Shown: one piece after another, positions 1 to 64,000 of the stretch
Position numbering within the stretch: position 1 is the stretch's first letter
Layout: each line of letters opens with the position of its first letter
Notes under the pieces: model-generated
What the model was told of the DNA's origin: nothing
The model's input: the letters and a program-made list of their open reading frames with translations, nothing else
Database searches by the model: none
Made by a program: the position numbers and the translations under genes
Assembly: GCF_024055725.1 (NCBI RefSeq)
Contig: NZ_JAMXMX010000011.1
Location: 62,001 to 126,000, forward strand
DNA: 64,000 nucleotides
Source: Actinoallomurus spadix
GTDB taxonomy: Bacteria > Actinomycetota > Actinomycetes > Streptosporangiales > Streptosporangiaceae
Direction of reading: 5' to 3'

Positions 1-1110
1 CTGCGATGGTGGCGGATCGTCGTCGCGCGGCGGGCTCCAGGCCCGCCATCCGGGGTGGCCGAACAGCGTCGGGAAGGGGGCGGCCATGGTCAGCTGCCGC
101 CAGCCGGTGCGCAGCCGGCCGGGCGTGTCGGCGGGCCCGGTGAACAGCCCGACCAGCCCCGCGCCGCTGAGCAGTGGGGTGGCCTCCCATGCCGTGGACC
201 GGAGGAGACCCGGGGCCGGTGGCCAGGGATCGCCGTCCATCGCCGAGCCGAACCAGGGAGTGTCGCAGGCCCGATGCCAGTGCGCGGTCCCGTCGATCAC
301 CTTGACGCCGGCGGCCAGCCGTCCGCGCCGGCGGTCGAGGATCGGAACGTCCAGGTGCACGTGGAGACGCCGCAGCCGCGCCGGCGCCACCGCGGCCAGC
401 GCCGCCGCGCCGAACCCGCCGCCGTCGCCGAGCACCCCGTGCGCTCCGGTGAACGCGAGCGCCTCGTCGACGGCGTGCCGCAGGGCCCGCCGCAGCACCT
501 CGTGCGGGTCGGTGGGACGCCCGGTGATCCGCCGCGCCTGGTCGGCCAGGTCGGCGAGGTCGAACTCGTCCAGGGTAAGGCGCTCCCGGCCGCCCGACGT
601 GCCGAGCGTCGTGCCGCAGGCCAGCTGGAAGATCCCCTCGTACGGCGTGAGCGGCATCGGCAGGGTCTCGCCGGCCAGCGACGCCGCGACGGCGGCCGGC
701 CACATCGCGGACCGGGGGCCGGCCAGGTCTGCCAGGTCGGTCGAGAAGCGGACCAGCCGCTCGTCCGGGCCGGGACCGTCGGTGACCTCGTAGTACAGCC
801 GCGTCTGCGACAGCGCGCCCCTGCCGAGCGTGCCGGTGGCCGGGTCGGCCCACGTCTGCGCGAGCCGCCCCGCGGAGGCGAACGGGCCCACCACCACCGG
901 GGCGGACTCCGTCTCCGAACCCGCCGGTGGGACGTGGCGCCCACCGCACGAGCAGACCGTCTCGACCAGCATTCGCGCGGACGTGAACGTGCCGGCGAGA
1001 CCGACGGGCGCGCCGCCCGCGGTGCAGCCGACGGCGCGTACGCCGGGCGCGGCATCGGCCGGCGGACCCGACCGGAGGGCTGAATCGGGCGTGTCACTCC
1101 GTCTTCCCAC
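1..1110 (-). CDS. Asparagine-synthetase-like (lasso-cyclase-like) protein, 3' end cut by window edge
   Basis: About 370 residues are visible, starting at GTG 1110, which has GGGG six bases upstream and a stop codon immediately in frame before it. The middle reads like the substrate-gating part of class II asparagine synthetases and lasso-peptide cyclases: a display-type segment, then TPYEGIFQLACG near residue 155, matching the TPFEGI..LPPG region. Where the family has the ATP-pyrophosphatase loop SGGLDSS, this protein has GVLGDGGGFGAA near residue 222, so the PPi-binding Ser and Asp are missing. No N-terminal glutaminase Cys2 is present. It lies divergently from an ABC exporter and near a small Cys-rich peptide, so I infer a maturation or carrier role in peptide biosynthesis. 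The fold assignment is moderate; whether it is catalytically active is doubtful. Confidence 0.6.
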   Translation of the reverse strand, partial: MGRRSDTPDSALRSGPPADAAPGVRAVGCTAGGAPVGLAGTFTSARMLVETVCSCGGRHVPPAGSETESAPVVVGPFASAGRLAQTWADPATGTLGRGALSQTRLYYEVTDGPGPDERLVRFSTDLADLAGPRSAMWPAAVAASLAGETLPMPLTPYEGIFQLACGTTLGTSGGRERLTLDEFDLADLADQARRITGRPTDPHEVLRRALRHAVDEALAFTGAHGVLGDGGGFGAAALAAVAPARLRRLHVHLDVPILDRRRGRLAAGVKVIDGTAHWHRACDTPWFGSAMDGDPWPPAPGLLRSTAWEATPLLSGAGLVGLFTGPADTPGRLRTGWRQLTMAAPFPTLFGHPGWRAWSPPRDDDPPPSQ

Positions 1111-1361
1111 TGATCACCCCACAACGCTAAGAACCAATGGAAATGCGACTAAGACGTACCCTCGAGTCCGATCACCTCGAATACTCGGCCGCCTTCCCGG
1201 ATGCTCCACGAGCCGACCTTACCAAGGTAAAACACCGATGCCGAGACGCCGACCGTATTGCCCGGGATTGCCATTTTTGAGGCGCTCGTTATTCACGCCC
1301 TCACCATGACAGACTCCTGATTGGGAAAGACGCCGGGCAGGGCGCGGAGAAAGGCGGCACC
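1111..1361. promoter_or_regulatory. Divergent intergenic promoter region of the peptide locus
   Basis: This 251-base spacer separates the divergent asparagine-synthetase-like gene and the ABC exporter. It is clearly richer in A and T than the flanks, notably around 1121-1165 and 1255-1325, as expected of promoters. A purine-rich ribosome site, GGAGAAAGG, sits seven bases before the ATG at 1362. I could not fix a convincing pair of -35 and -10 boxes for either direction. Confidence 0.45.
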
Positions 1362-3188
1362 ATGACGATCGGGGATCAGCGGCGAAATCTTGCTGAATTG
1401 CGGCAATTGCTGAGCTTCGGAGTCATCCTCGCCTGGCGGGCCGACCGCCGAAGAGTGAGCATCGTCCTGCTCCTGCAGATCGGCCAGGCGATGGGAGTCG
1501 GCGGCATGCTCCTCGCCGTGCGCGGCGTGGCCGGCGGCCTGCTCGCCGGCCACGGGAGCGACGACGTCTCCCGGGCGGCCGTCTCCGCCCTCGTCGTGAT
1601 GGCGCTGGCCCTCGTCAACAGCACCCTGAACATCGTCGGCCTCACGCATCAGTCGATCCTCCGCGTCGGCATCGAGCGCGACGCCGTGGAGGCGGTGACC
1701 TCGGCCACGGCGCGCACGGACCTGCTGGAGTTCGAAGAGCCCGGGTTCCACGACCGCGTCAGGCTCGCGCTCGCGGCCGCGCAGGTCCACGCGCCGAACC
1801 TCCCGTTCACGGTGATGACGGTGACGCGGACCGCGCTGACACTGGTGACGGTGGTGATCGCGCTCATCGCCATGGCCTGGTGGCTGCTGCCGCTGCTCCT
1901 CGTCGCGGCCCTCCCGTCCATCCGCGTGGCGCTGCTCCAGCAGCGCGCCCACTTCGACCTGCAGCGACGGCTCACCGAGAACCAGCGCACCGCCGGATAC
2001 CTCACCCAGCTGCTCACCGGCCGGGATGAGGCCAAGGAGCTCCGCGCGTTCGGCCTGGGCCGTACGTTCTTCGACCGGCTTACCGCCTGCTACGACCGCA
2101 CGCTGGAGGCCGAGGTCGCCTTCCGGCGCAGGTTCCTCTGGAAGGAGATCCGGGCGCGCCTGGCCGGGCACGCGGTCGCGGCCGCCGCCGTGGGCGGCCT
2201 GCTCCTCGCCGCGGTCACCGGGGTCGTCGACGCCCCGACCGCGCTGACGGCGCTCGGCGGCCTGCTCGTCGGCGTCCAGCAGGGCATCATGATCACCTCG
2301 GTCCTGCGGGCCTCCGGCGACTCCCTGCGCTACCTGCGGGAGCTGCGGCGTTTCACCGCCGAGGTCACCGGCCCGCCCGCACCGCCCATGGCCACGCGCC
2401 GGTCGTTCGGGATCCTGACCGCGCGGAACCTCTCCTTCGCCTACCCCGGCGCCGCCCGGCCCGCGGTGGACGGGGTGTCACTCGACCTGCGCCCCGGCGA
2501 GGTCGTCGCGCTCGTCGGGGAGAACGGCTCGGGCAAGACCACGCTGACGAAGCTGCTGACCGGCCTGTACTCCCCCGGCTCCGGCACCCTCCTGGTGGAC
2601 GGGGTACCCGCCATGGCGGCCGAGCTGCGCGCCCTGTCCACCGTGCTCTTCCAGGATTATCTGCGCTACAAGCTCTCCGTCGCGGAGAACATCGCGCTCG
2701 GCGACCCGGCGTTCCTGGGCGACCGGGGCAGGCTGCTGGAGGCCGCGCGGCGCGCCGGCGCGGCGCGAATCGTCGCCGACCTGCCGGACGGGTACGACAC
2801 GCGCCTCGGCGCCGAGTTCACCGGCGGCACCGACCTGTCACTCGGGCAGTGGCAGCGCATCGCGCTGGCCAGGGCGTTCTTCCGGCAGGCGCCGTTCGTC
2901 GTGCTGGACGAGCCGACCGCGGCGATGGACGCCCGCGCGGAGGCCGACCTGTTCGCCCGCATGCGGGAGCTGTTCGCCGAGCGGGCGGTGCTGTTGATCT
3001 CGCACCGCTTCTCGAGCGTCCGCTCCGCCGACCGGATCCACGTCCTGCGCCGGGGACGGGTCGTCGAGGCCGGCACCCACGACGAGCTGATGGCGGCGGA
3101 CGGGATCTACGCCGAGTCCTTCCGCCTCCAGGCCGCCGCGTACCTCGACGAGCCGGTGCCGCGCCCACCGTCGGCCAGACCCGCCTGA
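1362..3188 (+). CDS. ABC exporter, fused membrane and ATPase domains (peptide export type)
   Basis: This 608-residue half-transporter has a six-helix membrane domain over roughly residues 1-320 and a nucleotide-binding domain over 345-590. Visible motifs are Walker A GENGSGKTT, a signature LSLGQWQRI, Walker B FVVLDEPTAAMD and the H-loop ISHRFSS. There is no N-terminal C39 peptidase domain, so leader removal must come from another protein; an S26 signal peptidase is encoded next door. The start is set by GGAGAAAGG upstream of ATG 1362. The last 82 bases overlap the 3' end of the convergent S26 gene. Together with the second exporter (3706-5538, minus strand) it probably forms the export and immunity machinery, perhaps a heterodimer. 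Substrate is inferred from context only. Confidence 0.9.
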   Translation: MTIGDQRRNLAELRQLLSFGVILAWRADRRRVSIVLLLQIGQAMGVGGMLLAVRGVAGGLLAGHGSDDVSRAAVSALVVMALALVNSTLNIVGLTHQSILRVGIERDAVEAVTSATARTDLLEFEEPGFHDRVRLALAAAQVHAPNLPFTVMTVTRTALTLVTVVIALIAMAWWLLPLLLVAALPSIRVALLQQRAHFDLQRRLTENQRTAGYLTQLLTGRDEAKELRAFGLGRTFFDRLTACYDRTLEAEVAFRRRFLWKEIRARLAGHAVAAAAVGGLLLAAVTGVVDAPTALTALGGLLVGVQQGIMITSVLRASGDSLRYLRELRRFTAEVTGPPAPPMATRRSFGILTARNLSFAYPGAARPAVDGVSLDLRPGEVVALVGENGSGKTTLTKLLTGLYSPGSGTLLVDGVPAMAAELRALSTVLFQDYLRYKLSVAENIALGDPAFLGDRGRLLEAARRAGAARIVADLPDGYDTRLGAEFTGGTDLSLGQWQRIALARAFFRQAPFVVLDEPTAAMDARAEADLFARMRELFAERAVLLISHRFSSVRSADRIHVLRRGRVVEAGTHDELMAADGIYAESFRLQAAAYLDEPVPRPPSARPA

Positions 3189-3709
3189 GGCGCGCCGTGG
3201 CCGCCCGCCCCGACGTGGCCCGCCCCGCCGCCCTCGGCGACGCGGCCTGTACCGCCGCCCTCCGAGCCGAAACGGCGCACCGCCACGCCGACGACCCGGG
3301 CGCGGGGCAGGAAGCCGTAGTGCCGGGAGTCCCAGCTGGCCGCGCGGTTGTCGCCGAGTACGACCAGCGAGCCGGGCGGCACCACGGCACCGGCGATCCC
3401 CTGGACGTCGGGATCCGCCCAGGCGGCGGGCAGACGGTCGCCCGGCACCGCGACCACCCGCTTGATGAGGTATTGCCGGTCGCGCCCTGGCGGAGGGACC
3501 TTCCCGCTCGGCAGGTCGGGGTACTCGAAGACGACGAGCACGCCGGGCCGCACCCGTCGCGTCCTGCGGACCAGCACCCGGTCCCCCGGCCGGAGCGCCG
3601 GTTCCATGCTCGTGCCGTCCACCGTCGTGACCAGGAGGCCGAGGCGGATCGCGAGGACCGCCGCGACCACGGCCAGGACCGGTGCGGTGACCGCGAGGAC
3701 GAGGCTCAT
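3107..3709 (-). CDS. S26 family signal peptidase, probable leader peptidase
   Basis: A 200-residue membrane-anchored serine protease. One N-terminal transmembrane helix (residues 3-27) is followed by GTSMEPAL with the nucleophile Ser34, then KRVVAVPGD with the general base Lys83, then the box GDNRAASWDSRHYG. All signal-peptidase-I boxes are present. The ATG at 3709 overlaps the stop of the upstream exporter as ATGA, so the two are translationally coupled. The Gly-rich C-terminus runs 82 bases into the convergent exporter gene at 3107-3188. A dedicated copy inside a peptide locus suggests it removes the leader of the precursor at 5612-5776, which has an Ala-Ser-Ala motif just before the first Cys. 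General secretory cleavage is the alternative. Confidence 0.88.
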   Translation of the reverse strand: MSLVLAVTAPVLAVVAAVLAIRLGLLVTTVDGTSMEPALRPGDRVLVRRTRRVRPGVLVVFEYPDLPSGKVPPPGRDRQYLIKRVVAVPGDRLPAAWADPDVQGIAGAVVPPGSLVVLGDNRAASWDSRHYGFLPRARVVGVAVRRFGSEGGGTGRVAEGGGAGHVGAGGHGAPQAGLADGGRGTGSSRYAAAWRRKDSA

Positions 3710-5538
3710 CCGGCCTCCCGGTATCCGTCCGCCTGCAGGCGGAACAGCCGGGCGTAGTCGCCTCCGGCGGCGAGCAACGCGTCGTGGGTCCCCTGTTCGG
3801 CGATCCGGCCGCCGGCCAGCACCACGATGCGGTCGGCGTCGCGTACGGCGCTGAGGCGATGGGAGATCAGCAGGCTCGTCCGGCCCGCGCGGTACTCCCG
3901 CATGCGGGTGTGGACCTCGTGTTCGGCCTCCGGGTCCAGGCCGGAGCTCGGCTCGTCCAGGATCATCAGGTCCCGGTCGCCGCGCACGAACGCGCGGGCC
4001 AGCGCCAGGCGCTGCCACTGCCCGCCGGACAGGACGACGCCCGTCACCGGGTCCTCCTTGTCCGCCCCGATGAGGTACATGCGGGTGAGCGGGGTATCGT
4101 ACCCGCGCGGCAGCTCGGCGAGCCGGTCGTGGATCCCCGCCCGCTTGGCCGCTCCCTCGAGGCGGCCGGTGTCGTCCAGTGCGGTCAGATCGCCCAGGCC
4201 GATGTTCTCGCCCGCCGTCATGTCGTACTTCATGTGGTCCTGGAAGACCGCGCTGATGCGGTCGCGCAGCGCGGCGGGCGGGATGTCCCGCAGGTCCGCG
4301 CCGTCCCAGAGGATGCGTCCCCGCGTCGGGTCGTACATCCGGCACAGCAGTTTGACCAGGGTGCTCTTGCCCGCGCCGTTCAGGCCGACGAGGGCGACGG
4401 CGTGACCGTACGGGATCGTCAGGTTCACCCCGCGGAGCACCCAGGGGTGGTCGTCGCCGTACCGGAACCAGACGTCGCGCAGTTCGATGCCCTGCCGCAG
4501 CCGGGGCGCGCCGCCCCGTTCCGCGCGTGGCAGGTCCGGTTCGGCCCGGACGACCGCGACGTAGTGGGTGAAGGCGAGGAGCCGCGCCTGGCCGCCGGCG
4601 ATCGCCGAGGTCAGCGCGGCGAGTGCGGCCTGCACTCCGATGACGGCCGCGAGGAACATCGACACGTCGCCGACGCTCAGCCGCCCCTCGTGTGCGGCCG
4701 TGATCGCCCACCACAGGCCGACCCCGGCGACGAGCGCGCTCAGTGCCGTCAGCCCGCCCTGCGCGCGCAGTTCCCGGCGGTCCATCCGTTCGTGGGCGGC
4801 GTCGGCCCGGCGCCGTTCGTCGATCATCCGGGCGCGCAGGAACGCTCCGATGCCGAAGAGCCGGATCTCCGTCGCCGCGGCCACGCCGGTGAGCAGCTGC
4901 CCGTAGAAGTACTCCCGCCGGTAGTACTGCTCGACGGCCCATTCCATCGCGGACCGCCGCCGGGACAGGATCAGCTCGGCGACGAGCGCGGGAAGGGCGG
5001 CCAGGAGCACCAGGACCGTCATGGCCGGGCTGAGGATCAGCAGGGATCCGATGAAGCCGGAGAGTGAGAGCATGCCGCCGATCGCTCCGCCGAGGCCGTC
5101 GACGAGTTCGGCGACGCGCCCGGTGCCCTCCTGCGCGAGCCGGAGCCGGTCGAGGAAGGCGGGGTCCTCGAAGGGGCGCAGGCCGACCTGGTTCTCGGCC
5201 GCGGCGAACAGCCGCTCGGTGGCGATCCGGCCGGCGGACCGGCCGATCCGCGCTCGCAGGTACCGGACCGACACGGGCAGCGCCGCGGCGACCAGGCCGG
5301 TCACGATCATGCCGAGAGCCGGGCCGGCCACCGTGCCGTGCGGGGCCGTCAGCCGGTCGATGACCACCTTGGTCAGCCACGCGGTGGCGATCGGCGCCGC
5401 GGCGGACGCCAGGGTCATGACGAGGAACACCAGGAGGTCGCCGGTGGCCGCGTGCCACAGGAGCGAGATCGCCTCGGCCGCCGACGCGCGCAGCTCACGC
5501 AGCCCGACCCGTCGATCCTCTTCCGGGGGCACGCTCAC
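3706..5538 (-). CDS. ABC exporter, fused membrane and ATPase domains, second copy
   Basis: A 610-residue half-transporter: membrane domain about residues 20-330, ATPase domain about 350-600. Motifs are Walker A GLNGAGKST, Q-loop VFQDHMKYD, signature LSGGQWQRL, Walker B LMILDEPSSGLD and H-loop ISHRLSA. A roughly 15-residue insertion (around YLIGADKEDPVTG) precedes the signature and is unusual. No peptidase domain is present. It stands between the precursor peptide gene (upstream) and the S26 peptidase (downstream, ATGA overlap), so precursor, exporter and peptidase form one minus-strand operon. Export of the mature peptide is the likely job. Confidence 0.9.
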   Translation of the reverse strand: MSVPPEEDRRVGLRELRASAAEAISLLWHAATGDLLVFLVMTLASAAAPIATAWLTKVVIDRLTAPHGTVAGPALGMIVTGLVAAALPVSVRYLRARIGRSAGRIATERLFAAAENQVGLRPFEDPAFLDRLRLAQEGTGRVAELVDGLGGAIGGMLSLSGFIGSLLILSPAMTVLVLLAALPALVAELILSRRRSAMEWAVEQYYRREYFYGQLLTGVAAATEIRLFGIGAFLRARMIDERRRADAAHERMDRRELRAQGGLTALSALVAGVGLWWAITAAHEGRLSVGDVSMFLAAVIGVQAALAALTSAIAGGQARLLAFTHYVAVVRAEPDLPRAERGGAPRLRQGIELRDVWFRYGDDHPWVLRGVNLTIPYGHAVALVGLNGAGKSTLVKLLCRMYDPTRGRILWDGADLRDIPPAALRDRISAVFQDHMKYDMTAGENIGLGDLTALDDTGRLEGAAKRAGIHDRLAELPRGYDTPLTRMYLIGADKEDPVTGVVLSGGQWQRLALARAFVRGDRDLMILDEPSSGLDPEAEHEVHTRMREYRAGRTSLLISHRLSAVRDADRIVVLAGGRIAEQGTHDALLAAGGDYARLFRLQADGYREAG

Positions 5539-5611
5539 AGGACCACGTCTCTCTCAGGGGCCGCACGGGCGACGGCACGGCGCCGCCGCCCGGCGGTATC
5601 CGGTCGTCTCG

Positions 5612-5776
5612 TCAGCAGGTGCTACGGACCTTGCTCCACTCGCAGCCGGTCTGCGGGCAGCAGAAGCGGTACCAGTAGCCGGGGTGGCCGTTGGCGTTGC
5701 AGAAGTAGCCGCCGCTGCAGGCGGACGCGGTCGCCTTCGGAGCGAGTCTGTCGATGATCCGGTCGATGAAACGCAT
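5612..5776 (-). CDS. Cysteine-rich RiPP-like precursor peptide
   Basis: A 54-residue peptide. I chose the ATG at 5776 because GGAG lies nine bases before it; an upstream in-frame ATG at 5791 would add five residues but has no ribosome site, and a longer reading from 5875 is less likely. The first 19 residues are an amphipathic basic leader (MRFIDRIIDRLAPKATASA) ending in Ala-Ser-Ala, a signal-peptidase-type site. The remaining 35 residues start with Cys and hold six cysteines at mature positions 1, 7, 20, 21, 26 and 35, with an aromatic run GYWYRF in the middle. No Asp or Glu lies at positions 7-9, which argues against a lasso ring, and no lanthionine synthetase is visible in the window. Three disulfides or thioether links are possible. 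I do not recognise a named family. Confidence 0.7.
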   Translation of the reverse strand: MRFIDRIIDRLAPKATASACSGGYFCNANGHPGYWYRFCCPQTGCEWSKVRSTC

Positions 5777-6193
5777 CTTCTGGTTCTCCATTCGAACGTG
5801 GGGGCCGAGCATTTCGGGCTGAACGTCGAACACTTCATCGTGTGGAGCGCGCGTTTCACACAGGTACGGCCTCACGACCCTTCGTGGCAGCGCATTTCCG
5901 GAGAATGCGGATAAGGAACCGTCGTCGGTCGGCGACGGCCGGGCCCAGCGCCATGATCATCTAAGGCGGATCAAAGATCAACACCTCTGACCCGTTTTCA
6001 CCGCCGGGGGAACAGCAGGGGCGGCGGCATGCCCATACGCCGTCCCGCCGGCCGGGCGAGTACCCGCGCCGATGCCGCGCGCCGCTCCGGTGACGAGGAC
6101 GCGACGCCCGCGCGGCGCCGCCGGGTCGCTCGGTCGTCGCATGGACCAGAGCAACACCGCCGTTCGCGGAACGCCCTCCGCCGGGGACGCGCG
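5777..6193. other. Intergenic stretch with possible SDR gene remnant
   Basis: About 400 bases without a convincing gene. The part next to the peptide gene (5800-5990) is A/T-richer and presumably holds its promoter. On the minus strand, about 6160 down to 6080, one frame reads GRRVLVTGAARGIGA, which is the N-terminal nucleotide-binding motif of a short-chain dehydrogenase, but the similarity ends there and no ORF follows. I take it as a vestige, not a gene. Confidence 0.3.
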
Positions 6194-7411
6194 TCAGGCG
6201 GCGTCGGTGGCGGGCGCGGCGGCGGCCCGCAGCGTCACGTGCTGCGGGGCGCGCCGCCAGACCGGGGTGGCGAGCAGGACCACGAGGACACCGGCGGCGC
6301 CGGAGATGGCGAACGCCCAGCGGGGGCCCGGGCCGTCGATGATGACTCCGGAGAGGGGCCCCGAGATGGCGAGGCCCAGTGTCATCGCGGTGCCGTGCAG
6401 GCCGGTCGCCTCGCCGCGGGCGGCGGCGGGCACCCACCGGCTGAGGGTGTCGATCGTCGTGGAGATCGCCGGGGCGCACAGCATCCCCGCCGGGAGGAGC
6501 GCGAGGCAGAGCCACTGCCAGTGCGCCAGGAGGCCCATCGGGATGGTGAGGGCGGCCATGCCGCCGACGATGACGAGGGGGGAGAAGCCCCGGGCCAGCG
6601 CGCCGTACACGAACCCGCCCGCCATCGATGCGAGCCCCCAGACGGCGAGTACCAGGCCGGTCCACCGGGTCGCCGAATCGGCCTTGAGCACCGCGACCAG
6701 GCCGAGCTCGGTCGCGGCGAGCACGAAGGTCGCCACCGCCGTGACGCCGAGCAGCGCGAGCAGGGCGGGGGTCAGCCAGTCCCGGCGGCGTACGGCGACT
6801 CCGGCGGTCCCCGGCTCGGCGTCGACGCGGATGGGCGGGTCGAGCGCCAGCAGTGCCGCGCCGGATCCGACGAGCCCGAGACCGATGAACGCCATCGTCC
6901 AGGAACTGCCGAGCGCGGTCGTGACGGCCACCGCGATCGCCGGGCCGGTCATGTAGGCCACCTCGACCAGCATCGAGTCCAGCGCGTAGGCGCTGCGGCG
7001 GTGCTCGGCCGGGACGGCGGCGGCGACGCACTGGCGGACGACGGTGAAGACCGGCAGCGCCAGGATGCCGCTCACGAAGGCGCCGGCGAGCAGCGGCCAG
7101 TACGGCAGGAAGGGTGCGGCCGTCCAGAAGACCAGCTGAGCGAGTGTCGTGACCGCCAGGACCGGCCGGAGACCGCGCCGGTCCGTGAAGCGGCCGGCGA
7201 TCGGGGCGCCGATCGCCACTCCGGCGGTCGAGGCCGCTCCGACCAGGCCCGCCTGCATGAACCCGAGCCCCAGTCCGCCGACCACGTGCAGGGTCAGCGT
7301 CAGTCCGCAGGCGATGACCGGGATCCGGGCGACCAGGCCGACGAGCAGCAGCGTCCGGACGCCGGGGATGGCCAGCACCCGCCTGTAAGGTTCAACCGTC
7401 ACAGTGATCAC
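6194..7411 (-). CDS. MFS transporter, 12 transmembrane segments
   Basis: A 405-residue hydrophobic protein with about twelve helices arranged as two six-helix halves around a central loop (near residues 195-210, RVDAEPGTAGVAVRRRDWL). The loop between helices 2 and 3 contains GRFTDRRGLRP, the A-like motif of the major facilitator superfamily. The start at GTG 7411 is preceded by GGAGG only three bases away; the GTG three codons later has better spacing and may be used instead. No neighbouring pathway defines a substrate. It could be a drug efflux pump linked to the peptide locus, but that is only position-based. Confidence 0.9.
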   Translation of the reverse strand: MITVTVEPYRRVLAIPGVRTLLLVGLVARIPVIACGLTLTLHVVGGLGLGFMQAGLVGAASTAGVAIGAPIAGRFTDRRGLRPVLAVTTLAQLVFWTAAPFLPYWPLLAGAFVSGILALPVFTVVRQCVAAAVPAEHRRSAYALDSMLVEVAYMTGPAIAVAVTTALGSSWTMAFIGLGLVGSGAALLALDPPIRVDAEPGTAGVAVRRRDWLTPALLALLGVTAVATFVLAATELGLVAVLKADSATRWTGLVLAVWGLASMAGGFVYGALARGFSPLVIVGGMAALTIPMGLLAHWQWLCLALLPAGMLCAPAISTTIDTLSRWVPAAARGEATGLHGTAMTLGLAISGPLSGVIIDGPGPRWAFAISGAAGVLVVLLATPVWRRAPQHVTLRAAAAPATDAA

Positions 7412-7684
7412 TTACCTCCGCGGGCAGTATGCCAGCGGGCACCGACAGCCCGGAACCGGTTTTCCGCGCCGCGCCGCCGGTGGCGGGATCCACTCGTCCT
7501 TTCCCGGCGGCCTTTCCCGACAGCGTTCTTCGTCGCACGTTCGGGCGGCCGGATTTCGCGGGTATAGGTACCGCGACGGGGGCGGCCACCACGGTCCCCG
7601 CTGGTCGGCTCGACACAACCGGACCGTTCTTAGCCGCCCCCCGAACCCTGCGCATGGCCAAAAGTCGCTCAGTCGGGGGCAAAG

Positions 7685-8539
7685 GTGACGAACGACGAGA
7701 ACGATAAAAACGATAAAGACGAAAAGATTGGATTTCTGCAACGGCGTTGGGTCCTGCCCGCCGCCCTCGGCGCGGCCGTACTGGTGGGTGGTGTCGTGGG
7801 CGCGGGGGTGTTCCTCCTCGCCGGCTCACCGTCCCACGAGGACCGGTCCGCCGCCCACCGGGCCGCGAAGCCGCGGCCGGCCGCCCCGGCGAAGGTCGAC
7901 TGTCATGTGCGCAAGTGCATCGCGCTGACCTTCGACGACGGACCGGTCACCGGGACCGCCAAGCTCCTGGACATCCTGAAGGCGCACGGCGCGCACGCGA
8001 CCTTCTTCGTCCTCGGCCAGCAGGTGGCGAACAACCAGGACATCCTGAAACGGGAGGCCACCGAGGGCCACCAGATCGGCAACCACACGTTCGACCACGC
8101 CAAGCTGACCGGAGCCCCGAAGGCGAAGGTCGAGGACGAGCTCATCCGCACCCAGGAGGCCATCCTGCAGGCGACCGGCACGACGCCGACGGTGATGCGC
8201 CCGACCTACGGGTACTCCGACAAGCAGCTCAATGGGATCGCCAAGGAGATGGGGCTGGCGCAGATCCTGTGGACCGTCGACACGCTGGACTGGAAGGACC
8301 GCAACACCGCGCTGGTGACGAAGCGCGTCCTGGCCGGCGCGAAGCCGGGCCACATCGTGATCATGCATGACATCCGGCCGACGAGCGTGGCCGCGATGCC
8401 CGGCATCCTGGACGCCCTGACCAAACAGGGCTACGCCTTCGTGACGGTCTCCGAGCTGTACGGCGGCACCCTCGTCCCCGGCGACCGGTACCCGCCGTTC
8501 CTCGGATCGCCCACCGCGGGTCCCGCCCCGCCCATGTGA
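7685..8539 (+). CDS. Membrane-anchored polysaccharide deacetylase (CE4 family)
   Basis: A 284-residue protein: a charged N-terminus of about 20 residues, one transmembrane helix (residues 26-50), a short linker and a NodB-type domain. Catalytic motifs are LTFDDGPV (base and metal Asp), HTFDH (two zinc His), RPTYGYS and the C-terminal IVIMHDI. The expected family reaction is metal-dependent N-deacetylation of peptidoglycan or chitin-like glycans outside the membrane. The N-terminus is unusually rich in Asp, Asn and Lys and in low-GC codons. It is convergent with the glycoside hydrolase downstream, sharing a terminator. Confidence 0.92.
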   Translation: MTNDENDKNDKDEKIGFLQRRWVLPAALGAAVLVGGVVGAGVFLLAGSPSHEDRSAAHRAAKPRPAAPAKVDCHVRKCIALTFDDGPVTGTAKLLDILKAHGAHATFFVLGQQVANNQDILKREATEGHQIGNHTFDHAKLTGAPKAKVEDELIRTQEAILQATGTTPTVMRPTYGYSDKQLNGIAKEMGLAQILWTVDTLDWKDRNTALVTKRVLAGAKPGHIVIMHDIRPTSVAAMPGILDALTKQGYAFVTVSELYGGTLVPGDRYPPFLGSPTAGPAPPM

Positions 8540-8557
8540 GTCCTCGTACCCGCCGGA

Positions 8558-8589
8558 ACGGCGCCCGCGCGACCATGCGCGGGCGCCGT
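8558..8589. terminator. Bidirectional hairpin terminator
   Basis: A perfect 13-base stem (ACGGCGCCCGCGC and its complement) with a six-base loop GACCAT lies between the convergent deacetylase and glycoside hydrolase stops. There is no T-run, as is common in actinomycetes. Confidence 0.7.
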
Positions 8590-8604
8590 CGGGCGTTCCG
8601 CGGG

Positions 8605-10695
8605 TCAACGTGCCGAGTCGTGGAACTCCAGCCAGTCGAGGTTGATCGATCCGTTGTCGCCGGGCTCGTACGAGATGGTGACGACGGGGTCGTGACCGCT
8701 GACGGGGATGTCGCCGACCGTCACGGTGCCCCAGTCGTCCCAGCTGCCGGAGACCCTGGGAAGGACGATCTGCCGCGTCTTCCGGCCGTCGACCGACAGC
8801 GTCATCGTACGGGCGTCGTTGTTGGCGTTGGCGTAGCGCAGCGTGATGGTCCCCACGCCGGGCTTGTCCGTCTCGCGGTGGATGACGTAGGAGGACGCGG
8901 CGCCCTGCGCCCAGAGCCCGTCGAGGAACGCGCGGCCGCTGTACCCGGCGTGGTTCACGTTCGTCTTGACGCCACCGGTGTTGAGGGCGTCCTCCGCCTC
9001 GATGTGCCCGGGGTCGGGGCATCCCCGCAGCGCGGCGGTGCCGGCGGTGTCCGCGCACCGGTCACGGGTGTCGGGGACGCGGTCCCCATCCCGGTCGCCG
9101 TCGACCGCCCCGGCGAGGGTGACGTCGATCGTATGCGCGCCGGTCAGCGATGCCGGGACGCCGTGGCCGTGCACCCGCCTGCCGTCGATCGTGAACGAGC
9201 GGATCTTCGTGCCCGCTCCGTGCAGGGCGATCGTCAGGGTGGCGTCACGGTAGCGCAGGCCGCGCAGGGTCACGTCGCCCCAGCCGGCCGGGAGGGTCGG
9301 CGTGATCGACAGGCTCCGGTCGCCGAAGTCCAGCCCGAAGAGCCCGGAGTCGATCATGTTGAGGAAGGCCGTGGCCGACCACGTCTGGTCGGGTTCCGAA
9401 CCCCAGTGGAACTTCACCGTGTCGCCCAGGCGCTGCCAGCCGCCGTCGACCACACCCGTGTGGCCGTTGTAGATCTCCCAGAATCCGCTGTTGCCGTCGC
9501 CGAGCTTGGCCAGCCTCGCGGTCTCCGAGGCGAACGCCCCCTGCGCTCCCTGCCCGGCCAGCGCCTTGGCCCAGAGCCCCTGGACGACCGGCCAGACGAT
9601 CGCGTTGTGCCGGCCGGGCTGCTCGTCGGAGTAGCGCGCCCAGTTCGGGTAGGTGTCGGGCATCCCCCAGGTCATCTCACTGGCGTGCGCGAGGATCGAC
9701 CTCGCCTGGGACTTGTTCGCGATCCCGAAGATCAGCGCGAACGCGAGGCCGGTCCCCTCCTGGTACGCGCCCGCCGTCCCGTCCGCCAGCAGCATGTAGT
9801 CGTACGAGCCGGTCCTGGGGTTCCAGAACCTCTTGTTGATCGCCGCCTTGAGCCGCGCGGCCTTGGCCCGGTAGGACGCGACCTCGGACGCCGGGCGGCC
9901 GATCTTCGCCGCCATGTTCGCGGCGTTGACGTAGGCGGCGTAGTACACCTCGTTCGTGCTCAGGAACATCCCCGAGGCGACGCCCGGCCACGGCATGGAC
10001 CCGGTGCTGACGGACTCGGTGGCGTCGGCGGGGGGCGCCGGGTAACCGGCGATCCCGTCGTTGAAGAAGGAGGCGCCGGTGAACAGGCCGTACTTGGAGT
10101 TGTAGCCCGCCGTCGTGGCGTGTTCGCGGATCGTCAGGGTGCCGGCGGCGGCCTGGTAGGCGTCGCGCAGGAAGGCCGTGTCTCCGGTGACCAGGTAGTG
10201 GTTCCACGCGGCCGTCACCCAGATGACCTGGTCCCACTGCTGATCGTCCTGCTGGACCCGCAGCCTGCCGGCCGCGTCCTTGTCCACCGCCGACCAGAGC
10301 GTGTTGCGCGCCACCGCCGGGCTCAGCAGGCTCGCGGCGTTCCAGCTGTTCACCGAGGCGTCGCGGGTCCACGGCTGGGGGTAGCCGCCGCCCGCGCGCA
10401 GGATGCCCACATCCGGATCCATCAGGCCGCTCTTGTTATAGACCGCGGGATCGAAACCGATCGTGTTGGTCTGGAGCAGGTTCTTCAACGCGGCCTTGTA
10501 CGCGGTACCGAAGAGGGCCTGACTGTTCGGGTTCGCGAATTTCAGCGACGGCGGAGACGGCTCCGACACGCCCGGTGTGCCGGCGGCCGCACCCGCCGCA
10601 CCCGCGCCGTACAGCGCGGTGCTGAAGCCCACCACGGCGGCCGTGACCACGCCGGCGACACGCCCGCGCCGACCGGTCCTCGATTTGCACCTCAT
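8605..10695 (-). CDS. Secreted (alpha/alpha)6-barrel glycoside hydrolase with C-terminal carbohydrate-binding domain
   Basis: A 696-residue secreted enzyme. The ATG at 10695 is chosen over longer reading because GAGGAAGG lies eight bases upstream and the protein then starts with a classic signal peptide (basic start, hydrophobic core, Ala-rich cleavage region, residues 1-38). Residues about 50-520 resemble GH63/trehalase-like (alpha/alpha)6 barrels: QPWTRDASVN, DQVIWVTAAWNHY, and WGSEPDQTWSATAFL near the end. A short thrombospondin-type-3-like calcium motif (DGDRDGDRVPDTRDRC) links to a CBM35/CBM6-like domain starting HIEAEDA. The substrate is unknown; an alpha-linked glycan is a guess. Family assignment to GH63 versus GH37 or GH15-like groups needs a profile search. 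Confidence 0.82.
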   Translation of the reverse strand: MRCKSRTGRRGRVAGVVTAAVVGFSTALYGAGAAGAAAGTPGVSEPSPPSLKFANPNSQALFGTAYKAALKNLLQTNTIGFDPAVYNKSGLMDPDVGILRAGGGYPQPWTRDASVNSWNAASLLSPAVARNTLWSAVDKDAAGRLRVQQDDQQWDQVIWVTAAWNHYLVTGDTAFLRDAYQAAAGTLTIREHATTAGYNSKYGLFTGASFFNDGIAGYPAPPADATESVSTGSMPWPGVASGMFLSTNEVYYAAYVNAANMAAKIGRPASEVASYRAKAARLKAAINKRFWNPRTGSYDYMLLADGTAGAYQEGTGLAFALIFGIANKSQARSILAHASEMTWGMPDTYPNWARYSDEQPGRHNAIVWPVVQGLWAKALAGQGAQGAFASETARLAKLGDGNSGFWEIYNGHTGVVDGGWQRLGDTVKFHWGSEPDQTWSATAFLNMIDSGLFGLDFGDRSLSITPTLPAGWGDVTLRGLRYRDATLTIALHGAGTKIRSFTIDGRRVHGHGVPASLTGAHTIDVTLAGAVDGDRDGDRVPDTRDRCADTAGTAALRGCPDPGHIEAEDALNTGGVKTNVNHAGYSGRAFLDGLWAQGAASSYVIHRETDKPGVGTITLRYANANNDARTMTLSVDGRKTRQIVLPRVSGSWDDWGTVTVGDIPVSGHDPVVTISYEPGDNGSINLDWLEFHDSAR

Positions 10696-10777
10696 TGGCG
10701 CACCTTCCTCGATGCCGGCACTGGCGAAACGGAGGATGTACGCCCCGTCCGGCAAGATCCACATATATGGCCGTTCG

Positions 10778-10806
10778 ACCGTAATCATGAGGAAGTCGCA
10801 CGTCAA
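10778..10806 (-). promoter_or_regulatory. Candidate promoter of the glycoside hydrolase gene
   Basis: On the minus strand TTGACG (10806-10801) and TACGGT (10783-10778) are separated by exactly 17 bases, close to the vegetative consensus. The site would leave an untranslated leader of about 75 bases before ATG 10695. Confidence 0.45.
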
Positions 10807-11320
10807 TAGCGCATCGATCGACCACGCTGAAGCCCCGCACCCCTCCGCGGCAATCAAGATGAAATAGGCCCGCCGGCGGCTTCCGGGCAGAGCCGCCGGC
10901 GGCCCGGCCTGTTCTGGTGGCCCCGCCGCACCGAACGGCCGGACAGGCTTCGATCGAGCCGCCCGGACTCGATTGCCTGGCGCCAATGCCGGGGAGTCGG
11001 GGATTCCGGCGGGTCGTCAAGGGACCTCGGGCTGTCGCCCGGGATGGGATAACAGAGATCGAGTGAGGTGATCCCAGCGACTCCTACGCGAGGTGAATGA
11101 CCGTCACTCTCGCGCTCCACCGCCGGTCCGATAGGGGCATCCTCTGCCTCTCCATGCATGCCCGGCGGATTCCGTTCCGCTGACCCGGATGACATCCGAT
11201 CACGCCATTCAAAGAATACGCCAGGAAGAACGTTCGGCCTGCTGGACCGACAGCCGAAAGGACGGCCCGCACGGGGCGGCCGTCCAGGTACTGTGCCGCT
11301 CCCGACGGTCCCAGATAGAG

Positions 11321-11347
11321 ATTGACAGGGCACTCGGCGGTATGCCC
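11321..11347 (+). repeat. 27-base direct repeat, copy 1
   Basis: ATTGACAGGGCACTCGGCGG continues to TATGCCC and matches the copy at 11391-11417 at 25 of 27 positions, 70 bases apart. It contains a consensus -35 hexamer. A third, weaker ATTGACA occurs at 11462, in the helicase promoter. Confidence 0.8.
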
Positions 11348-11390
11348 ACAGAAGCGCACCGAACCCGCCGGCCCTCTCATATCTTGAAGG

Positions 11391-11417
11391 ATTGACAGAG
11401 CACTTGGCGGTATGCCC
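11391..11417 (+). repeat. 27-base direct repeat, copy 2
   Basis: ATTGACAGAGCACTTGGCGG continues to TATGCCC; it differs from copy 1 (11321-11347) only at two positions. The 70-base period is close to seven helical turns, which would put both copies on the same face of the DNA. Confidence 0.8.
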
Positions 11418-11462
11418 TCGGGAGCGGCGAAAAATCGCCGACCGTTACCGGTCGCCCGAGAA

Positions 11463-11492
11463 TTGACATACGCCCGACGGCCACCCTAAAGT
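11463..11492 (+). promoter_or_regulatory. Candidate promoter of the SNF2 helicase operon
   Basis: TTGACA (11463-11468) and TAAAGT (11487-11492) are separated by 18 bases, 38 bases upstream of the ATG at 11531. It shares the leading ATTGACA with the two upstream direct repeats. Confidence 0.5.
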
Positions 11493-11530
11493 CCGCTTGC
11501 CAGTTTTCCGAACCACACCCAAAGGTGTTC

Positions 11531-13384
11531 ATGACTGCATCCACGTTGCCGAAGACCGGGCAGCAGTTGATTCCTGCCGACGCCAAGGGAACCAGGCAGA
11601 AACTCCCCGAGGCACGGTCGGCCGGTCAGGCCACGTACCTGCCCGACCGGCACATGTTCGCCCTGTGGACCTGGTCCGGCGGCGCGGTGGGGGCGGCCCC
11701 GCCGGTCGGTGACGTCGAGACCGTTCCCCTCGTCGTTCCGACGCCGGACCTGGGCAGGCTCAGGGTGGCCGACGTCGACTGCGTGCTGGTCGAGCCGGAC
11801 CGGCTCGTGGCCGTGCCCCTCGACTCGCCCGGCCGGTCGGTGGACGCCTGGCGGTCGTGGATCGCGGGCGGCGAACCGGCTCTGCCGATCGCCGCGCACG
11901 CGGTCCCCGACGCCACGGGTGTCGCCGTCACGACGGCGGAACACGCGAGCGGCGTCTTCCGTCGCACCACCTCGGTGGGTGCCGAGATGCGCACGGCGCT
12001 GACCGCCGAACTGCGCCCGTATCAGGTGCGCGGGGTGAGCTGGCTGCGCGAGACCATCGAGACGCACGGCGGCGCGGTGCTCGCCGACGAGATGGGACTC
12101 GGTAAGACCCTGCAGACCATCGGCTGTGTCGCCGGGCGGGCCGAGAAGGGGCCGCAGCTGCTGGTCTGTCCCACGTCGTTGGTGGGGAACTGGGCCCACG
12201 AGATCGCGCGGTTCGCACCTGGGCTGCGGGCGGCGATCTGGCGCGGCGGGCCGCTGCCCGAGGTGGGCAACGGCACGGTGGTGCTCACCGGCTACCCCAC
12301 GCTGCGCATGCACGGCCCGGCCCTGGCGGGGATCCGGTGGAGGACCGCGGTCTTCGACGAGGCGCAGGCCCTGAAGAACCCCCGTACGCAGGTGTCGAAG
12401 GCCGCGCGCACCATCGCGGCCGGCGCGCGGATCGCCCTGACCGGGACGCCCGTCGAGAATCACCTCGACGAGCTGTGGGCCCTGCTCAATCTGGTCGCAC
12501 CGCACCTGTTCGGGAACCGGGCGCAGTTCCGCCGCCGCTTCGTGCGGCCGATCTCGGACGGCTCCCCGGCCGCTTCCGCCCGGCTGCGCGGGGCCATCGA
12601 GCCGATCGTGCTGATGCGGAAGAAGTCCCAGGTCGCGGGGTCGCTCCCGCCCAAGATCCACGCCGATCTCCGCTGCGACCTCACCGAGGAGCAGGAGCGG
12701 CTGTACGACCGGCTGCTGGAGCAGGTCATCGACGACGGCTTCGGCAGTGGCACCGAGCGGCAGACCAAGGTGCTCGCCGTCCTGACCTCGCTCAAGCAGG
12801 TCTGCAACCATCCGGGCCTGATCACGGACGACCTCGGGGAGCTGTCGGGCAGGTCGGGCAAGCTCGACCTGTGCACCGACATCGTGGCCAGCAACCTGGA
12901 GAACGACGCTCCGACCCTCGTCTTCACCCAGTACCGGCAGACCGGTGAGCTGCTGGTCCGGCACTTCGCCGAACGGTTCGGAGTGAATGCGCCGTTCTTC
13001 CACGGCGGCCTGAACCAGGAGCGACGGGCCGACATCGTCCGCCGGTTCCAGTCCGACGACGGCCCGAAGGTGCTCGTCCTCAGTCTGAAGGCCGGGGGCA
13101 CCGGGCTCACGCTCACGCGCGCGGCCGACGTCATCCACTTCGACCGGTGGTGGAACCCGGCCGTGGAGGCCCAGGCATCCGACCGGGTCCACCGGATCGG
13201 TCAGACCCGCACGGTCACCGTCACCACCCTGACCACCGGGACCACCGTCGAGGAGCACATCGCGGCCATGCACGACCACAAGTCCGCGCTGTCGGACATC
13301 ACCGACACGTCCAGCGTCGCCGAGCTGACCCGCCTGGACGACGACCGCCTCATCGAGGTCCTGCGCCGGAAGCGAGTCGACTGA
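11531..13384 (+). CDS. SNF2/Rad54-family DNA helicase-like ATPase
   Basis: A 617-residue protein with an N-terminal region of about 160 residues (cut-down relative to the large bacterial HepA/SNF2 proteins), then two RecA-like lobes. Motifs: Q-like LRPYQVRGVSWL, Walker A DEMGLGKT near residue 188, DEAQ box (FDEAQALKNP), motif III TGTPVEN, then VFTQYRQTGELL, LSLKAGGTGL and the Arg-finger motif SDRVHRIGQT. Such proteins translocate on double-stranded DNA, remodelling or repairing protein-DNA complexes. ATG 11531 has AAAGG five bases upstream; the GTG two codons earlier has none. The next gene, two bases downstream, encodes a SWIM zinc finger, a domain often fused to SNF2 proteins, so the two probably act together. 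Confidence 0.93.
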   Translation: MTASTLPKTGQQLIPADAKGTRQKLPEARSAGQATYLPDRHMFALWTWSGGAVGAAPPVGDVETVPLVVPTPDLGRLRVADVDCVLVEPDRLVAVPLDSPGRSVDAWRSWIAGGEPALPIAAHAVPDATGVAVTTAEHASGVFRRTTSVGAEMRTALTAELRPYQVRGVSWLRETIETHGGAVLADEMGLGKTLQTIGCVAGRAEKGPQLLVCPTSLVGNWAHEIARFAPGLRAAIWRGGPLPEVGNGTVVLTGYPTLRMHGPALAGIRWRTAVFDEAQALKNPRTQVSKAARTIAAGARIALTGTPVENHLDELWALLNLVAPHLFGNRAQFRRRFVRPISDGSPAASARLRGAIEPIVLMRKKSQVAGSLPPKIHADLRCDLTEEQERLYDRLLEQVIDDGFGSGTERQTKVLAVLTSLKQVCNHPGLITDDLGELSGRSGKLDLCTDIVASNLENDAPTLVFTQYRQTGELLVRHFAERFGVNAPFFHGGLNQERRADIVRRFQSDDGPKVLVLSLKAGGTGLTLTRAADVIHFDRWWNPAVEAQASDRVHRIGQTRTVTVTTLTTGTTVEEHIAAMHDHKSALSDITDTSSVAELTRLDDDRLIEVLRRKRVD

Positions 13385-13386
13385 CC

Positions 13387-13947
13387 ATGGCCGACCACGA
13401 CTACGGGTACACGACGTGGGGCAAGGACTGGGTCCGGTTCGCCGAGTCGTTGCGCCAGACCCGTCCCGATCCCCAACTGCCGAGCGCGCGGCGCATGGCG
13501 CGCGACGGGAAGGTGCAGATCACGTTCGACGACCGGACCGTGCGCGCCGTCGTGCAGCGAGGCCGCGGCACCTCGGTGGTCACGATCGAGGTCGCGCCGA
13601 TGTCCGCGGAGGCGACGGCCGAGATCTCCCGCCGGCTGAGCGGCATCCAGCCCCTGCTCACCGACGATCTGTACCGCGCGGTCGCCGACGCGGGCCATCC
13701 GCCCGCGCCGGTCCTCGACAGCGTCGACTGCTCCTGCCCCGCCGGCACCCCACGGTGCGTCCATGAGCTGGCCGTCTACTACGACATGGCGCGGCGCATC
13801 GACGACGATCCCCGCATCGCCCTCGACGTGCAGGGCTTCTTCCACGCTTCGGCGGGCGGCGGCCAGGCGCCCGCCGAAGCGACGGCGCAGCGCTGGATCG
13901 CGCTCAACTCCCTTGATCCGGCCGCCTACTTCACCGCGGCCGAGTGA
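13387..13947 (+). CDS. SWIM zinc-finger protein
   Basis: A 186-residue cytoplasmic protein. Residues about 115-135 contain CSCPAGTPRCVHELAVYY, the CxCxnCxH pattern of SWIM fingers, which bind DNA or proteins. The N-terminal part (YGYTTWGKDWVRFAESL) and a helical C-terminus resemble the stand-alone SWIM partners that accompany SNF2 helicases in actinomycetes. The ATG is two bases after the helicase stop, so the pair is one operon. The role, presumably targeting or regulating the helicase, is inference. Confidence 0.88.
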   Translation: MADHDYGYTTWGKDWVRFAESLRQTRPDPQLPSARRMARDGKVQITFDDRTVRAVVQRGRGTSVVTIEVAPMSAEATAEISRRLSGIQPLLTDDLYRAVADAGHPPAPVLDSVDCSCPAGTPRCVHELAVYYDMARRIDDDPRIALDVQGFFHASAGGGQAPAEATAQRWIALNSLDPAAYFTAAE

Positions 13948-13970
13948 CCCGGCCGGCCTGAGGGGGATCG

Positions 13971-13997
13971 GTGTGTGCCCGCCCGGCGGGCACACAC
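13971..13997. terminator. Hairpin terminator
   Basis: GTGTGTGCCCGCC pairs with GGCGGGCACACAC almost without a loop, giving a 12-base stem 24 bases after the SWIM stop and ahead of the convergent SDR gene. It can serve both strands. Confidence 0.7.
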
Positions 13998-14107
13998 CCG
14001 CACCACCCGCCGAGCCCGGCCGACCCCACCGGCAGCCCCGACGGCACAGTGCGGATCTCAACTCCCCGGCATCGCGCGGTCAGGGCCTGTCTCAAAGCCA
14101 CGCTGTC

Positions 14108-14899
14108 CTAGTGCGCGGTCCAGCCGCCGTCCATGGTCAGGGACGCGCCGGTGATCATCGACGCGTGCGGCGAGCACAGGTAGGCGACCATCTCGGCGAC
14201 CTCCTCGGGCTCGATCAGCCGCCGGATCGCGGCCCTGGCCAGCATGACCTCGTCGACGACCCGGTCGGGCTCCATCCCGTGCGCCGCCGCCTGGTCCGCG
14301 ATCTGGTGCTCGACGAGCGGAGTCCGCACGTACGCCGGGCTGACGCAGTTCGCGGTCACCCCGTGCTCGGCGGCCTCCAGCGCGATGACCTTGGTCATCC
14401 CCTCCAGGGCGTGCTTGGCGGCGACGTAGGCGACCTTGTACGGCGAGGCGATCCGGCCGTGCACGGAGGAGATCCCGACGATCCGGCCCCAGCCGCGTTC
14501 GTACATCCCGGGCAGCGCCCGGCGGGCGAGCCGGAACGGCGCCTCCACCATGATCCGCTGGATCCGCGCGAAGACGTCCGGCGGGAACTCGGTCACCGGG
14601 GCGACGTGCTGCAGCCCCGCGTTGTTGACCAGGATGTCCACGTCGCAGTCGATCGCCTCGACCGCGGCGGCGTCGGACAGGTCCGCGGCGACCGCCCGGC
14701 CGCCGAGCTCCCCGGCCGCGGCCTCGGCCTCCTCCTTGCGCAGGTCGACGATGACGACCTCGGCTCCGGCGGCCGCCAGCCGCCGGGCACACGCCAGGCC
14801 GATGCCGCCGGCCGCGCCGGTCACGAGGGCACGGCGGCCGGACAGGTCGAGGCCGGTGAGCGGCTGAGGGGACGGCTGCTGAGCGTTCGGCGGGACCAC
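14108..14899 (-). CDS. 3-hydroxybutyrate dehydrogenase-like short-chain dehydrogenase
   Basis: A 263-residue SDR. The cofactor motif TGAAGGIG, NNAG, the catalytic serine (GISSVHG) and YVAAKHA (YxxxK) are all present, followed by NCVSPAYVRTPLVEHQI, typical of the D-3-hydroxybutyrate dehydrogenase group (interconversion of 3-hydroxybutyrate and acetoacetate with NAD). GTG 14899 is chosen as start because GAGGAGG lies five bases before it; an upstream ATG at 14935 lacks such a site. It stands alone, divergent from an FG-GAP pseudogene. Confidence 0.85.
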   Translation of the reverse strand: MVPPNAQQPSPQPLTGLDLSGRRALVTGAAGGIGLACARRLAAAGAEVVIVDLRKEEAEAAAGELGGRAVAADLSDAAAVEAIDCDVDILVNNAGLQHVAPVTEFPPDVFARIQRIMVEAPFRLARRALPGMYERGWGRIVGISSVHGRIASPYKVAYVAAKHALEGMTKVIALEAAEHGVTANCVSPAYVRTPLVEHQIADQAAAHGMEPDRVVDEVMLARAAIRRLIEPEEVAEMVAYLCSPHASMITGASLTMDGGWTAH

Positions 14900-14995
14900 G
14901 CGATCCTCCTCGATCGGGACACCTCGTGCGAACACGACCCTATCGACGCGCTCTACGGCCCGGCCCGGACGGACGGGTAAACCGAAAATGATCTT

Positions 14996-15932
14996 GTGGC
15001 GTCCTCTGAGCGAACATCAACGATCGCGAGGCAGCCGTGGCGGATCGTCATCGTCTACGGCGGCGCGAAGGGTCTGACGTCCCGCACGACCACCCTGACG
15101 GGCCCGGGCGCGTGGGCCTCCCCGTCCCTGGCGGTCGGGGACTTCGACCACGACGGCGGCACCGACCTGGTGGCCACGGTGACGGGCGGCGACGCCAACG
15201 CCGTCCTGCTGTTCCGCGACGTCCGTGACCGGCCGGTCACCGCGACCGCGTCCCCCCTCCAGACCAAGGGAGAGGAGGTCGGCCCGATCAGCCAGATCGC
15301 CGGCGACTTCACCGGCGACGGGTACACCGACCTGGTCACCCTGGTGCGCAGCTCGATCGACGGCGAGCCGGCCGAGAAACGCGCCGAACTCCGCCGCGGA
15401 TCGTCCTCCGGCCTCGGCGCCCCGACAGCGCTGAGCTCCGACATCGGGCGGGCGGCCGTCGCCGGTGACGTCAACGGCGACGGCCGGGCGGACCTGATCG
15501 CCGCCACCGGCGGAGGCGACGGCGACCGATCCGACCCGCCGGAGGGGATCCTCGTCTTCCTCGGCACCGGGTCGGGCCTGGGGGCACCGAAGAAGTTCAC
15601 CCAGGACGCCGGCGCGGTCACCATCCTGCGCGGCGCGGCCGGCGGCCTCACCACCAAGGGCGCAGAGCTTCGACCAGAACACCGCGCACGTGCCGGGCGT
15701 CGCGGAGACGGCCGACGCCTTCGGCGGCGGGCTGTCGCTGGCGGACCTGACGGGTGACGGCCGGGCCGACCTGACCGCGGGCGCTCCGGTCGAGAACGGC
15801 GAGGAGGGTGGCCTCTGGGTGCTGCGCGGCGCCAGGACCGGGCTCACCACCACGAACCTGCGCACGCTGGGCGCGTCCGACCTGGGCGTCGCGAAGCGCC
15901 ACGCGCAGCTCGGCCGCGTCCTACTGCCCTGA
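14996..15932 (+). pseudogene. FG-GAP repeat (integrin alpha-like) protein, truncated and frameshifted
   Basis: The reading frame from 14996 encodes FG-GAP/VCBS repeats with calcium-binding loops such as GDFDHDGGTD, GDFTGDGYTD and GDVNGDGRAD. Near 15660 the frame is lost; the next frame immediately continues the same repeat (LADLTGDGRADLTAGAP, WVLRGARTGL) to a stop at 15932. The shift is explained by loss of two bases (GGCGCAGAGC where GGCGCGCAGAGC would keep frame). The 5' end also lacks a signal peptide and the first repeats, which these secreted proteins normally carry. So it is broken twice; a sequencing error could explain the internal shift but not the missing start. Confidence 0.75.
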
Positions 15933-15991
15933 GACCACGGCTCCACGCCGTGACGACGCTCCGCCGGTCCGCCCGGCGGAGTGATCGTCCC

Positions 15992-16032
15992 CGCCGCCCC
16001 CGTACGACCGCCGGTGTCGTACGGGGGCGGCG
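15992..16032. terminator. Strong hairpin after the FG-GAP remnant
   Basis: A perfect 17-base stem (CGCCGCCCCCGTACGAC and its complement) with a seven-base loop lies 60 bases after the pseudogene stop. No T-run follows. Confidence 0.7.
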
Positions 16033-16192
16033 TCGTTCGCGACGGAAACGTGCCGCGGGCCGCGCGTCGGCGCGGGCCGCCGACCCCCGCAAAATCCCGG
16101 GCATTCCGCCGTTTCCGTTGACATCGGCCTGCCGACGCTCAATGCTCCCGGACGTACGCCCAAAATTTGCTCACTAAGCCCACTATTCGGGC

Positions 16193-16864
16193 ATGACAGG
16201 CGGGGAGCGCGAGTCCTTGTCCGATTCACCGGAGCAGCGACCCACCGGCGTCCCGGGGAACGACGCCGTGACGGCCACGACCGGGTCCGCGGACGGACGC
16301 CGCCTGTCCGGCTGGTGCGATCTCCCGGGCTCCCGGCTGGCACCGTCCATCGCACGCCGCTGGGTCGCCGCGATGCTGGACTCCTGGCACCTCACGCTGC
16401 CCGCGGCGGACCTCGCGACGATCGCGGAGCTGACCAGCGAGCTGGTGACCAACGCCGTCCAGCACGCGGAACCGGGTCCCTCCGGCGACCAGGAGATCAG
16501 GGTCAACGTCCGGGTCGACTACGGCATGGTCTGGCTCGCCGTCTGCGACCGCGACCCCACTCTCCCCGTACGGAGGACGCCCGACTTCGTCGCCGAGTGC
16601 GGCCGCGGCCTGTTCCTGGTGGACGCCCAGGCCGACCAGTGGGGCTTCGTTCGCTACCACGGCGGCAAGTACGTCTGGTTCGGCCTCGAGTACCCGGGCC
16701 GTGCGCACCGGCCGGCCACCGGGCGCCCGGAGCTCATCGTGGCCGTCGCCCCGGAGCCGCCCGCCTCCCCCGATCCGTCCGCACCGCCATCGACAGAAGA
16801 GGATCCGGTATGTCTCCCGTCGCCCTTCCCCATGTCCTCCACGGCTCCGGACCGCATCGGGTGA
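16193..16864 (+). CDS. RsbW-like ATP-binding protein (HATPase_c, anti-sigma type)
   Basis: A 223-residue protein with a GHKL ATPase fold: N-box ELTSELVTNAVQHA near residues 84-97 and G-box CGRGLFLVDAQADQWG near 140-155. There is no histidine phosphoacceptor, so it belongs to the small RsbW/SpoIIAB-like kinases common in actinomycetes, which bind sigma or anti-anti-sigma factors. The last 60 residues are a Pro/Ser-rich tail. Its 3' end overlaps the next gene by 55 bases. No cognate sigma factor lies beside it, so the partner is unknown. Confidence 0.82.
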   Translation: MTGGERESLSDSPEQRPTGVPGNDAVTATTGSADGRRLSGWCDLPGSRLAPSIARRWVAAMLDSWHLTLPAADLATIAELTSELVTNAVQHAEPGPSGDQEIRVNVRVDYGMVWLAVCDRDPTLPVRRTPDFVAECGRGLFLVDAQADQWGFVRYHGGKYVWFGLEYPGRAHRPATGRPELIVAVAPEPPASPDPSAPPSTEEDPVCLPSPFPMSSTAPDRIG

Positions 16865-17577
16865 TCGCGCTGCACGGCTGGTTCGGCGACCGCGACGCCT
16901 TCGCCGCCATCCGGCCGTACCTGAACACGGAGGCGTTCACGTACGCGTTCCCCGACTACCGGGGGTACGGCGAGGCCCGCGACCTCACCGGCGACCACAC
17001 CCTCACCGAGATCGCCGGCGACGTGCTCGCCCTGGCCGACAAGCTCGGCTGGGACGAGTTCTCGCTGGTCGGGCACTCGATGGGCGGAACGGCGATGCAG
17101 CGGGTGATGCTGGACGCGCCCGGCCGGATCCGCCGCATGGTCGGCGTCTCCCCCGTCCCCGCCTCCGGCGTGCCGTTCGACGAGCAGGGCTGGGCGCTGT
17201 TCTCCGGCGCCGCCGACGAGCCCGCGAACCGCCGGGCGATCATCGACCTCACCACCGGCGGCCGCCTCCCGGGCGCCTGGCTCGACGCCATGGTGGACAC
17301 CTCGCTGCGCGTCTCCACCGTCCCGGCCTTCCGCGCCTACCTGGACGCCTGGGCCCGTACGGACTTCCATGAGGAGGTGGCGGGCAACACCACGCCGGTC
17401 CTCGTCATCGCGGGCGCGCAGGACCCGGCGCTGTCCGCCGACGTCATGCGGGCGACCTGGCTGCAGTGGTACCCGAACGCCGAACTCGTGACGTTCCAGG
17501 ACGCCGGCCACTACGCGATGGACGAGACGCCGCTCGTGCTGGTGGCCGAGATGGAGCGTTTCCTGGCCGCCGCCTGA
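16810..17577 (+). CDS. Alpha/beta hydrolase
   Basis: A 255-residue alpha/beta-fold hydrolase. The nucleophile elbow is VGHSMGGTA, the acid is the Asp in GAQDPALS and the base is the His in AGHYAMDE, in the usual order; HGWFGD forms the oxyanion region. ATG 16810 has AGAGGA a few bases upstream and lies inside the preceding ATPase gene. It precedes a P450 and an IclR regulator, suggesting a small degradation or tailoring operon. The substrate cannot be told from sequence. Confidence 0.9.
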   Translation: MSPVALPHVLHGSGPHRVIALHGWFGDRDAFAAIRPYLNTEAFTYAFPDYRGYGEARDLTGDHTLTEIAGDVLALADKLGWDEFSLVGHSMGGTAMQRVMLDAPGRIRRMVGVSPVPASGVPFDEQGWALFSGAADEPANRRAIIDLTTGGRLPGAWLDAMVDTSLRVSTVPAFRAYLDAWARTDFHEEVAGNTTPVLVIAGAQDPALSADVMRATWLQWYPNAELVTFQDAGHYAMDETPLVLVAEMERFLAAA

Positions 17578-17629
17578 CCACCGTCCGGGCCGCCCGGCCA
17601 CCGGGCGCCCGGATCGGTCCGGCCGTCCG

Positions 17630-18955
17630 ATGATCCGAGGGGGGACGTTGCCGTCCGAAGAACGAGACACGACCGCCGTCACGGCGAACCCGGCCGCGGA
17701 TCTCGACGTGTTCGACCCGAACATCTACGCCCGGGGTGTCCCGCACGAGACCTACCGCCGGCTCCGGGACGAGGACCCGGTGCACTGGCAGGAGGAGTAC
17801 GAGGTCGGCGGCTGGCCGTCCGGTCCGGGATTCTGGGCCGTCACCCGGCACGCGGACGTCGTCCAGGTGCTGCGCAGCCCCGACGAGTACAGCTCGTGGA
17901 TCGGGGCGACGCAGATCCGTGACCCGGACCCCGCCGACCTGCCGTTCATCCGGCGGATGATGCTGAACCTCGACCCGCCGGAGCACGGCAGGCTGCGGCG
18001 GATCGTGGCGAAGGTGTTCACGCCCCGCCGCGTCGAACGGTTCACGGCCGACGTCGAGCGCCGGGCGCGCCGGCTCGTCGACGGCATCGCCGAACGCGGC
18101 GAGTGCGACCTGCCGGTCGACGTCACCGACGACTACCCGATCCAGAACCTCGCCGACCTGCTCGGCATCCCCGAGGAGGACCGCGACCGGATCCTCGCGT
18201 GGACCAACCGGGTGATCGGCTACCAGGATCCCGACCACGCCGAGGCCGCCCGCGGCGCCGACGGCCGGCCGGTGAACCCCCGGTCCCCCGCGATGCTGGC
18301 CGACATGTTCGAGTACGCGCACGCGCTCGCCGACGCCAGGCGCCGGGATCCGGCGGACGACCTGATGACCGCGCTGGCGACGGCCGAGGTCGACGGCCGC
18401 CGCCTCAGCGATCCCGAGCTGTCGATGTTCTTCTTCCTGTTGGTGATCGCCGGCAACGACACCGTACGGTCCGGCCTGCCCGGCGGGGTGATGGCGCTCC
18501 TCGACCACCCGGACCAGCACCGGCGGCTCCTCGCCCATCCGGAGCTGCTCGACCCGGCGATCGACGAGATGCTGCGCTGGCACCCGCCCGTGCTCAGCTT
18601 CCGGCGCACCGCCGTACGGGACACCGTCCTCGCGGGACGGCCGATCGCCGCCGGGGACAAGGTCGTCGTGTTCCACGCCTCCGCCAACCGGGACGAGCGG
18701 GCGTTCCCCGACCCGGACCGGTTCGACATCGCCCGGCGGCCGAACGACCACGTCGCGTTCGGCGACGGCCCGCACGTGTGCCTGGGGGCGCACTTCGCCC
18801 GCCTGCAACTGCGGACCTTCTACCGCGAGTTCCTGTGGCGCCTGCCGGACCTGGAGCCCGCGGGGCCGCCCGCGCGGCTCGTGTCCAACTTCATCGCGGG
18901 CATCAAGCACCTGCCCGTCCGCTATACGCCCGTACGACGGAGCGACGATCGATGA
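17630..18955 (+). CDS. Cytochrome P450 (CYP124/125/142-like)
   Basis: A 441-residue soluble P450. Landmarks: MLNLDPPEHGRLRRIV (C-helix), I-helix AGNDTVRSG with Asn-Asp-Thr in place of the usual Glu/Asp-Thr pair, ExxR in IDEMLRWHPP, and heme loop FGDGPHVCLGAHFAR with the Cys ligand. The style of the C-helix and heme loop is that of actinobacterial sterol or lipid hydroxylases (CYP124/125/142), but the substrate is unknown. An alternative TTG start at 17648 has an AGGGGGG site just upstream. The stop overlaps the IclR start by ATGA. Electron donors are not encoded nearby. Confidence 0.93.
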   Translation: MIRGGTLPSEERDTTAVTANPAADLDVFDPNIYARGVPHETYRRLRDEDPVHWQEEYEVGGWPSGPGFWAVTRHADVVQVLRSPDEYSSWIGATQIRDPDPADLPFIRRMMLNLDPPEHGRLRRIVAKVFTPRRVERFTADVERRARRLVDGIAERGECDLPVDVTDDYPIQNLADLLGIPEEDRDRILAWTNRVIGYQDPDHAEAARGADGRPVNPRSPAMLADMFEYAHALADARRRDPADDLMTALATAEVDGRRLSDPELSMFFFLLVIAGNDTVRSGLPGGVMALLDHPDQHRRLLAHPELLDPAIDEMLRWHPPVLSFRRTAVRDTVLAGRPIAAGDKVVVFHASANRDERAFPDPDRFDIARRPNDHVAFGDGPHVCLGAHFARLQLRTFYREFLWRLPDLEPAGPPARLVSNFIAGIKHLPVRYTPVRRSDDR

Positions 18956-19794
18956 CCGACCGACCGCACCACCCGGCGCCGCCCGGCCGTCCCCGCGCCG
19001 GCTCGTCGTCCCCCGCCACCGGCGGGCCTCCCTCGCCCGGCGGCGAATCACCGTCTCCCGCCTCCGCCGGCGGATCGCCGTACCCCGCCACCGGCGGACC
19101 GCCCGCCCAAGCCGGCGGGTCGCCCTCTCCCGCCGCCGGATCGAAGACGATCGACACCGGCCTGCGGCTCCTGGAGATCCTCCGGGACCATCCCGACGGG
19201 ATGACGATCAGCGAGCTCGCCCGCGCCGCCGACGTCCACCGCAACGCCGTCTCCCGCCATCTGACCGCGCTGCGCAACCACCGCCTCGTCTCCCGGACCG
19301 GGACGCGCTTCACGCTCGGACTGGGCATCGTCGAGCTCGGTGCCGCCGTGCAGCACCGGCTGCGCGTCGCGGCCGAGGGGGCGCTCCAGTCGCTGGCCGA
19401 CGGCTGCCGCGCGACGGCGTTCATCAGCGTGCTGGACGCCGAGGAGGAGGTCGTCGTGCTCGCCGTGGCCGAGCCCCGGGGGTCCGACTTCCACGTCGCC
19501 TATCGCGCGGGCAAGCGGCACGCCGTCGACCGCGGCGCGCCCGGAATCGCGATCCTCGCCGGCCGTCCGCCGAGCCCGGGCGAACGGCCGGTCGTGCGCG
19601 AGGCCCGCCGGGCGGGGTACGCGGTCACCGAGGGCGAGTTGCAGCCCGGCGCGTGGGGCGTCGCCGCGCCGATCTTCGCGCGGGGCCGGCCCGCCCAGGC
19701 GAGCATCGGAGTGGTGACGATCGGCACGCAGGACGAGCCCGCCATCGCGCCGCGCGTCGTCGCCGCGGCCGGCGAGATCGCGCGCCTGCTCTGA
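18952..19794 (+). CDS. IclR family transcriptional regulator with Pro/Gly-rich N-terminus
   Basis: A 280-residue regulator. Residues about 65-125 form the winged helix (TIDTGLRLLEIL, TISELARAADVHRNAVSRHL); the C-terminal part is a divergent IclR effector domain (GAAVQHRLRVAAEGAL, VLAVAEPRGSDFHVAY). The first 60 residues are an unusual repetitive linker built of PATGG, SPSP and AGGSP units, absent from typical IclR proteins. The ATG overlaps the P450 stop, so it probably controls the hydrolase-P450 operon in response to the substrate or product. Confidence 0.88.
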   Translation: MTDRPHHPAPPGRPRAGSSSPATGGPPSPGGESPSPASAGGSPYPATGGPPAQAGGSPSPAAGSKTIDTGLRLLEILRDHPDGMTISELARAADVHRNAVSRHLTALRNHRLVSRTGTRFTLGLGIVELGAAVQHRLRVAAEGALQSLADGCRATAFISVLDAEEEVVVLAVAEPRGSDFHVAYRAGKRHAVDRGAPGIAILAGRPPSPGERPVVREARRAGYAVTEGELQPGAWGVAAPIFARGRPAQASIGVVTIGTQDEPAIAPRVVAAAGEIARLL

Positions 19795-19811
19795 GTCTCG
19801 CTCCGCACTCG

Positions 19812-19833
19812 CGGCCGCCCGTTCCGGCGGCCG
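19812..19833. terminator. Short hairpin between convergent genes
   Basis: CGGCCGCC pairs with GGCGGCCG across a six-base loop, 18 bases after the IclR stop and before the convergent ACT-domain gene. Confidence 0.45.
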
Positions 19834-19872
19834 TGCAAGCGTGCCCTTCAGGCGGCCGTTCAGACGTGCCGT

Positions 19873-20757
19873 TCAGGTAGGCCGGGCCGCCGCGGGCCGG
19901 GCCGCGTGGCCGAGCAGGGCCAGCGCTCGTGCCGTCTCGGTCGCGGTGAACGGCAGCCCCGGACGGTGCAGCCGGATCCGTTCGCCGGTCGGAGCGGTCA
20001 GAGTCAGCGTCTCCCCGCCGGGCCGATCGGCCCCGCCGGGCCGGTCCGCCCGGCTCGTCCAGCCTGCCCGGCTGGGACGGTCGAATCGGGCGGCGGGTCG
20101 GTCGCCGGTGTCCGGGACGAGGCGCGCCTCCAGCAGAGCCGCCAGGGCGACCGGCAGCCGGTGCGGATCCGCGGCGGCCCACGACGCCAGGAGCAGCGCG
20201 CGGGTGACCGGATCGACCAGCTCGCGGACGGTCGCCGGGCGGGCCTGGACGGAGCGGCCGCCCGCCGCGGTGAGCGCGTGGACCAGTGTCATGCCGGTGA
20301 CGGGCTCCGGCAGCTGGACGTGGAGTTCGTCGACGGTTCCGCCGGTGTCCGCCTGGGTGCTCAGCGACAGGATGTTGCCGCCGAGCGCGGCGGTGGCGGC
20401 GGCCAGCGCCGCGAGCTGTCCGGGCGTCTCACGCACCCGCGCCCGTACCCGCCAGAGCCGCGCCGCCGGGAGATCGGCCCGCGGCGCGGGACCGTTCGGC
20501 GCGTACCGGGGGTGATCGCGCCGGTGCGTCAGCCAGAGATGCACCGGCACGATCACGCAGAGGACGCCGCCCAGCACGAGGAGCATGAAGGCGCCCGAGC
20601 GGCGGTCGCCGAGTGCTGTGGAGAACAGGTGCGCGATGCCGGCCGCCACGAACAGCGCCGCGAACTCGACGACCTCACGCCGCCATGCCCGCCGGGGGCG
20701 GCCGTGGAAGGCGTCGCCGTGGTCGATCGGACGGCCGTTCCTGATCTTCAGTCCCAT
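19873..20757 (-). CDS. Membrane protein with ACT domain
   Basis: A 294-residue protein. After a short cytoplasmic start, two transmembrane helices (about residues 30-47 and 55-75) lead to a soluble part with an ACT-type fold, RETPGQLAALAAATAALGGNILSLS, and a second half that looks like a diverged repeat of it ending in an Ala-rich tail. ACT domains bind amino acids or similar small ligands. ATG 20757 is taken because the upstream extension to 20907 is unlike protein. A ligand-sensing membrane protein is inferred; the exact role is unknown. Confidence 0.7.
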   Translation of the reverse strand: MGLKIRNGRPIDHGDAFHGRPRRAWRREVVEFAALFVAAGIAHLFSTALGDRRSGAFMLLVLGGVLCVIVPVHLWLTHRRDHPRYAPNGPAPRADLPAARLWRVRARVRETPGQLAALAAATAALGGNILSLSTQADTGGTVDELHVQLPEPVTGMTLVHALTAAGGRSVQARPATVRELVDPVTRALLLASWAAADPHRLPVALAALLEARLVPDTGDRPAARFDRPSRAGWTSRADRPGGADRPGGETLTLTAPTGERIRLHRPGLPFTATETARALALLGHAARPAAARPT

Positions 20758-20935
20758 GCGGACCACTCTGCGGAGCCCTCGTTGCGGCCCGCGGTCACCC
20801 CTGTGACAGCCGGGTAACCGAGTGCCCCCTTTCGATGAAGATCGGGAGAATCGGGCCCTACCGGCTCGATGACAGCGACGACGACCTTGCCTTACCGTGG
20901 GCGTCAATGGGGCGGCGACCCGGGAGCGAGGGGCG

Positions 20936-22168
20936 ATGGCGTACGACGCGGACCTGGCCCGCCTGGACTTCTGGGGACGACCTCCGGCCGAACGCGCGCA
21001 GGTGTTCGCCGCGCTGCGGGCCGCCGGGCGCCCGGTGTTCGTCGACTACGCCCCCGACGCGGCGCAGACGGTGAAGGGCTTCTTCGCCCTGACCCGTCAT
21101 GCGGAGATCGTCGAGGTCAGCCGCCACCCGGAGATCTTCAGCTCCGAGCCGACGGCCACGAGTCTCGACGACCCGCCGCCCGAGCTGAGCGAGTTCAGGG
21201 GCTCCATGATCAGCATGGACGACCCCCGGCACGCGCGGCTGCGCCGGATCGTCTCCCGCGCCTTCACACCCCGGATGATCAAGAAGTTCGAGGATGACGT
21301 CACGCTGGTCGCCCGGGACCTCGTTGACCGGCTCGCCGAGCGCGGGCCGTGCGACTTCGTCACCGAGGTGGCGACGCCCCTGCCGCTCACGATCATCTGC
21401 GCGATGATGGGAATCCCGAAGGCCGCGTACGACGACGTGATCGACGCCACCAACCTCATCATCGGCGTCGGCGACCCGGACTACGTGGCGCCCGGCGGGC
21501 AGGACCGGACCTCGATGGTCGCCGAGAGGTTCGCCTACCTGCACCGGCTGATGGGCGAGCTCGCCGCCGAACGCCGCGCACGGCCGTCGGACGACCTGGT
21601 CACCGCCCTCGTCACCGCGAACGTCGACGGCGAGTCGCTGACCGAACGCGAGCTCGGCAAGTTCTTCGGGCTCCTCGTCATCGCGGGCAACGAGACCACC
21701 CGGACCGCGCTGAGCCACGCTCTGACACTGTTCACCGACCACCCCGACCAGCGCGCGCTGCTGAGGGACGACCTCGGCGCCCGGCTGCCCGGCGCCGTCG
21801 AGGAGGTCGTACGCCACGCCACGCCGGTGACCTGGATGCGCCGCACCGTCACCCGCGACACGGACCTGTTCGGCCACACCTACCAGGCCGGCGACCGCGT
21901 CGTCCTGTACTACAACTCGGCCAACCGCGACGAGGCCGTCTTCGACCGCCCGGACGCCTTCGACATCACCCGGTCGCCAAACCCCCATGTCGGGTTCGGC
22001 GGACCCGGCCCGCACTTCTGCCTCGGCGCGCACCTCGCCCGGCGCGAGATGACCGTGCTGCTGCGGGAGCTGTTCACCCGGCTGCCCGCCGTCCACGCCA
22101 CCGCGCCTCCCGTCCGGCAGCGCAGCAGCTTCATCAACGGGATCAGCCGGCTGCCCTGCGCCTTTTGA
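20936..22168 (+). CDS. Cytochrome P450 (CYP125/142-like)
   Basis: A 410-residue P450. C-helix SMDDPRHARLRRIVSRAFTP, I-helix VIAGNETTRTA, ExxR in VEEVVRHATP and heme loop FGGPGPHFCLGAHLAR are all intact. The N-terminal style (LARLDFWGRPPAERAQVFAALR) matches actinobacterial CYP125/142/153-like enzymes that oxidise sterol side chains or alkyl chains. ATG 20936 has GGGAGCGAGGGG upstream, better than the ATG at 20897. It is monocistronic, divergent from the ACT-domain gene, with no ferredoxin next to it. Confidence 0.93.
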   Translation: MAYDADLARLDFWGRPPAERAQVFAALRAAGRPVFVDYAPDAAQTVKGFFALTRHAEIVEVSRHPEIFSSEPTATSLDDPPPELSEFRGSMISMDDPRHARLRRIVSRAFTPRMIKKFEDDVTLVARDLVDRLAERGPCDFVTEVATPLPLTIICAMMGIPKAAYDDVIDATNLIIGVGDPDYVAPGGQDRTSMVAERFAYLHRLMGELAAERRARPSDDLVTALVTANVDGESLTERELGKFFGLLVIAGNETTRTALSHALTLFTDHPDQRALLRDDLGARLPGAVEEVVRHATPVTWMRRTVTRDTDLFGHTYQAGDRVVLYYNSANRDEAVFDRPDAFDITRSPNPHVGFGGPGPHFCLGAHLARREMTVLLRELFTRLPAVHATAPPVRQRSSFINGISRLPCAF

Positions 22169-22288
22169 TGCGATGGTCCGGCGATCGCGTGAATTCTGCG
22201 TTACACGCCGTGTCGTCCGTGCCGTCCGCCTCCGGGCGCGTCATGCTGAGGCTCCCCCTCTGGATCCACCCCTGTGCGAGGAACATCG

Positions 22289-22564
22289 ATGCTCAGGCGC
22301 TCACGGCTGTTCGGCCGCAAGACCCGTGTCACCTTCAGCCTTCCCCCCGATGAGCCGACCGGGGTCGTCAGCGTGGTCGGCGACTTCAACGACTGGGAGC
22401 CGGGCCGCCATGAGCTCGTCAGGCGGCGTCACGGCAGGCGCACCGTCTCGGTGACCCTCTCCCCCGGCGTCCACCGGTTCCGCTATCTGGCCACCGGCGG
22501 CGTGTGGTTCGACGACGAGACCGCCGACCGCCGCGACGAACACGGCTCCCTGATCGAGGTCTGA
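22289..22564 (+). CDS. Stand-alone CBM48 / isoamylase N-terminal-like domain protein
   Basis: A 91-residue protein that is essentially one early-set domain: TRVTFSLPPDEPTGVVSVVGDFNDW is the hallmark of CBM48 and AMPK-beta glycogen-binding domains, followed by HRFRYLATGGVWFDDE. Such small proteins are widespread in actinomycetes and presumably bind alpha-glucan, modulating glycogen or trehalose enzymes. ATG 22289 is six bases after GAGGA. Confidence 0.8.
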   Translation: MLRRSRLFGRKTRVTFSLPPDEPTGVVSVVGDFNDWEPGRHELVRRRHGRRTVSVTLSPGVHRFRYLATGGVWFDDETADRRDEHGSLIEV

Positions 22565-22593
22565 TCGAGCCCTCGCCGGCAGCGCGTCGACCT

Positions 22594-22625
22594 CGCCCCG
22601 GGCGGCCCTCTCGCCGCCCGGGGCG
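22594..22625. terminator. Hairpin terminator after the CBM48 gene
   Basis: A perfect 13-base stem (CGCCCCGGGCGGC) with loop CCTCTC begins 30 bases after the stop. Confidence 0.72.
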
Positions 22626-22693
22626 GATCCACTGACGTCCACTGAACGTTCAGCGACAACACGGATGGTGAACAGTTAAGCACTTTTTGAGGG

Positions 22694-23291
22694 ATGCCGT
22701 TCGCGAAAGTGCCCACCGTCCGCCTACGCCGGATCGGCTCGGCGTTGCGCAGGGTCCGCGAAGAGAGCGGGCTCACCATCGAGATGGTCTCCCGCCTGCT
22801 GCAGTCAGAGCAGTACGCCTGGGCGCTGATGAAGGCCGGCGTTCGTCACCCGGCACGAAACAAACGCCGAACTGGTGCGCTTCCGGTTGAAGCGGCAGCA
22901 GGTCCTCACCCGAGGCGATCCACTACGCTACGAAGCGATCATCGGCGAGGCTGCGCTCCGTCAACAGATCGGTGGGCTCACCGTCATGCGCGCGCAGCTC
23001 GGACGACTCATCGAAAGTCCTCGGCCGGATCGACTCTCGATCCGCGTCCTTCCCTTCAGCGCAGGAGCCGGCCTTGGGGTCAGCGGCTCCTTCACCCTGT
23101 TCAGCCTGCGCCCGCCAGGAGGGCTGACAGCGGCGCTGGTCGAGGACTTCGCGCAGACCACCTTCTTCGAGGCTGAGACGGACGTCACGGCCTTTGACCG
23201 GATCTACGCTTACTACAAGCGAGCGGCGTTGGATGAGTCGTCTTCACTCCGGCTCATCCAGCAGATAGCGTCACGCACGTGTACACCCTGA
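22694..23291 (+). pseudogene. XRE / DUF5753 regulator, deleted and frameshifted
   Basis: The first frame gives the beginning of an XRE helix-turn-helix (RRIGSALRRVREESGLTIEMV) that jumps straight into LLQSEQYAWALMKAG, which belongs to the DUF5753 domain; some 60-90 residues of the normal protein (about 280 residues) are missing between them. At about 22845 the frame shifts by one base, after which DUF5753 continues (ETNAELVRFRLKRQQVLT, VMRAQLGRLIE) to 23291. These regulators normally pair with DUF397 proteins; a DUF397 fragment follows. The pair is dead or a very recent casualty. Confidence 0.75.
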
Positions 23292-23302
23292 TCGAAGCCA
23301 GC

Positions 23303-23374
23303 ATGATCTGGCGGAAGAGCACTTTCAGCGGTTCGAGCGAAAGCGACTGCGTCGAAGTAGCCGTCATCGAGTGA
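23303..23374 (+). pseudogene. DUF397 fragment
   Basis: Twenty-three codons starting at ATG 23303 (or GTG 23279 in frame) read IWRKSTFSGSSESDCVEVAV, the exact N-terminal signature of DUF397 proteins (W.KS.YSG....CVEVA), then hit TGA at 23372. The rest of the domain, normally about 40 residues with a RDSK motif, cannot be found downstream. It sits just behind the broken XRE-DUF5753 gene, its usual partner. Confidence 0.7.
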
Positions 23375-23607
23375 GGCGACCTTCAGACGGTGGTCCGACC
23401 GCGCGCACACCGCAGTTGCCTGGTGATCGCTGCGCTCTATCGTCAGCGAATACCAGTGATCACGGAAGGCCACGCCGGCTTCGCCGCCTCCATGGTCTCG
23501 TTGCCGTCGGCGTTGACGGTCGCTGACCGGATTGCCGAACTTGTTACGTCACTACCGGCGTCATAGAGGCTGATCGGTTCCGACCGTCGCGGGCCGGGAG
23601 GACGGGG

Positions 23608-23880
23608 GTGGGAACTCTCTTGGACGCCGTGGCGGTTCACGCCCGCGGAGTCGTCAATCGGGTGGTGTTCCGGCTGTCCCGCGGTCAGGTCCTGCCGTAC
23701 CGGTGCGACGGCCTCCCCTTCGTCCGGTTGACGGAGGTCGGCGGGGTCCCCCGGCTCGATTCGCTCGCCCTGCATTACCTGCGGGACGGTGGCGACTACG
23801 TCGTCCTCGTCCGTGCGGCGGCCCCACGGCTTCCGGAACGCCCGGCCGGCCTCGGCTCCGCCGTCCGGTTCCCGGGACGG
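23608..23880 (+). pseudogene. Degenerate deazaflavin (DDN)-type nitroreductase-like remnant
   Basis: From a GTG with a good GGGAGG site the frame reads VVNRVVFRLSRG and FVRLTEVGG, then LALHYLRDGGDYVVLV. This follows the pattern of F420/DDN nitroreductases (LTTTGRRSGRPRTTPL.YL.DGD.YVVVAS), but the GRxSG cofactor residues are lost and the frame has no stop until 24240, inside the next gene. I read it as a decayed gene; a real short lineage-specific protein is possible. Confidence 0.4.
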
Positions 23881-23996
23881 CGTGCCGGACGCCCGGTGAC
23901 CCGAGTCGCGAACCGGGCGAAGCCCGGTGAACGGCGGCCGGGTCAGCGGTCCTCACCGAGCGTTCGGCCCGGCCGGACCGGGTTAGGGTCGGCGTC

Positions 23997-24404
23997 ATGG
24001 ACCCGGAGGTCGAGACGTTCCCGCCGTACCCGATCCGCGGGGTGCGCGCACGGTACTTCCATCAGACCAGCTGCCCGGGTGACTTCGCGGACGTCACGGT
24101 CGACTTCGAGCCGTGGGAGGAGGGCCTCACGTTCGAGGTCGTCGGCAGTGCCACCGTCGAGGACCACTTCCGCCGCGACCTGCCCGGGTTCCGGGCCGCG
24201 CTGGTGGAGGGGATACGGGAGGAGCTGGCGGAGCGGGTGACCGACGTGCCGGTGGCCCTCGCGGTGGTCCTCCGGCACATCCGCGTCCACGAGGTGGACT
24301 CGCGCGACGCGTCCTTCCGGATGGCCGGGCGCGTCGCGGTCCGGGAGGCCCTCGACCGGCTGCAGGGCCCGCCGCCGAGACCGAAACGCCGCCGCCGGCC
24401 GTGA
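23997..24404 (+). CDS. Stand-alone EF-G domain-IV-like protein
   Basis: A 135-residue protein. The stretch TVDFEPWEEGLTFEVVGSA, then LPGFRAALVEGIREEL and finally HEVDSRDASFRMAGRVAVRE follows the order of elongation factor G domain IV (PL..G..F, V..G, VDSSE.AF..A). No GTPase or other EF-G domains are present. Domain IV is the tip that enters the ribosomal A site, so a ribosome-binding or stand-alone beta-alpha fold role is conceivable. It ends in a basic tail (PRPKRRRRP). Function is not known to me. Confidence 0.6.
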   Translation: MDPEVETFPPYPIRGVRARYFHQTSCPGDFADVTVDFEPWEEGLTFEVVGSATVEDHFRRDLPGFRAALVEGIREELAERVTDVPVALAVVLRHIRVHEVDSRDASFRMAGRVAVREALDRLQGPPPRPKRRRRP

Positions 24405-24520
24405 CCGCCCGCCGCCCGTCCCGGCACCGCTACTGCGGCCGGCCGGGATCCCGTGTCACACTTCGGTGCCCTGGGTCGTCCCTGTGATGTGAGAATCGCC
24501 GTCGCCAGAGGAGATCGGTC

Positions 24521-25438
24521 GTGACCGGAGCGCCGAGGAACGATGACCCGCCCGCCGGCGGCCGGTGGGCGCAGGAGGACCTCGCCCGGGTCTTCGAGGC
24601 CGAACGGCCGCGCCTGCTCGGCGTCGCGTACGCGACGACCGGGTCCCTGGCGGAGGCGGAGGACTGCGTTCAGGACGCCTGGCTCCGGCTGCGCCGGCTC
24701 GAGGACCCGTCGGTGATCCGCGATCTGCCCGCCTGGCTGACCACCACCGTCGGCCGGCTGGCGCTGGACGCTCTGGGCAGCGCGCGCGTCCGCCGGGAAC
24801 GGTACGTCGGGCCGTGGCTGCCCGAGCCGCTGGTCGGGACCGCCCGCGAGGACGATCCCGCCGATCGGGTGACGCTCGACGAGTCGGTGAGCATGGCGCT
24901 GCTGGTCGTGCTGGAGCGTCTGTCCCCGGCGGAGCGGACGGCGTTCCTGCTGCACGACGTGTTCGGGGTGCCCTTCGACGAGGTAGCCGACGTGGTGGGC
25001 CGTACGCCGGTGGCGGTGCGGCGGCTCGCCTCCCGGGCACGCAAGCACGTCGAGGACGGACTGCCGCGGTTCCCGCCGACGTACGACGAACAGCGGGAGC
25101 TCGTGGCCGCGTTCACGGCGGCCTGTCAGGGCGGCGACCTGGACCGGCTGCTGAGCGTGCTCGATCCCGCCGTCACCCTGCGCGGTGACGGCGGCGGCAA
25201 GGTCCCGGCGGTGGGCCGGATCGAGGGAGGCGCCGATCGGGTCGCGCGCACCCTCGTGGGCTTCACCGCCCACCCGGCCGTCGACGTACGGATCGCGGAC
25301 GTCAACGGCGCGCCCGGCCTCGTCTTGCGGGACCCGGCCGGTGTGCTCACCGTCATGGCGTTCACCGTCGACGCCGGCCGGATCACCGCGATCGACGCGA
25401 TCCGCAACCCCGACAAGCTGCCCGGTGTCCGATTCTGA
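24521..25438 (+). CDS. ECF41-type RNA polymerase sigma factor (SigJ-like)
   Basis: A 305-residue extracytoplasmic-function sigma factor. Sigma2 region RPRLLGVAYATTGSLAEAEDCVQDAWL and Sigma4 region LSPAERTAFLLHDVFGVPFDEVADVVGRTPVAVRRLASRARK are clear. A SnoaL-like C-terminal extension (residues about 190-305) ends with the diagnostic NPDKL motif of ECF41 factors, where the extension acts as a built-in regulator in place of an anti-sigma factor. GTG 24521 follows GGAGATCGG. The usual partner gene of ECF41 loci (a carboxymuconolactone-decarboxylase-like or oxidoreductase protein) is not adjacent. Confidence 0.92.
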   Translation: MTGAPRNDDPPAGGRWAQEDLARVFEAERPRLLGVAYATTGSLAEAEDCVQDAWLRLRRLEDPSVIRDLPAWLTTTVGRLALDALGSARVRRERYVGPWLPEPLVGTAREDDPADRVTLDESVSMALLVVLERLSPAERTAFLLHDVFGVPFDEVADVVGRTPVAVRRLASRARKHVEDGLPRFPPTYDEQRELVAAFTAACQGGDLDRLLSVLDPAVTLRGDGGGKVPAVGRIEGGADRVARTLVGFTAHPAVDVRIADVNGAPGLVLRDPAGVLTVMAFTVDAGRITAIDAIRNPDKLPGVRF

Positions 25439-25688
25439 CCGGCCCGGCCCGCCCTGGCCGCCGTTCTCGTTCGAGTACGGCGGCCGGGGCGGGACGTCGC
25501 GGTCCCGGACGCTCGCGGGGGGATGCGGGTGTTCGCAGGCGCGGCGCCTTACGGCGAACAGCCGATGTTGTGGGTGGCCGCTGGTACATCGCGGGAGGGA
25601 GAGGGGCATCGGTCGGGGGAGGGAGGCGGCGGGGCGGCGTCCGGGTGCATACTCGCCGGCGGGTTCCCTCTGAGCACAGGAGTCGGCC

Positions 25689-26798
25689 GTGCGCGCCAGC
25701 ATCCTCCGCGTCTCACGGCTCGACGTGGTCGTCGCCGCCGTCGTCACGATCGGCACGGTGACGACGGCGTTCGTCCCGGACCGGCAGCCGTGGTGGTTCC
25801 TGGCGCTGACGGTGTCGGCCTCGGTGCCGGTGGTGTGGCGGCGCCGTGCCGTCTTCATCGTGGGCGGCGTCGTCGGAGGCTCGACGACGATCCTGGCGAT
25901 CGCCGCGCCGACGCTGTCACATCCGCCGCTGCTGCTCCTGCCGTACGGGGTGCTCGTCTGCGTCTACACGTTCGCGGAGCGCACCCTGTCCCCGGCGACG
26001 CGGGCCGCCGGCATCGGGGCCCTGGTCGCCGGCGTGGCCGTGTCCCTGGTCGTCCCGGGCGAGGACCTGGAGACGTACCGGTACCTCGTCACGGCCGTCG
26101 TCGCGGCGTACGCCGTCGGGGTCGGCGCACGGGCGCGGCGGGCGGCGCGCGCCGCCGAGCGGGAGCGCGAGCGCCGGGTCCAGGAGGAGCGCGCCGCCGC
26201 GGTGGAGCGCGAGCGCACGCGCATCGCCCGTGACATGCACGACATCGTCACGCACTCGGTCGGCGTGATGGTGGTGCAGGCGGAGGCCGGACCGCTGGTC
26301 GTGCGCGACGACCCGGTGCAGGCCGAGGCCGTCTTCGAGGCGATCGCCGAGGCCGGGCGGGAGGCGGTCGGCCAGCTCCGCCTGATCCTCGGCGCCCTGC
26401 GGACCGGCCGGCCGTACGATGGCCCGGTGCCCGGGGTCGAGGCCGTACCCGGGCTGGTGGGCACCGCCCGGCGGGCGGGCCTCGACGCCTCCCTGGACGT
26501 GCGCGGCGAGCCGCGGCCGGTCGCCGCCGATGTGGACGCCGCGGCGTACCGCGTCGTCCAGGAGGCGCTGACCAACACGATCCGGCACGCGGACGCCCGG
26601 ACCGTGGCCGTACGGCTCCGCTGGTCCGCCGACGCGTTGGAGATCGAAGTGACGGACGACGGCCGGGGCGTTCCCGACCTGCGTGAAGGGCACGGTCTCA
26701 TCGGGATGAGGGAGCGCGTCACCAGCTGCGGTGGCACGCTGGCCGTGCGCTCCGCCGGCCGCGGCTGCACGGTGACCGCGACGTTGCCGACCGCATGA
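25689..26798 (+). CDS. NarL/DesK-type sensor histidine kinase
   Basis: A 369-residue kinase: four to five transmembrane helices (residues about 8-150), a coiled-coil rich in Arg and Glu, the HisKA_3 box ERTRIARDMHDIVTHSVGVMV with the phosphoacceptor His, and a HATPase domain with N-box VVQEALTNTIRHA and G-boxes DDGRGVP and GHGLIGMRERV. There is no extracellular sensor domain, so it senses the membrane or an intramembrane ligand. Its stop overlaps the response-regulator start (ATGA), so the two form one system. Confidence 0.95.
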   Translation: MRASILRVSRLDVVVAAVVTIGTVTTAFVPDRQPWWFLALTVSASVPVVWRRRAVFIVGGVVGGSTTILAIAAPTLSHPPLLLLPYGVLVCVYTFAERTLSPATRAAGIGALVAGVAVSLVVPGEDLETYRYLVTAVVAAYAVGVGARARRAARAAERERERRVQEERAAAVERERTRIARDMHDIVTHSVGVMVVQAEAGPLVVRDDPVQAEAVFEAIAEAGREAVGQLRLILGALRTGRPYDGPVPGVEAVPGLVGTARRAGLDASLDVRGEPRPVAADVDAAAYRVVQEALTNTIRHADARTVAVRLRWSADALEIEVTDDGRGVPDLREGHGLIGMRERVTSCGGTLAVRSAGRGCTVTATLPTA

Positions 26799-27475
26799 AC
26801 GATGAGGGAGGCACCGGCGTGCTGCGCGTTCTCGTCGCCGACGACCAGGATCTGTTCCGCGGCGGCTTCGCGATGATCCTGAACGCCCATGACGACATCA
26901 CCGTCGTGGGCGAGGCCGCCGACGGCGCCGAGGCCATCGCGAAGGCCGTCGAGCTGCGGCCGGACGTCGTGCTCATGGACATCCGCATGCCCGGTGTCGA
27001 CGGTGTCGAGGCCACCGCCGAGGTGTGCCGGCGGACGACGGCGAAGGTGCTCGTCCTGACGATGTACGACGTCGACGACTACGTCTACGACGCGCTGCGG
27101 GCGGGCGCCTGCGGCTTCTTGCTCAAGGACGTGCGGCGCGACGACCTCGTGCGGGCGGTCCGGCTCGTGGCGGCCGGTGAGTCGCTGCTCGCGCCGAGCG
27201 TGACCCGGCGGCTGATCGCGGACGTCGTCGGCCGGGGCACGCCGCGTCCCGCATTGCGGCGGCGTCTCGGCGAGCTCACCGGCCGGGAGATCGACACGCT
27301 GCGGCTGCTCGCGCAGGGCCGGTCGAACCCCGAGATCGCCGCCGAGCTGGTGGTCAGCGAGCACACCGTCAAGACGCACGTCAGCAACCTGCTGACCAAG
27401 CTGGGCCTGCGCGACCGCGCCCAGGCGGTGGTCTTCGCGTACGAGTCCGGGCTGGTCGTTCCCGGCGACGGCTGA
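26795..27475 (+). CDS. LuxR/NarL-family response regulator
   Basis: A 226-residue regulator. The receiver domain has the acidic pair in VADDQDLF, the phospho-Asp in VVLMDIRMPG and Lys in FLLKDVRRDD; the C-terminal HTH is LTGREIDTLRLLAQGRSNPEIAAELVVSEHTVKTHV-type, given here only by its start and end (LTGREIDTLRLLAQG and SEHTVKTHVSNLL). It is coupled to the kinase by a four-base overlap. The target may be the downstream carboxylesterase gene, but that is only proximity. Confidence 0.95.
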   Translation: MNDEGGTGVLRVLVADDQDLFRGGFAMILNAHDDITVVGEAADGAEAIAKAVELRPDVVLMDIRMPGVDGVEATAEVCRRTTAKVLVLTMYDVDDYVYDALRAGACGFLLKDVRRDDLVRAVRLVAAGESLLAPSVTRRLIADVVGRGTPRPALRRRLGELTGREIDTLRLLAQGRSNPEIAAELVVSEHTVKTHVSNLLTKLGLRDRAQAVVFAYESGLVVPGDG

Positions 27476-27578
27476 GCGGTCTCATCCTCCGGGACCAGGG
27501 CGGCTTCGCTCGCGCCGGTGATCCCGCGGAGGGTTCCGGTGGCCGATGCTGCGGTCGTCTTCGAGAAGGAGCCTGCCC

Positions 27579-29195
27579 ATGCTGAAACGAACCTTCGCGG
27601 CGCTGGCGTTCGCCGGCGCGGCGGTGGCGATGTCCTCCTGCGCGTCGCCCGTGACGACGGCGTCGGCCGGGAGCCGCACCGGCTGCGCCACGACCACCTC
27701 GCTCGGCGCCGTCGCCGGTACCGTCCGCGAGGGCCTCTGCGTGTTCCGTGGCATCCGGTACGCCGAACCGCCGACCGGGGCGCTGCGGTTCCGCCCGCCA
27801 CGGCCGGTCGGGCGCTGGCGCGGCACGCTCAAGGCGACGGACGACAAGGCGGTCTGCCCGCAGGACCGGGACGCCATGTCGGAGGACTACCCCGACGGGC
27901 GCGCCCTGTTCACCGACGAGGACTGCCTGCGCCTCAACGTGTGGACTCCCGCCCCGGACCACCGGCGCCGGCCGGTGATCGTGTTCGTCCACGGCGGCGC
28001 GGCCCGCTACGGCACGGCGAACGAGCCGAGGTACGACGGGGCGAGGCTCGCCGCCCGGGGAGACGCCGTCGTCGTCTCCATCAACTACCGGCTCGGCGTG
28101 CTCGGCTGGTCCGAGCTGGGCGGCCTGGACCCCGCCTACAAGGGATCGGGCAACAATGGCCTGCGCGACCAGATCACCGCGCTGCGGTGGGTGCACGACC
28201 ACATCGCCGACTTCGGCGGCGACCCCGCCGACGTCACCGCGGTCGGGGAGTCCGCGGGCGCGTTCTCGCTGAGCGCCATGCTGGCCACCGACCACCCGGA
28301 GCGGTTGTTCCGCCGGGTGGTCCTGGAGAGCGGCAGCGGCGCCCTCGTCCACACCGCCGCGTACGAGCGCGAGGTCGCCGCGCAGCTGCCGGTGAAGAGC
28401 GTCGCCGAGCTGCGCGGCATGTCGACGAAGCAGATCCTCGACCTGCAGAACAAGGTCATCGACCAGGACGCGCCGGGCATCATCGGCGCGACGTACTTCG
28501 CCCCGTACATCGACGGCGCCCTCGTCCGGGACTCGGTGGTCACGCGGGTGGCCCGGGGCAACGCCCGCGGCGTGGATCTGCTGATCGGGACCAACCGGGA
28601 CGAGATGAACTTCTTCGGGCAGCTCGGTCCGGAGGCGATGACCGCCATCGGGCAGCAGTACGACGCGGTGTTCTTCCCGCACGCGCTGGCCGCGCGCCGG
28701 GAGCGCATGGTCGCGGCCTACCGGAGGGGACGGTCGGCCACCGAAGCCGCGCTGGCCATGTTCACCGACCAGGGCATGCGCGTCCCGGCGACCCGGCTCG
28801 CGCAGGCGCAGAGCCGCTGGCGGCCGACGTACCTGTACGAGTTCGGCTGGCGCCCGACCAAGGAGTACGGCGCCGTGCACACGCTCGAGCTGCCGTTCGT
28901 CTTCGGGACGTTCCGCTTCACGGGGATCCTCGGCGGCGAGGAGGCGTTCAACGCCGACCGGGCCCGCCTCACCACCCTGTCGGACCAGATGATCGACGCG
29001 TGGACCTCGTTCGCCCGCACCGGCGACCCGAACGCCCGGCGTACGGTCGAGCGGCCCGCCTGGCCCGCGTACCGGGCTCCGCGCCGCGCGACGATGATGT
29101 GGAACGTCGGCGCGAAGGTCGCCGACGACCCGCGCGGCCGGGAGCGCGCCCTCTGGAACGGCTACCCGTTCACGGCCTTCGGCCTGCCGGCCTGA
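27579..29195 (+). CDS. Secreted type-B carboxylesterase (probable lipoprotein)
   Basis: A 538-residue esterase. AGAAGGAG seven bases before ATG 27579 fixes the start; the protein opens with a lipoprotein-like signal ending MSSC near residue 20. The nucleophile is in AVGESAGAFS (GxSxG), the acid in TNRDEMNFF, and the His in VHTLELPFVF; RGIRYAEPPTGALRF and EDCLRLNVWTP are family hallmarks. It should hydrolyse carboxylic esters at the cell surface; the natural substrate is unknown. Confidence 0.92.
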   Translation: MLKRTFAALAFAGAAVAMSSCASPVTTASAGSRTGCATTTSLGAVAGTVREGLCVFRGIRYAEPPTGALRFRPPRPVGRWRGTLKATDDKAVCPQDRDAMSEDYPDGRALFTDEDCLRLNVWTPAPDHRRRPVIVFVHGGAARYGTANEPRYDGARLAARGDAVVVSINYRLGVLGWSELGGLDPAYKGSGNNGLRDQITALRWVHDHIADFGGDPADVTAVGESAGAFSLSAMLATDHPERLFRRVVLESGSGALVHTAAYEREVAAQLPVKSVAELRGMSTKQILDLQNKVIDQDAPGIIGATYFAPYIDGALVRDSVVTRVARGNARGVDLLIGTNRDEMNFFGQLGPEAMTAIGQQYDAVFFPHALAARRERMVAAYRRGRSATEAALAMFTDQGMRVPATRLAQAQSRWRPTYLYEFGWRPTKEYGAVHTLELPFVFGTFRFTGILGGEEAFNADRARLTTLSDQMIDAWTSFARTGDPNARRTVERPAWPAYRAPRRATMMWNVGAKVADDPRGRERALWNGYPFTAFGLPA

Positions 29196-29339
29196 CTCCC
29201 CTGAGCGGGGTGGCGTCCCCGCCCGGCACCCGGCCCGGACCCCCGGCGGGGACGCCGCGGTCACGCGAACGGCGGCACGCCGCGGTCCGACGACGGCGCG
29301 CACCACCACCCCTCTCCGAGCCGTTACGCTCCGCCTCGC

Positions 29340-29411
29340 GGAGCCGTAGCGCAGAGGTCGTCGCGCCCGTTCTCAATCGGGAGGACGCCGGTTCGAATCC
29401 GGCCGGTCCTG
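29340..29411 (+). tRNA. tRNA-like element 1 (short anticodon arm)
   Basis: 72 bases fold as an acceptor (GGAGCCG with CGGTCCT; one A-C mismatch and two G-U), a D-arm of GCGC/GCGC with AGAGG in the loop, and a perfect T-arm GCCGG-TTCGAAT-CCGGC. Between D-arm and T-arm there are only 20 bases instead of the usual 22-23 or more, so the anticodon arm is reduced: CCCG and CGGG flank TTCTCAAT, which would place CTC as anticodon. TACGCT, a -10-like hexamer, ends nine bases upstream. No CCA is encoded. It may be a tRNA pseudogene or a tRNA-like RNA. Confidence 0.5.
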
Positions 29412-29490
29412 CCTCCGGCGCTCCGGTCGCCGCCGACGCCCTCGCCCGGCACCTCGAATGTCCGGATCGTTCGCTACGCTCTCCCACGGC

Positions 29491-29562
29491 AGGGCCGTAG
29501 CGCAGAGGTCGTCGCGCCTTACAGCGGGTTGGAGGACGCCGGTTCGAATCCGGCCGGTCCTG
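29491..29562 (+). tRNA. tRNA-like element 2 (short anticodon arm)
   Basis: 72 bases with a fully paired acceptor (AGGGCCG with CGGTCCT, one G-U), D-arm and T-arm identical to element 1. The 12 bases in the anticodon region (TTACAGCGGGTT) are completely different from element 1 and do not form a standard stem; a TAC or ACA anticodon is conceivable. TACGCT again ends ten bases upstream and a short CCCTTTT tract follows. Everything but the anticodon region is conserved between the two copies. Confidence 0.5.
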
Positions 29563-29590
29563 CCCTTTTCTTGTGATGTGAACGGCGGGG

Positions 29591-31090
29591 GTGTCGGTGG
29601 TGGTGGTCGATCCGGGCCCGCCCGATGCGCGGCCGGCCGCTCCCGGCGACGCCGAACTCGACGCGTGCCTGCGCGTGCTGGCGCAGGCACGCGAGACGCA
29701 CCCCGACGATCCGCGCTGGGCCGCCGTCCACGAGGCCGCGGCACAGCTGTACCGCGCCGGCAAGAAGACGCGGAAGGCGATGCGCACCGCCGACCGCAGA
29801 CGCCGGGACCGTGAGGTCATGGCCGCGTCCGCGCGGTTCCGCGAGCAGGACCCCTCGCCCGATCCGGACCCGGTGGAGAACCGGCCCGCGGGGTCCGCAC
29901 GGCCCGCGCCACCGCTGACCGGCACCCGGCGGTGCTACGTCTGCAAGATCCCGTACCGGCAGGTGCATCCCGAGTACCACCTGTTGTGCCCGGCCTGCGC
30001 CGAGCAGAACACCGCCCGCCGGCACGCCCGGTGCGACCTGCGCGGCCGCCGGGCCGTCGTCACGGGCGGCCGGGTGAAGATCGGCTTCCAGCTCGCGCTG
30101 AAACTGCTGCGCGACGGCGCGGAGGTCCTCGTCACGACGCGTTTCCCACGGGACGCGGCCCGCCGGTTCGCGGCCGTGCCGGACGCCGCCGACTGGCTGG
30201 ACCGGCTGCACGTCCACGGCGTCGACCTGCTCGACCTGGCCGCCGTGGCGCACCTGCTGGACACGGTCCACGACCGCTTCCCGTTCCTCGACATCCTCGT
30301 CAACAACGCGGCGCAGACCATCCGCCGGCCCGCGGCGTACCACCGCGAGGTGCGCGACGCCGAGGCCGCCGCGCTGACCGGCCTCGCCGCGCGGATCGAC
30401 GTGACCGACGCCCGGCCGGCCCTGGCACCCGCCCGGTTCGCGCCCGAGATCCCGGCCCTTCCGGGTACGGCGGCGGCCGGGCTCCCGGCACCGGTGACCG
30501 GGGCGCCGACCGGCGCCGCCGGAGGCGCGCTCGCGAACGACGAGACGATCGAGGCGCTGTTCCCCTCCGGCGCCACGGACGAGACCGGGCAGCCGCTGGA
30601 TCTGCGCGACCGCAACAGCTGGAGTCTCCGGCTGCACGAGGTCGACCCGGCCGAGTGGCTGGAGGTCCAGATGGTCAACTCGTTCGCGCCGTTCCTGCTG
30701 ACGTCCCGGCTGAGGGGTCTGCTCGAGGCGTCGCCGTGGCCGGACCGCTACGTCGTGCAGGTCTCGGCGATGGAGGGCAGTTTCTCGCGTGGATTCAAGA
30801 CCGTACGCCACCCGCACACGAACATGGCCAAGGCCGCGCTGAACATGCTGACCCGCACCTCCGCCGCCGACTACGCGGCCTCGGGCATCTACATGACCAG
30901 CGTGGACACCGGCTGGGTGACCGATGAGCGCCCCCATCCGGACAAGGCCGCGCAGCGGGAGGCCGGGTTCCGCCCGCCGCTGGACGTCATCGACGGCGCC
31001 GCGCGGGTGTACGACCCGATCGTGCGCGGGGTGGGCGGCGAGCGGCTGTCCGGCCTGTTCCTGAAGGACTACCGACCGGTGGATTGGTGA
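29591..31090 (+). CDS. SDR-fold protein with N-terminal zinc knuckle, catalytic Tyr absent
   Basis: A 499-residue protein. Residues 20-90 are helical and charged; residues about 115-140 hold CYVC and CPAC, a treble-clef or ribbon-type zinc site; from about 150 a Rossmann SDR domain follows, with VVTGGRVKIG in place of TGxxxGIG and ILVNNAAQ. At the active site the Ser is present (QVSAMEG) but the YxxxK position reads HTNMAK, so the Tyr is replaced. An Ala/Pro-rich insertion lies near residues 270-300. It opens the operon with the LRR, ankyrin, MoxR and VWA genes (1-base overlap with the LRR gene), so it is more likely a sensor or scaffold, or a divergent enzyme, than a routine dehydrogenase. 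Confidence 0.85.
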   Translation: MSVVVVDPGPPDARPAAPGDAELDACLRVLAQARETHPDDPRWAAVHEAAAQLYRAGKKTRKAMRTADRRRRDREVMAASARFREQDPSPDPDPVENRPAGSARPAPPLTGTRRCYVCKIPYRQVHPEYHLLCPACAEQNTARRHARCDLRGRRAVVTGGRVKIGFQLALKLLRDGAEVLVTTRFPRDAARRFAAVPDAADWLDRLHVHGVDLLDLAAVAHLLDTVHDRFPFLDILVNNAAQTIRRPAAYHREVRDAEAAALTGLAARIDVTDARPALAPARFAPEIPALPGTAAAGLPAPVTGAPTGAAGGALANDETIEALFPSGATDETGQPLDLRDRNSWSLRLHEVDPAEWLEVQMVNSFAPFLLTSRLRGLLEASPWPDRYVVQVSAMEGSFSRGFKTVRHPHTNMAKAALNMLTRTSAADYAASGIYMTSVDTGWVTDERPHPDKAAQREAGFRPPLDVIDGAARVYDPIVRGVGGERLSGLFLKDYRPVDW

Positions 31091-32223
31091 TGATGGAGCC
31101 GACGCCCGTACGCTGTCCCGCGATCGAGCATCCCGACGTGCCGCCCGCCGACCCGGCGGACCTGGCCCCGCTGCTCGACCGGCTGGCCGCGCCGGCGCCC
31201 GTGGTGGCCGACGAGACCTTTCCGCTCGGCACCGTGCGCCCGGACGGCCGGATCGACCTGTGCAAGCAGGGTCTCGGCCCGGCGGGCGCCGCGCTGCTGC
31301 TGCCCGTGGCCGCGGCCTCCCCGCACGCCGCGCACCTGCTGCTCGGCACGAACGCGATCGGCACCGAGGGGGCCCGGGCCGTCGCCGCGGCACTGGCCCC
31401 CGGTCACGGCCTGGAGACGGTGTACCTCGGCTGCAACCGTATCGACGCGGCCGGCGTCGAGGCGCTCGCCGAGCGTCTGGCGGACGACACCACCGTCCGC
31501 GCCCTGTGGCTGAAGCGCAATCCGGTGCGGGACGCCGGGGTGCGCGCGCTCGCCGCAATGCTGCGCCGGAACACGGCCATCCGCACCCTCGACCTGGTCA
31601 ACACCGGGCTCACCGCCGAGGGGCTGCGGGGCCTGCTGGCCGCGCTCGCCGAGCGGCCGGCGCCGGTCGAGCGGCTGTTCCTCGGCGGCAACGGGCTGGG
31701 CCCCGAGTCGGCGGGCACGCTCGCCGCGCTGATCCGTGAGGCGGGGGTCCGCGAGCTGTACGTCCCCGCCAACCACCTCGGCGACGACGGGACCGCCACC
31801 CTCGCCGCGGCGGCCGACCCGGCGCGGCCGGTGCGCCTCGGCCTCGGCGGCAACGGCGTCGGCCCGGACGGCGCGCGGGCGCTGGCCGACGCCCTTCCCG
31901 GCATCGAGGCGCTCGACCTGGGCCGCCCGCCGTCCGAGCGCAGCCTGGGCACGCCCCCCAACGTCACCGGCGACGCGGGGGCGACGGCGCTGGCCGCGGC
32001 GCTGCCCGGCAGCCCGCTGCGGCGCCTGGAACTGCGCCGTACGGGGATCACGGGCCGTGGCGCCAAGGCCGTGCTGGCCGCCGTCGCGGACGACACCCGG
32101 CTGGAGTACGTCGGGTTCGGGCCGGGCGTGCCGCGCCGGGTGAAGCGGGCCCTGGCGCCCCGACTGCGGCCGGGGTCCGCCCCGCACCCGGACGTGCACG
32201 CGATCGGGAGCCTGTACCGGTGA
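31090..32223 (+). CDS. Leucine-rich repeat (RNI-type) protein
   Basis: A 377-residue solenoid of about nine ribonuclease-inhibitor-like repeats, for example HLLLGTNAIGTEGARAVAAA, TVYLGCNRIDAAGVEALAER and ALWLKRNPVRDAGVRALAAM. No signal peptide or membrane segment, so it is cytoplasmic. Such solenoids bind proteins. ATG 31090 shares its A with the SDR stop; a second ATG at 31093 is equally possible. The stop overlaps the ankyrin gene start (GTGA). It is likely a recognition or scaffold subunit of the operon product. Confidence 0.88.
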   Translation: MMEPTPVRCPAIEHPDVPPADPADLAPLLDRLAAPAPVVADETFPLGTVRPDGRIDLCKQGLGPAGAALLLPVAAASPHAAHLLLGTNAIGTEGARAVAAALAPGHGLETVYLGCNRIDAAGVEALAERLADDTTVRALWLKRNPVRDAGVRALAAMLRRNTAIRTLDLVNTGLTAEGLRGLLAALAERPAPVERLFLGGNGLGPESAGTLAALIREAGVRELYVPANHLGDDGTATLAAAADPARPVRLGLGGNGVGPDGARALADALPGIEALDLGRPPSERSLGTPPNVTGDAGATALAAALPGSPLRRLELRRTGITGRGAKAVLAAVADDTRLEYVGFGPGVPRRVKRALAPRLRPGSAPHPDVHAIGSLYR

Positions 32224-34070
32224 GCTCCGCCGCCGCCCCGGGGCTGCCGCCCCGCCCGCCGTCGCGCTCCCATCCGCCGCACGAGGCGGCACGGCTCCGC
32301 CGGATCCGGCGGTACGCCGTGCCGCGCTGGATGATCGAGCAGGCCACCGAACGCCGGCTCGCCGGCGACTGGCGCGGCGCCTGCGCGGCCGCGAACGTCG
32401 ACGTCGCCTTCGACCTGGCCGCCGTGGCCGACGCGTACGGCGACGCCGTCGCTGCCGAGCTCGAGGACGACCTGCTCCACTTCGCCCCCGACCTGCGGCG
32501 CTGGCACCTGCCCCGCCTCGGCCGCGGGCGTACGACGATCGTGCCCGACCAGGCGATCATCCTCAGCCATCCGGGGCTGCCGCCCGAACGGCTCCCGTCG
32601 GCGCACCGCTCACTGTTCGTCCGGACGCCCCGCTGGCGGGTCAACGGACCGCAGCGGCTGGTCCTCGACTTCGGCAACCCGCACCCGGTCGGCGCGGCCT
32701 TCCTGGACACCGACGTCACCTACTGCCCGTTCTGGCACAACCTCGTCCAGCGGTGGAGCACCGCCCGGCACCTGTGGGACGTACGGCACGCCGGCGAGCT
32801 GCGCGAACGCTGCGGCGGGGACGCGGACCGGGCGCCGTTCTTCGAGGCCGACGGCACTCCGAAGGCACTGCCCGCCGCCGCCCCGGGCCGTGCCGATCCG
32901 GCGGCGCACACCGAGTGGGTCACCCTGCTGCACGAGAGCGGCCGGGTGGCGGCGGCCTTCGCCGCGGCGGGCATCGGCCTGGACGCCGACCCCGTCGAGG
33001 TGGACCCCTATTTCAGCGTCAAGGAGGTCCTTCCCCTCGACGTGTTCGAGCGCCTGCCCCTGGCCCTGACCCGGCTGGAGGCGGAGATCCGTGACCTGGC
33101 GGAACGAACGGGCCGGGACCGGTTCTGGGTCCCGTACACCCAGTACGCCGCCGTCATTTTCGAAGCCGGTGCCTCGGAGGTCCGGGCCCGCGTCATCCCC
33201 ACCGAGACGGCCGCGCGGCCGGACGGCGCGGAGGTGCTGCCCGAGGCGTGCTGGCGCCGCCTGCCCGACCTGGACCTGCTGCGCGACGGCGGCACGCCGC
33301 CGGAGCGGCTGCACCCGCTCGTACGGGAGGCGCTGTTCCCCGGCCGCGCGGCCGCCGACGGCCCGGTCGGCCCGCCCGGGCCCGAGCCGCCCGTCCCGGT
33401 CCGGGTGCGCTGCCGGGACGCCTGGCACGAGGTGGCCTCCCGCGGAGGAGCCCTCGACATCCCGCACGACGAGGAGGAGCAGCGGCGCGAGAGCGCGATG
33501 CGGGCGTTCGGCGGCGCGATCGCCGGCTGCTTCGCCGTCCGTGAGACGTGGACGTCCGGCGCCGGGCGGCTGCCGAAGGCACTGCGCGCCCAGCGCCGGG
33601 AGCTGTTCTCCCGGGCCGAGCACGGGGACGCGCCCGGAGTCCTCGCGCTGCTCGACGCCGGTGTCGACCCGCGCGTCCGTGACGGCCGGCGGCGTACCCT
33701 GCTGCATCTGCTCCACCTGCTGGACCCGGGCGTCGACGTCCGGGGCGCGGGCCCGGAACGCCGCGAGCTGCTGCACCGGCTGCGCCTCCTCGACCACGAT
33801 GGTCTCCTCGCCCGGCTCCTCGCCGCCGGCGTGGACATCGACGCGCGGGACGAGCAGGGCCGTACTCCCCTGTTCGCGGCGATCTGCGGGGGCGGCTCGC
33901 CGGCGCTGGTCCGCGCTCTGCTGGCGGCCGGCGCGCGGATCGACCTCAAGGGTGAGATCCACGAGGAGGAGGTCTCGATCTACCGCCTCCTCGACCTGGC
34001 CGACCGCGATGACCTCAGCTTCCTCGCGGAGTGGATCGAGCGGGAGCGACCGGAGCTCACGGAATGGTGA
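32220..34070 (+). CDS. Ankyrin-repeat protein with large conserved N-terminal region
   Basis: A 616-residue protein. The N-terminal 70 residues (LRRIRRYAVPRWMIEQATERR) are repeated in the next gene. The central 350 residues match no family I know; they contain LVLDFGNPHPVGAAFLDTD and FWVPYTQYAAVIFEAG. The last 160 residues are ankyrin repeats: LFSRAEHGDAPGVLALLDAG, DIDARDEQGRTPLFAAICGG, LVRALLAAGARIDLKG. It follows the LRR gene by GTGA overlap and overlaps the second ankyrin gene by seven bases. Ankyrin repeats suggest target recognition; the central domain could be the effector or adaptor. Confidence 0.8.
   Translation: MSSAAAPGLPPRPPSRSHPPHEAARLRRIRRYAVPRWMIEQATERRLAGDWRGACAAANVDVAFDLAAVADAYGDAVAAELEDDLLHFAPDLRRWHLPRLGRGRTTIVPDQAIILSHPGLPPERLPSAHRSLFVRTPRWRVNGPQRLVLDFGNPHPVGAAFLDTDVTYCPFWHNLVQRWSTARHLWDVRHAGELRERCGGDADRAPFFEADGTPKALPAAAPGRADPAAHTEWVTLLHESGRVAAAFAAAGIGLDADPVEVDPYFSVKEVLPLDVFERLPLALTRLEAEIRDLAERTGRDRFWVPYTQYAAVIFEAGASEVRARVIPTETAARPDGAEVLPEACWRRLPDLDLLRDGGTPPERLHPLVREALFPGRAAADGPVGPPGPEPPVPVRVRCRDAWHEVASRGGALDIPHDEEEQRRESAMRAFGGAIAGCFAVRETWTSGAGRLPKALRAQRRELFSRAEHGDAPGVLALLDAGVDPRVRDGRRRTLLHLLHLLDPGVDVRGAGPERRELLHRLRLLDHDGLLARLLAAGVDIDARDEQGRTPLFAAICGGGSPALVRALLAAGARIDLKGEIHEEEVSIYRLLDLADRDDLSFLAEWIERERPELTEW
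32298..32416 (+). repeat. 119-base direct repeat, copy 1
   Basis: This segment of the first ankyrin gene is repeated at 34151-34269 in the second, with one mismatch that I can see. It encodes the shared N-terminal motif RRIRRYAVPRWMIEQATERR and what follows. Confidence 0.9.
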
Positions 34071-34732
34071 CCGGCACACCCGGTCCCCGGGCCGCCGGGC
34101 GGCGCCCCTCCCGGCCGGAGTCCTATCCGCCGGATGAGGCGGGGAGCCTGCGCCGGATCCGGCGGTACGCCGTGCCCCGCTGGATGATCGAGCAGGCCAC
34201 CGAACGCCGGCTCGCCGGCGACTGGCGCGGCGCCTGCGCGGCCGCGAACGTCGACGTCGCCTTCGACCTCGCCGGCATCGCCCGTGACCACGGCGCCGCC
34301 GTCGCGGCCGAACTCGAGGCCCCGGGCCCGGTACGGGTGCGGTGCCGTGGCGAATGGCACGTCGTCGGGTTCCGGGACGGGGCGCTGCAGGTACCCCACG
34401 GCGAGGACGAGCGACGGCGGGAACGCGCGCTGGGAGCGCTCGGCGGCGCCATCAACGGCTGTTCCGCCGTCCTGCCGATCGTGCGGTCCGGCACGGGCCG
34501 GCTGCCGCGGGCGCTGCGCGAACAGCGGCGCGAGCTGTTCCTCCGCGCCGAGCGCGGGGACACGCCCGGGGTGATCCGGCTGCTGGCCGGTGGGGCCCGG
34601 ATCGACGCCTCCGACCGCTGGGGAAGGAGCGCGCGTGACCACATCACCCAGCGCCGGCGGGCGGACCTGGAGTTCGTCCTGCGGGGGCCGGATCACGACC
34701 GCCCAGACGCCGGCGGCGACCATCCACGGTGA
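34064..34732 (+). CDS. Short ankyrin-type paralog, internally deleted copy of the preceding gene
   Basis: A 222-residue protein. It matches the first about 90 residues and then the last third of the preceding ankyrin protein, skipping roughly 300-350 residues of the central region: AELEAPGPVRVRCRGEWHV joins positions that lie far apart in the paralog. The C-terminal ankyrin part is also shortened to about one and a half repeats (LFLRAERGDTPGVIRLLAGG). The ATG at 34064 overlaps the previous stop by seven bases. It reads as a tandem duplication that was then deleted; it remains open and in the operon, so it may act as a truncated regulatory form. Confidence 0.72.
   Translation: MVTGTPGPRAAGRRPSRPESYPPDEAGSLRRIRRYAVPRWMIEQATERRLAGDWRGACAAANVDVAFDLAGIARDHGAAVAAELEAPGPVRVRCRGEWHVVGFRDGALQVPHGEDERRRERALGALGGAINGCSAVLPIVRSGTGRLPRALREQRRELFLRAERGDTPGVIRLLAGGARIDASDRWGRSARDHITQRRRADLEFVLRGPDHDRPDAGGDHPR
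34151..34269 (+). repeat. 119-base direct repeat, copy 2
   Basis: Near-identical to 32298-32416, 1853 bases upstream, with one difference (GCCCCGCTGG versus GCCGCGCTGG). Recombination between the copies would delete the first ankyrin gene's unique part. Confidence 0.9.
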
Positions 34733-34747
34733 GAGGGAGACGAAAGA

Positions 34748-35950
34748 GTGAGCGCAGCCGACCACCCGCCCGCCGAGGATCCCCTGGACGCGGCCGATGA
34801 CCTGGTGCGGCGTCTCGAGGCCCGGCGTACGGAGCCGGCCGCGAACCCGCAGCTGGAGGCGCTGGCCCTGGCGGTGTCCGCGAACCTGCCCGTACTGCTG
34901 TGGGGTGAGCCCGGCATCGGCAAGTCCGCCGCGCTGCGGCAGCTCGCCGCCGGGCTCGGCGTCCCGCTGGAGACCGTGATCGCCAGCGTCCACGAGCCGT
35001 CCGACTTCGCCGGCCTGCCGATCGTCGGAGACGACCCCGCCACCACGGGCGTGCCGATGGCCCCGCCGGACTGGGCGGTCCGGCTGGCCACGGCAGGGCG
35101 CGGCCTGGTGTTCTTCGACGAGCTGTCCTCCGCGCCCCCGGCGGTGCAGGCGGCCCTGCTCCGGGTCGTACTCGAACGCCGGGTCGGCAGCCTCAGCCTG
35201 CCCGAGCCGGTCCGGGTGGTCGCCGCCGCCAACCCGCCGTCGAGCGCCGCGGACGGCTGGCACCTGAGCCCGCCGCTGGCCAACCGGTTCGTCCACCTGC
35301 AGTGGACGCACGACCCGGGGACGGTCGCCCGCGGCATGGCCGGGATCTGGCCGGAGATCTCCATCCCCCGCGTCGACCCGGGCCGGGTCCCCGGCGCGGT
35401 CGCCCGCGCGCGGGGAGCGATCTCCGGTTTCCTCACCGCGCGGCCCGGCCTGACGCACCACCTGCCCGAGGACGCCGAGAGCCGGGGCCGCGGGTGGCCG
35501 TCGCCGCGCACCTGGGAGATGGCGCTGCGGCTCATCGCGGCCGGTCATGCCACCGGCGCCGACCAGCGGGCGGTCGCCGCCGCCGTGGTCGGCGCCGTCG
35601 GCGACGGCGCCGGCCTCGAACTGCTCTCCTACCTCGAGGAGCTCGACCTCCCCGACCCGAACCGCGTGCTGGCCGACCCGGGCGCCTTCGTGCTGCCCGA
35701 GCGGGGCGACCGGCAGCTCGCGTTCCTCACCGCCGTCGTCTCCGCCGTGCAGACGAACCTCACGCGACGGCGCTGGGAGGCCGGCTGGACCGTCCTCGCC
35801 AAGGCGGTCGACGCGGGAGTGCCGGACGTCGCGGCCCGTGCCGCCGCCGACCTGGCCGCGCTGCGCGACACCGACTGGCCGGTGCCCAGCGGCATCGACG
35901 CGTTCGTCGACCTGCTGCAGCTGTCCGGCGCGCTGCCGGGCGGGGCCTGA
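34748..35950 (+). CDS. MoxR-family AAA+ ATPase
   Basis: A 400-residue ATPase: Walker A GEPGIGKSAAL near residues 56-64, Walker B LVFFDELSSAPP, sensor 1 VAAANPPSS and the arginine-finger region LSPPLANRFVHL, then a C-terminal helical lid. MoxR proteins are chaperone-like ATPases that work with VWA partners; here the partner follows after two bases. GTG 34748 follows a GAGGGAGA site. Together with the ankyrin and LRR proteins it forms one transcription unit. Confidence 0.93.
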   Translation: MSAADHPPAEDPLDAADDLVRRLEARRTEPAANPQLEALALAVSANLPVLLWGEPGIGKSAALRQLAAGLGVPLETVIASVHEPSDFAGLPIVGDDPATTGVPMAPPDWAVRLATAGRGLVFFDELSSAPPAVQAALLRVVLERRVGSLSLPEPVRVVAAANPPSSAADGWHLSPPLANRFVHLQWTHDPGTVARGMAGIWPEISIPRVDPGRVPGAVARARGAISGFLTARPGLTHHLPEDAESRGRGWPSPRTWEMALRLIAAGHATGADQRAVAAAVVGAVGDGAGLELLSYLEELDLPDPNRVLADPGAFVLPERGDRQLAFLTAVVSAVQTNLTRRRWEAGWTVLAKAVDAGVPDVAARAAADLAALRDTDWPVPSGIDAFVDLLQLSGALPGGA

Positions 35951-35952
35951 TC

Positions 35953-37131
35953 ATGCCGGAGCTCGACCGGGTCAAGCTGCTGGCCGCGCGGTACCGCGCG
36001 GCGACCGACCGGCCGTACCTCGCCTCGGCGCTGTACTCGCTGACCGTCGTGCCGAGCACGGGTGTGCCGACCATGGGCGTCGACCGGCGCTGGCGGTGCT
36101 ATGTGTCCCCGGCGTTCGTGGACGCCACGCCGGTTCCGGAACTCGCGGGCGTGTGGATCCACGAGGTGGCGCACCTGCTGCGCGACCACCATGGCCGGGC
36201 CGACCGGCTTTCCGCGGCCGATCAGCGCGACCGGCTGCGCGTGAACGTCGCCCAGGACTGTGAGATCAACGACGACCTCCTCGCCGACGGGCTGGCGCTG
36301 CCGGCCGGCCGGCTCGAGCCGCGTTCCTTCGGGCTGGAGACGGGCGGGCTGTTCGAGACGTATCTCCCCCGCCTTCCGCCGCTGGTGACCTGTTCCGACT
36401 GCGGGTCCGGAGCCCACGGCTCACCGGCGGACTGGGAGCTCCCCGGCGCGGACGGGCCGGGCGGGGTCGGCACGGTCGAGGCCGGGGCGCTGCGCCGGCA
36501 CACCGCGGAGGCGATGCGCTCCCACCAGCGCAACCGCGGCACCCTTCCAGCGGGCTGGCGGCGCTGGGCCGAGCAGGTCCTCGAACCCGTGGTCGACTGG
36601 CGCCGGGTCCTGGCGGGCGCCGTACGCGAGGCGGTCGCCTGGTCCGCCGGAGCGGTGGACTACACGTACCGCCGCTCGTCCCGGCGGACCACCGCGCTGC
36701 GCGGCGTCGTCCTACCGAGCCTGCGCCGTCCCCTCCCCGCCGTGGCGATCGTCATCGACACCTCCGGATCCATGGGAGAGGACGACCTGGCCGCGGCCCT
36801 GGCCGAGGTGACGGGCGTGCTGCGCGAGGTCGGCGTCGGCGGCAACCGGGTCACCGTGCTGGCCTGCGACGCCGACGTGCGGACGGCCACGCGGGTGACC
36901 TCCGCGCAGCAGGTCGAACTCGCCGGAGGCGGGGGCACCGACATGCGCGTGGGCATCCGCTCCGCCCTCGCCCTGCCCGAACGCCCCGGCGTCGTCATCG
37001 TGCTGACCGACGGGTTCACGCCTTGGCCCGACGAGCCGGCGTCGTCCCGGATCATCGCCGCGCTGATCGGCGCGGACCCGCCCGCCCCGCCCTCCTGGGT
37101 CGAGCCGGTCCGCGTCACCGACCTGCGCTGA
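35953..37131 (+). CDS. DUF2201-type protein: HExxH metallopeptidase-like domain plus VWA domain
   Basis: A 392-residue protein. Near residues 60-70 WIHEVAHLLRDHH supplies HExxH with a following His, the zinc site of a peptidase-like N-domain; C-terminally IVIDTSGSMGED and ...GGGGTDMRVG, then VLTDGFTPW are the MIDAS motif parts of a von Willebrand A domain. This is the architecture of DUF2201/VWA-like partners of MoxR ATPases. ATG 35953 is two bases after the ATPase stop. Whether it is an active protease is open; the motif is complete. Confidence 0.88.
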   Translation: MPELDRVKLLAARYRAATDRPYLASALYSLTVVPSTGVPTMGVDRRWRCYVSPAFVDATPVPELAGVWIHEVAHLLRDHHGRADRLSAADQRDRLRVNVAQDCEINDDLLADGLALPAGRLEPRSFGLETGGLFETYLPRLPPLVTCSDCGSGAHGSPADWELPGADGPGGVGTVEAGALRRHTAEAMRSHQRNRGTLPAGWRRWAEQVLEPVVDWRRVLAGAVREAVAWSAGAVDYTYRRSSRRTTALRGVVLPSLRRPLPAVAIVIDTSGSMGEDDLAAALAEVTGVLREVGVGGNRVTVLACDADVRTATRVTSAQQVELAGGGGTDMRVGIRSALALPERPGVVIVLTDGFTPWPDEPASSRIIAALIGADPPAPPSWVEPVRVTDLR

Positions 37132-37141
37132 GCCGTCGTGA

Positions 37142-38380
37142 TCAGTTGGGCGAGGCGGAGGACGCCGAGATCGGCGTCGTCGTCACCGGCTGCTTCAGGG
37201 CGCTCTCCTTCATCCACTTGTTGAAGGACAGCTGCCAGTAGCCCCACCCGTTGTTCCACTCGAGGTCACGGGTCGTGCCGCTGATGACGATGACGTCACC
37301 GCGGTTGCTCAGCTTGAAGAACCACTTCGCGCCGCTGGGCGTCTGCCGGACGCAGCCGTGGCTGCAGTTGCTGCGGCCGAGGCACCCGAACTCGCCGGGG
37401 CTCTGGTGGAGGTACTCGCCGCTGTTGCTGATCTGCACGTCCTGGTAGACCAGCTCGTGGTAGTACCCGGCCTCGCCCTCCTTGATGTTCGGCGAGGTCA
37501 TCGTCACGACGGGGGACTTGCCCATCGCCAGGTGGATGCCGCTCGTCGTGCGGAAGTCGTTGCCGTGGGAGTCACCGCCGCCCATGCCGCCGCTCACCTT
37601 GATGGTCTTGGCGAGCTTGCCGTCGACGTAGACCTTGTTCAGGTGGGTCTTGAGGTTGACCTTGGCGACGTGAGAGGCGCCGATCGAGAAGCTGCGCGTG
37701 ACGTCCTTGGTCCCGTACACGCCGGAGGACGCCCGGACGCCCGCCAGGTGCGCGACGAGGCTGACCTTGCTGTGCGCCGGCCAGTAGTTCTTCGTCCGGA
37801 AGATGGCCTGCTGGCTGGTGATCCAGCGCCAGGCGCCCTCCATCGGCGTGGTCGACCGGACCTCCAGGGCCTTCTCGACCGCGGCCTTGTTCTTCACCGG
37901 GCGGTTGAAGCTCACGGTGATCGGCATGCCGACGCCGACGGTCTCCCCGGGCTGCGGGATCACGTCGCTGATCTTCACCGTCGAGGACGCCTTGAGGGTG
38001 GTGAACTTACTCGTGACGGTCGTGACCTTGCCCGCCTCGTTCTTGGCGGTGGCGGTCACGGTGTACGCGGTGCCGGGCTTGAGCGTCCACTTCGTCGTCC
38101 AGCTCTTCTTGTCCGCGGACAGGGTGCCGTCGACGGTGCCGGCCCCCGCCTGCACGCTCACCTGCTCGAGAACCCCGCTGTCGGCCTTCACCGTGACGCC
38201 CTTGTCCGGGCGTACCTTGGTGGCCCCGTTGGCCGGGGTGACGGTGGCCGCCGCGTCCGGTGCCTTGGCGGACTTGCCCGCTGGGGAGGCGTCGCCGCTC
38301 GATGAGCACGCCGCGGCCAGTGAGAGAAGGGTCGCGGCCGCCACCGGCATGACCCATCGACCCGATCGACTGATGCGCAC
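37142..38380 (-). CDS. L,D-transpeptidase lipoprotein (YkuD, Ig-like domains)
   Basis: A 412-residue lipoprotein. GTG 38380 with GGGG seven bases upstream starts a signal peptide ending LAAAC near residue 25. Two Ig-like domains (residues about 45-240: PANGATKVRPDKGV, VIPQPGETVGVGMPITVSF) precede the catalytic domain (HLNKVYVDGKLAKT, SGIHLAM, then CSHGCVRQT with the nucleophile Cys). This is the mycobacterial LdtMt2-like organisation, forming 3-3 cross-links in peptidoglycan. It is convergent with the VWA gene. Confidence 0.94.
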   Translation of the reverse strand: MRISRSGRWVMPVAAATLLSLAAACSSSGDASPAGKSAKAPDAAATVTPANGATKVRPDKGVTVKADSGVLEQVSVQAGAGTVDGTLSADKKSWTTKWTLKPGTAYTVTATAKNEAGKVTTVTSKFTTLKASSTVKISDVIPQPGETVGVGMPITVSFNRPVKNKAAVEKALEVRSTTPMEGAWRWITSQQAIFRTKNYWPAHSKVSLVAHLAGVRASSGVYGTKDVTRSFSIGASHVAKVNLKTHLNKVYVDGKLAKTIKVSGGMGGGDSHGNDFRTTSGIHLAMGKSPVVTMTSPNIKEGEAGYYHELVYQDVQISNSGEYLHQSPGEFGCLGRSNCSHGCVRQTPSGAKWFFKLSNRGDVIVISGTTRDLEWNNGWGYWQLSFNKWMKESALKQPVTTTPISASSASPN

Positions 38381-38792
38381 TGATGACCCCACTTCGCGCA
38401 GAAAGAAGATGCGCGGCTCAACATGACGAATCGGAGGCGCGCATCGAAGATCCCCAGGTGATTGAAGCATCATAGTATCGATCAACGGCAATTAACCGGA
38501 CAATGCCACTTTCGAGGCTGTTGACCGCCAAACTGTGATCTAAGATGCCCGGTCCCGAGCAGGGTTCCGGTGGTCAGAGCGCTGTTGGGGAGGACGCCGC
38601 CGGTCGTACGGCCGGGACGTGCGCGGGGCCGGGACGGCCGCGCGGATCAGGCGCACGGGGATGGGCCGGCGATCAGGTCGAAGGACGTCGCCGTACGGTC
38701 GCGGCGCAGCGGCCGGGGCGCGGGATGCTTCGCGGACTCACGCGCGGGGAAGGCCGGCGGGCAGGTGGCGGGCGGCGGCGCGGTCCCGGACC
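38381..38792. other. Non-coding stretch upstream of the transpeptidase gene
   Basis: About 410 bases. The first 150 (38381-38540) are A/T-richer, with TACTAT-like elements on the minus strand near 38470, as expected for the transpeptidase promoter. The remainder is G/C-rich with no protein-like frame on either strand. Confidence 0.4.
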
Positions 38793-38825
38793 GTGACGGG
38801 GCCGATCCGCGATCGGCCCCGTCAC
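38793..38825. terminator. Strong hairpin downstream of the secreted-protein gene
   Basis: A perfect 15-base stem (GTGACGGGGCCGATC with its complement) around the loop CGC, 68 bases beyond the stop of the minus-strand gene at 38893. Confidence 0.72.
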
Positions 38826-38892
38826 GTGAGTGCTCGCGTCCCCGCGGGTCGGCGCTCCCGGCAAGGTCGGCGCCCCCGGACGGGGCGGCGGG

Positions 38893-39417
38893 TCAGCGGG
38901 CGAAGACGGTGAGCGTCTCGGCCACCGGGCGCGGCCGTCGCGGCGAACAGGGAACGGTGACGTCGCCGAAGGATGAGGTGCTCACCCTCAGCACCACCTT
39001 GCCGAGCCGGAGCCGGTCGACCCCGATCGCTTCCGGAACCCACCCGCCCGTGAGATGACCGGTGACCGGGTCGTACGCCGATACCGGGCCGCCGGAGCCC
39101 GACAGCCGGAAGCCCGTGACCTGGGCGCCGCCGACGTCGACGTCGGCGTCGGCGCTCCAGGAGGTCACGGCCACCGGCGGGCGCAGGCTCAGCCGGGAGA
39201 CGTGCAGGTCGACCCGCGTGAACGTACCGGCGGTGGGCCGGCGCGGCGCCGCGGTCAGGGTGCCGTCGAACCCCACGCTCCGGTCTCCGAGGAGCGGCAC
39301 CGCGCACGTGTAGACCATGGAGAAACGGGCCGCGTGGGCGGACGCCGGCGTGAGGACGACTCCGAGCGCGACGGCCGTGGCCGCGGTGACGATGCGCCGG
39401 CCGAAGAACGTGATCAT
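38893..39417 (-). CDS. Secreted protein of unknown function (DUF6801-like)
   Basis: A 174-residue exported protein. The signal peptide spans residues 1-29 and ends ASAHA. The mature part is beta-rich, starts RFSMVYTC and has a second Cys late (VPCSPRRP), so one disulfide is likely. The general layout (FSMVYTCAVPLLGDRSVGF) resembles actinobacterial DUF6801-type proteins; I am not certain of the family. AAGGGAG nine bases upstream supports ATG 39417. Confidence 0.7.
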   Translation of the reverse strand: MITFFGRRIVTAATAVALGVVLTPASAHAARFSMVYTCAVPLLGDRSVGFDGTLTAAPRRPTAGTFTRVDLHVSRLSLRPPVAVTSWSADADVDVGGAQVTGFRLSGSGGPVSAYDPVTGHLTGGWVPEAIGVDRLRLGKVVLRVSTSSFGDVTVPCSPRRPRPVAETLTVFAR

Positions 39418-39538
39418 CTTGATCTCCCTTGGCAGAGGTCGTATCCACCAAGAAGACGATCATGAATTCGTGGCCCGCCTCCTCACGCGGCACGCGGTTC
39501 GACGGAATCTTTGAGGCGGCGGTACCTCGTACTGGTCC

Positions 39539-40387
39539 CTACCGCCGTCGCGCGGCGGGCACGACCAGGGGCGTCCCCGTCTCCGGGTCGTCGATCACGC
39601 GGCACGGCAGGCCGAAGACCTCCTCCACCCGCTCGGCCGTGACGACCTCGGCGGGGGCTCCTTCGGCGACCACCCGCCCGTCGCGCATCGCGATGAGATG
39701 GTCGGCGTACCGCGCCGCCTGGTTCAGGTCGTGCAGGACGGCGACGAGGGTGCGGCCCTGCTCGCGCTGCAGCCGCGCGCACAGGTCCAGGACGTCGATC
39801 TGGTGGGCGATGTCGAGGAAGGTCGTCGGCTCGTCGAGGAGCAGCAGCGGCGTCTCCTGGGCCAGCGCCATCGCGATCCAGACGCGCTGCCGCTGGCCGC
39901 CGGACAACTCGTCGACGCGGGCGCCGGCCAGATCCGCCACGCCGGTGGCGGCCATCGACTCCCGTACGACGCGCTCGTCGTCCGCCGACCACTGGCGGAA
40001 CAGGCCCTGGTGCGGGTGCCGCCCGCGCGCGACCAGGTCCGCCACCGTGATGCCCTCCGGGGCGACCGATGACTGCGGCAGCAACCCGAGCGTTCGCGCG
40101 ACCGTGCGGGTGCCCCGCGCGTGGATGTCCCGGCCGTCCAGCAGCACGACGCCGGAACGCGGCCTGAGCATCCGCGCGAGCGCGCGCAGCAGCGTCGACT
40201 TGCCGCAGGCGTTCGGCCCGACGATGACGGTGAAGGACCGGTCGGGGATGGCCACGGTCAGGTCTTCGGCGACGATCCGGCGTTCGTACGCCAGCGTCAG
40301 CGCCCGCCCCGCCAGCCTGAACCCGTCACCCGCCGTGCCCCGCCCTCGCGGCGCCGGTGCGGTGCTCACGGGTCGCTCGTGTTCCAC
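39539..40387 (-). CDS. Iron-siderophore ABC transporter ATPase (FepC/FecE type)
   Basis: A 282-residue ATPase: Walker [10 protein letters not shown], signature LSGGQRQRV, Walker [13 protein letters not shown] and H-loop [31 protein letters not shown] is typical of FepC. GTG 40387 has GGAGGCAGGAG upstream; a GTG six codons later is an alternative. It is last of a three-gene minus-strand unit with two FecCD permeases, transcribed away from the iron box. It drives uptake of ferric hydroxamate siderophores. Confidence 0.94.
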
Positions 40388-40416
40388 GTCTCCTGCCTCC
40401 GTAGGGTGCGAGGTCG

Positions 40417-41454
40417 TCACAGCCGTCCCGTCCGGCGTTCGGTGGCCAGCAGCCGGATCAGGTAGGTCCCGCCGAGCACGCCGGTCACCACGCCGACCGG
40501 CACCTGGTGACCGGGGACCAGCCGCTGGGCGGCCAGGTCGGCGGTGACCAGGAGCGCCGCGCCCATGCACAGGGAGGGCAGCAGGTTGGGACCCGGTTCG
40601 CGGGTCAGGCGGCGGGCCAGCTGCGGAGCGGTCAGCGCCACGAACGCGACCGGGCCGGTGGCCGCGGCGGCGAGCGCGCTGAGCAGCACGGCCGAGGCCA
40701 GTAGCGCCAGGCGCGTCCCCCGCACCCGTACGCCGAGCGCGGTCGCGGCGTCGTCGCCCATCTCGAGGATCCGCGCCTCCCGGGCGCGGCCGAGCAGCAC
40801 CGCCGGTACGACCACGGCCGTGGCCGTCAGGACCGGGGCCAGGTCGCCCCAGCCGCGCCCGTCGAGGGTGCCGGTCAGCCAGAGGACGGCGCGTGCGGCG
40901 TCGGGGATGTTCGCGCGGGTGAGCAGGTAGCCGTTGATCCCGGTGAGGATCGCGGCGACGCCGATGCCGACGAGGACGAGCCGCCGGCCGTGCAGACCGT
41001 CGCGCCAGGCGAGCAGCTGGATGACGGCCCCGGTGATGACTCCCCCGGTGACCGCGCCGACCGCCGTCGCGACCACGCCGCCGCCGATGACGGTGATGAC
41101 GATGAGGGCACCGCCCGCCGCGCCCTGGGTGAAACCGAGCAGGTCGGGGCTGCCCAGCGGGTTGCGGGCCAGGGTCTGGAACGCCGCCCCGGAGAACCCC
41201 AGCGCGCCACCGGCCGCCAGGGCCGTGAGCACGCGCGGCAGCCGTACCTGCTCGACGATGAAGGTGTCGGCGGGGGCGCCGCCGCCGAGGAGCGTGCGGA
41301 CGACGTCCGCCGGGCTCATCGGATAGTCACCGCTTCCGATGGTGACGACCGCCACGACCGCGGCCACCAGGACGCACGCCGCGCCGACGGCCAGGGCGCG
41401 CGGCCGCAGCCGTACGGAGAGCCCGCCGCGGCTCCGCAGGACGACCGTGTTCAT
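40417..41454 (-). CDS. FecCD-family siderophore permease (FepG-like)
   Basis: A 345-residue membrane protein with about ten helices and the FecCD hallmarks [37 protein letters not shown] and [15 protein letters not shown]. It lies 29 bases before the ATPase gene and 49 bases after the other permease, so all three are co-transcribed. Pairs with the FepD-like subunit to form the channel. Confidence 0.94.
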
Positions 41455-41503
41455 GTGTCCTCCGCGGGAGCGGCCGTGGTCGCCGGAATCATGACCCGCT
41501 CGC

Positions 41504-42541
41504 TCATGCGCGCCGCACCACGGCGAGGAAGACCGGGCCGCCCGCCACCGCCGTGACGATGCCCACCTGGATCTCCGCGGGCCGGCCGAGGACCCGTCCG
41601 AGCACGTCGGCGGCGAGCAGCGTGACCGGGGCGAGCACCGCGCAGTAGGGCAGCAGCCGGCGCAGGTCGGGGCCGGTCAGGGCGCGTACGAGGTGCGGCA
41701 CCATCAGTCCGACGAACACGATCGGGCCGCACGCGGCCGTGGCCGCGCCGCACAGCAGCGTGACGGCGACGAGCGCGCCGGCCCGCGTCCAGGCGGGGCG
41801 GGCGCCGAGCCCGCGGGCGGCGTCGTCGCCCAGGGCGAGGGCGTTGAGGGGACGGGCGAGCGCGGCGGTGAGCAGGACGCCGGCCGCGACGAAGGGGGCG
41901 ATCCCCGCGATGGTCGGGAGCCGCGCGGTGGCCAGCGAGCCGACGGTCCAGAACCGCATCCGGTCCAGGGAGGCCGTGTCGAGGAGTTCCACCGCGTAGA
42001 CGTAGGCGAAGAGCGCCGCGTTGACGGCCGCCCCGGCGAGGGCCAGCCGCTCCGGTGTGGCGGCGCGTCCCCCGCCGACCGCCCAGACGAGGACGGCGAC
42101 CGCGCCCGCCCCCGCGAACGCGAACCACACGTAGCCCGAGACGGATCCGATCCCCAGGAAGGTGATCGCCGTCACGACGGCGGCCGCGGCGCCGGCGTTG
42201 ATGCCGAGCAGTCCGGGGTCGGCGAGGGGGTTGCGGGTCAGCGCCTGCATGACCCCGCCGGCAAGGCCGAGCGCGGTGCCGGCGAGGAGTCCCAGGAGGG
42301 TGCGCGGCAGCCGGGTCCGGCGGACGACGGTGTAGGCGGGGGCGTCCGGGTCGAGGAGGCCGTGCCAGACCTCGCCGAGGGAGTACCGCCGGGCGCCGAT
42401 GGCCAGGCTCGCGGCGAGGACGGCGAGCAGGAGCAGCAGCGCGGCGGGCGGCCCGGCCCGGCGCGCGGACCGGCGTCCTCGCGCCGGTGGGGCGGCCGGG
42501 AGCGGCGCCGCGGACGGCGCGGGTGACTTCGTGATGGACAC
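41504..42541 (-). CDS. FecCD-family siderophore permease (FepD-like)
   Basis: A 345-residue permease with RLPRTLLGLLAGTALGLAGGV, TRNPLADPGLLGINAGA and IVFVGLMVPHLVRAL. The start is GTG 42541, five bases after GGAG. The first about 30 residues are Pro/Ala-rich and cytoplasmic. It is the first gene downstream of the iron box on the minus strand, so expression should be iron-repressed. Confidence 0.94.
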   Translation of the reverse strand: MSITKSPAPSAAPLPAAPPARGRRSARRAGPPAALLLLLAVLAASLAIGARRYSLGEVWHGLLDPDAPAYTVVRRTRLPRTLLGLLAGTALGLAGGVMQALTRNPLADPGLLGINAGAAAAVVTAITFLGIGSVSGYVWFAFAGAGAVAVLVWAVGGGRAATPERLALAGAAVNAALFAYVYAVELLDTASLDRMRFWTVGSLATARLPTIAGIAPFVAAGVLLTAALARPLNALALGDDAARGLGARPAWTRAGALVAVTLLCGAATAACGPIVFVGLMVPHLVRALTGPDLRRLLPYCAVLAPVTLLAADVLGRVLGRPAEIQVGIVTAVAGGPVFLAVVRRA

Positions 42542-42586
42542 GGGGGGCTCCGGATCGAGAGCACGATCACACTGGACAACACGAAC

Positions 42587-42605
42587 TTAGGTTAGGTTAA
42601 CCTAA
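42587..42605. promoter_or_regulatory. Iron box (DmdR/IdeR operator)
   Basis: TTAGGTTAGGTTAACCTAA matches the actinobacterial iron box at 18 of 19 positions against the consensus TTAGGTTAGGCTAACCTAA. It lies between the divergent permease (start 42541) and binding-protein (start 42685) genes, so ferrous-loaded DmdR/IdeR would repress both the importer and the desferrioxamine operon. Confidence 0.93.
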
Positions 42606-42684
42606 GTTCGATCTTCCGACACCTGCCGCCACCCGTTCTCGGCGCCTGCCGCCCGTCCCCGTTCCCCCGAAGGAAGGATTCGTC

Positions 42685-43707
42685 ATGTCCCGGTTCCGGC
42701 CCCCAGGACTGTCCCGCCGCGGCCTGCTGACCGCGTTCGGCGGGATCGGCGCGGGAGCGCTCGTCACCGCCTGCGGGGGAGGCGGCGGATCGGGCACCGC
42801 GAAGGGCGGCGGAACCTGGGCGTTCACCGACGACCGCGGCCGGCGGGTGACGACGGGCGGCCGACCGCGACGTCTCGTCGCCTACGTCGGGACGGCGGCG
42901 GCCCTGCACGACCTCGGCCTCGGCGACCGCGTCGTCGGCGTGTTCGGCCCGACGAAGTTGAAGGACGGCAGCCCGGACCCGCTCGCCGGGAGCCTCGACG
43001 TGACCAAGGTGACGGTGCTCGGCAACACCTTCGGCGAGTTCAACGTCGAGAAGTACGCGGCGCTGCGCCCCGACCTGCTCGTCACCAACATGTACCTGCC
43101 GAACGCGCTCTGGTACGTCCCGGACAACAGCAAGGACAAGATCACGGCGCTCGCCCCGAGCGTCGCCGTCACCGCCGCGAAGGTAACGCTCACCGAGCCG
43201 ATCCGGCGGTACGAGGAACTCGCCGCGTCCCTCGGCGCCGACCTGAAGGCCCGGCAGGTCACCGACGCCAGGGCGCGCTTCGGCCGGGCCGCCGAGACGC
43301 TGCGCGCCGCGGCCAGGGCGAAGGGCGGCCTGAAGGTCCTGGCCGCCTCCTGCAGCCCCGACCTGTTCTACGTCTCCGACCCGAACGCGAGCGCCGACCT
43401 GCGCTACTTCCGCAGCCTCGGCGTCGACCTCATCGTGCCGGACAAGGTCAGCGCGCAGGGCTTCTTCGAGGAGCTGAGCTGGGAGAACGCCGACAAGTAC
43501 CCGGCCGACCTGATCCTGCTGGACGCCCGGACCTCGGCGCTGCAGCCGGAGGACCTGGCCGCCAAGCCGACCTGGGCGAAACTGCCCGCCGTGAAGGCGG
43601 GCCAGGTCACGGCGTGGCAGAGCGAGCCGCGGTTCAGCCACGCGGGCTGCGCGCCGCTCATCGAGTCGCTCGCCGCGGCCGTCCAGAAGGCCGCGAAGGT
43701 CCGGTGA
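42685..43707 (+). CDS. desE: Siderophore-binding lipoprotein (DesE-like)
   Basis: A 340-residue periplasmic-binding-type lipoprotein. The signal has twin residues SRRGLL and a lipobox VTAC near residue 30, so Tat export with lipid attachment is likely. The mature part follows FepB/DesE: RPRRLVAYVGTAAALHDLGL, ...NVEKYAALRPDLLVTN and WAKLPAVKAGQV. In Streptomyces desE opens the desEFABCD operon; the same order is found here. Confidence 0.9.
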   Translation: MSRFRPPGLSRRGLLTAFGGIGAGALVTACGGGGGSGTAKGGGTWAFTDDRGRRVTTGGRPRRLVAYVGTAAALHDLGLGDRVVGVFGPTKLKDGSPDPLAGSLDVTKVTVLGNTFGEFNVEKYAALRPDLLVTNMYLPNALWYVPDNSKDKITALAPSVAVTAAKVTLTEPIRRYEELAASLGADLKARQVTDARARFGRAAETLRAAARAKGGLKVLAASCSPDLFYVSDPNASADLRYFRSLGVDLIVPDKVSAQGFFEELSWENADKYPADLILLDARTSALQPEDLAAKPTWAKLPAVKAGQVTAWQSEPRFSHAGCAPLIESLAAAVQKAAKVR

Positions 43708-43808
43708 CCCGCGACGACCACCGACCTGTGACGACCCGCCGACCCGTGAGGACCCGCCGACTTCTGACGGCCCGCCGAGCCATGGCGACCCGCCGACCTG
43801 TGACGACA
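43704..43808 (+). repeat. 18-base tandem repeat between desE and the reductase gene
   Basis: Four contiguous 18-base units (43728, 43746, 43764, 43782) of the form GTGACGACCCGCCGACCC with up to five changes, flanked by a 24-base imperfect unit and a partial one. They fill the whole gap between the two genes. Each unit is 18 bases, so a coding frame would be kept, but no protein is supported. Confidence 0.85.
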
Positions 43809-43819
43809 GGAGCCCCATC

Positions 43820-44671
43820 GTGAGCCCCACCGCCACCGCCACCCCGTTCCGCTTCTTCGACGCGCGGGTCGTACGGACCCGGCGCCTCGGCCCGTCGATC
43901 ATCCGGATCACCTTCGGCGGGGAGTCCCTCGCCGGTTTCGCCGGAGGCGGCCGCGACCAGCGTTTCAAGCTCTTCCTCCCCCACCCCCACCAGCACTCCC
44001 CCATCGTCCCCGCCGAGGCCGGCGAGGACTGGTTCGCGCGGTGGCGGGCGATGGACCCGGCGGTGCGCGCGGTGATGCGCTCCTACACCGTGCGGGAGCA
44101 GCGCCACGACCCGGAGGAGCTCGACATCGACTTCGCCCTCCATGGGGACGGCGGGCCGGCGTCCCGCTGGGCGGCCCGCGCCGTTCCCGGAGACCCGGTC
44201 GTCCTGCTCGGCCCCGTGGAGCCGGACAACGGCGGGGTCGACTTCCGGCCGCCGCCCGGCACCGACTGGGTCCTGCTGACCGGGGACGAGACGGCGCTGC
44301 CCGCCGTCGCCGGCATCCTCGCCTGGCTGCCCGCGACCGTCCGGGCGCGCGTGTGGGTCGAGGTACCGCACGCGGCCGACGTCCAGGACCTGCCGACGCG
44401 GGCGGAGGCGGAGGTGACCTGGCTGGTGCGCGGGAACGCCCCCGCCGGGGCGGTCGTGGACGCGGTCCGGGCCGCCGCACTCCCGCCGGGCACCCCGTAC
44501 GCCTGGATCGCGGGCGAGGCCGCCGGCGTACGGGCGCTGCGGCGCCACCTCGTCGGCGAACGGGGCTTCGACCGCCGCGCCGTGACGTTCACCGGCTACT
44601 GGCGCCGGGGCGCCACCGAGGAGGACCTGCTCGCCGAGGCGGTGGCCGGCACGGCTTCCGCAGACGACTGA
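43820..44671 (+). CDS. desF: Siderophore-interacting FAD reductase (DesF/ViuB-like)
   Basis: A 283-residue flavoprotein: MRSYTVRE is the FAD-binding motif, GDGGPASRWA the next conserved block, GDETALPA the NAD(P)H-side motif and AGEAAGVRALRRHL with FTGYWRRG at the end. These enzymes reduce ferric siderophore to release iron. The start is GTG 43820, seven bases after GGAG. Its position between the binding protein and desA matches desF. Confidence 0.92.
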   Translation: MSPTATATPFRFFDARVVRTRRLGPSIIRITFGGESLAGFAGGGRDQRFKLFLPHPHQHSPIVPAEAGEDWFARWRAMDPAVRAVMRSYTVREQRHDPEELDIDFALHGDGGPASRWAARAVPGDPVVLLGPVEPDNGGVDFRPPPGTDWVLLTGDETALPAVAGILAWLPATVRARVWVEVPHAADVQDLPTRAEAEVTWLVRGNAPAGAVVDAVRAAALPPGTPYAWIAGEAAGVRALRRHLVGERGFDRRAVTFTGYWRRGATEEDLLAEAVAGTASADD

Positions 44672-44688
44672 ACCGGGAAGGACGACCC

Positions 44689-46203
44689 GTGACCTTCACC
44701 TCGCCCCTGCTCGGCGCGGAAACCGCCGGGTTCTACCGCGACCTCGTCGCCGCCGGCGCCGGCCGCGTCGCGGACCGGATCGCCGCGGCGGACCGGCCGT
44801 TCACCGGGATCACTCCGGACCGGCTCGCCGGAGAGGTCGCCGCCGTGGACCTCGACCGGCCCCTCGGTGACGCGACCGCCGCCCTCGACGAACTCGACGA
44901 CCTGTACCTGCGCGACGCCGTCTACTTCCACCACCCGCGTTACCTCGCCCACCTCAACTGCCCGGTGGCCATCCCGGCCCTGCTCGGCGAGGCCGTGCTG
45001 TCGGCGGTCAACTCCTCCCTCGACACGTGGGACCAGAGCGCCGGCGGCACGCTGATCGAACGCCGCCTGATCGCGTGGACGGCCGGGCGTCTCGGCCTCG
45101 GCCCGGCCGCCGACGGGGTCTTCACGAGCGGCGGCACACAGTCCAACCTCCAGGCCCTGCTGCTGGCCCGCGAGGAGGCGCTCGCGCGTCCGCCGGCCGA
45201 AGAGACGCTCGGGCGTCCGGCCGCCGACGGGGCGCTCGGACGCGCGCCGGCGCGGGCGGACGTACTCCCCCGCCTGCGCGTCCTCGCCTCCGCGCACGGC
45301 CACTTCAGCGTCGTCAAGGCGGCGCGGCTGCTGGGCCTCGCCGAGGACGCGGTGATCGAGGTCCCGTGCGACCGGGACCGGCGGATGCGCCCCGGCGCGC
45401 TGGCGCGGGCGCTGGACCGCTGTCGCCGCCAGGACCTCGTCCCGATGGCGGTCGTCGCGACCGCCGGGACCACCGACTTCGGCGGCATCGACCCGCTGCC
45501 GGAGATCGCCGAGCTGTGCGCGCGGGCCGGCGTGTGGCTGCACGTCGACGCGGCGTACGGGTGCGGGCTGCTCGTGTCACGGCGCCGGCACCTGCTCGAT
45601 GGCGTCGAGCGGGCCGACTCGGTCACCGTCGACTACCACAAGTCCTTCTTCCAGCCGGTCAGCTCCAGCGCGGTCCTCGTACGGGACGGAGCCGTGCTGC
45701 GGCACGTGACCTACCATGCCGACTACCTCAATCCGGCGCGCAGCGCCGCGGAGGGCGTGCCGAACCAGGTCGACAAGAGCCTGCAGACCACCCGCCGGTT
45801 CGACGCCCTCAAACTCTGGCTCACGCTGCGGATCATGGGCGCGGACGGCGTGGGCGAGTTGTTCGACGCGGTGCTCGACCGGGCCGCCGAGGCGTGGACG
45901 CTGCTGGACGCCGATCCGCGCTTCACGGTCGTCGTACGGCCGCGGCTGAGCACCCTGGTGTTCCGTTACACCTCACCCGGGGCGAGCGCCGCCGCGCTCG
46001 ACCGGGCGAACCTGCACGCGGCCGCCGCGCTGTCCGCCTCCGGAGCCGCGGTCGTGGCCACGACGGTCGTCGACGGCCGCCACCACCTGAAGTTCACGCT
46101 GCTGAACCCGCGCACCACCATCCGCGACATCGCCGACGTCCTCGACCTGCTCGCCGGACACGCCCGCGACCACCTGGGAGACGACCTTGCCCACGCCTCA
46201 TGA
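44689..46203 (+). CDS. desA: Lysine decarboxylase of desferrioxamine synthesis (DesA)
   Basis: A 504-residue PLP enzyme of the group II decarboxylases. The PLP lysine is in [11 protein letters not shown], with HVDAAYG for the cofactor Asp and [13 protein letters not shown] at the N-terminal side. DesA converts L-lysine to cadaverine, the first step toward desferrioxamines. GTG 44689 follows GGGAAGGA. An Ala/Arg/Pro-rich insertion (residues about 155-200) is longer than in Streptomyces DesA. The 3' end overlaps desB by 17 bases. Confidence 0.93.
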
Positions 46204-47530
46204 CTTCGTGGCCATCGGACTCGGCCCGTTCAACCTGGGCCTCGCCTGCCTGACCGACCCGATCGACGGCCTCGACGGGGTCTTCCTGGAGGCGAAGCCG
46301 GAGTTCGACTGGCATCCGGGCATGCTGCTGGAGGGCACCACCCTGCAGACGCCGTTCCTCGCCGACCTGGTCACCCTCGCCGACCCGACCTCGCCGTTCT
46401 CGTTCCTCAACCACCTGAAGGAGCGGGGGCGCCTGTACTCCTTCTACATCCGCGAGAGCTTCTTCCCGCTGCGCGCCGAGTACGTCGACTACTGCCGCTG
46501 GGCGGCCGGCCGGTTGCCCGCGATCCGCTTCGGCCACCGCGTGACGGCCGTGGAGTACGACGAGGCCGAGGAGGTCTACGTCGTCCACGCCGACCGGGTC
46601 GCCACCGGGGACCGCGCGGCCGGCGGGAACCTCACGGCCGGCGGGGACCGGGTGACCTTCCGGGCCCGGAACCTGGTCCTGGGCACCGGGACCCCGCCGT
46701 ACGTCCCGGACTGCTGCCGCGGCCTGCCCGGCGACGTCATCCACTCCTCTGCGTACCTGCCGAACCGCGCCGCGCTGCGGGCCAGGCGCAGCGTCACGGT
46801 CGTCGGCAGCGGCCAGAGCGCCGCGGAGATCTACCACGACCTGCTGCAGGACATCGACGAGCACGGCTACGAGCTGAACTGGGTGACCCGGTCCCCCCGG
46901 TTCTTCCCACTGGAGTACACCAAGCTCACGCTGGAGATGACGTCACCGGAGTACGTCGACTACTTCCACGCGCTGCCCGCGGCGACCCGGGACCGGCTCT
47001 CCGCCGCGCAGAAGGGGCTGTACAAGGGCATCAACGCCGGCCTCATCAACGAGATCTTCGACCTGCTGTACCGCAAGAGCCTGACCCGGCCCTGCCCCAC
47101 GCGGCTGATGACCGGCACGGCGCTGCGCGAGGTCCGCCACGACGCGGCGACCGGCGCGTACACCCTCAGTCTGCGCCAGGAGGAGCAGGGCCGGGACCTC
47201 ACCCTCACCACCGAGGGCCTGGTCCTCGCCACCGGCTACCGGTACGAGGTCCCCGCCTTCCTCGCCCCGATCGCGGACCGCCTCCGGTGGGACGAGGACG
47301 GGCGCCTCGCGGTCCGGCGCGACTACAGCGTTCACACCACCGGCGGCGGCGTCTACGTGCAGAACGCCGAGCTGCACACCCACGGCTTCACCGCACCCGA
47401 CCTGGGCATGGCCGCGTACCGCAACTCCTGCATCCTCCGGAGCCTGCTCGGCCGCGAACCGTACCCGGTCGAGCGGTCCATCGCGTTCCAGAAGTTCGGC
47501 GCCCCCGTGGAGGAGGTCGTGGCCGGATGA
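46187..47530 (+). CDS. desB: Cadaverine N-monooxygenase (DesB)
   Basis: A 447-residue N-hydroxylating monooxygenase: FAD motif [19 protein letters not shown] motif [15 protein letters not shown] and C-terminal ATGY. It hydroxylates cadaverine to N-hydroxycadaverine using FAD, NADPH and oxygen. The start is a TTG at 46187, seven bases after GGGAG, and 17 bases inside desA. An insertion around residues 130-155 is rich in Gly and Thr. Confidence 0.93.
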
Positions 47531-49860
47531 CGGTGTTCTCCCGTACCGACGCCCTGCTCGGTGAGTTCGCGCTCCGCCCCGTCGACCCGGTCGGCGACGC
47601 GCCGCTGCTGCATCGCTGGGTCACCCACCCCAAGTCGGTGTTCTGGATGATGGGCGAGGCGAGCCCGTCCGACGTCGTCGCGGAGTTCGAGGCCATCGCG
47701 GCCCGGCCGGGGCACGACGCGTTCCTCGGCCTGCACGAGGGCCGGCCCGCCTTCCTCGCCGAGCGCTACGACCCGCGGCGGGAACTCGGCGAGGTGTACG
47801 ACGCACGCCCCGGCGACGTCGGCATGCACTTCCTGGTCGCGCCGGCGGACACCCCGATCCACGGCTTCACTCGCGCCGTCCTCGTCACGGTGATGGAGCT
47901 GCTGTTCGCCGACCCGGAGACCCGCCGCGTCGTGGTCGAACCCGACGTGCGCAACACGGCCGTGCACGCCCTCAACGCGGCGGTCGGCTTCGAGGTCGTC
48001 GGCCCCGTGTCGCTACCGGCCAAGCAGGCCCTGCTGAGCGTCTGCACCCGGGAGCGGTACGCGTCGGCGCGGGGCCCCGCCGAGCGTGCCGGTGAGATCG
48101 CGCACCTCACCCCCGGACGCTGGGCGCACGCGAACCGGCTGCTGGTGCGCAAGGCCCTCGCCGAGTTCGCGCACGAACGGCTGCTGGCCCCCGAACTGCT
48201 GCCCGACGGCCGGTACGCCGTGCGCGGCGACGACGGCACCGTGGAATACCGCTTCGCGGCCCGCGTCCTCGCCCTGGACCACTGGCGGATCGACGCCGCC
48301 TCCATCACCCGGTCGCGCTCCGGCGCCGAGCTCCCCCTCGACGCGGTCGACCTGGTCCTTGAGCTGCGGCACACGCTCGGCCTCACCGGCGAGGTGCTCC
48401 CCGTCTACCTGGAGGAGATCACCAGCACGCTCGCGAGCAGCGCGTACAAGCTGGCCCGGCCGCCGGTCCCCGCCGCCGACCTGGCACGGGCGGACTTCCA
48501 GGCCGTCGAGACCGGCATGACGGAGGGCCACCCCTGCTTCGTCGCGAACAACGGGCGGCTCGGCTTCGACGCCGGGGACTACCACCGGTACGCGCCCGAG
48601 GCCGCCCGGCCCGTCCGCCTGCTGTGGCTGGCCGCCCGCCGGGACCGGAGTACCTTCACCGGCGGCGCGGGCCTGGACCACGACACGCTGGTCCGCGCGG
48701 AGCTCGGCGAGCGGGTCCTCGACCGGTTCGCCGCGACGATGACCGGCCTCGGGCTGGACCTCGCCGACTTCCACCTGATCCCCGTGCACCCGTGGCAGTG
48801 GCGGAACCGGCTGTCCGTGACCTTCGCGGGCGAGGTGGCGCGCCGCCGCCTGGTGCTCCTGGGCCCCGGCGACGACGAGTACCTCGCCCAGCAGTCGATC
48901 CGGACGTTCTTCAACGTGTCCGCGCCCGCGAAGCACTACGTCAAAACGGCCCTGTCCGTGCTGAACATGGGCTTCCTGCGCGGTCTGTCCGCCGAGTACA
49001 TGGCGGCGACCCCCGCCATCAACGACTGGGTCGCCGGCCTCGTCGAAGGCGACGAGGTCCTCAAGCGGACCGGCCTGGCCGTCCTGCGGGAACGCGCCGC
49101 CGTCGGCTACCACCACGAGCAGTACGCCGCCGCCTCGGCGAAGGGCTCGCCGTACCGCAAGATGCTCGCCGCCCTGTGGCGCGAGAGCCCGATCCCGCTG
49201 CTCGGCCCCGGCGAGCGCCTCGTGACCATGGCCTCGCTCCTGCACGTCGACCGGGCGGGCGACTCGTTCGCCGGTGCCCTGATCGCGGGGTCGGGCCTGC
49301 GCCCGGCCGCCTGGCTGCGCCGCTACCTCGACGCCTACCTGGCGCCGATCCTGCACTGCTTCTACGCCTACGACCTGGTCTTCATGCCGCACGGCGAGAA
49401 CGTCATCCTGATCCTCGACGAGCGGGGCGTTCCCCGGCGCGCCGTCTTCAAGGACATCGCCGAGGAGATCGGGGTGATGAGCGCCGACCGTCCGCTGCCC
49501 CCCGCGATCGAACGCGTCCGCGCGGACGTGCCCGAGGACATGAAGATCTTGTCGATCTTCACCGACGTCTTCGACTGCTTCCTCCGCTTCCTCTCCGCGA
49601 CCCTCGACGCGGACGGCACCCTGGACGAGGAGACGTTCTGGTCGACGGTGGCCGCCTGCGTCACCGACTACCAGGACTCCGTCCCTCACCTGGCCGACCG
49701 GTTCGCGAAGTACGACCTGTTCGCCGAGCGCTTCGCGCTGTCCTGCCTGAACCGGCTGCAGCTGCGGAACAACCGGCAGATGGTCGACCTCGCCGACCCG
49801 GCCGGCGCACTCCAGTTCGCCGGCACCCTGGCGAACCCCATCGCGCGGTTCGCGCGATAG
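47527..49860 (+). CDS. desC-desD: Fused acyltransferase (DesC) and NIS synthetase (DesD)
   Basis: A single 777-residue ORF. Residues 1-190 are a GNAT acyltransferase of the IucB/DesC type ([30 protein letters not shown]); residues about 200-777 are an IucA/IucC-type NRPS-independent synthetase ([44 protein letters not shown]). In Streptomyces these are separate genes. The GNAT acylates N-hydroxycadaverine, and the synthetase condenses the hydroxamates with ATP to desferrioxamine. I see no stop or restart between them. ATG 47527 overlaps desB by ATGA. Confidence 0.92.
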
Positions 49861-49890
49861 CGGCGATGGTCCCGCACCACGCGGCTGGCG

Positions 49891-49919
49891 CGGGCCGTCT
49901 CCTCCGTGGAGGCGGCCCG
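49891..49919. terminator. Hairpin terminator of the des operon
   Basis: CGGGCCG-T-CTCC and GGAG-G-CGGCCCG pair across a five-base loop, 30 bases after the synthetase stop and ahead of the convergent MDR gene. The T/G at the centre is a wobble pair. Confidence 0.7.
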
Positions 49920-49945
49920 ATGGCCTGGCGTGGGGCGGGCGCGGG

Positions 49946-50926
49946 TCACGGAGCCGCGACGCCGAGGACCAGCTTGCCGGTGGTCGTCCCCGATTCGATG
50001 CGGCGGTGCGCCTCGGCGGCTCGTGCGAGGGGCAGCGTCTCGACCTGGACCCGCAGGCTCCCCTTCGCCGCGGCCTCCACCGCACGGCGCAGGGCCCGGC
50101 CCGCCTCTTCGGGGAAGGCGGCGGAGAAGGCGGCCAGGTTGAAACCGGAGACCGTCTTGTTGGTGAACCACAGTTCGTTGGCCGGGACACCGACGTCCTG
50201 GGCGCCGGACGCGTTGCCCATCACCACCAGGCGTCCCATCGGCGCCAGCCGGTCCAGGCTCGCGCGGCGGGTGGGACCGCCGACCATGTCGACGACGACG
50301 TCGAACTCGCCCGCCTCGGCGAGCCGGTCCCGAACGATCACCTCGTCATAGCCGAAGTTCCTGGCGGTCTCGATCTTCGCCTGATCACCGACCGTGCCGA
50401 CCACCCGGCCCGCGCCGAGCAGCCGGGCGGCCTGCCCGAGCTGGCTGCCCACCCCGCCGGCGGCGGCGTGCACCAGGACGCTCTGCCCGGGCTCGATGCG
50501 CGCCACCCGATCGAGCACGAGGAAGGCGGTGGTGCTGTTGGACGGCAGCGCCGCGGCCACGTCCAGCCCCAGATCGAGACCGTCCAGCGGAGCGACCAGG
50601 TCCGCGGAGGTGACGACCACCTCCGCGTACCCACCGCTGTCGACGATCGTCAACGCGGCCACCGGCCGGCCCGGCGTCAGATCCTCGACGCCCTCGCCGA
50701 CCGCGCGGATCCGGCCCGAGACCTCGATCCCGGGAACGAAGGGCAACGGCACGTCCACCACGCCACGCCGGTAGAGGACCTCGGCGAAGTTGGCGCCCGC
50801 GTACGCGACGTCGATGGAGACCTGGCCCGGACCGGGCTCGGGGATCGCCACCTCGTCCGTACGGAGCACCCCGGCCTCGCCGAACTCGGGGATGGTCACT
50901 GCCGTCATCTGCTCACTGCTGCTCAT
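49946..50926 (-). CDS. MDR-family zinc-independent quinone oxidoreductase-like protein
   Basis: A 326-residue medium-chain reductase: GroES-like N-domain (PGPGQVSIDVAYAGANF, VPGIEVSGRI), then Rossmann domain with VLVHAAAGGVGSQLGQ. The zinc ligands of alcohol dehydrogenases are absent, so it belongs to NADPH:quinone reductases. It follows the XRE regulator by 44 bases in the same direction, which suggests regulation by that protein. Confidence 0.92.
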   Translation of the reverse strand: MSSSEQMTAVTIPEFGEAGVLRTDEVAIPEPGPGQVSIDVAYAGANFAEVLYRRGVVDVPLPFVPGIEVSGRIRAVGEGVEDLTPGRPVAALTIVDSGGYAEVVVTSADLVAPLDGLDLGLDVAAALPSNSTTAFLVLDRVARIEPGQSVLVHAAAGGVGSQLGQAARLLGAGRVVGTVGDQAKIETARNFGYDEVIVRDRLAEAGEFDVVVDMVGGPTRRASLDRLAPMGRLVVMGNASGAQDVGVPANELWFTNKTVSGFNLAAFSAAFPEEAGRALRRAVEAAAKGSLRVQVETLPLARAAEAHRRIESGTTTGKLVLGVAAP

Positions 50927-50970
50927 GACGACGAGTCTGGCGACGCGGCCGGAACTCGGGCAGTGTCAGC

Positions 50971-51831
50971 TCATCCTGGGTGTGACGCCACCAGGTTGCG
51001 CTCCCGCATCAGTTGTTCCAGCCGCTCCCGGGTGCCGGTGCCCGGACGGGGGTTGTGCAGGATCAGGTGATGTCCGGGGTGCTCGGGCAGCGGCAGCAGC
51101 GTGGCGTCGAAGGTCAGCGTCCCGGCCTCGGGGTGATCGACCGCCTTGACCGCGCTCGTGTGCTCGGCCACGTCGTGGCGCGCCCACAACTCGGCGAACT
51201 CCGGGCTGACCTCGGCCAGCTCGGCGGCGATGCGGTCGAACTCCGGGTCGTCGGGGTAGCGCGCGGCGTCGGCACGGAACCCGGCGGCCACCTCCGGCGC
51301 GGTCTCGGCCCAGTGCCGGTGCACCACCCGGTAGCGGGCGTTCGTGAAGAAGGACACCAGGCAGTTGTGGTCGGTCTCGCCGTAGCCGAACACGATCCGG
51401 GCGGCGTCGTTGATGGCGGTGAAGTTCCAGTGGCGGTCACGGATGTACCCGGGCCGCGGCGACCAGGCGTCCAGCAGCCGCCGCACCTCCGGTGAGGCGG
51501 CCACGGAAGGCGCCGAGCGTGCCTGCGGCGGGTTGAGCCCGGCCAGCAGGTACAGGTGCGCGCGCTCGGCGGAGTCCAGCAGCAGCGCGCGGGCGATCGC
51601 GTCGAGGACCTCCTCGGACACCTTGATGTCGCGCCCCTGCTCCAGCCAGGTGTACCAGGACACCCCGACCCCGGCCAGCACCGCGACCTCCTCACGCCGC
51701 AACCCCGGCGTACGGCGGCGGCCGCCCGCCGGCAGCCCGACGTCGCCGGGCGAGATTCGCGCCCGGCGGCTGCGCAGGAAGTCCCGCAACTCGGCACGCC
51801 GACGATCATGAGATGAGGACGAACCGGTCAT
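50971..51831 (-). CDS. XRE regulator with MmyB-like ligand-binding domain
   Basis: A 286-residue regulator: HTH about residues 30-85 (RTPGLRREEVAVLAGVGVSWY, GRDIKVSEEVLDAIARAL), then an MmyB-like PAS-fold domain (NFTAINDAARIVFGYGE). These proteins commonly control a neighbouring oxidoreductase in response to a fatty-acid-like ligand. ATG 51831 is the start; the codon overlaps an ATG on the other strand at 51830, which I do not think is used. Confidence 0.9.
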   Translation of the reverse strand: MTGSSSSHDRRRAELRDFLRSRRARISPGDVGLPAGGRRRTPGLRREEVAVLAGVGVSWYTWLEQGRDIKVSEEVLDAIARALLLDSAERAHLYLLAGLNPPQARSAPSVAASPEVRRLLDAWSPRPGYIRDRHWNFTAINDAARIVFGYGETDHNCLVSFFTNARYRVVHRHWAETAPEVAAGFRADAARYPDDPEFDRIAAELAEVSPEFAELWARHDVAEHTSAVKAVDHPEAGTLTFDATLLPLPEHPGHHLILHNPRPGTGTRERLEQLMRERNLVASHPG

Positions 51832-52054
51832 GAATCCCAACTCTCAGCAATTCCCTCATGCAAGCCACAGTGCCCCCGACCAGCGCGGCGGATACCCCGA
51901 CCACCCCCCGCCGCGCCGCCCCGGGCGCGGCGGCTACGACGGCCCCGAGCGCTCGACGCGCCGGCGAAGAACGCCGGCCGAATACCTAATGCCGAATTTC
52001 GACTTGACCCCTAGAATAATCGTCGCCTGCCTCGTCTTACGTACTGGGGGTCGC
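51832..52054. promoter_or_regulatory. Divergent promoter region upstream of the Trypco1 gene
   Basis: The stretch 51980-52045 drops sharply in GC. TAGAAT at 52012-52017 is a good -10 hexamer 38 bases before GTG 52055, although no clear -35 lies at 17-18 bases. An upstream reading frame is open back to 51830 but its Pro/Arg-rich content and the A/T-rich interval argue that it is untranslated. Confidence 0.5.
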
Positions 52055-52441
52055 GTGCCTTCTTTTCTAGAGGTTTCGCTTGAAGATGGTGGAACGATGC
52101 TGGTGGAGATCACCAAGCAGGAGGACACGCTCGCACCGGTAGGGCGGACACGCGACGCGGTAAGTCGGCTTCCCGAGGCTTTCAGCGCCGGGTTGGATCG
52201 GGCGCAGCGGTTCGCGAACGAGGTCGTCGAGAAGATGCGGGCGTTCCCCGAGCCGCCGGACCGGATCGCCGTCGAATTCGGTTTGAAGCTCTCTGCCAAG
52301 ACCGGTGTCGTCGTCGCCGAATCGACGGGCGAGGCACATTTGAAGGTCACGGCCGAGTGGTCCGGTGGGCTGCCGCCCCGCGACGATGACGATGACGATG
52401 ACGATGACGAGTCCATCGGAAGCGACGCCGGGAATCAATAA
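52055..52441 (+). CDS. Trypco1 (CU044_2847-family) protein
   Basis: A 128-residue protein. VPSFLEVSLEDGGTMLVEI starts the Trypsin-co-occurring domain 1, and VEFGLKLSAKTGVVVAES and AHLKVTAEW are its other hallmarks. GTG 52055 has GGGGGT upstream and coincides with the domain start; a longer frame reaches 51830. The tail is nine consecutive Asp-rich residues encoded by GAT/GAC repeats. In published analyses of NTP-dependent conflict systems this domain pairs with trypsin-STAND proteins; the next gene, starting right after the stop, is one. Confidence 0.82.
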   Translation: MPSFLEVSLEDGGTMLVEITKQEDTLAPVGRTRDAVSRLPEAFSAGLDRAQRFANEVVEKMRAFPEPPDRIAVEFGLKLSAKTGVVVAESTGEAHLKVTAEWSGGLPPRDDDDDDDDDESIGSDAGNQ

Positions 52442-55400
52442 GTGACGTTTCCAGCGCGGGGACATGGCGCCGGCGGTTGGGAGGTTCCGCTGGCGTGGGC
52501 GCTCGTGCGCATACTCGAGTCGCCGTCTTCGCCTGATGACGCGGAGGCGGGCTCGCCGGATCCGATTGAGGACGGACGACGTCGTCACTGCGGGTTCGGC
52601 TTACTGGTCGACTCCGCCCGGGTGATCACCTGCGCTCATGTCGTCGCCCGCTCCCTCGGCGAGCCGGACGACTGCGAGGCTCCTCCGCCGGGAACCCGCG
52701 TGCAACTCGACTTCCCGCTTCTGGCGCCTGGCGAGGTGCTCACCGCCACCATCGAGGCCTGGGCGGCCATGGCGGATGACGGCCGTGGGGATGTGGCCGG
52801 GCTCGTACTGGACGATTACCCGCCGGCAGGTGCCCGTCCCCACGCGCTGGCGCGGAGCGGCGAGGTCAGCGGCCACGACATCATGATCTACGGCTACCAG
52901 GACCGGGCGGGGCACCAGCCGACCTGGGTGCCGTGTGCCGCCGTCGCGCCGGTCGAGGGTGGATGGCTGCAACTCGGTCTCGCCGAGTTCACCGGTGGTC
53001 TGCGGATTCGACCGGGTTTCAGCGGCAGCCCCGTTCTCGACCAGCAGACGGGGCAGGTCGTCGGGCTGACGGTCCGCGCCGACACGCGCGAGGGTGTGTG
53101 GCACGCGTACGCCGTGACCGGTGAGGTCGTCTTCGAGGCATGGGAACAACTGCGCGAGTCGCGCGGTCGCGCCAACCCGTTCAAGCTCCTCCGCCCGTTC
53201 GAGGCCGCCGACCGCAACGTGTTCTTCGGCCGAGACGCTCTCGCCGAGCAGACCCTAGAGAAGATCACCGGCCACGATCGCGCGCTGGTCACCGGGGCCT
53301 CCGGGACCGGCAAGACCTCGATGCTGAACGCCCTGGTCGTTCCGGGCCTGAATGAGATCGGCCGCGCCGTGCTCGTCCTCACACCGTCCGGGGACACGAC
53401 GTTCTGGAACGACGTCGTCGAGGCGGTCGATATGACACGCCTTCCACTCGGGGCGGGACCAGCGGAAGCGCCACCGGCGGACAGTCCGCTGGACCTGAAG
53501 GTCTCCTGGCTGCGGGCGGCTCTGGGCGCCGAGCGCATCGTGCTCGTCTTCGACCAGTTCGAAGAACTCCTGTCGGCCGAGCCGACGAGAGTCCGCGACT
53601 ACACCGACGAACTCAGCGAGTGGCCGACCGTACACGACCACGGTTCCCCGTACGTGCGGGTGGTCGTCGTCGTACGTGACGATCTTCTGCCGCGGTTGCG
53701 TCAGGTATGGCGAGCCGCTCCAGGGCCATCCGCGACGGTCACCGTGGGGCCGTTGAGCCGCGAACAACTCCTGCAGGCGGTGACCGGGCCGGTCACGGCG
53801 ACGGGGTTCGTGCGGTACGAGGAACGGCTACCGGAACGGATCGTGACCGACCTCGGCACTCAGCCGTACTGTCTTCCCGCGCTCCAAGTGGTCTTGCATG
53901 ATCTGTGGGAGCACGGCGTCACCGACGGTCTGCTGAGGCACAGCGTCTACCAGGAGCTCAACGGCCGGGACGGACCGTTGGCCGGTCATCTGCGCCGAAC
54001 CTGGCACGGGCTGGCCGAGTCCACGCGCGCCAATGCCCGTGCGTTGTTCCTGAACCTTGTGGTCCCCGTCGGGGATGACGCGTTCGTCCGCCGGGTGGCC
54101 TACCGCTCGGAGATCGGGGAGGAACAGTGGGAGACGGCGGTCTCCCTGGCGTTTCACCGGTTGGTGGTCGTACGCGGTTCGGCCAGGAACGACGCGACGG
54201 TCGAGCTCGTCCATGACGCGCTACTGGTCCAGTGGCAGGAACTGGCAGAGCATCTCGCCGCGCATCGAGATCTGATCGAGTGGCGCGAGGACATGCGCCG
54301 CCGGGTCTCCGCCTGGCAGCGAAGTGGAGAGCAGCCCGGCCATCTGCTTCGCGGCAAGGCCCTGGCGCAGGAACTACGCCGGGTGAACCGGCTCGGTCCG
54401 GTGCTGACCGCCCCCGAAGCGCGGTTCCTGTCCGCCGCCCGGGCCCACCGGCGTCTACGTCGCCGGCGGCGGGCCATCGCCGCGGTCACGGTCGTCACGC
54501 TCCTGATCGCCCTCACCGGGGTCCTGCTGCGCCTGGACGGTTCCGCGGAGGAGGCCTCGCGAGGTGACCTGTCGCGGCGGCTGGCCGCCCAGAGCCAGGC
54601 GCTGACCGAATCGGACCCGGCCTTGTCGGCGCTGCTCGCGGCGGCGGCGTGGAAGACCTCCGAGACCCCCGAGGCTCGTTACAGCATGCTCAGGGTGCGG
54701 TACAGCCCGAATCGGGCGACGCTCATGGGCACCGGCGGTTCCTCTCTCGGCGGGGCCTTCAGCCCGGACGGCAGGCTGCTGGCCACCGGCGGAGGGCACA
54801 ACGATGAGGCGATTCACCTGTGGGATACGCGCACGCACCGGCATCTGGCGCAGTTCTCACAGGGTGAGGGCACGATCTGGAACACCGCTTTCAGTCCCGA
54901 CGGGAAGATGGTCGCGGGCGCCAGCAAGTTCGGTCATGTGGCGCTGGTCGATCTGACCGGCCGCCGCGTACGAAAGCTCGATCTGACCTCCCACTTCGAC
55001 ATCAGGGACGTGGCCTTCAGCCCGGACGGCCGCATCGTGGCCGGTGTCGCGGGTGACGTTCACCTGTGGGACACGACCACCGGCCGCGAGACGATTCCCG
55101 CCATCCGGCCGGCGGAAGGCGCGGAGAGCATCACGTTCGACGCTCGGCGGGGTCAGCTGATCACCGGCGGCAGAGACGGGGTCGTACGGTTCTGGACGTT
55201 GTCGGGCAGGCCCGTCGGCTCGCTGAAGGCCGCTGCCGGTCCGCCGGACAAGGCCGTGCTGTCGTACGTGGAGATCAGCGCAGACGGGAAGGTGCTGGTC
55301 ACCTCGGACGCGAGCCGGCGCATCCGGGTGTGGGACGTTACCGGCCGCCGCCGAATCGGCGGCACGCTCACAGGATCCAGCGCGGCCGTCAGTCCCGACG

Positions 55401-56671
55401 GCAGGATCATCGCGTATGCCGACCACAAGTCGGTCCGACTATGGAACGTGGAACAGCGTCGGCCTGTCGGCGCCGCACTCACCGGCCACTTCGTCGACAT
55501 CAACGGGATGGCGTTCAGTCCAGACGGCGGCACTCTCGCAACGACCAGTGGCGACACCACCGTCCGGCTCTGGGACATCGGCGCCTATCGCTCCATCGAC
55601 GCGCCGTTGGCCGTCGCCTCCGGTAAGAACCTGAATACCGGGGGCGGTCCCGCCGATCCGCGAGAGGTTCCCGGTGGCGTTGACGAGGTCGCGTTCAGCC
55701 CGGACGGGAGGACACTGGCGACCGGAGGCGCCGACCTTCGACTATGGGATGTCGCCACGAAGAGGGAGATCGGGACACCCCTCGCGATCTACAACCACGG
55801 CTCCGGGAACACCGGGGTAGCGGGCAGGATCTCCTTCAGCCCGGACGGACGCTACCTTGTGGCGATCGGTGGGCAGGTGACCTCGAATGTCACCATCTGG
55901 GATCTCAGCACACGGCCGCCGATCCCGTACCCGCTCACCGACCATGGGAAGCCGATCGACGTCGGTCAGGTGGGCTTCGCCTCCGGTGTCTGGCGGATGT
56001 ACTCCATCCCCGACCATGGTCGGATCGAAGTATGGGACCTTTCCTCGCGACGGGTGATCACCACCATCCCGGGCGACTTCACAGCGCTGAACGACCTCGC
56101 CGTCAGTCCTGACGGGAAGATGATCGCAACGTCGCACTACATCCTCCGGACGATTCAGCTCTTCGATATGGGCAAACGAAAATTGGTCGCGACACTGAAT
56201 TCCGGCCATGCCAACGCTGTCCGTACCGTGGCGTTCTCGCCACAAGGGTCGCTCTTCGCGAGCGCCGGCGATGACCCCGACCCGCGCTTGTGGAACACCA
56301 CGACGAGGGCCCCCGTGGGCGCACCTCTTCGAGGCCATTCTGGGCCGGTCTTCACGCTCGCCTTCAGCCCTGATGGTAAGACGCTCGCCGCAGCGGACGC
56401 GGATCACTCCGTACGGCTGTGGGACGTCGACTCCCGGCAACCGATAGGACAGCCGCTGACGGGCCACACGAGCGACATACGCTCAATGTCCTTCAGCCGG
56501 GACGGGAGGCTGATGGCCACCGGCAGCTCCGACGGCACCGTCCGGTTCTGGAGGATGACGCCGACCACCGACCTCCCCACCACGATGTGCCGGATAGCCG
56601 GACGCCCGCTGGAGGCCGCCGAATGGCATCGATACGCCCCCGGGGAAGAGATGCCTCACGTATGCGATTAG
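52442..56671 (+). CDS. Trypsin-like protease, STAND NTPase and WD40 protein
   Basis: A 1409-residue protein. Residues 10-235: trypsin fold with His66 (CAHVV), Asp117 (GDVAGLVL) and Ser194 (GFSGSP), so the triad is complete. Residues 245-640: nSTAND1 NTPase with FFGRDAL, Walker A GASGTGKTS (285-293), Walker B IVLVFDQFEELL and VVVVRDDLLPRL, then a winged-helix part. Residues about 680-705 form one transmembrane helix. Residues about 760-1375 hold 14 WD40 repeats (SFSPDG... and LWD... units), enough for two seven-bladed propellers. GTG 52442 is directly after the Trypco1 stop. The likely model is stress- or invader-sensing by the WD40 part, oligomerisation by STAND and activation of the protease. 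Targets are unknown. Confidence 0.92.
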   Translation: MTFPARGHGAGGWEVPLAWALVRILESPSSPDDAEAGSPDPIEDGRRRHCGFGLLVDSARVITCAHVVARSLGEPDDCEAPPPGTRVQLDFPLLAPGEVLTATIEAWAAMADDGRGDVAGLVLDDYPPAGARPHALARSGEVSGHDIMIYGYQDRAGHQPTWVPCAAVAPVEGGWLQLGLAEFTGGLRIRPGFSGSPVLDQQTGQVVGLTVRADTREGVWHAYAVTGEVVFEAWEQLRESRGRANPFKLLRPFEAADRNVFFGRDALAEQTLEKITGHDRALVTGASGTGKTSMLNALVVPGLNEIGRAVLVLTPSGDTTFWNDVVEAVDMTRLPLGAGPAEAPPADSPLDLKVSWLRAALGAERIVLVFDQFEELLSAEPTRVRDYTDELSEWPTVHDHGSPYVRVVVVVRDDLLPRLRQVWRAAPGPSATVTVGPLSREQLLQAVTGPVTATGFVRYEERLPERIVTDLGTQPYCLPALQVVLHDLWEHGVTDGLLRHSVYQELNGRDGPLAGHLRRTWHGLAESTRANARALFLNLVVPVGDDAFVRRVAYRSEIGEEQWETAVSLAFHRLVVVRGSARNDATVELVHDALLVQWQELAEHLAAHRDLIEWREDMRRRVSAWQRSGEQPGHLLRGKALAQELRRVNRLGPVLTAPEARFLSAARAHRRLRRRRRAIAAVTVVTLLIALTGVLLRLDGSAEEASRGDLSRRLAAQSQALTESDPALSALLAAAAWKTSETPEARYSMLRVRYSPNRATLMGTGGSSLGGAFSPDGRLLATGGGHNDEAIHLWDTRTHRHLAQFSQGEGTIWNTAFSPDGKMVAGASKFGHVALVDLTGRRVRKLDLTSHFDIRDVAFSPDGRIVAGVAGDVHLWDTTTGRETIPAIRPAEGAESITFDARRGQLITGGRDGVVRFWTLSGRPVGSLKAAAGPPDKAVLSYVEISADGKVLVTSDASRRIRVWDVTGRRRIGGTLTGSSAAVSPDGRIIAYADHKSVRLWNVEQRRPVGAALTGHFVDINGMAFSPDGGTLATTSGDTTVRLWDIGAYRSIDAPLAVASGKNLNTGGGPADPREVPGGVDEVAFSPDGRTLATGGADLRLWDVATKREIGTPLAIYNHGSGNTGVAGRISFSPDGRYLVAIGGQVTSNVTIWDLSTRPPIPYPLTDHGKPIDVGQVGFASGVWRMYSIPDHGRIEVWDLSSRRVITTIPGDFTALNDLAVSPDGKMIATSHYILRTIQLFDMGKRKLVATLNSGHANAVRTVAFSPQGSLFASAGDDPDPRLWNTTTRAPVGAPLRGHSGPVFTLAFSPDGKTLAAADADHSVRLWDVDSRQPIGQPLTGHTSDIRSMSFSRDGRLMATGSSDGTVRFWRMTPTTDLPTTMCRIAGRPLEAAEWHRYAPGEEMPHVCD

Positions 56672-56716
56672 GGCCGGTCCGATCGCAGCGGGCGACCATC
56701 TCGTCGAGACGGTCGT

Positions 56717-58177
56717 TCACATTCTCTCCCCCGGAATGTCAGGCGAAGGTGTGGAGCCGGCGGCGGGGCGCAGGCCGATGGGAGGGAGGTACTCCCGTAC
56801 GAGCCGGCGGTCCCACCAGCGGCCGGTCTCGCGGCGTTCGTGCCGCGTGGTGAAGCGGTAGCGGTACAGGCGGGCGCGGACGACGGCGGGCGGGACGTCC
56901 GGGAAAGGATTGCGCCGGAGGAGCCGGAGGATCGCCGGGTCGTTCTCCAGCAGCCGCTCGGCGAGCGGGACGATCCACGGCTCGGCGTACAGGGAGGACA
57001 GGCCAGCGAACCACATCATCCAGTCGAGCCGGAGATGGTACGGCGCGACCTGCGGCGGCCGCCGCCGCGGGTCGCCCGGTTTGCCCTTGAACTCGTACTC
57101 CCGCCACTCGCCGTCCGGGCCGGGGTCGGGGTCCGCACTGCCCTCGATGACGACCTCGTACCGGACCTTGGTGATGCTGCCGAACGCGCCGTAGGAGTTG
57201 ACGAGGTGCAACGGGTTGAAGCTGGCGTTCATCCGCTGCCGCCGGGAGATCAGGTTGCGGGCCGGCCAGTAGCTCAGCACGGCGACCAGCGCGGTGACCG
57301 CGATGACGAGCGCCTGGTGCCACAGGGGCGCGGCGGTGGGGCGGGGGGCGCCGGCCAGGCCGAGGGCCCGCCAGTCCACGACCGAGGTCGCCAGGATCGC
57401 GGTGATCCAGTTCAGCCAGGCGAAGTTCCCCGAGACGATCAGCCAGAGCTGGGTGACGATGACGATCGCGGCGGCGACGGTGGCGTACGGCTGCGGCGCG
57501 AACAGGCCGAACGGGACGATCAGCTGGGTGACGTGGTTGGCCGCCACCTCGACGCGGTGCAGCCGCTTGGGCAGGTGGTGGAAGTACCAGCTGAGCGGGT
57601 TCGGCATCGGCTGGGTCTCGTGGTGGTAGTACAGGCAGGTCAGGTCGCGCCAGCACCGGTCGCCGCGCAGCTTGATCAGGCCCGCGCCGAACTCCAGGCG
57701 GAACAGCAGCCAGCGCAGCAGCCACAGGATCAGGACGGGCGGCGCGGTGCGCGCGTTGCCGAGGAAGATGGTCAGGAAGCCCGCCTCGCACAGCAGCGAC
57801 TCCCAGCCGAAGCCGTACCAGACCTGCCCGACGTTGACGATGGACAGGTACAGCACCCACAGCACCGCCCACAGCGCCATCGACGCCCCGAGCGGCACCA
57901 CGTCGGCGAGCCCCGCCAGGACGGCCGCGGACAGCGCCGTCCCGGCCCAGGCGACGGCCTCGAGGAAGCGGTCCGAGTAATGGGCGTGGAAGAGGCTCGG
58001 GGCCCGCCGGAACGACACCCTTCGCAGGTACGCCGGGACGGGGGTGAGGCCGCGTTCCCCCGCCAGCGCGCGGAACTGGTTCACGGCGCAGAGGAAGGCG
58101 AGCAGGTAGATCGCGGCGAGGCCCCGCTGGAAGATCAGCCGACCCGGCCAGTACCCGGGGTCCGTGAGCCACCGCAC
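56717..58177 (-). CDS. Lipase-maturation-factor-like membrane protein
   Basis: A 486-residue protein with about ten transmembrane segments, starting [49 protein letters not shown] and [17 protein letters not shown] are hallmarks of the lipase maturation factor (LMF1-like) family. The C-terminal soluble part contains [10 protein letters not shown] and [17 protein letters not shown] 58177 follows GGAGGAGG; the gene overlaps the upstream oxidoreductase by 43 bases. Bacterial roles are unknown; by family, a membrane folding or maturation function for secreted lipases is suggested. Confidence 0.87.
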
Positions 58178-59625
58178 GGCCGTCGCACCTCCTCCCCGGC
58201 GAGTCGGAAGACGCGGCGCAGGGCGGTGCGGGCGGCGTGGTGCCCGCACATGCCGTGGACGCCGGGGCCCGGCGGCGTCGCGGAGGAGCAGAGGAAGACG
58301 CGCGGGTCCGGTGTGGCGTACGGGACCCGGGCCAGGGTCGGCCGGAAGAGCAGCCGCAGGTGGTCGCAGGCGCCACCGGCGATGTCGCCGCCGACGTTGT
58401 TCGGGTTGCGCGCCTCGATCGCGGCCGGTCCCGACACCGCGCGGGCGAGGACCAGGTCCGTGAACCCGGGCGCGAACCGCTCGATCTGGCGCTCGATCGC
58501 CCCGGTCAGGTCGCCCGGCCACCCGCGCGGCGCGTGCCCGTAGACCCACAGGACGTGGGAGCCCGCCGGGGCCCGGGACGGGTCGAACAGGCTCGGCTGG
58601 GCCACGATGAGGAACGGCCGCTCCGGCGGTGAACCGTCGTACGCGGCGCGCAGCGCCGTGCCGATCTCGGCGGACGACGGGCCGATGTGGACCGTGCCGG
58701 CGCGCCGGCACGCCTCGGCCGTCCACGGCACGGGGCCGGACAGCGCATAGTCGATCTTGAAGGCGGCCGGGCCGTGCCGGTACCGCCGGAGCCGGCCCGC
58801 GAACCGGTCCGGCAGCCGTGGCCCGGCGAGGGCGGCCAGGTGCTCGGGCATCACGTCGAGCAGGTACGCGCGGGCGGACGGCAGTTCGCCGAGGTCCCGT
58901 ACGTGCCGCCCGGTCTCGATCCGGCCGCCGAGGGAGCGCAGGTGATCCGCCAGGGCCCCGGCGATCGCCTGGGAGCCGCCGGCCGGGAACGGCCAGCCCA
59001 CCTCGTGGGCCGCGAGGGCGAACAGCAGCGCGATCCCCCCGGTCGCGGGCGTGGTGAGCGGCGCGATGGCGTGCGCGGCCAGCCCGGCGAGCAGGGCGGG
59101 ACCGCGCTCGCCGCGGAAGAGCCGCGCCAGCAGCGCGGCGGGCGCGGCGGCCCGTACACCGAACCGGGCGAGCAGCAGCGGATGGGCGGGCAGGCCGTCG
59201 AGGGGGGCGCGCAGCACGTCGGGCGCGAGGTCCCGCCAGTGACCCAGGAAGGGCTCGACCAGGCGGCGGTACGCCGGGCCGTCCCGCCCGAGGGCGACCG
59301 AGGTCTCCTCGACGGACCGCGCGAGGATCGCGGCCGACCCGTCGGGGAACGGATGGGCGAGCGGGAGCGGCGGCTCGACCCAGGTGACGCCGTGCCGCTC
59401 CAGCGGCAGTCCGAGGAAGGCGGGCGACCCGGCGCCGAGCGGGTGCACGGCGGAGCACACGTCGTGCCGGAAGCCCGGCAGGGTCAGCTCCTCGGTGCGC
59501 GTCCCGCCGCCGATCTCCGGGGCCGCCTCGTACACCCGCACGCCGAGGCCGGCCCGGGCGAGCGTGACCGCCGCCGTCAGCCCGTTCGGACCGGCGCCGA
59601 CCACGACCGCGTCGACTTCGACCAT
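58135..59625 (-). CDS. Phytoene-dehydrogenase-like FAD oxidoreductase
   Basis: A 496-residue flavoprotein. The FAD motif is [20 protein letters not shown] at the very start; [21 protein letters not shown] is a hallmark of the phytoene dehydrogenase/isorenieratene-like group, and [20 protein letters not shown] matches the C-terminal FAD motif. It is co-transcribed with the LMF-like gene (43-base overlap). The substrate is not clear; the family oxidises isoprenoids, pyrroles or lipids, so carotenoid desaturation is only one option, and no crt gene lies nearby. Confidence 0.88.
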
Positions 59626-59671
59626 GAATCGTGGGCTGCCCCGCCCGCCGATCGTTACACCGTCCGGCGCG

Positions 59672-60892
59672 TCAGGGACGCGCGGCGCCCAGGTCGACCG
59701 GGAGCGACAGCGGGCCGATCGTGAAGAACGACGGCGAGTACGGGATGTCGTCCGGGTCGATGGCCAGGCGGAGCCCGGGGAACCGACGGTAGAGCGAGGC
59801 GAGCGCCAGCCTGCTCTCCAGGCGGGCCAGCGGCGCGCCGATGCAGTAGCGCGGGCCGTGCCCGAACCCGAGGTGCCCGGTCTGCTCGCGGGTGAGGTCG
59901 AACCGATCGGCCGTCTCGCCGTACTGCTCCGGGTCGACGCCCGTCGCCTGGTAGACCACGCCGACCGCGCTCCCCTTGGGGATGCGCACTCCCGAGATGG
60001 TCACGTCCTCCGCCGTGAACCGGAAGCTCGTCATCATCACCGAGTGGCGGTAGCGGAGGGTCTCCTCGACCACGTCGGCCCACCGGTCCCCGGCCTTGGC
60101 CAGCGCGAGCTGGTCCGGGTTCTGCGCGAGCGCCACGATGGCGTACCCGAGGAGGTGGACGGTGGTCTCGTGACCGGCGACCAGCATCAGCCACAGCACG
60201 CCGACCAGTTCCTCGGTGGTGAGCCGGTCGTCCTCGTCGCGGGCCTGGACCAGGCCGGAGGTGAGGTCGTCACCCGGCTCGCGCTGCTTGCGCTCGACGA
60301 GTTCGTGCAGGTATGTCTGCAGGCTGTGCTGCGTCGCGAACGCCACGTCCGGCGGCGTCGTGTGCGCCAGGAGTGTGGCGGTCCAGTCCCGCAGCCGCTG
60401 CCGTTCCCCGGCGGGCACGCCGAACAGCTCGCAGATCACCCACATCGGCAGCGCCTCGGTGAAGGCGGGCACGAGGTCGACGACACCGTCACCGGCGGCG
60501 ACGTCGTCCAGCAGGCTGTCGATGATGTGCTGGATCCGCGGCTCCAGGGCCCGCACCCGGGCCGGGGTGAACGCCTTCCCGACCAGGCCGCGCAGGCGCC
60601 GGTGATCGTCTCCGTCCTTCGTCGACAGGTGACCGCCCTGGACGATCGCGCGCAGCGGCCAGTCGTCGGGGATCGTCCCGTCGTACAGGGCGGGCCAGTG
60701 CCTCGGCTCCCTGAGGAAGGTCCTGTTGTCCCCGGCGAGGATCTCCCGTACGGCGTTGTGGGTCAGTGCCAGGTAGGCGGCCACGCCTCCGGGGAACTCC
60801 ACCTCGACCACGGGAGCGATCTCCCGGAGCCGGACGCAGGTGTCGAGCGGTTTCTCGTCGGCCGCAGGAAAGGGAGGGAGGGTGGTCGCCAT
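59672..60892 (-). CDS. Cytochrome P450 (CYP107-like)
   Basis: A 406-residue P450: C-helix [13 protein letters not shown]-helix [11 protein letters not shown], ExxR in [10 protein letters not shown] and heme loop [17 protein letters not shown]. The N-terminus and the heme loop place it with CYP105/107-type enzymes of secondary metabolism and drug oxidation. ATG 60892 begins [12 protein letters not shown]. It precedes the flavoprotein-LMF pair on the same strand with 46 bases between, so the three may be one operon. No redox partner is encoded here. Confidence 0.93.
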
Positions 60893-61011
60893 GTAACGCC
60901 CTTGGGGTGAAGGAGCCCGGAAGAGAGGTCGCTACCCGGATACCCGCTCCCGGCACCAAGATCACCGAACCGGGCCATCAGTCACCCGATCGTTACGCGG
61001 CTCCCGGCCGA

Positions 61012-62718
61012 CTACTGGTGCGCCGCCGGGGGGACACGCCACTCCAGGACGGTGCCGCCGCCGTCACGCGGGCGGATCTCGAAGGTGCCGCCGAGGGCCT
61101 CGGCGCGTTCGGCCATGTTCCGCAGGCCACTACGGCGGCCGCCCTCGGGGATGCCCACGCCGTCGTCCTCCACGCGCAGCACGAGTTCGTCCCCGACCAT
61201 GAGGGAGACGGTGACGTGCCGGGCGCCGGAATGCCGCGCCGCGTTGGACAGGGCCTCCTGCAGGACCGCGACGGTCTGGTCCCCCGTGGCCTCGTCGACC
61301 ACGATGTCCAGCAGGCCGTCCAGCCGGACGGCCGGGGCGAAGCCGAGGGTCTCGGCGGCGCTGTCGACGACGCCGTGCACGCGGGTCCGGAGGGTCTGCT
61401 CCATCGTGCTCTGCAACGCGAAGATCGTGGAGCGGATCTGCCGGATCGTGTTGTCGAGGTCGTCGACGGCCCGCTGTACGCGGTGGGCGACCTCCGGCTT
61501 CTCGGTGATCTTGATGGCGCTCATCAGGGTCATCGCCGTGGCGAACAGCCGCTGGATGACCGTGTCGTGCAGGTCCTTGGCGATCCGGTCGCGGTCCTCC
61601 AGGACGACGAGACGCTCCGCGTCCCTGCGGCGGCCCGCCAGCTCCAGCCCGACCGCGGCCTGGGCCGCGAACGGCTCCAGCAGGCGGCGCACCGGCTCGC
61701 CGAAGACGGGCTTGCCGGGGGCGTTCACGACGGACAGCACGCCACGGGCGCCGCTACCGAGCCCCAGCGGCACGATCAGCGCCGGGCCGGTCGGCACCGC
61801 CTCGGGGACGCCGAGGCGGTGCTCGGCCGCCACCGTGTCGGTGAGCACGAGCGGCTCGCCGCTGCGGAACACCCGGCCGGCCAGCGACCCGTCGATCGGC
61901 ACCCGGAGCCCGCGCAGCCCGTCGGCGCGCTCCCCGGCCACCGCCGCGACGGCCAGTTCGCCGCCCTCGACGAGCGCCACCATGGCCATGTCCGCGTCAC
62001 AGATCTCCCGGGCGCGCTCGGCGACGAGCTCGATCACGTCGCCGGCCTGCGTGCCGGACAGCAGCGTCGTCGACACCTCCGCCGACGCCTGCAGCCAGCG
62101 TTCCCGGCGCCGGGCCTCCTGGTAGAGCCGGGCGTTCTCGATCGCCACGCCCGCCGCGGTGGCGAGCGCGGTGACCACGCTCTCGTCGTCCTCGTCGAAC
62201 TCGCCGCCGCCGGCCTTCTCGGTGAGGTACAGGTTGCCGAACACCTCTTCGCGCACCCGGATCGGCACGCCCAGGAAGCCGCGCATCGGCGGATGACCGG
62301 CCGGGAAGCCGGCGGACTCCGGGTGCGCGGCCAGGTCCGGCAGCCGCAGCGGACGCGGGTCCTTGATCAGCAGGCCGAGGATGCCTTCGCCGTGCGGCCA
62401 GTGGTCGATCCCGGCGATCTCCTCCTCGCTGATCCCCACGGTGACGAACTGCACGAGCCGTCCGCCGTCACCGATGACGCCGAGCGCGCCGTAGCGGGCC
62501 TCCACGAGCGTGGTCGCGGCCTCGACGATGCGCCGCAGGACCGTCTCCAGCTCCAGGTCGCTGCCGATCGACACCACGGCCTCGAGGAGCGCATGGACCC
62601 GGTCCCGCGTGGCCAGGACCGCGGCGAGCCGGGACTGCAGCTCGCCGAGGAGATCGTCCAGGCGCAGCTGCGGGAGTGACAGACGGTCGTGCTCGTCTCC
62701 GGGCGAAACCTGCGACAC
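61012..62718 (-). CDS. DevS/DosT-like histidine kinase with two GAF domains
   Basis: A 568-residue soluble kinase: GAF-A about residues 60-200 (FPAGHPPMRGFLGVPIRVRE, FGNLYLTEKAGG), GAF-B about 225-370, HisKA_3 box DRDRIAKDLHDTVIQRLFA with the phospho-His, and a HATPase domain (VLQEALSNAARHS, DDGVGIP, GLRNMAERA). The GAF-A block matches the DevS/DosT family; the His in HPPMR is conserved in that family, where a GAF-A His ligates the heme that senses O2, NO or CO. No response regulator is adjacent. Proximity to a CydC-like gene is consistent with respiration-linked control. Confidence 0.9.
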   Translation of the reverse strand: MSQVSPGDEHDRLSLPQLRLDDLLGELQSRLAAVLATRDRVHALLEAVVSIGSDLELETVLRRIVEAATTLVEARYGALGVIGDGGRLVQFVTVGISEEEIAGIDHWPHGEGILGLLIKDPRPLRLPDLAAHPESAGFPAGHPPMRGFLGVPIRVREEVFGNLYLTEKAGGGEFDEDDESVVTALATAAGVAIENARLYQEARRRERWLQASAEVSTTLLSGTQAGDVIELVAERAREICDADMAMVALVEGGELAVAAVAGERADGLRGLRVPIDGSLAGRVFRSGEPLVLTDTVAAEHRLGVPEAVPTGPALIVPLGLGSGARGVLSVVNAPGKPVFGEPVRRLLEPFAAQAAVGLELAGRRRDAERLVVLEDRDRIAKDLHDTVIQRLFATAMTLMSAIKITEKPEVAHRVQRAVDDLDNTIRQIRSTIFALQSTMEQTLRTRVHGVVDSAAETLGFAPAVRLDGLLDIVVDEATGDQTVAVLQEALSNAARHSGARHVTVSLMVGDELVLRVEDDGVGIPEGGRRSGLRNMAERAEALGGTFEIRPRDGGGTVLEWRVPPAAHQ

Positions 62719-62846
62719 GTGGACGCTTCCTCTCGACGGGACCGGCGGCGTTCCCTCCTATCATCGGCGTCCCTCCACCGTCCCGCCACTCCGGGCCGGC
62801 GGTCCTCCGGGGCGGAGGGTCGTTCCGCCCGTGAGGTCGCGCCCGG

Positions 62847-64000
62847 TCAGCGGGGCGCGCGGGCGGGCACGGTCCGCTCGGCGACCCGGCCCGCGTCCAG
62901 GACCACGATCTCGTCGACCTCGTCCAGGCCCGCCCGGTCGTGCGTGATGAGGAGCGTGGTCCGCCCGCGCGTCGCGGACAGCAGGTCCGCGGTGAGCGCC
63001 CGCCGGGTCGGCTCGTCCAGGTGGACGGTCGGCTCGTCGAGGATGAGGACCGCCGGGTCGGCGAGCAGGGCGCGGGCCAGTGCGAGCCGCTGCCGTTCCC
63101 CACCGGAGATCGCTTCGCCGTGCGCGCCGACGGGGGTGTCCCAGCCCAGGGGGAGCGACTCGATCCACTCCAGCAGCCGGGCGTCCAGGGCCGCGGCGCG
63201 CAGTTCGCCGTCCGTGGCCGCGGGCCGGGCGAGCCGGAGGTTCTCCCTGATCGTCGTGTCGAAGACGTACGGGTCCTGCGGGCAGCCGCCGATCACCCGC
63301 CGCACGTCGTCGGGGTCGTACGCGGCCAGGTCCACGCCGTTCAGCGTGGCCGTTCCGGCGTCAAGGTCGGCGAAGCGCAGCAGCACGGCGGCGAGCGTGC
63401 TCTTGCCCGCGCCGCTCGGCCCGACCACCGCGACGCGCCGGCCCGGAGTGAGGTCGAGGTCGACGCCGTCGAGCGCGCGCACCGGGCCGTACGTGACGCG
63501 GGCTCCGCGCAGCCGCACCGTGACCGGCGCCTCCGGAGGCGGGGCGGGACGGGCGGGGGCAGGGACCGGCTCGGGCGTGTCGAGGACGCCGGTGATCCGC
63601 GCCGCCGCCGCGCCCGCCTCGCTGACCTGGGCGGCCGCGGCGGGCAGCGGGCTGACCGCCTCGAAGGCGGCGAGCGCCGTCAGGACCAGCACCGCGAGCG
63701 GTACCCGTGGTTCGACCGCCAGGACGCCGAGCAGCAGGACCGCCCAGACGGTAAGGCCGGCGAGCAGGGCGCCCAGGCCCGCGCCGGCGGCCCGCGCGAG
63801 CGCGCTGCGCCTGGCGTGCTCGGTCAGGTCGGCGTCGGTGCGGTGCACGCCGTCGAGGGCGGCGCCCACCGCGCCGTACGCACGCAGTTCGGCGGACCCC
63901 TCCAAGAGGTCGACGACCTGGGTCGTCAGGCGGGCACGGGACGCGGCGGTCTCCCGGCCGGCGCGGCGGGCGATCCCGGCCGACAGCAGCGGGACCGCCA
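62847..64000 (-). CDS. cydC: CydC-like ABC exporter, 5' part beyond the window
   Basis: The last 384 residues of an ABC exporter; the frame stays open to the right edge, so the start lies outside. The membrane part shows LLEGSAELRAYGA, typical of CydC/CydD. The ATPase has Walker A GPSGAGKST, Q-loop GGCPQDPYVF, signature ISGGERQRL and Walker B VLILDEPTVHLD. CydDC exports cysteine and glutathione and is needed for cytochrome bd assembly. The partner cydD and cydAB would be expected upstream, outside the window. Confidence 0.82.
   Translation of the reverse strand, partial: AVPLLSAGIARRAGRETAASRARLTTQVVDLLEGSAELRAYGAVGAALDGVHRTDADLTEHARRSALARAAGAGLGALLAGLTVWAVLLLGVLAVEPRVPLAVLVLTALAAFEAVSPLPAAAAQVSEAGAAAARITGVLDTPEPVPAPARPAPPPEAPVTVRLRGARVTYGPVRALDGVDLDLTPGRRVAVVGPSGAGKSTLAAVLLRFADLDAGTATLNGVDLAAYDPDDVRRVIGGCPQDPYVFDTTIRENLRLARPAATDGELRAAALDARLLEWIESLPLGWDTPVGAHGEAISGGERQRLALARALLADPAVLILDEPTVHLDEPTRRALTADLLSATRGRTTLLITHDRAGLDEVDEIVVLDAGRVAERTVPARAPR

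What the first reader, a model, noticed from the sequence alone, without database searches (positions are those of the whole stretch)
1..5791. Candidate RiPP-like locus with a six-cysteine peptide and no recognised modifying enzyme
A 54-residue precursor (Cys at mature positions 1, 7, 20, 21, 26, 35) is followed on the same strand by an ABC exporter and an S26 signal peptidase, and lies near a divergent exporter and an asparagine-synthetase-like protein. Within the window there is no LanM, LanB, radical SAM or YcaO enzyme. The core lacks an acidic residue at positions 7-9, so it is not a usual lasso peptide despite the cyclase-like gene. This combination is not one I recognise.
Basis: partly seen in the sequence, partly recalled or inferred. 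Interest (0 to 1): 0.82.

Follow-up and report, generated by a model that had tools for sequence, protein, structure and literature searches.

The report
Exported disulfide-rich peptide gene cassette
This is a real small gene for a probably secreted peptide with six cysteines, part of a widespread but little-studied family in actinobacteria that appears to be exported, trimmed and locked with disulfide bonds by its own dedicated machinery.

Summary
The 54-residue ORF (window 5612-5776, minus) is a real gene with homologs up to 83% identical. It heads an operon with an ABC exporter and an S26 signal peptidase. Relatives also carry a thioredoxin-like (TlpA) gene, and often MauE, between precursor and exporter. 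Of 33 listed close exporter orthologs in 341 family genomes, 31 were read in context; all 31 have a Cys-rich precursor. Of the 30 besides the window, all have TlpA and S26, and 18 have MauE. In the window's genome a MauE-TlpA pair sits alone on another contig, so the cassette looks split.

More distant cassettes, some on Streptomyces and Embleya plasmids, keep the leader but have hypervariable cores; 89 of 91 collected ORFs have an even number of cysteines. This points to disulfides, and to ABC export followed by S26 cleavage (inferred).

The second exporter and the "asparagine-synthetase-like" gene belong to a separate, rare operon, which in a same-genus relative lies away from the peptide cassette. 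No test supported the synthetase label. The Cys order C-C-CC-C-C suggests a knottin-like core, unproven. decRiPPter (2020) flagged mauE clusters with cysteine-rich precursors; my searches found no description of this cassette.

The parts
5612..5776 (-). Precursor peptide gene, 54 aa: leader MRFIDRIIDRLAPKATASA (5720-5776), six-Cys core of 35 aa (5615-5719), stop 5612-5614
   Evidence: ATG with GGAG about 9 bases upstream (by inspection); homologs share the leader and all six Cys
3706..5538 (-). ABC2: one-piece ABC exporter (transmembrane plus ATPase), no C39 peptidase domain reported
   Evidence: Pfam PF00005 105 bits; PF00664 17.7 bits, under its cut-off; orthologs of at least 69% identity sit beside Cys-rich precursors
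3107..3709 (-). S26 type I signal peptidase, one N-terminal hydrophobic segment; its last ~27 residues overlap the end of ABC1 on the other strand
   Evidence: Pfam PF10502 91 bits; TIGR02227 82.5 bits; C-terminal end
1362..3188 (+). ABC1: exporter of the separate neighbouring operon, not of the peptide cassette
   Evidence: 80% identical to the syntenic gene in G008, where no peptide cassette is adjacent
1..1110 (-).

Best explanation
The precursor gene, ABC2 and S26 are a secretion and maturation cassette for a small disulfide-rich peptide. Proposed steps: (1) the precursor is made with a 19-residue charged, amphipathic leader that does not look like a Sec signal; (2) the cognate ABC exporter recognises the leader and carries the peptide across the membrane; (3) the dedicated S26 signal peptidase cuts after A-S-A outside the cell, releasing a 35-residue core starting at Cys1; (4) thioredoxin-like TlpA and MauE (here encoded on contig C3) oxidise the six Cys into three disulfides, possibly as a knottin-like C-C-CC-C-C scaffold; (5) the product acts outside, most likely as a bacteriocin-like antagonist. 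Shown: the genes, their conservation, the leader and cleavage-site pattern, Cys parity, and the split cassette. Inferred: every biochemical step, the disulfide pairing and the function.
For: Homologs with invariant six Cys and leader residues D5, R6, R10 in 36 chosen rows. 31 of 31 readable close-ortholog loci have a Cys-rich precursor; of the 30 besides the window, TlpA 30, S26 30, MauE 18 (query proteins taken from L049 and L042). 40 more distant exporter loci: TlpA 38, S26 36, MauE 31, a pattern-matching Cys-rich ORF in 24. In the 36 aligned precursors the leader ends in A, V or G at -3 and A at -1 (by inspection), the -3/-1 pattern of type I signal peptidases (recalled rule). 89 of 91 ORFs have an even Cys number (that scan itself requires [AVG]-x-A and at least three Cys). 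Leader's best 9-residue hydropathy 0.46 against 3.31 for the S26 N-terminal segment. MauE of L042 scores 106 bits to Pfam MauE; cassette TlpA has a CxxC by inspection, RefSeq calls one TlpA, and the C11 copy matches AhpC-TSA above cut-off. MauE and TlpA lie on C3:189502-190541 without exporter. DoxX plus thioredoxin proteins are the proposed disulfide formers in a class I lasso cluster (PMC7168211, passages).
Against: The window cassette itself lacks TlpA, alone among the 31 loci, and MauE. The close-type TlpA has only a weak Pfam match (E 0.017). Not every precursor homolog has a close exporter: of the 40 loci first fetched, 30 do; L050, L059, L065 and L075 have S26 but no exporter match, L061 a partial one, L062 and L074 lie at contig ends, and L077, L079 and L080 have exporters of 47-55% identity. 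No structure, mass or activity is known. The single-sequence fold of the core is weak (pLDDT 65.6) and its best PDB match has E 2.4. One 5-Cys duplicate (L078) breaks parity; the other odd ORF (L114, 3 Cys) looks like a chance match. Sequences are related, so the counts are not independent.
Confidence: 0.72

Rival explanations
1. The whole stretch is one hybrid cluster: the neighbouring operon (574-aa protein, RRE-like B protein, MauE-thioredoxin fusion, transglutaminase-like protein, S9 peptidase, ABC1) modifies or oxidises the six-Cys peptide, replacing the missing TlpA/MauE.
For: Physical adjacency. The window cassette lacks its own TlpA/MauE while the neighbour carries a MauE-thioredoxin fusion. 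The B-like protein of the operon resembles actinodefensin-associated protein B (27.7 bits here, 38.1 in G008; cut-off 45), a family tied by name to six-Cys peptides.
Against: In G008 the same operon stands without the cassette and the cassette without the operon. The operon's 574-aa protein was found in 3 of 341 family genomes, own included, and in none of the 40 loci around precursor homologs. A MauE-TlpA pair exists on C3.
Confidence: 0.13
2. The core is crosslinked by a chemistry other than disulfides (thioether, lanthionine or similar) by an enzyme encoded elsewhere.
For: Conserved Cys and a leader-core layout typical of RiPPs.
Against: No such enzyme among the 17 neighbouring ORFs scanned; the rest of the genome was not searched for one. 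Even Cys numbers in 89 of 91 ORFs and TlpA/MauE partners fit disulfides.
Confidence: 0.06
3. The peptide is exported and Cys-rich but serves signalling, metal binding or cell-surface structure rather than antagonism.
For: I did not look for or identify an immunity gene, and no activity is known. Some relatives have 8 to 12 Cys.
Against: Hypervariable cores, tandem copies (six at L117) and patchy spread, including plasmids, resemble bacteriocin or toxin repertoires.
Confidence: 0.09

Closest known systems
decRiPPter candidate families with mauE (and mauD) in Streptomyces (PMC7794033, passages)
   Same: mauE, in one family also mauD, beside a Cys-rich precursor; suggested there to act on the precursor
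   Different: Reported precursors have at least 8 Cys; 'S26' and 'signal peptidase' do not occur in its main text; its supplementary table was not readable here, so identity with this cassette is likely but unproven
Class I lasso peptides (humidimycin/siamycin type, PMC7168211, passages)
   Same: DoxX-family protein plus thioredoxin-domain protein proposed as disulfide formers in an actinobacterial RiPP cluster
   Different: Those have cyclase, RRE and B2 protease and a macrolactam; the cassette here has none, and the core lacks the acidic acceptor
Actifensin / actinodefensins (PMC6989792, passages)
   Same: Actinobacterial six-Cys exported peptide with ABC transporters; the neighbouring operon's B-like protein resembles actinodefensin-associated protein B
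   Different: Different Cys pattern and leader (conserved G-x-E before the mature peptide); 'signal peptidase' and 'thioredoxin' do not occur in that paper's main text
Inhibitor-cystine-knot peptides (knottins)
   Same: Cys order C-C-CC-C-C; a review calls the motif prevalent in all kingdoms of life (PMC13352647, passage)
   Different: Loop 2 (12 residues here, 9 in many relatives) is longer than the recalled consensus; pairing unknown; no significant sequence or fold match

Membership tests
Lanthipeptide | Lanthionine synthetase (LanM, LanB/LanC, LanKC) in the cluster | tested here: not met
   None among 17 distinct ORFs of the window's left end, its left flank and the next three large genes to the right, by Pfam; the rest of the window was not scanned
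Lasso peptide | Macrolactam acceptor Asp/Glu at core position 7-9 | tested here: not met
   Core from Cys1: C7, N8, A9; the only acidic residue is E27
Lasso peptide | Asparagine-synthetase-like cyclase | tested here: not met
   No Pfam Asn_synthase, no relevant PDB profile match, hhalign probability about 0.1% against two AsnB and against a presumed lasso cyclase. Low power: three sequences only; structure prediction useless (pLDDT 29.7)
Lasso peptide | B2 cysteine protease with catalytic Cys and His | tested here: inconclusive
   Transglut_core3 below cut-off. By inspection of the alignment with a family member the expected Cys and His positions (recalled) hold other residues, but hhalign gives no support for the alignment
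Actinodefensin system | NF038044 actinodefensin-associated protein B above cut-off (neighbour operon) | tested here: not met
   27.7 bits here, 38.1 in G008, 29.7 in G029; cut-off 45
Actinodefensin system | CS-alpha-beta cysteine pattern in the peptide (recalled: CxxxC and CxC) | tested here: not met
   Loops 5, 12, 0, 4, 8
Inhibitor cystine knot | Cys order C-C-CC-C-C with consensus loop lengths (recalled) | tested here: inconclusive
   Order met by the window core and in 44 of 69 six-Cys ORFs; loop 2 of the window core is 12, longer than recalled
Inhibitor cystine knot | 1-4, 2-5, 3-6 disulfide pairing | not testable with these tools
   Needs the mature peptide; single-sequence model of low confidence
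C39 double-glycine bacteriocins | ABC exporter with C39 peptidase domain and GG-type leader | tested here: not met
   No C39 domain reported in ABC2; leader ends A-S-A; separate S26 peptidase
decRiPPter mauE candidate families | mauE in cluster with precursor of at least 8 Cys | tested here: inconclusive
   18 of 30 close and 31 of 40 distant loci have MauE; window precursor has 6 Cys; no direct sequence comparison possible

The most novel reading that the evidence does not exclude
The window peptide is one member of a large, undescribed class of hypervariable, knottin-like secreted bacterial peptides, diversified like venom or defensin repertoires and matured by a new route: ABC export with a conserved leader, cleavage by a dedicated type I signal peptidase, and oxidation by a TlpA-MauE pair. 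In this genome the redox half works in trans from another locus.
Probability: 0.45. Interest if true: 0.78.

Novelty: new variant of a known kind. Interest (0 to 1): 0.58.

Why it matters
If right, up to half of the genomes examined in this family (172 of 341 by a loose exporter threshold) may carry exporters of this type with genetically encoded, variable disulfide-rich peptides that enzyme-based RiPP searches could miss because no classical signature enzyme is present. It offers a compact, testable system: one leader, one exporter, one peptidase and two redox proteins handling many scaffolds. That would be useful for antimicrobial discovery and for making disulfide-rich peptides in bacteria.

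Tried and rejected
Rejected: chance ORF; lasso peptide and asparagine synthetase; a precursor of the neighbouring operon hidden between window 1110 and 1362, where no shared reading frame was evident (by inspection). Led nowhere: plasmid tblastn with the precursor and with the 574-aa protein (none); viral contigs (none confirmed); precursor HMM in 396 phylum genomes, only the own hit and one weak hit not followed up; NF038044 in 178 phylum genomes, 0 over cut-off, three weak hits besides the own one not followed up; PDB profile searches; fold of the 370-residue fragment, pLDDT 29.7.

Limits: the exporter search scored three candidates per genome and printed a cut list, so ortholog counts are lower bounds. 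Two of the 33 close orthologs lie at contig ends and were not read in context. The 30 other loci had been fetched through precursor hits; that they coincide with the exporter list was seen afterwards. Nine precursors from those loci (L051, L067, L073, L075, L077, L080, the second of L078, both of L079) were left out of the 36-row alignment as near-duplicates or too divergent, so its invariance holds for the chosen rows. Weak or short hits of neighbour proteins to relatives' loci (B-like protein in many, S9 peptidase in L063, a regulator in L065; the 574-aa protein at 40-44 bits in L108 and L116) were taken as chance or low complexity. Literature searches cover only the held open-access library; I read passages of four papers and listings of the rest.

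Full report
The gene. The ORF at window 5612-5776 (minus) encodes MRFIDRIIDRLAPKATASA followed by a 35-residue core with Cys at 1, 7, 20, 21, 26 and 35. A GGAG motif lies about 9 bases before the ATG. An upstream in-frame ATG ending at 5791 would add five residues, but most relatives start at about the same place as the shorter form. Searched in 341 genomes of the same family (own included), it has 20 matches at E 7e-37 to 5e-18, followed by a tail of weaker ones; 104 genomes match at E 0.1 or better, many of them probably noise. In 36 aligned precursors, chosen from those found, the six Cys, D5, R6, R10 and the Ala ending the leader are invariant.

The operon. Downstream on the same strand lie ABC2 (3706-5538) and S26 (3107-3709), with domains confirmed. 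I fetched 40 loci around homologs and found the usual order precursor - (MauE) - TlpA - ABC - S26. A separate exporter search listed 33 orthologs of at least 69% identity, own included. 31 could be read in context, and all 31 have a Cys-rich precursor; one, L073, has eight Cys. Of the 30 other than the window, 30 have TlpA, 30 S26 and 18 MauE. The other ten fetched loci are less regular: L050, L059, L065 and L075 have S26 but no exporter match, L061 a partial exporter, L062 and L074 end at contig ends, and L077, L079 and L080 have exporters of 47-55% identity. The window cassette has neither TlpA nor MauE between precursor and exporter: only 73 bases separate them.

A split cassette. The genome carries a MauE-TlpA pair on contig C3 (189502-190541), 58-59% identical to cassette proteins, with no exporter or S26 match and no precursor recognised in the 14 kb read. 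A second, more distant cassette lies on contig C11, with two TlpA-like genes, its own six-Cys precursor, an ABC 52% identical to ABC2, and S26, but no MauE match. The redox half for the window peptide therefore probably acts in trans; this is inference.

The wider family. Forty exporters of 53-63% identity were read in context: TlpA in 38, S26 in 36, MauE in 31, a pattern-matching Cys-rich ORF in 24. Two of these loci (L102, L110) have neither TlpA nor S26, and no precursor was found there. A plasmid search with TlpA matched 27 records (24 Streptomyces, 2 Embleya, 1 Nonomuraea). I opened five. In three Streptomyces plasmids exporter and S26 are annotated next to a 'hypothetical protein' that reads as a Cys-rich precursor. 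In the unannotated Embleya record L136 the cassette was found by tblastn, with a core sharing 28 of 31 residues with that of L059. The unannotated Nonomuraea record L137 has the other genes, but the scan found no precursor. One locus (L117) has six precursors in tandem.

Cys parity. Over 87 loci the pattern scan collected 91 ORFs; 89 have an even Cys count, 69 of them six. The two odd ones are a five-Cys duplicate and a probable chance ORF. A scan without the A/V/G-x-A requirement gave 84 ORFs, 78 even; five of its six odd ones lack the leader and look like chance matches. Parity and the TlpA/MauE partners argue for disulfides. The small residue at -3 and Ala at -1 before the core, the dedicated S26 and the low hydropathy of the leader argue for ABC export followed by signal-peptidase cleavage. 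These are inferences from sequence.

The fold. 45 of 69 six-Cys ORFs carry an adjacent Cys pair, 44 of them in the order C-C-CC-C-C, the order of inhibitor cystine knots (recalled). Loop 2 is long and pairing is unknown. PDB profile search gave nothing relevant and Foldseek nothing significant (best E 2.4, a sea-anemone peptide); the single-sequence model is weak. I hold the knottin reading at about even odds.

The neighbours. The leftmost gene continues 615 bases beyond the window and heads an operon of five genes: a 574-aa protein of no known family, a B-like protein resembling actinodefensin-associated protein B below its cut-off, a MauE-thioredoxin fusion, a transglutaminase-like protein below cut-off, and an S9 peptidase. 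With ABC1 it recurs in G008, and in part in G029, out of 341 genomes. In G008 it stands without the peptide cassette, which lies on another contig. The window's S26 overlaps ABC1's end by 82 bases. Its similarity to relatives ends by residue 175 of 200 in 32 of 39 of them, while 7 matches reach residue 189-200. This is a weak hint of a recent juxtaposition. Asparagine-synthetase similarity was not detected by Pfam, NCBIfam, PDB profiles or profile comparison; with three sequences these tests cannot exclude a very remote relationship.

What is known. decRiPPter (PMC7794033, passages read) listed three candidate families with mauE, one with mauD, and precursors of at least eight Cys in Streptomyces, which those passages do not characterise further; this cassette probably belongs to that kind. 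DoxX plus thioredoxin is the proposed disulfide pair in humidimycin (PMC7168211, passages). Actifensin (PMC6989792, passages) is a six-Cys defensin with different machinery. Ten library searches found no description of the ABC-S26-TlpA-MauE cassette.

Verdict. I rate it a new variant of a known kind (exported disulfide-rich bacterial peptide), interest 0.58.

Noticed in passing
L117 (G208:C28:346855-358651): Six different Cys-rich precursors in tandem before one exporter cassette, an unusually large repertoire.
   Followed up: partly
L163:5043-8918 (G000:C11): A second cassette in the same genome with two TlpA-like genes and a six-Cys precursor of a different pattern.
   Followed up: partly
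L158:6503-7542 (G000:C3): MauE-TlpA pair between a HAD-type hydrolase gene and a gene that looks like metH (labels from inspection), with no exporter beside it.
   Followed up: yes
window 1-1110 and L009:13098-19110: Rare operon (3 of 341 family genomes) of a 574-aa orphan protein, a B-like protein near the actinodefensin-associated B family, a MauE-thioredoxin fusion, a transglutaminase-like protein lacking the expected Cys/His, and an S9 peptidase; its substrate was not found.
   Followed up: partly
L136:4870-5025 (Embleya plasmid NZ_CP108777.1): Core sharing 28 of 31 residues with that of a genome in another bacterial family (L059), suggesting horizontal transfer.
   Followed up: no
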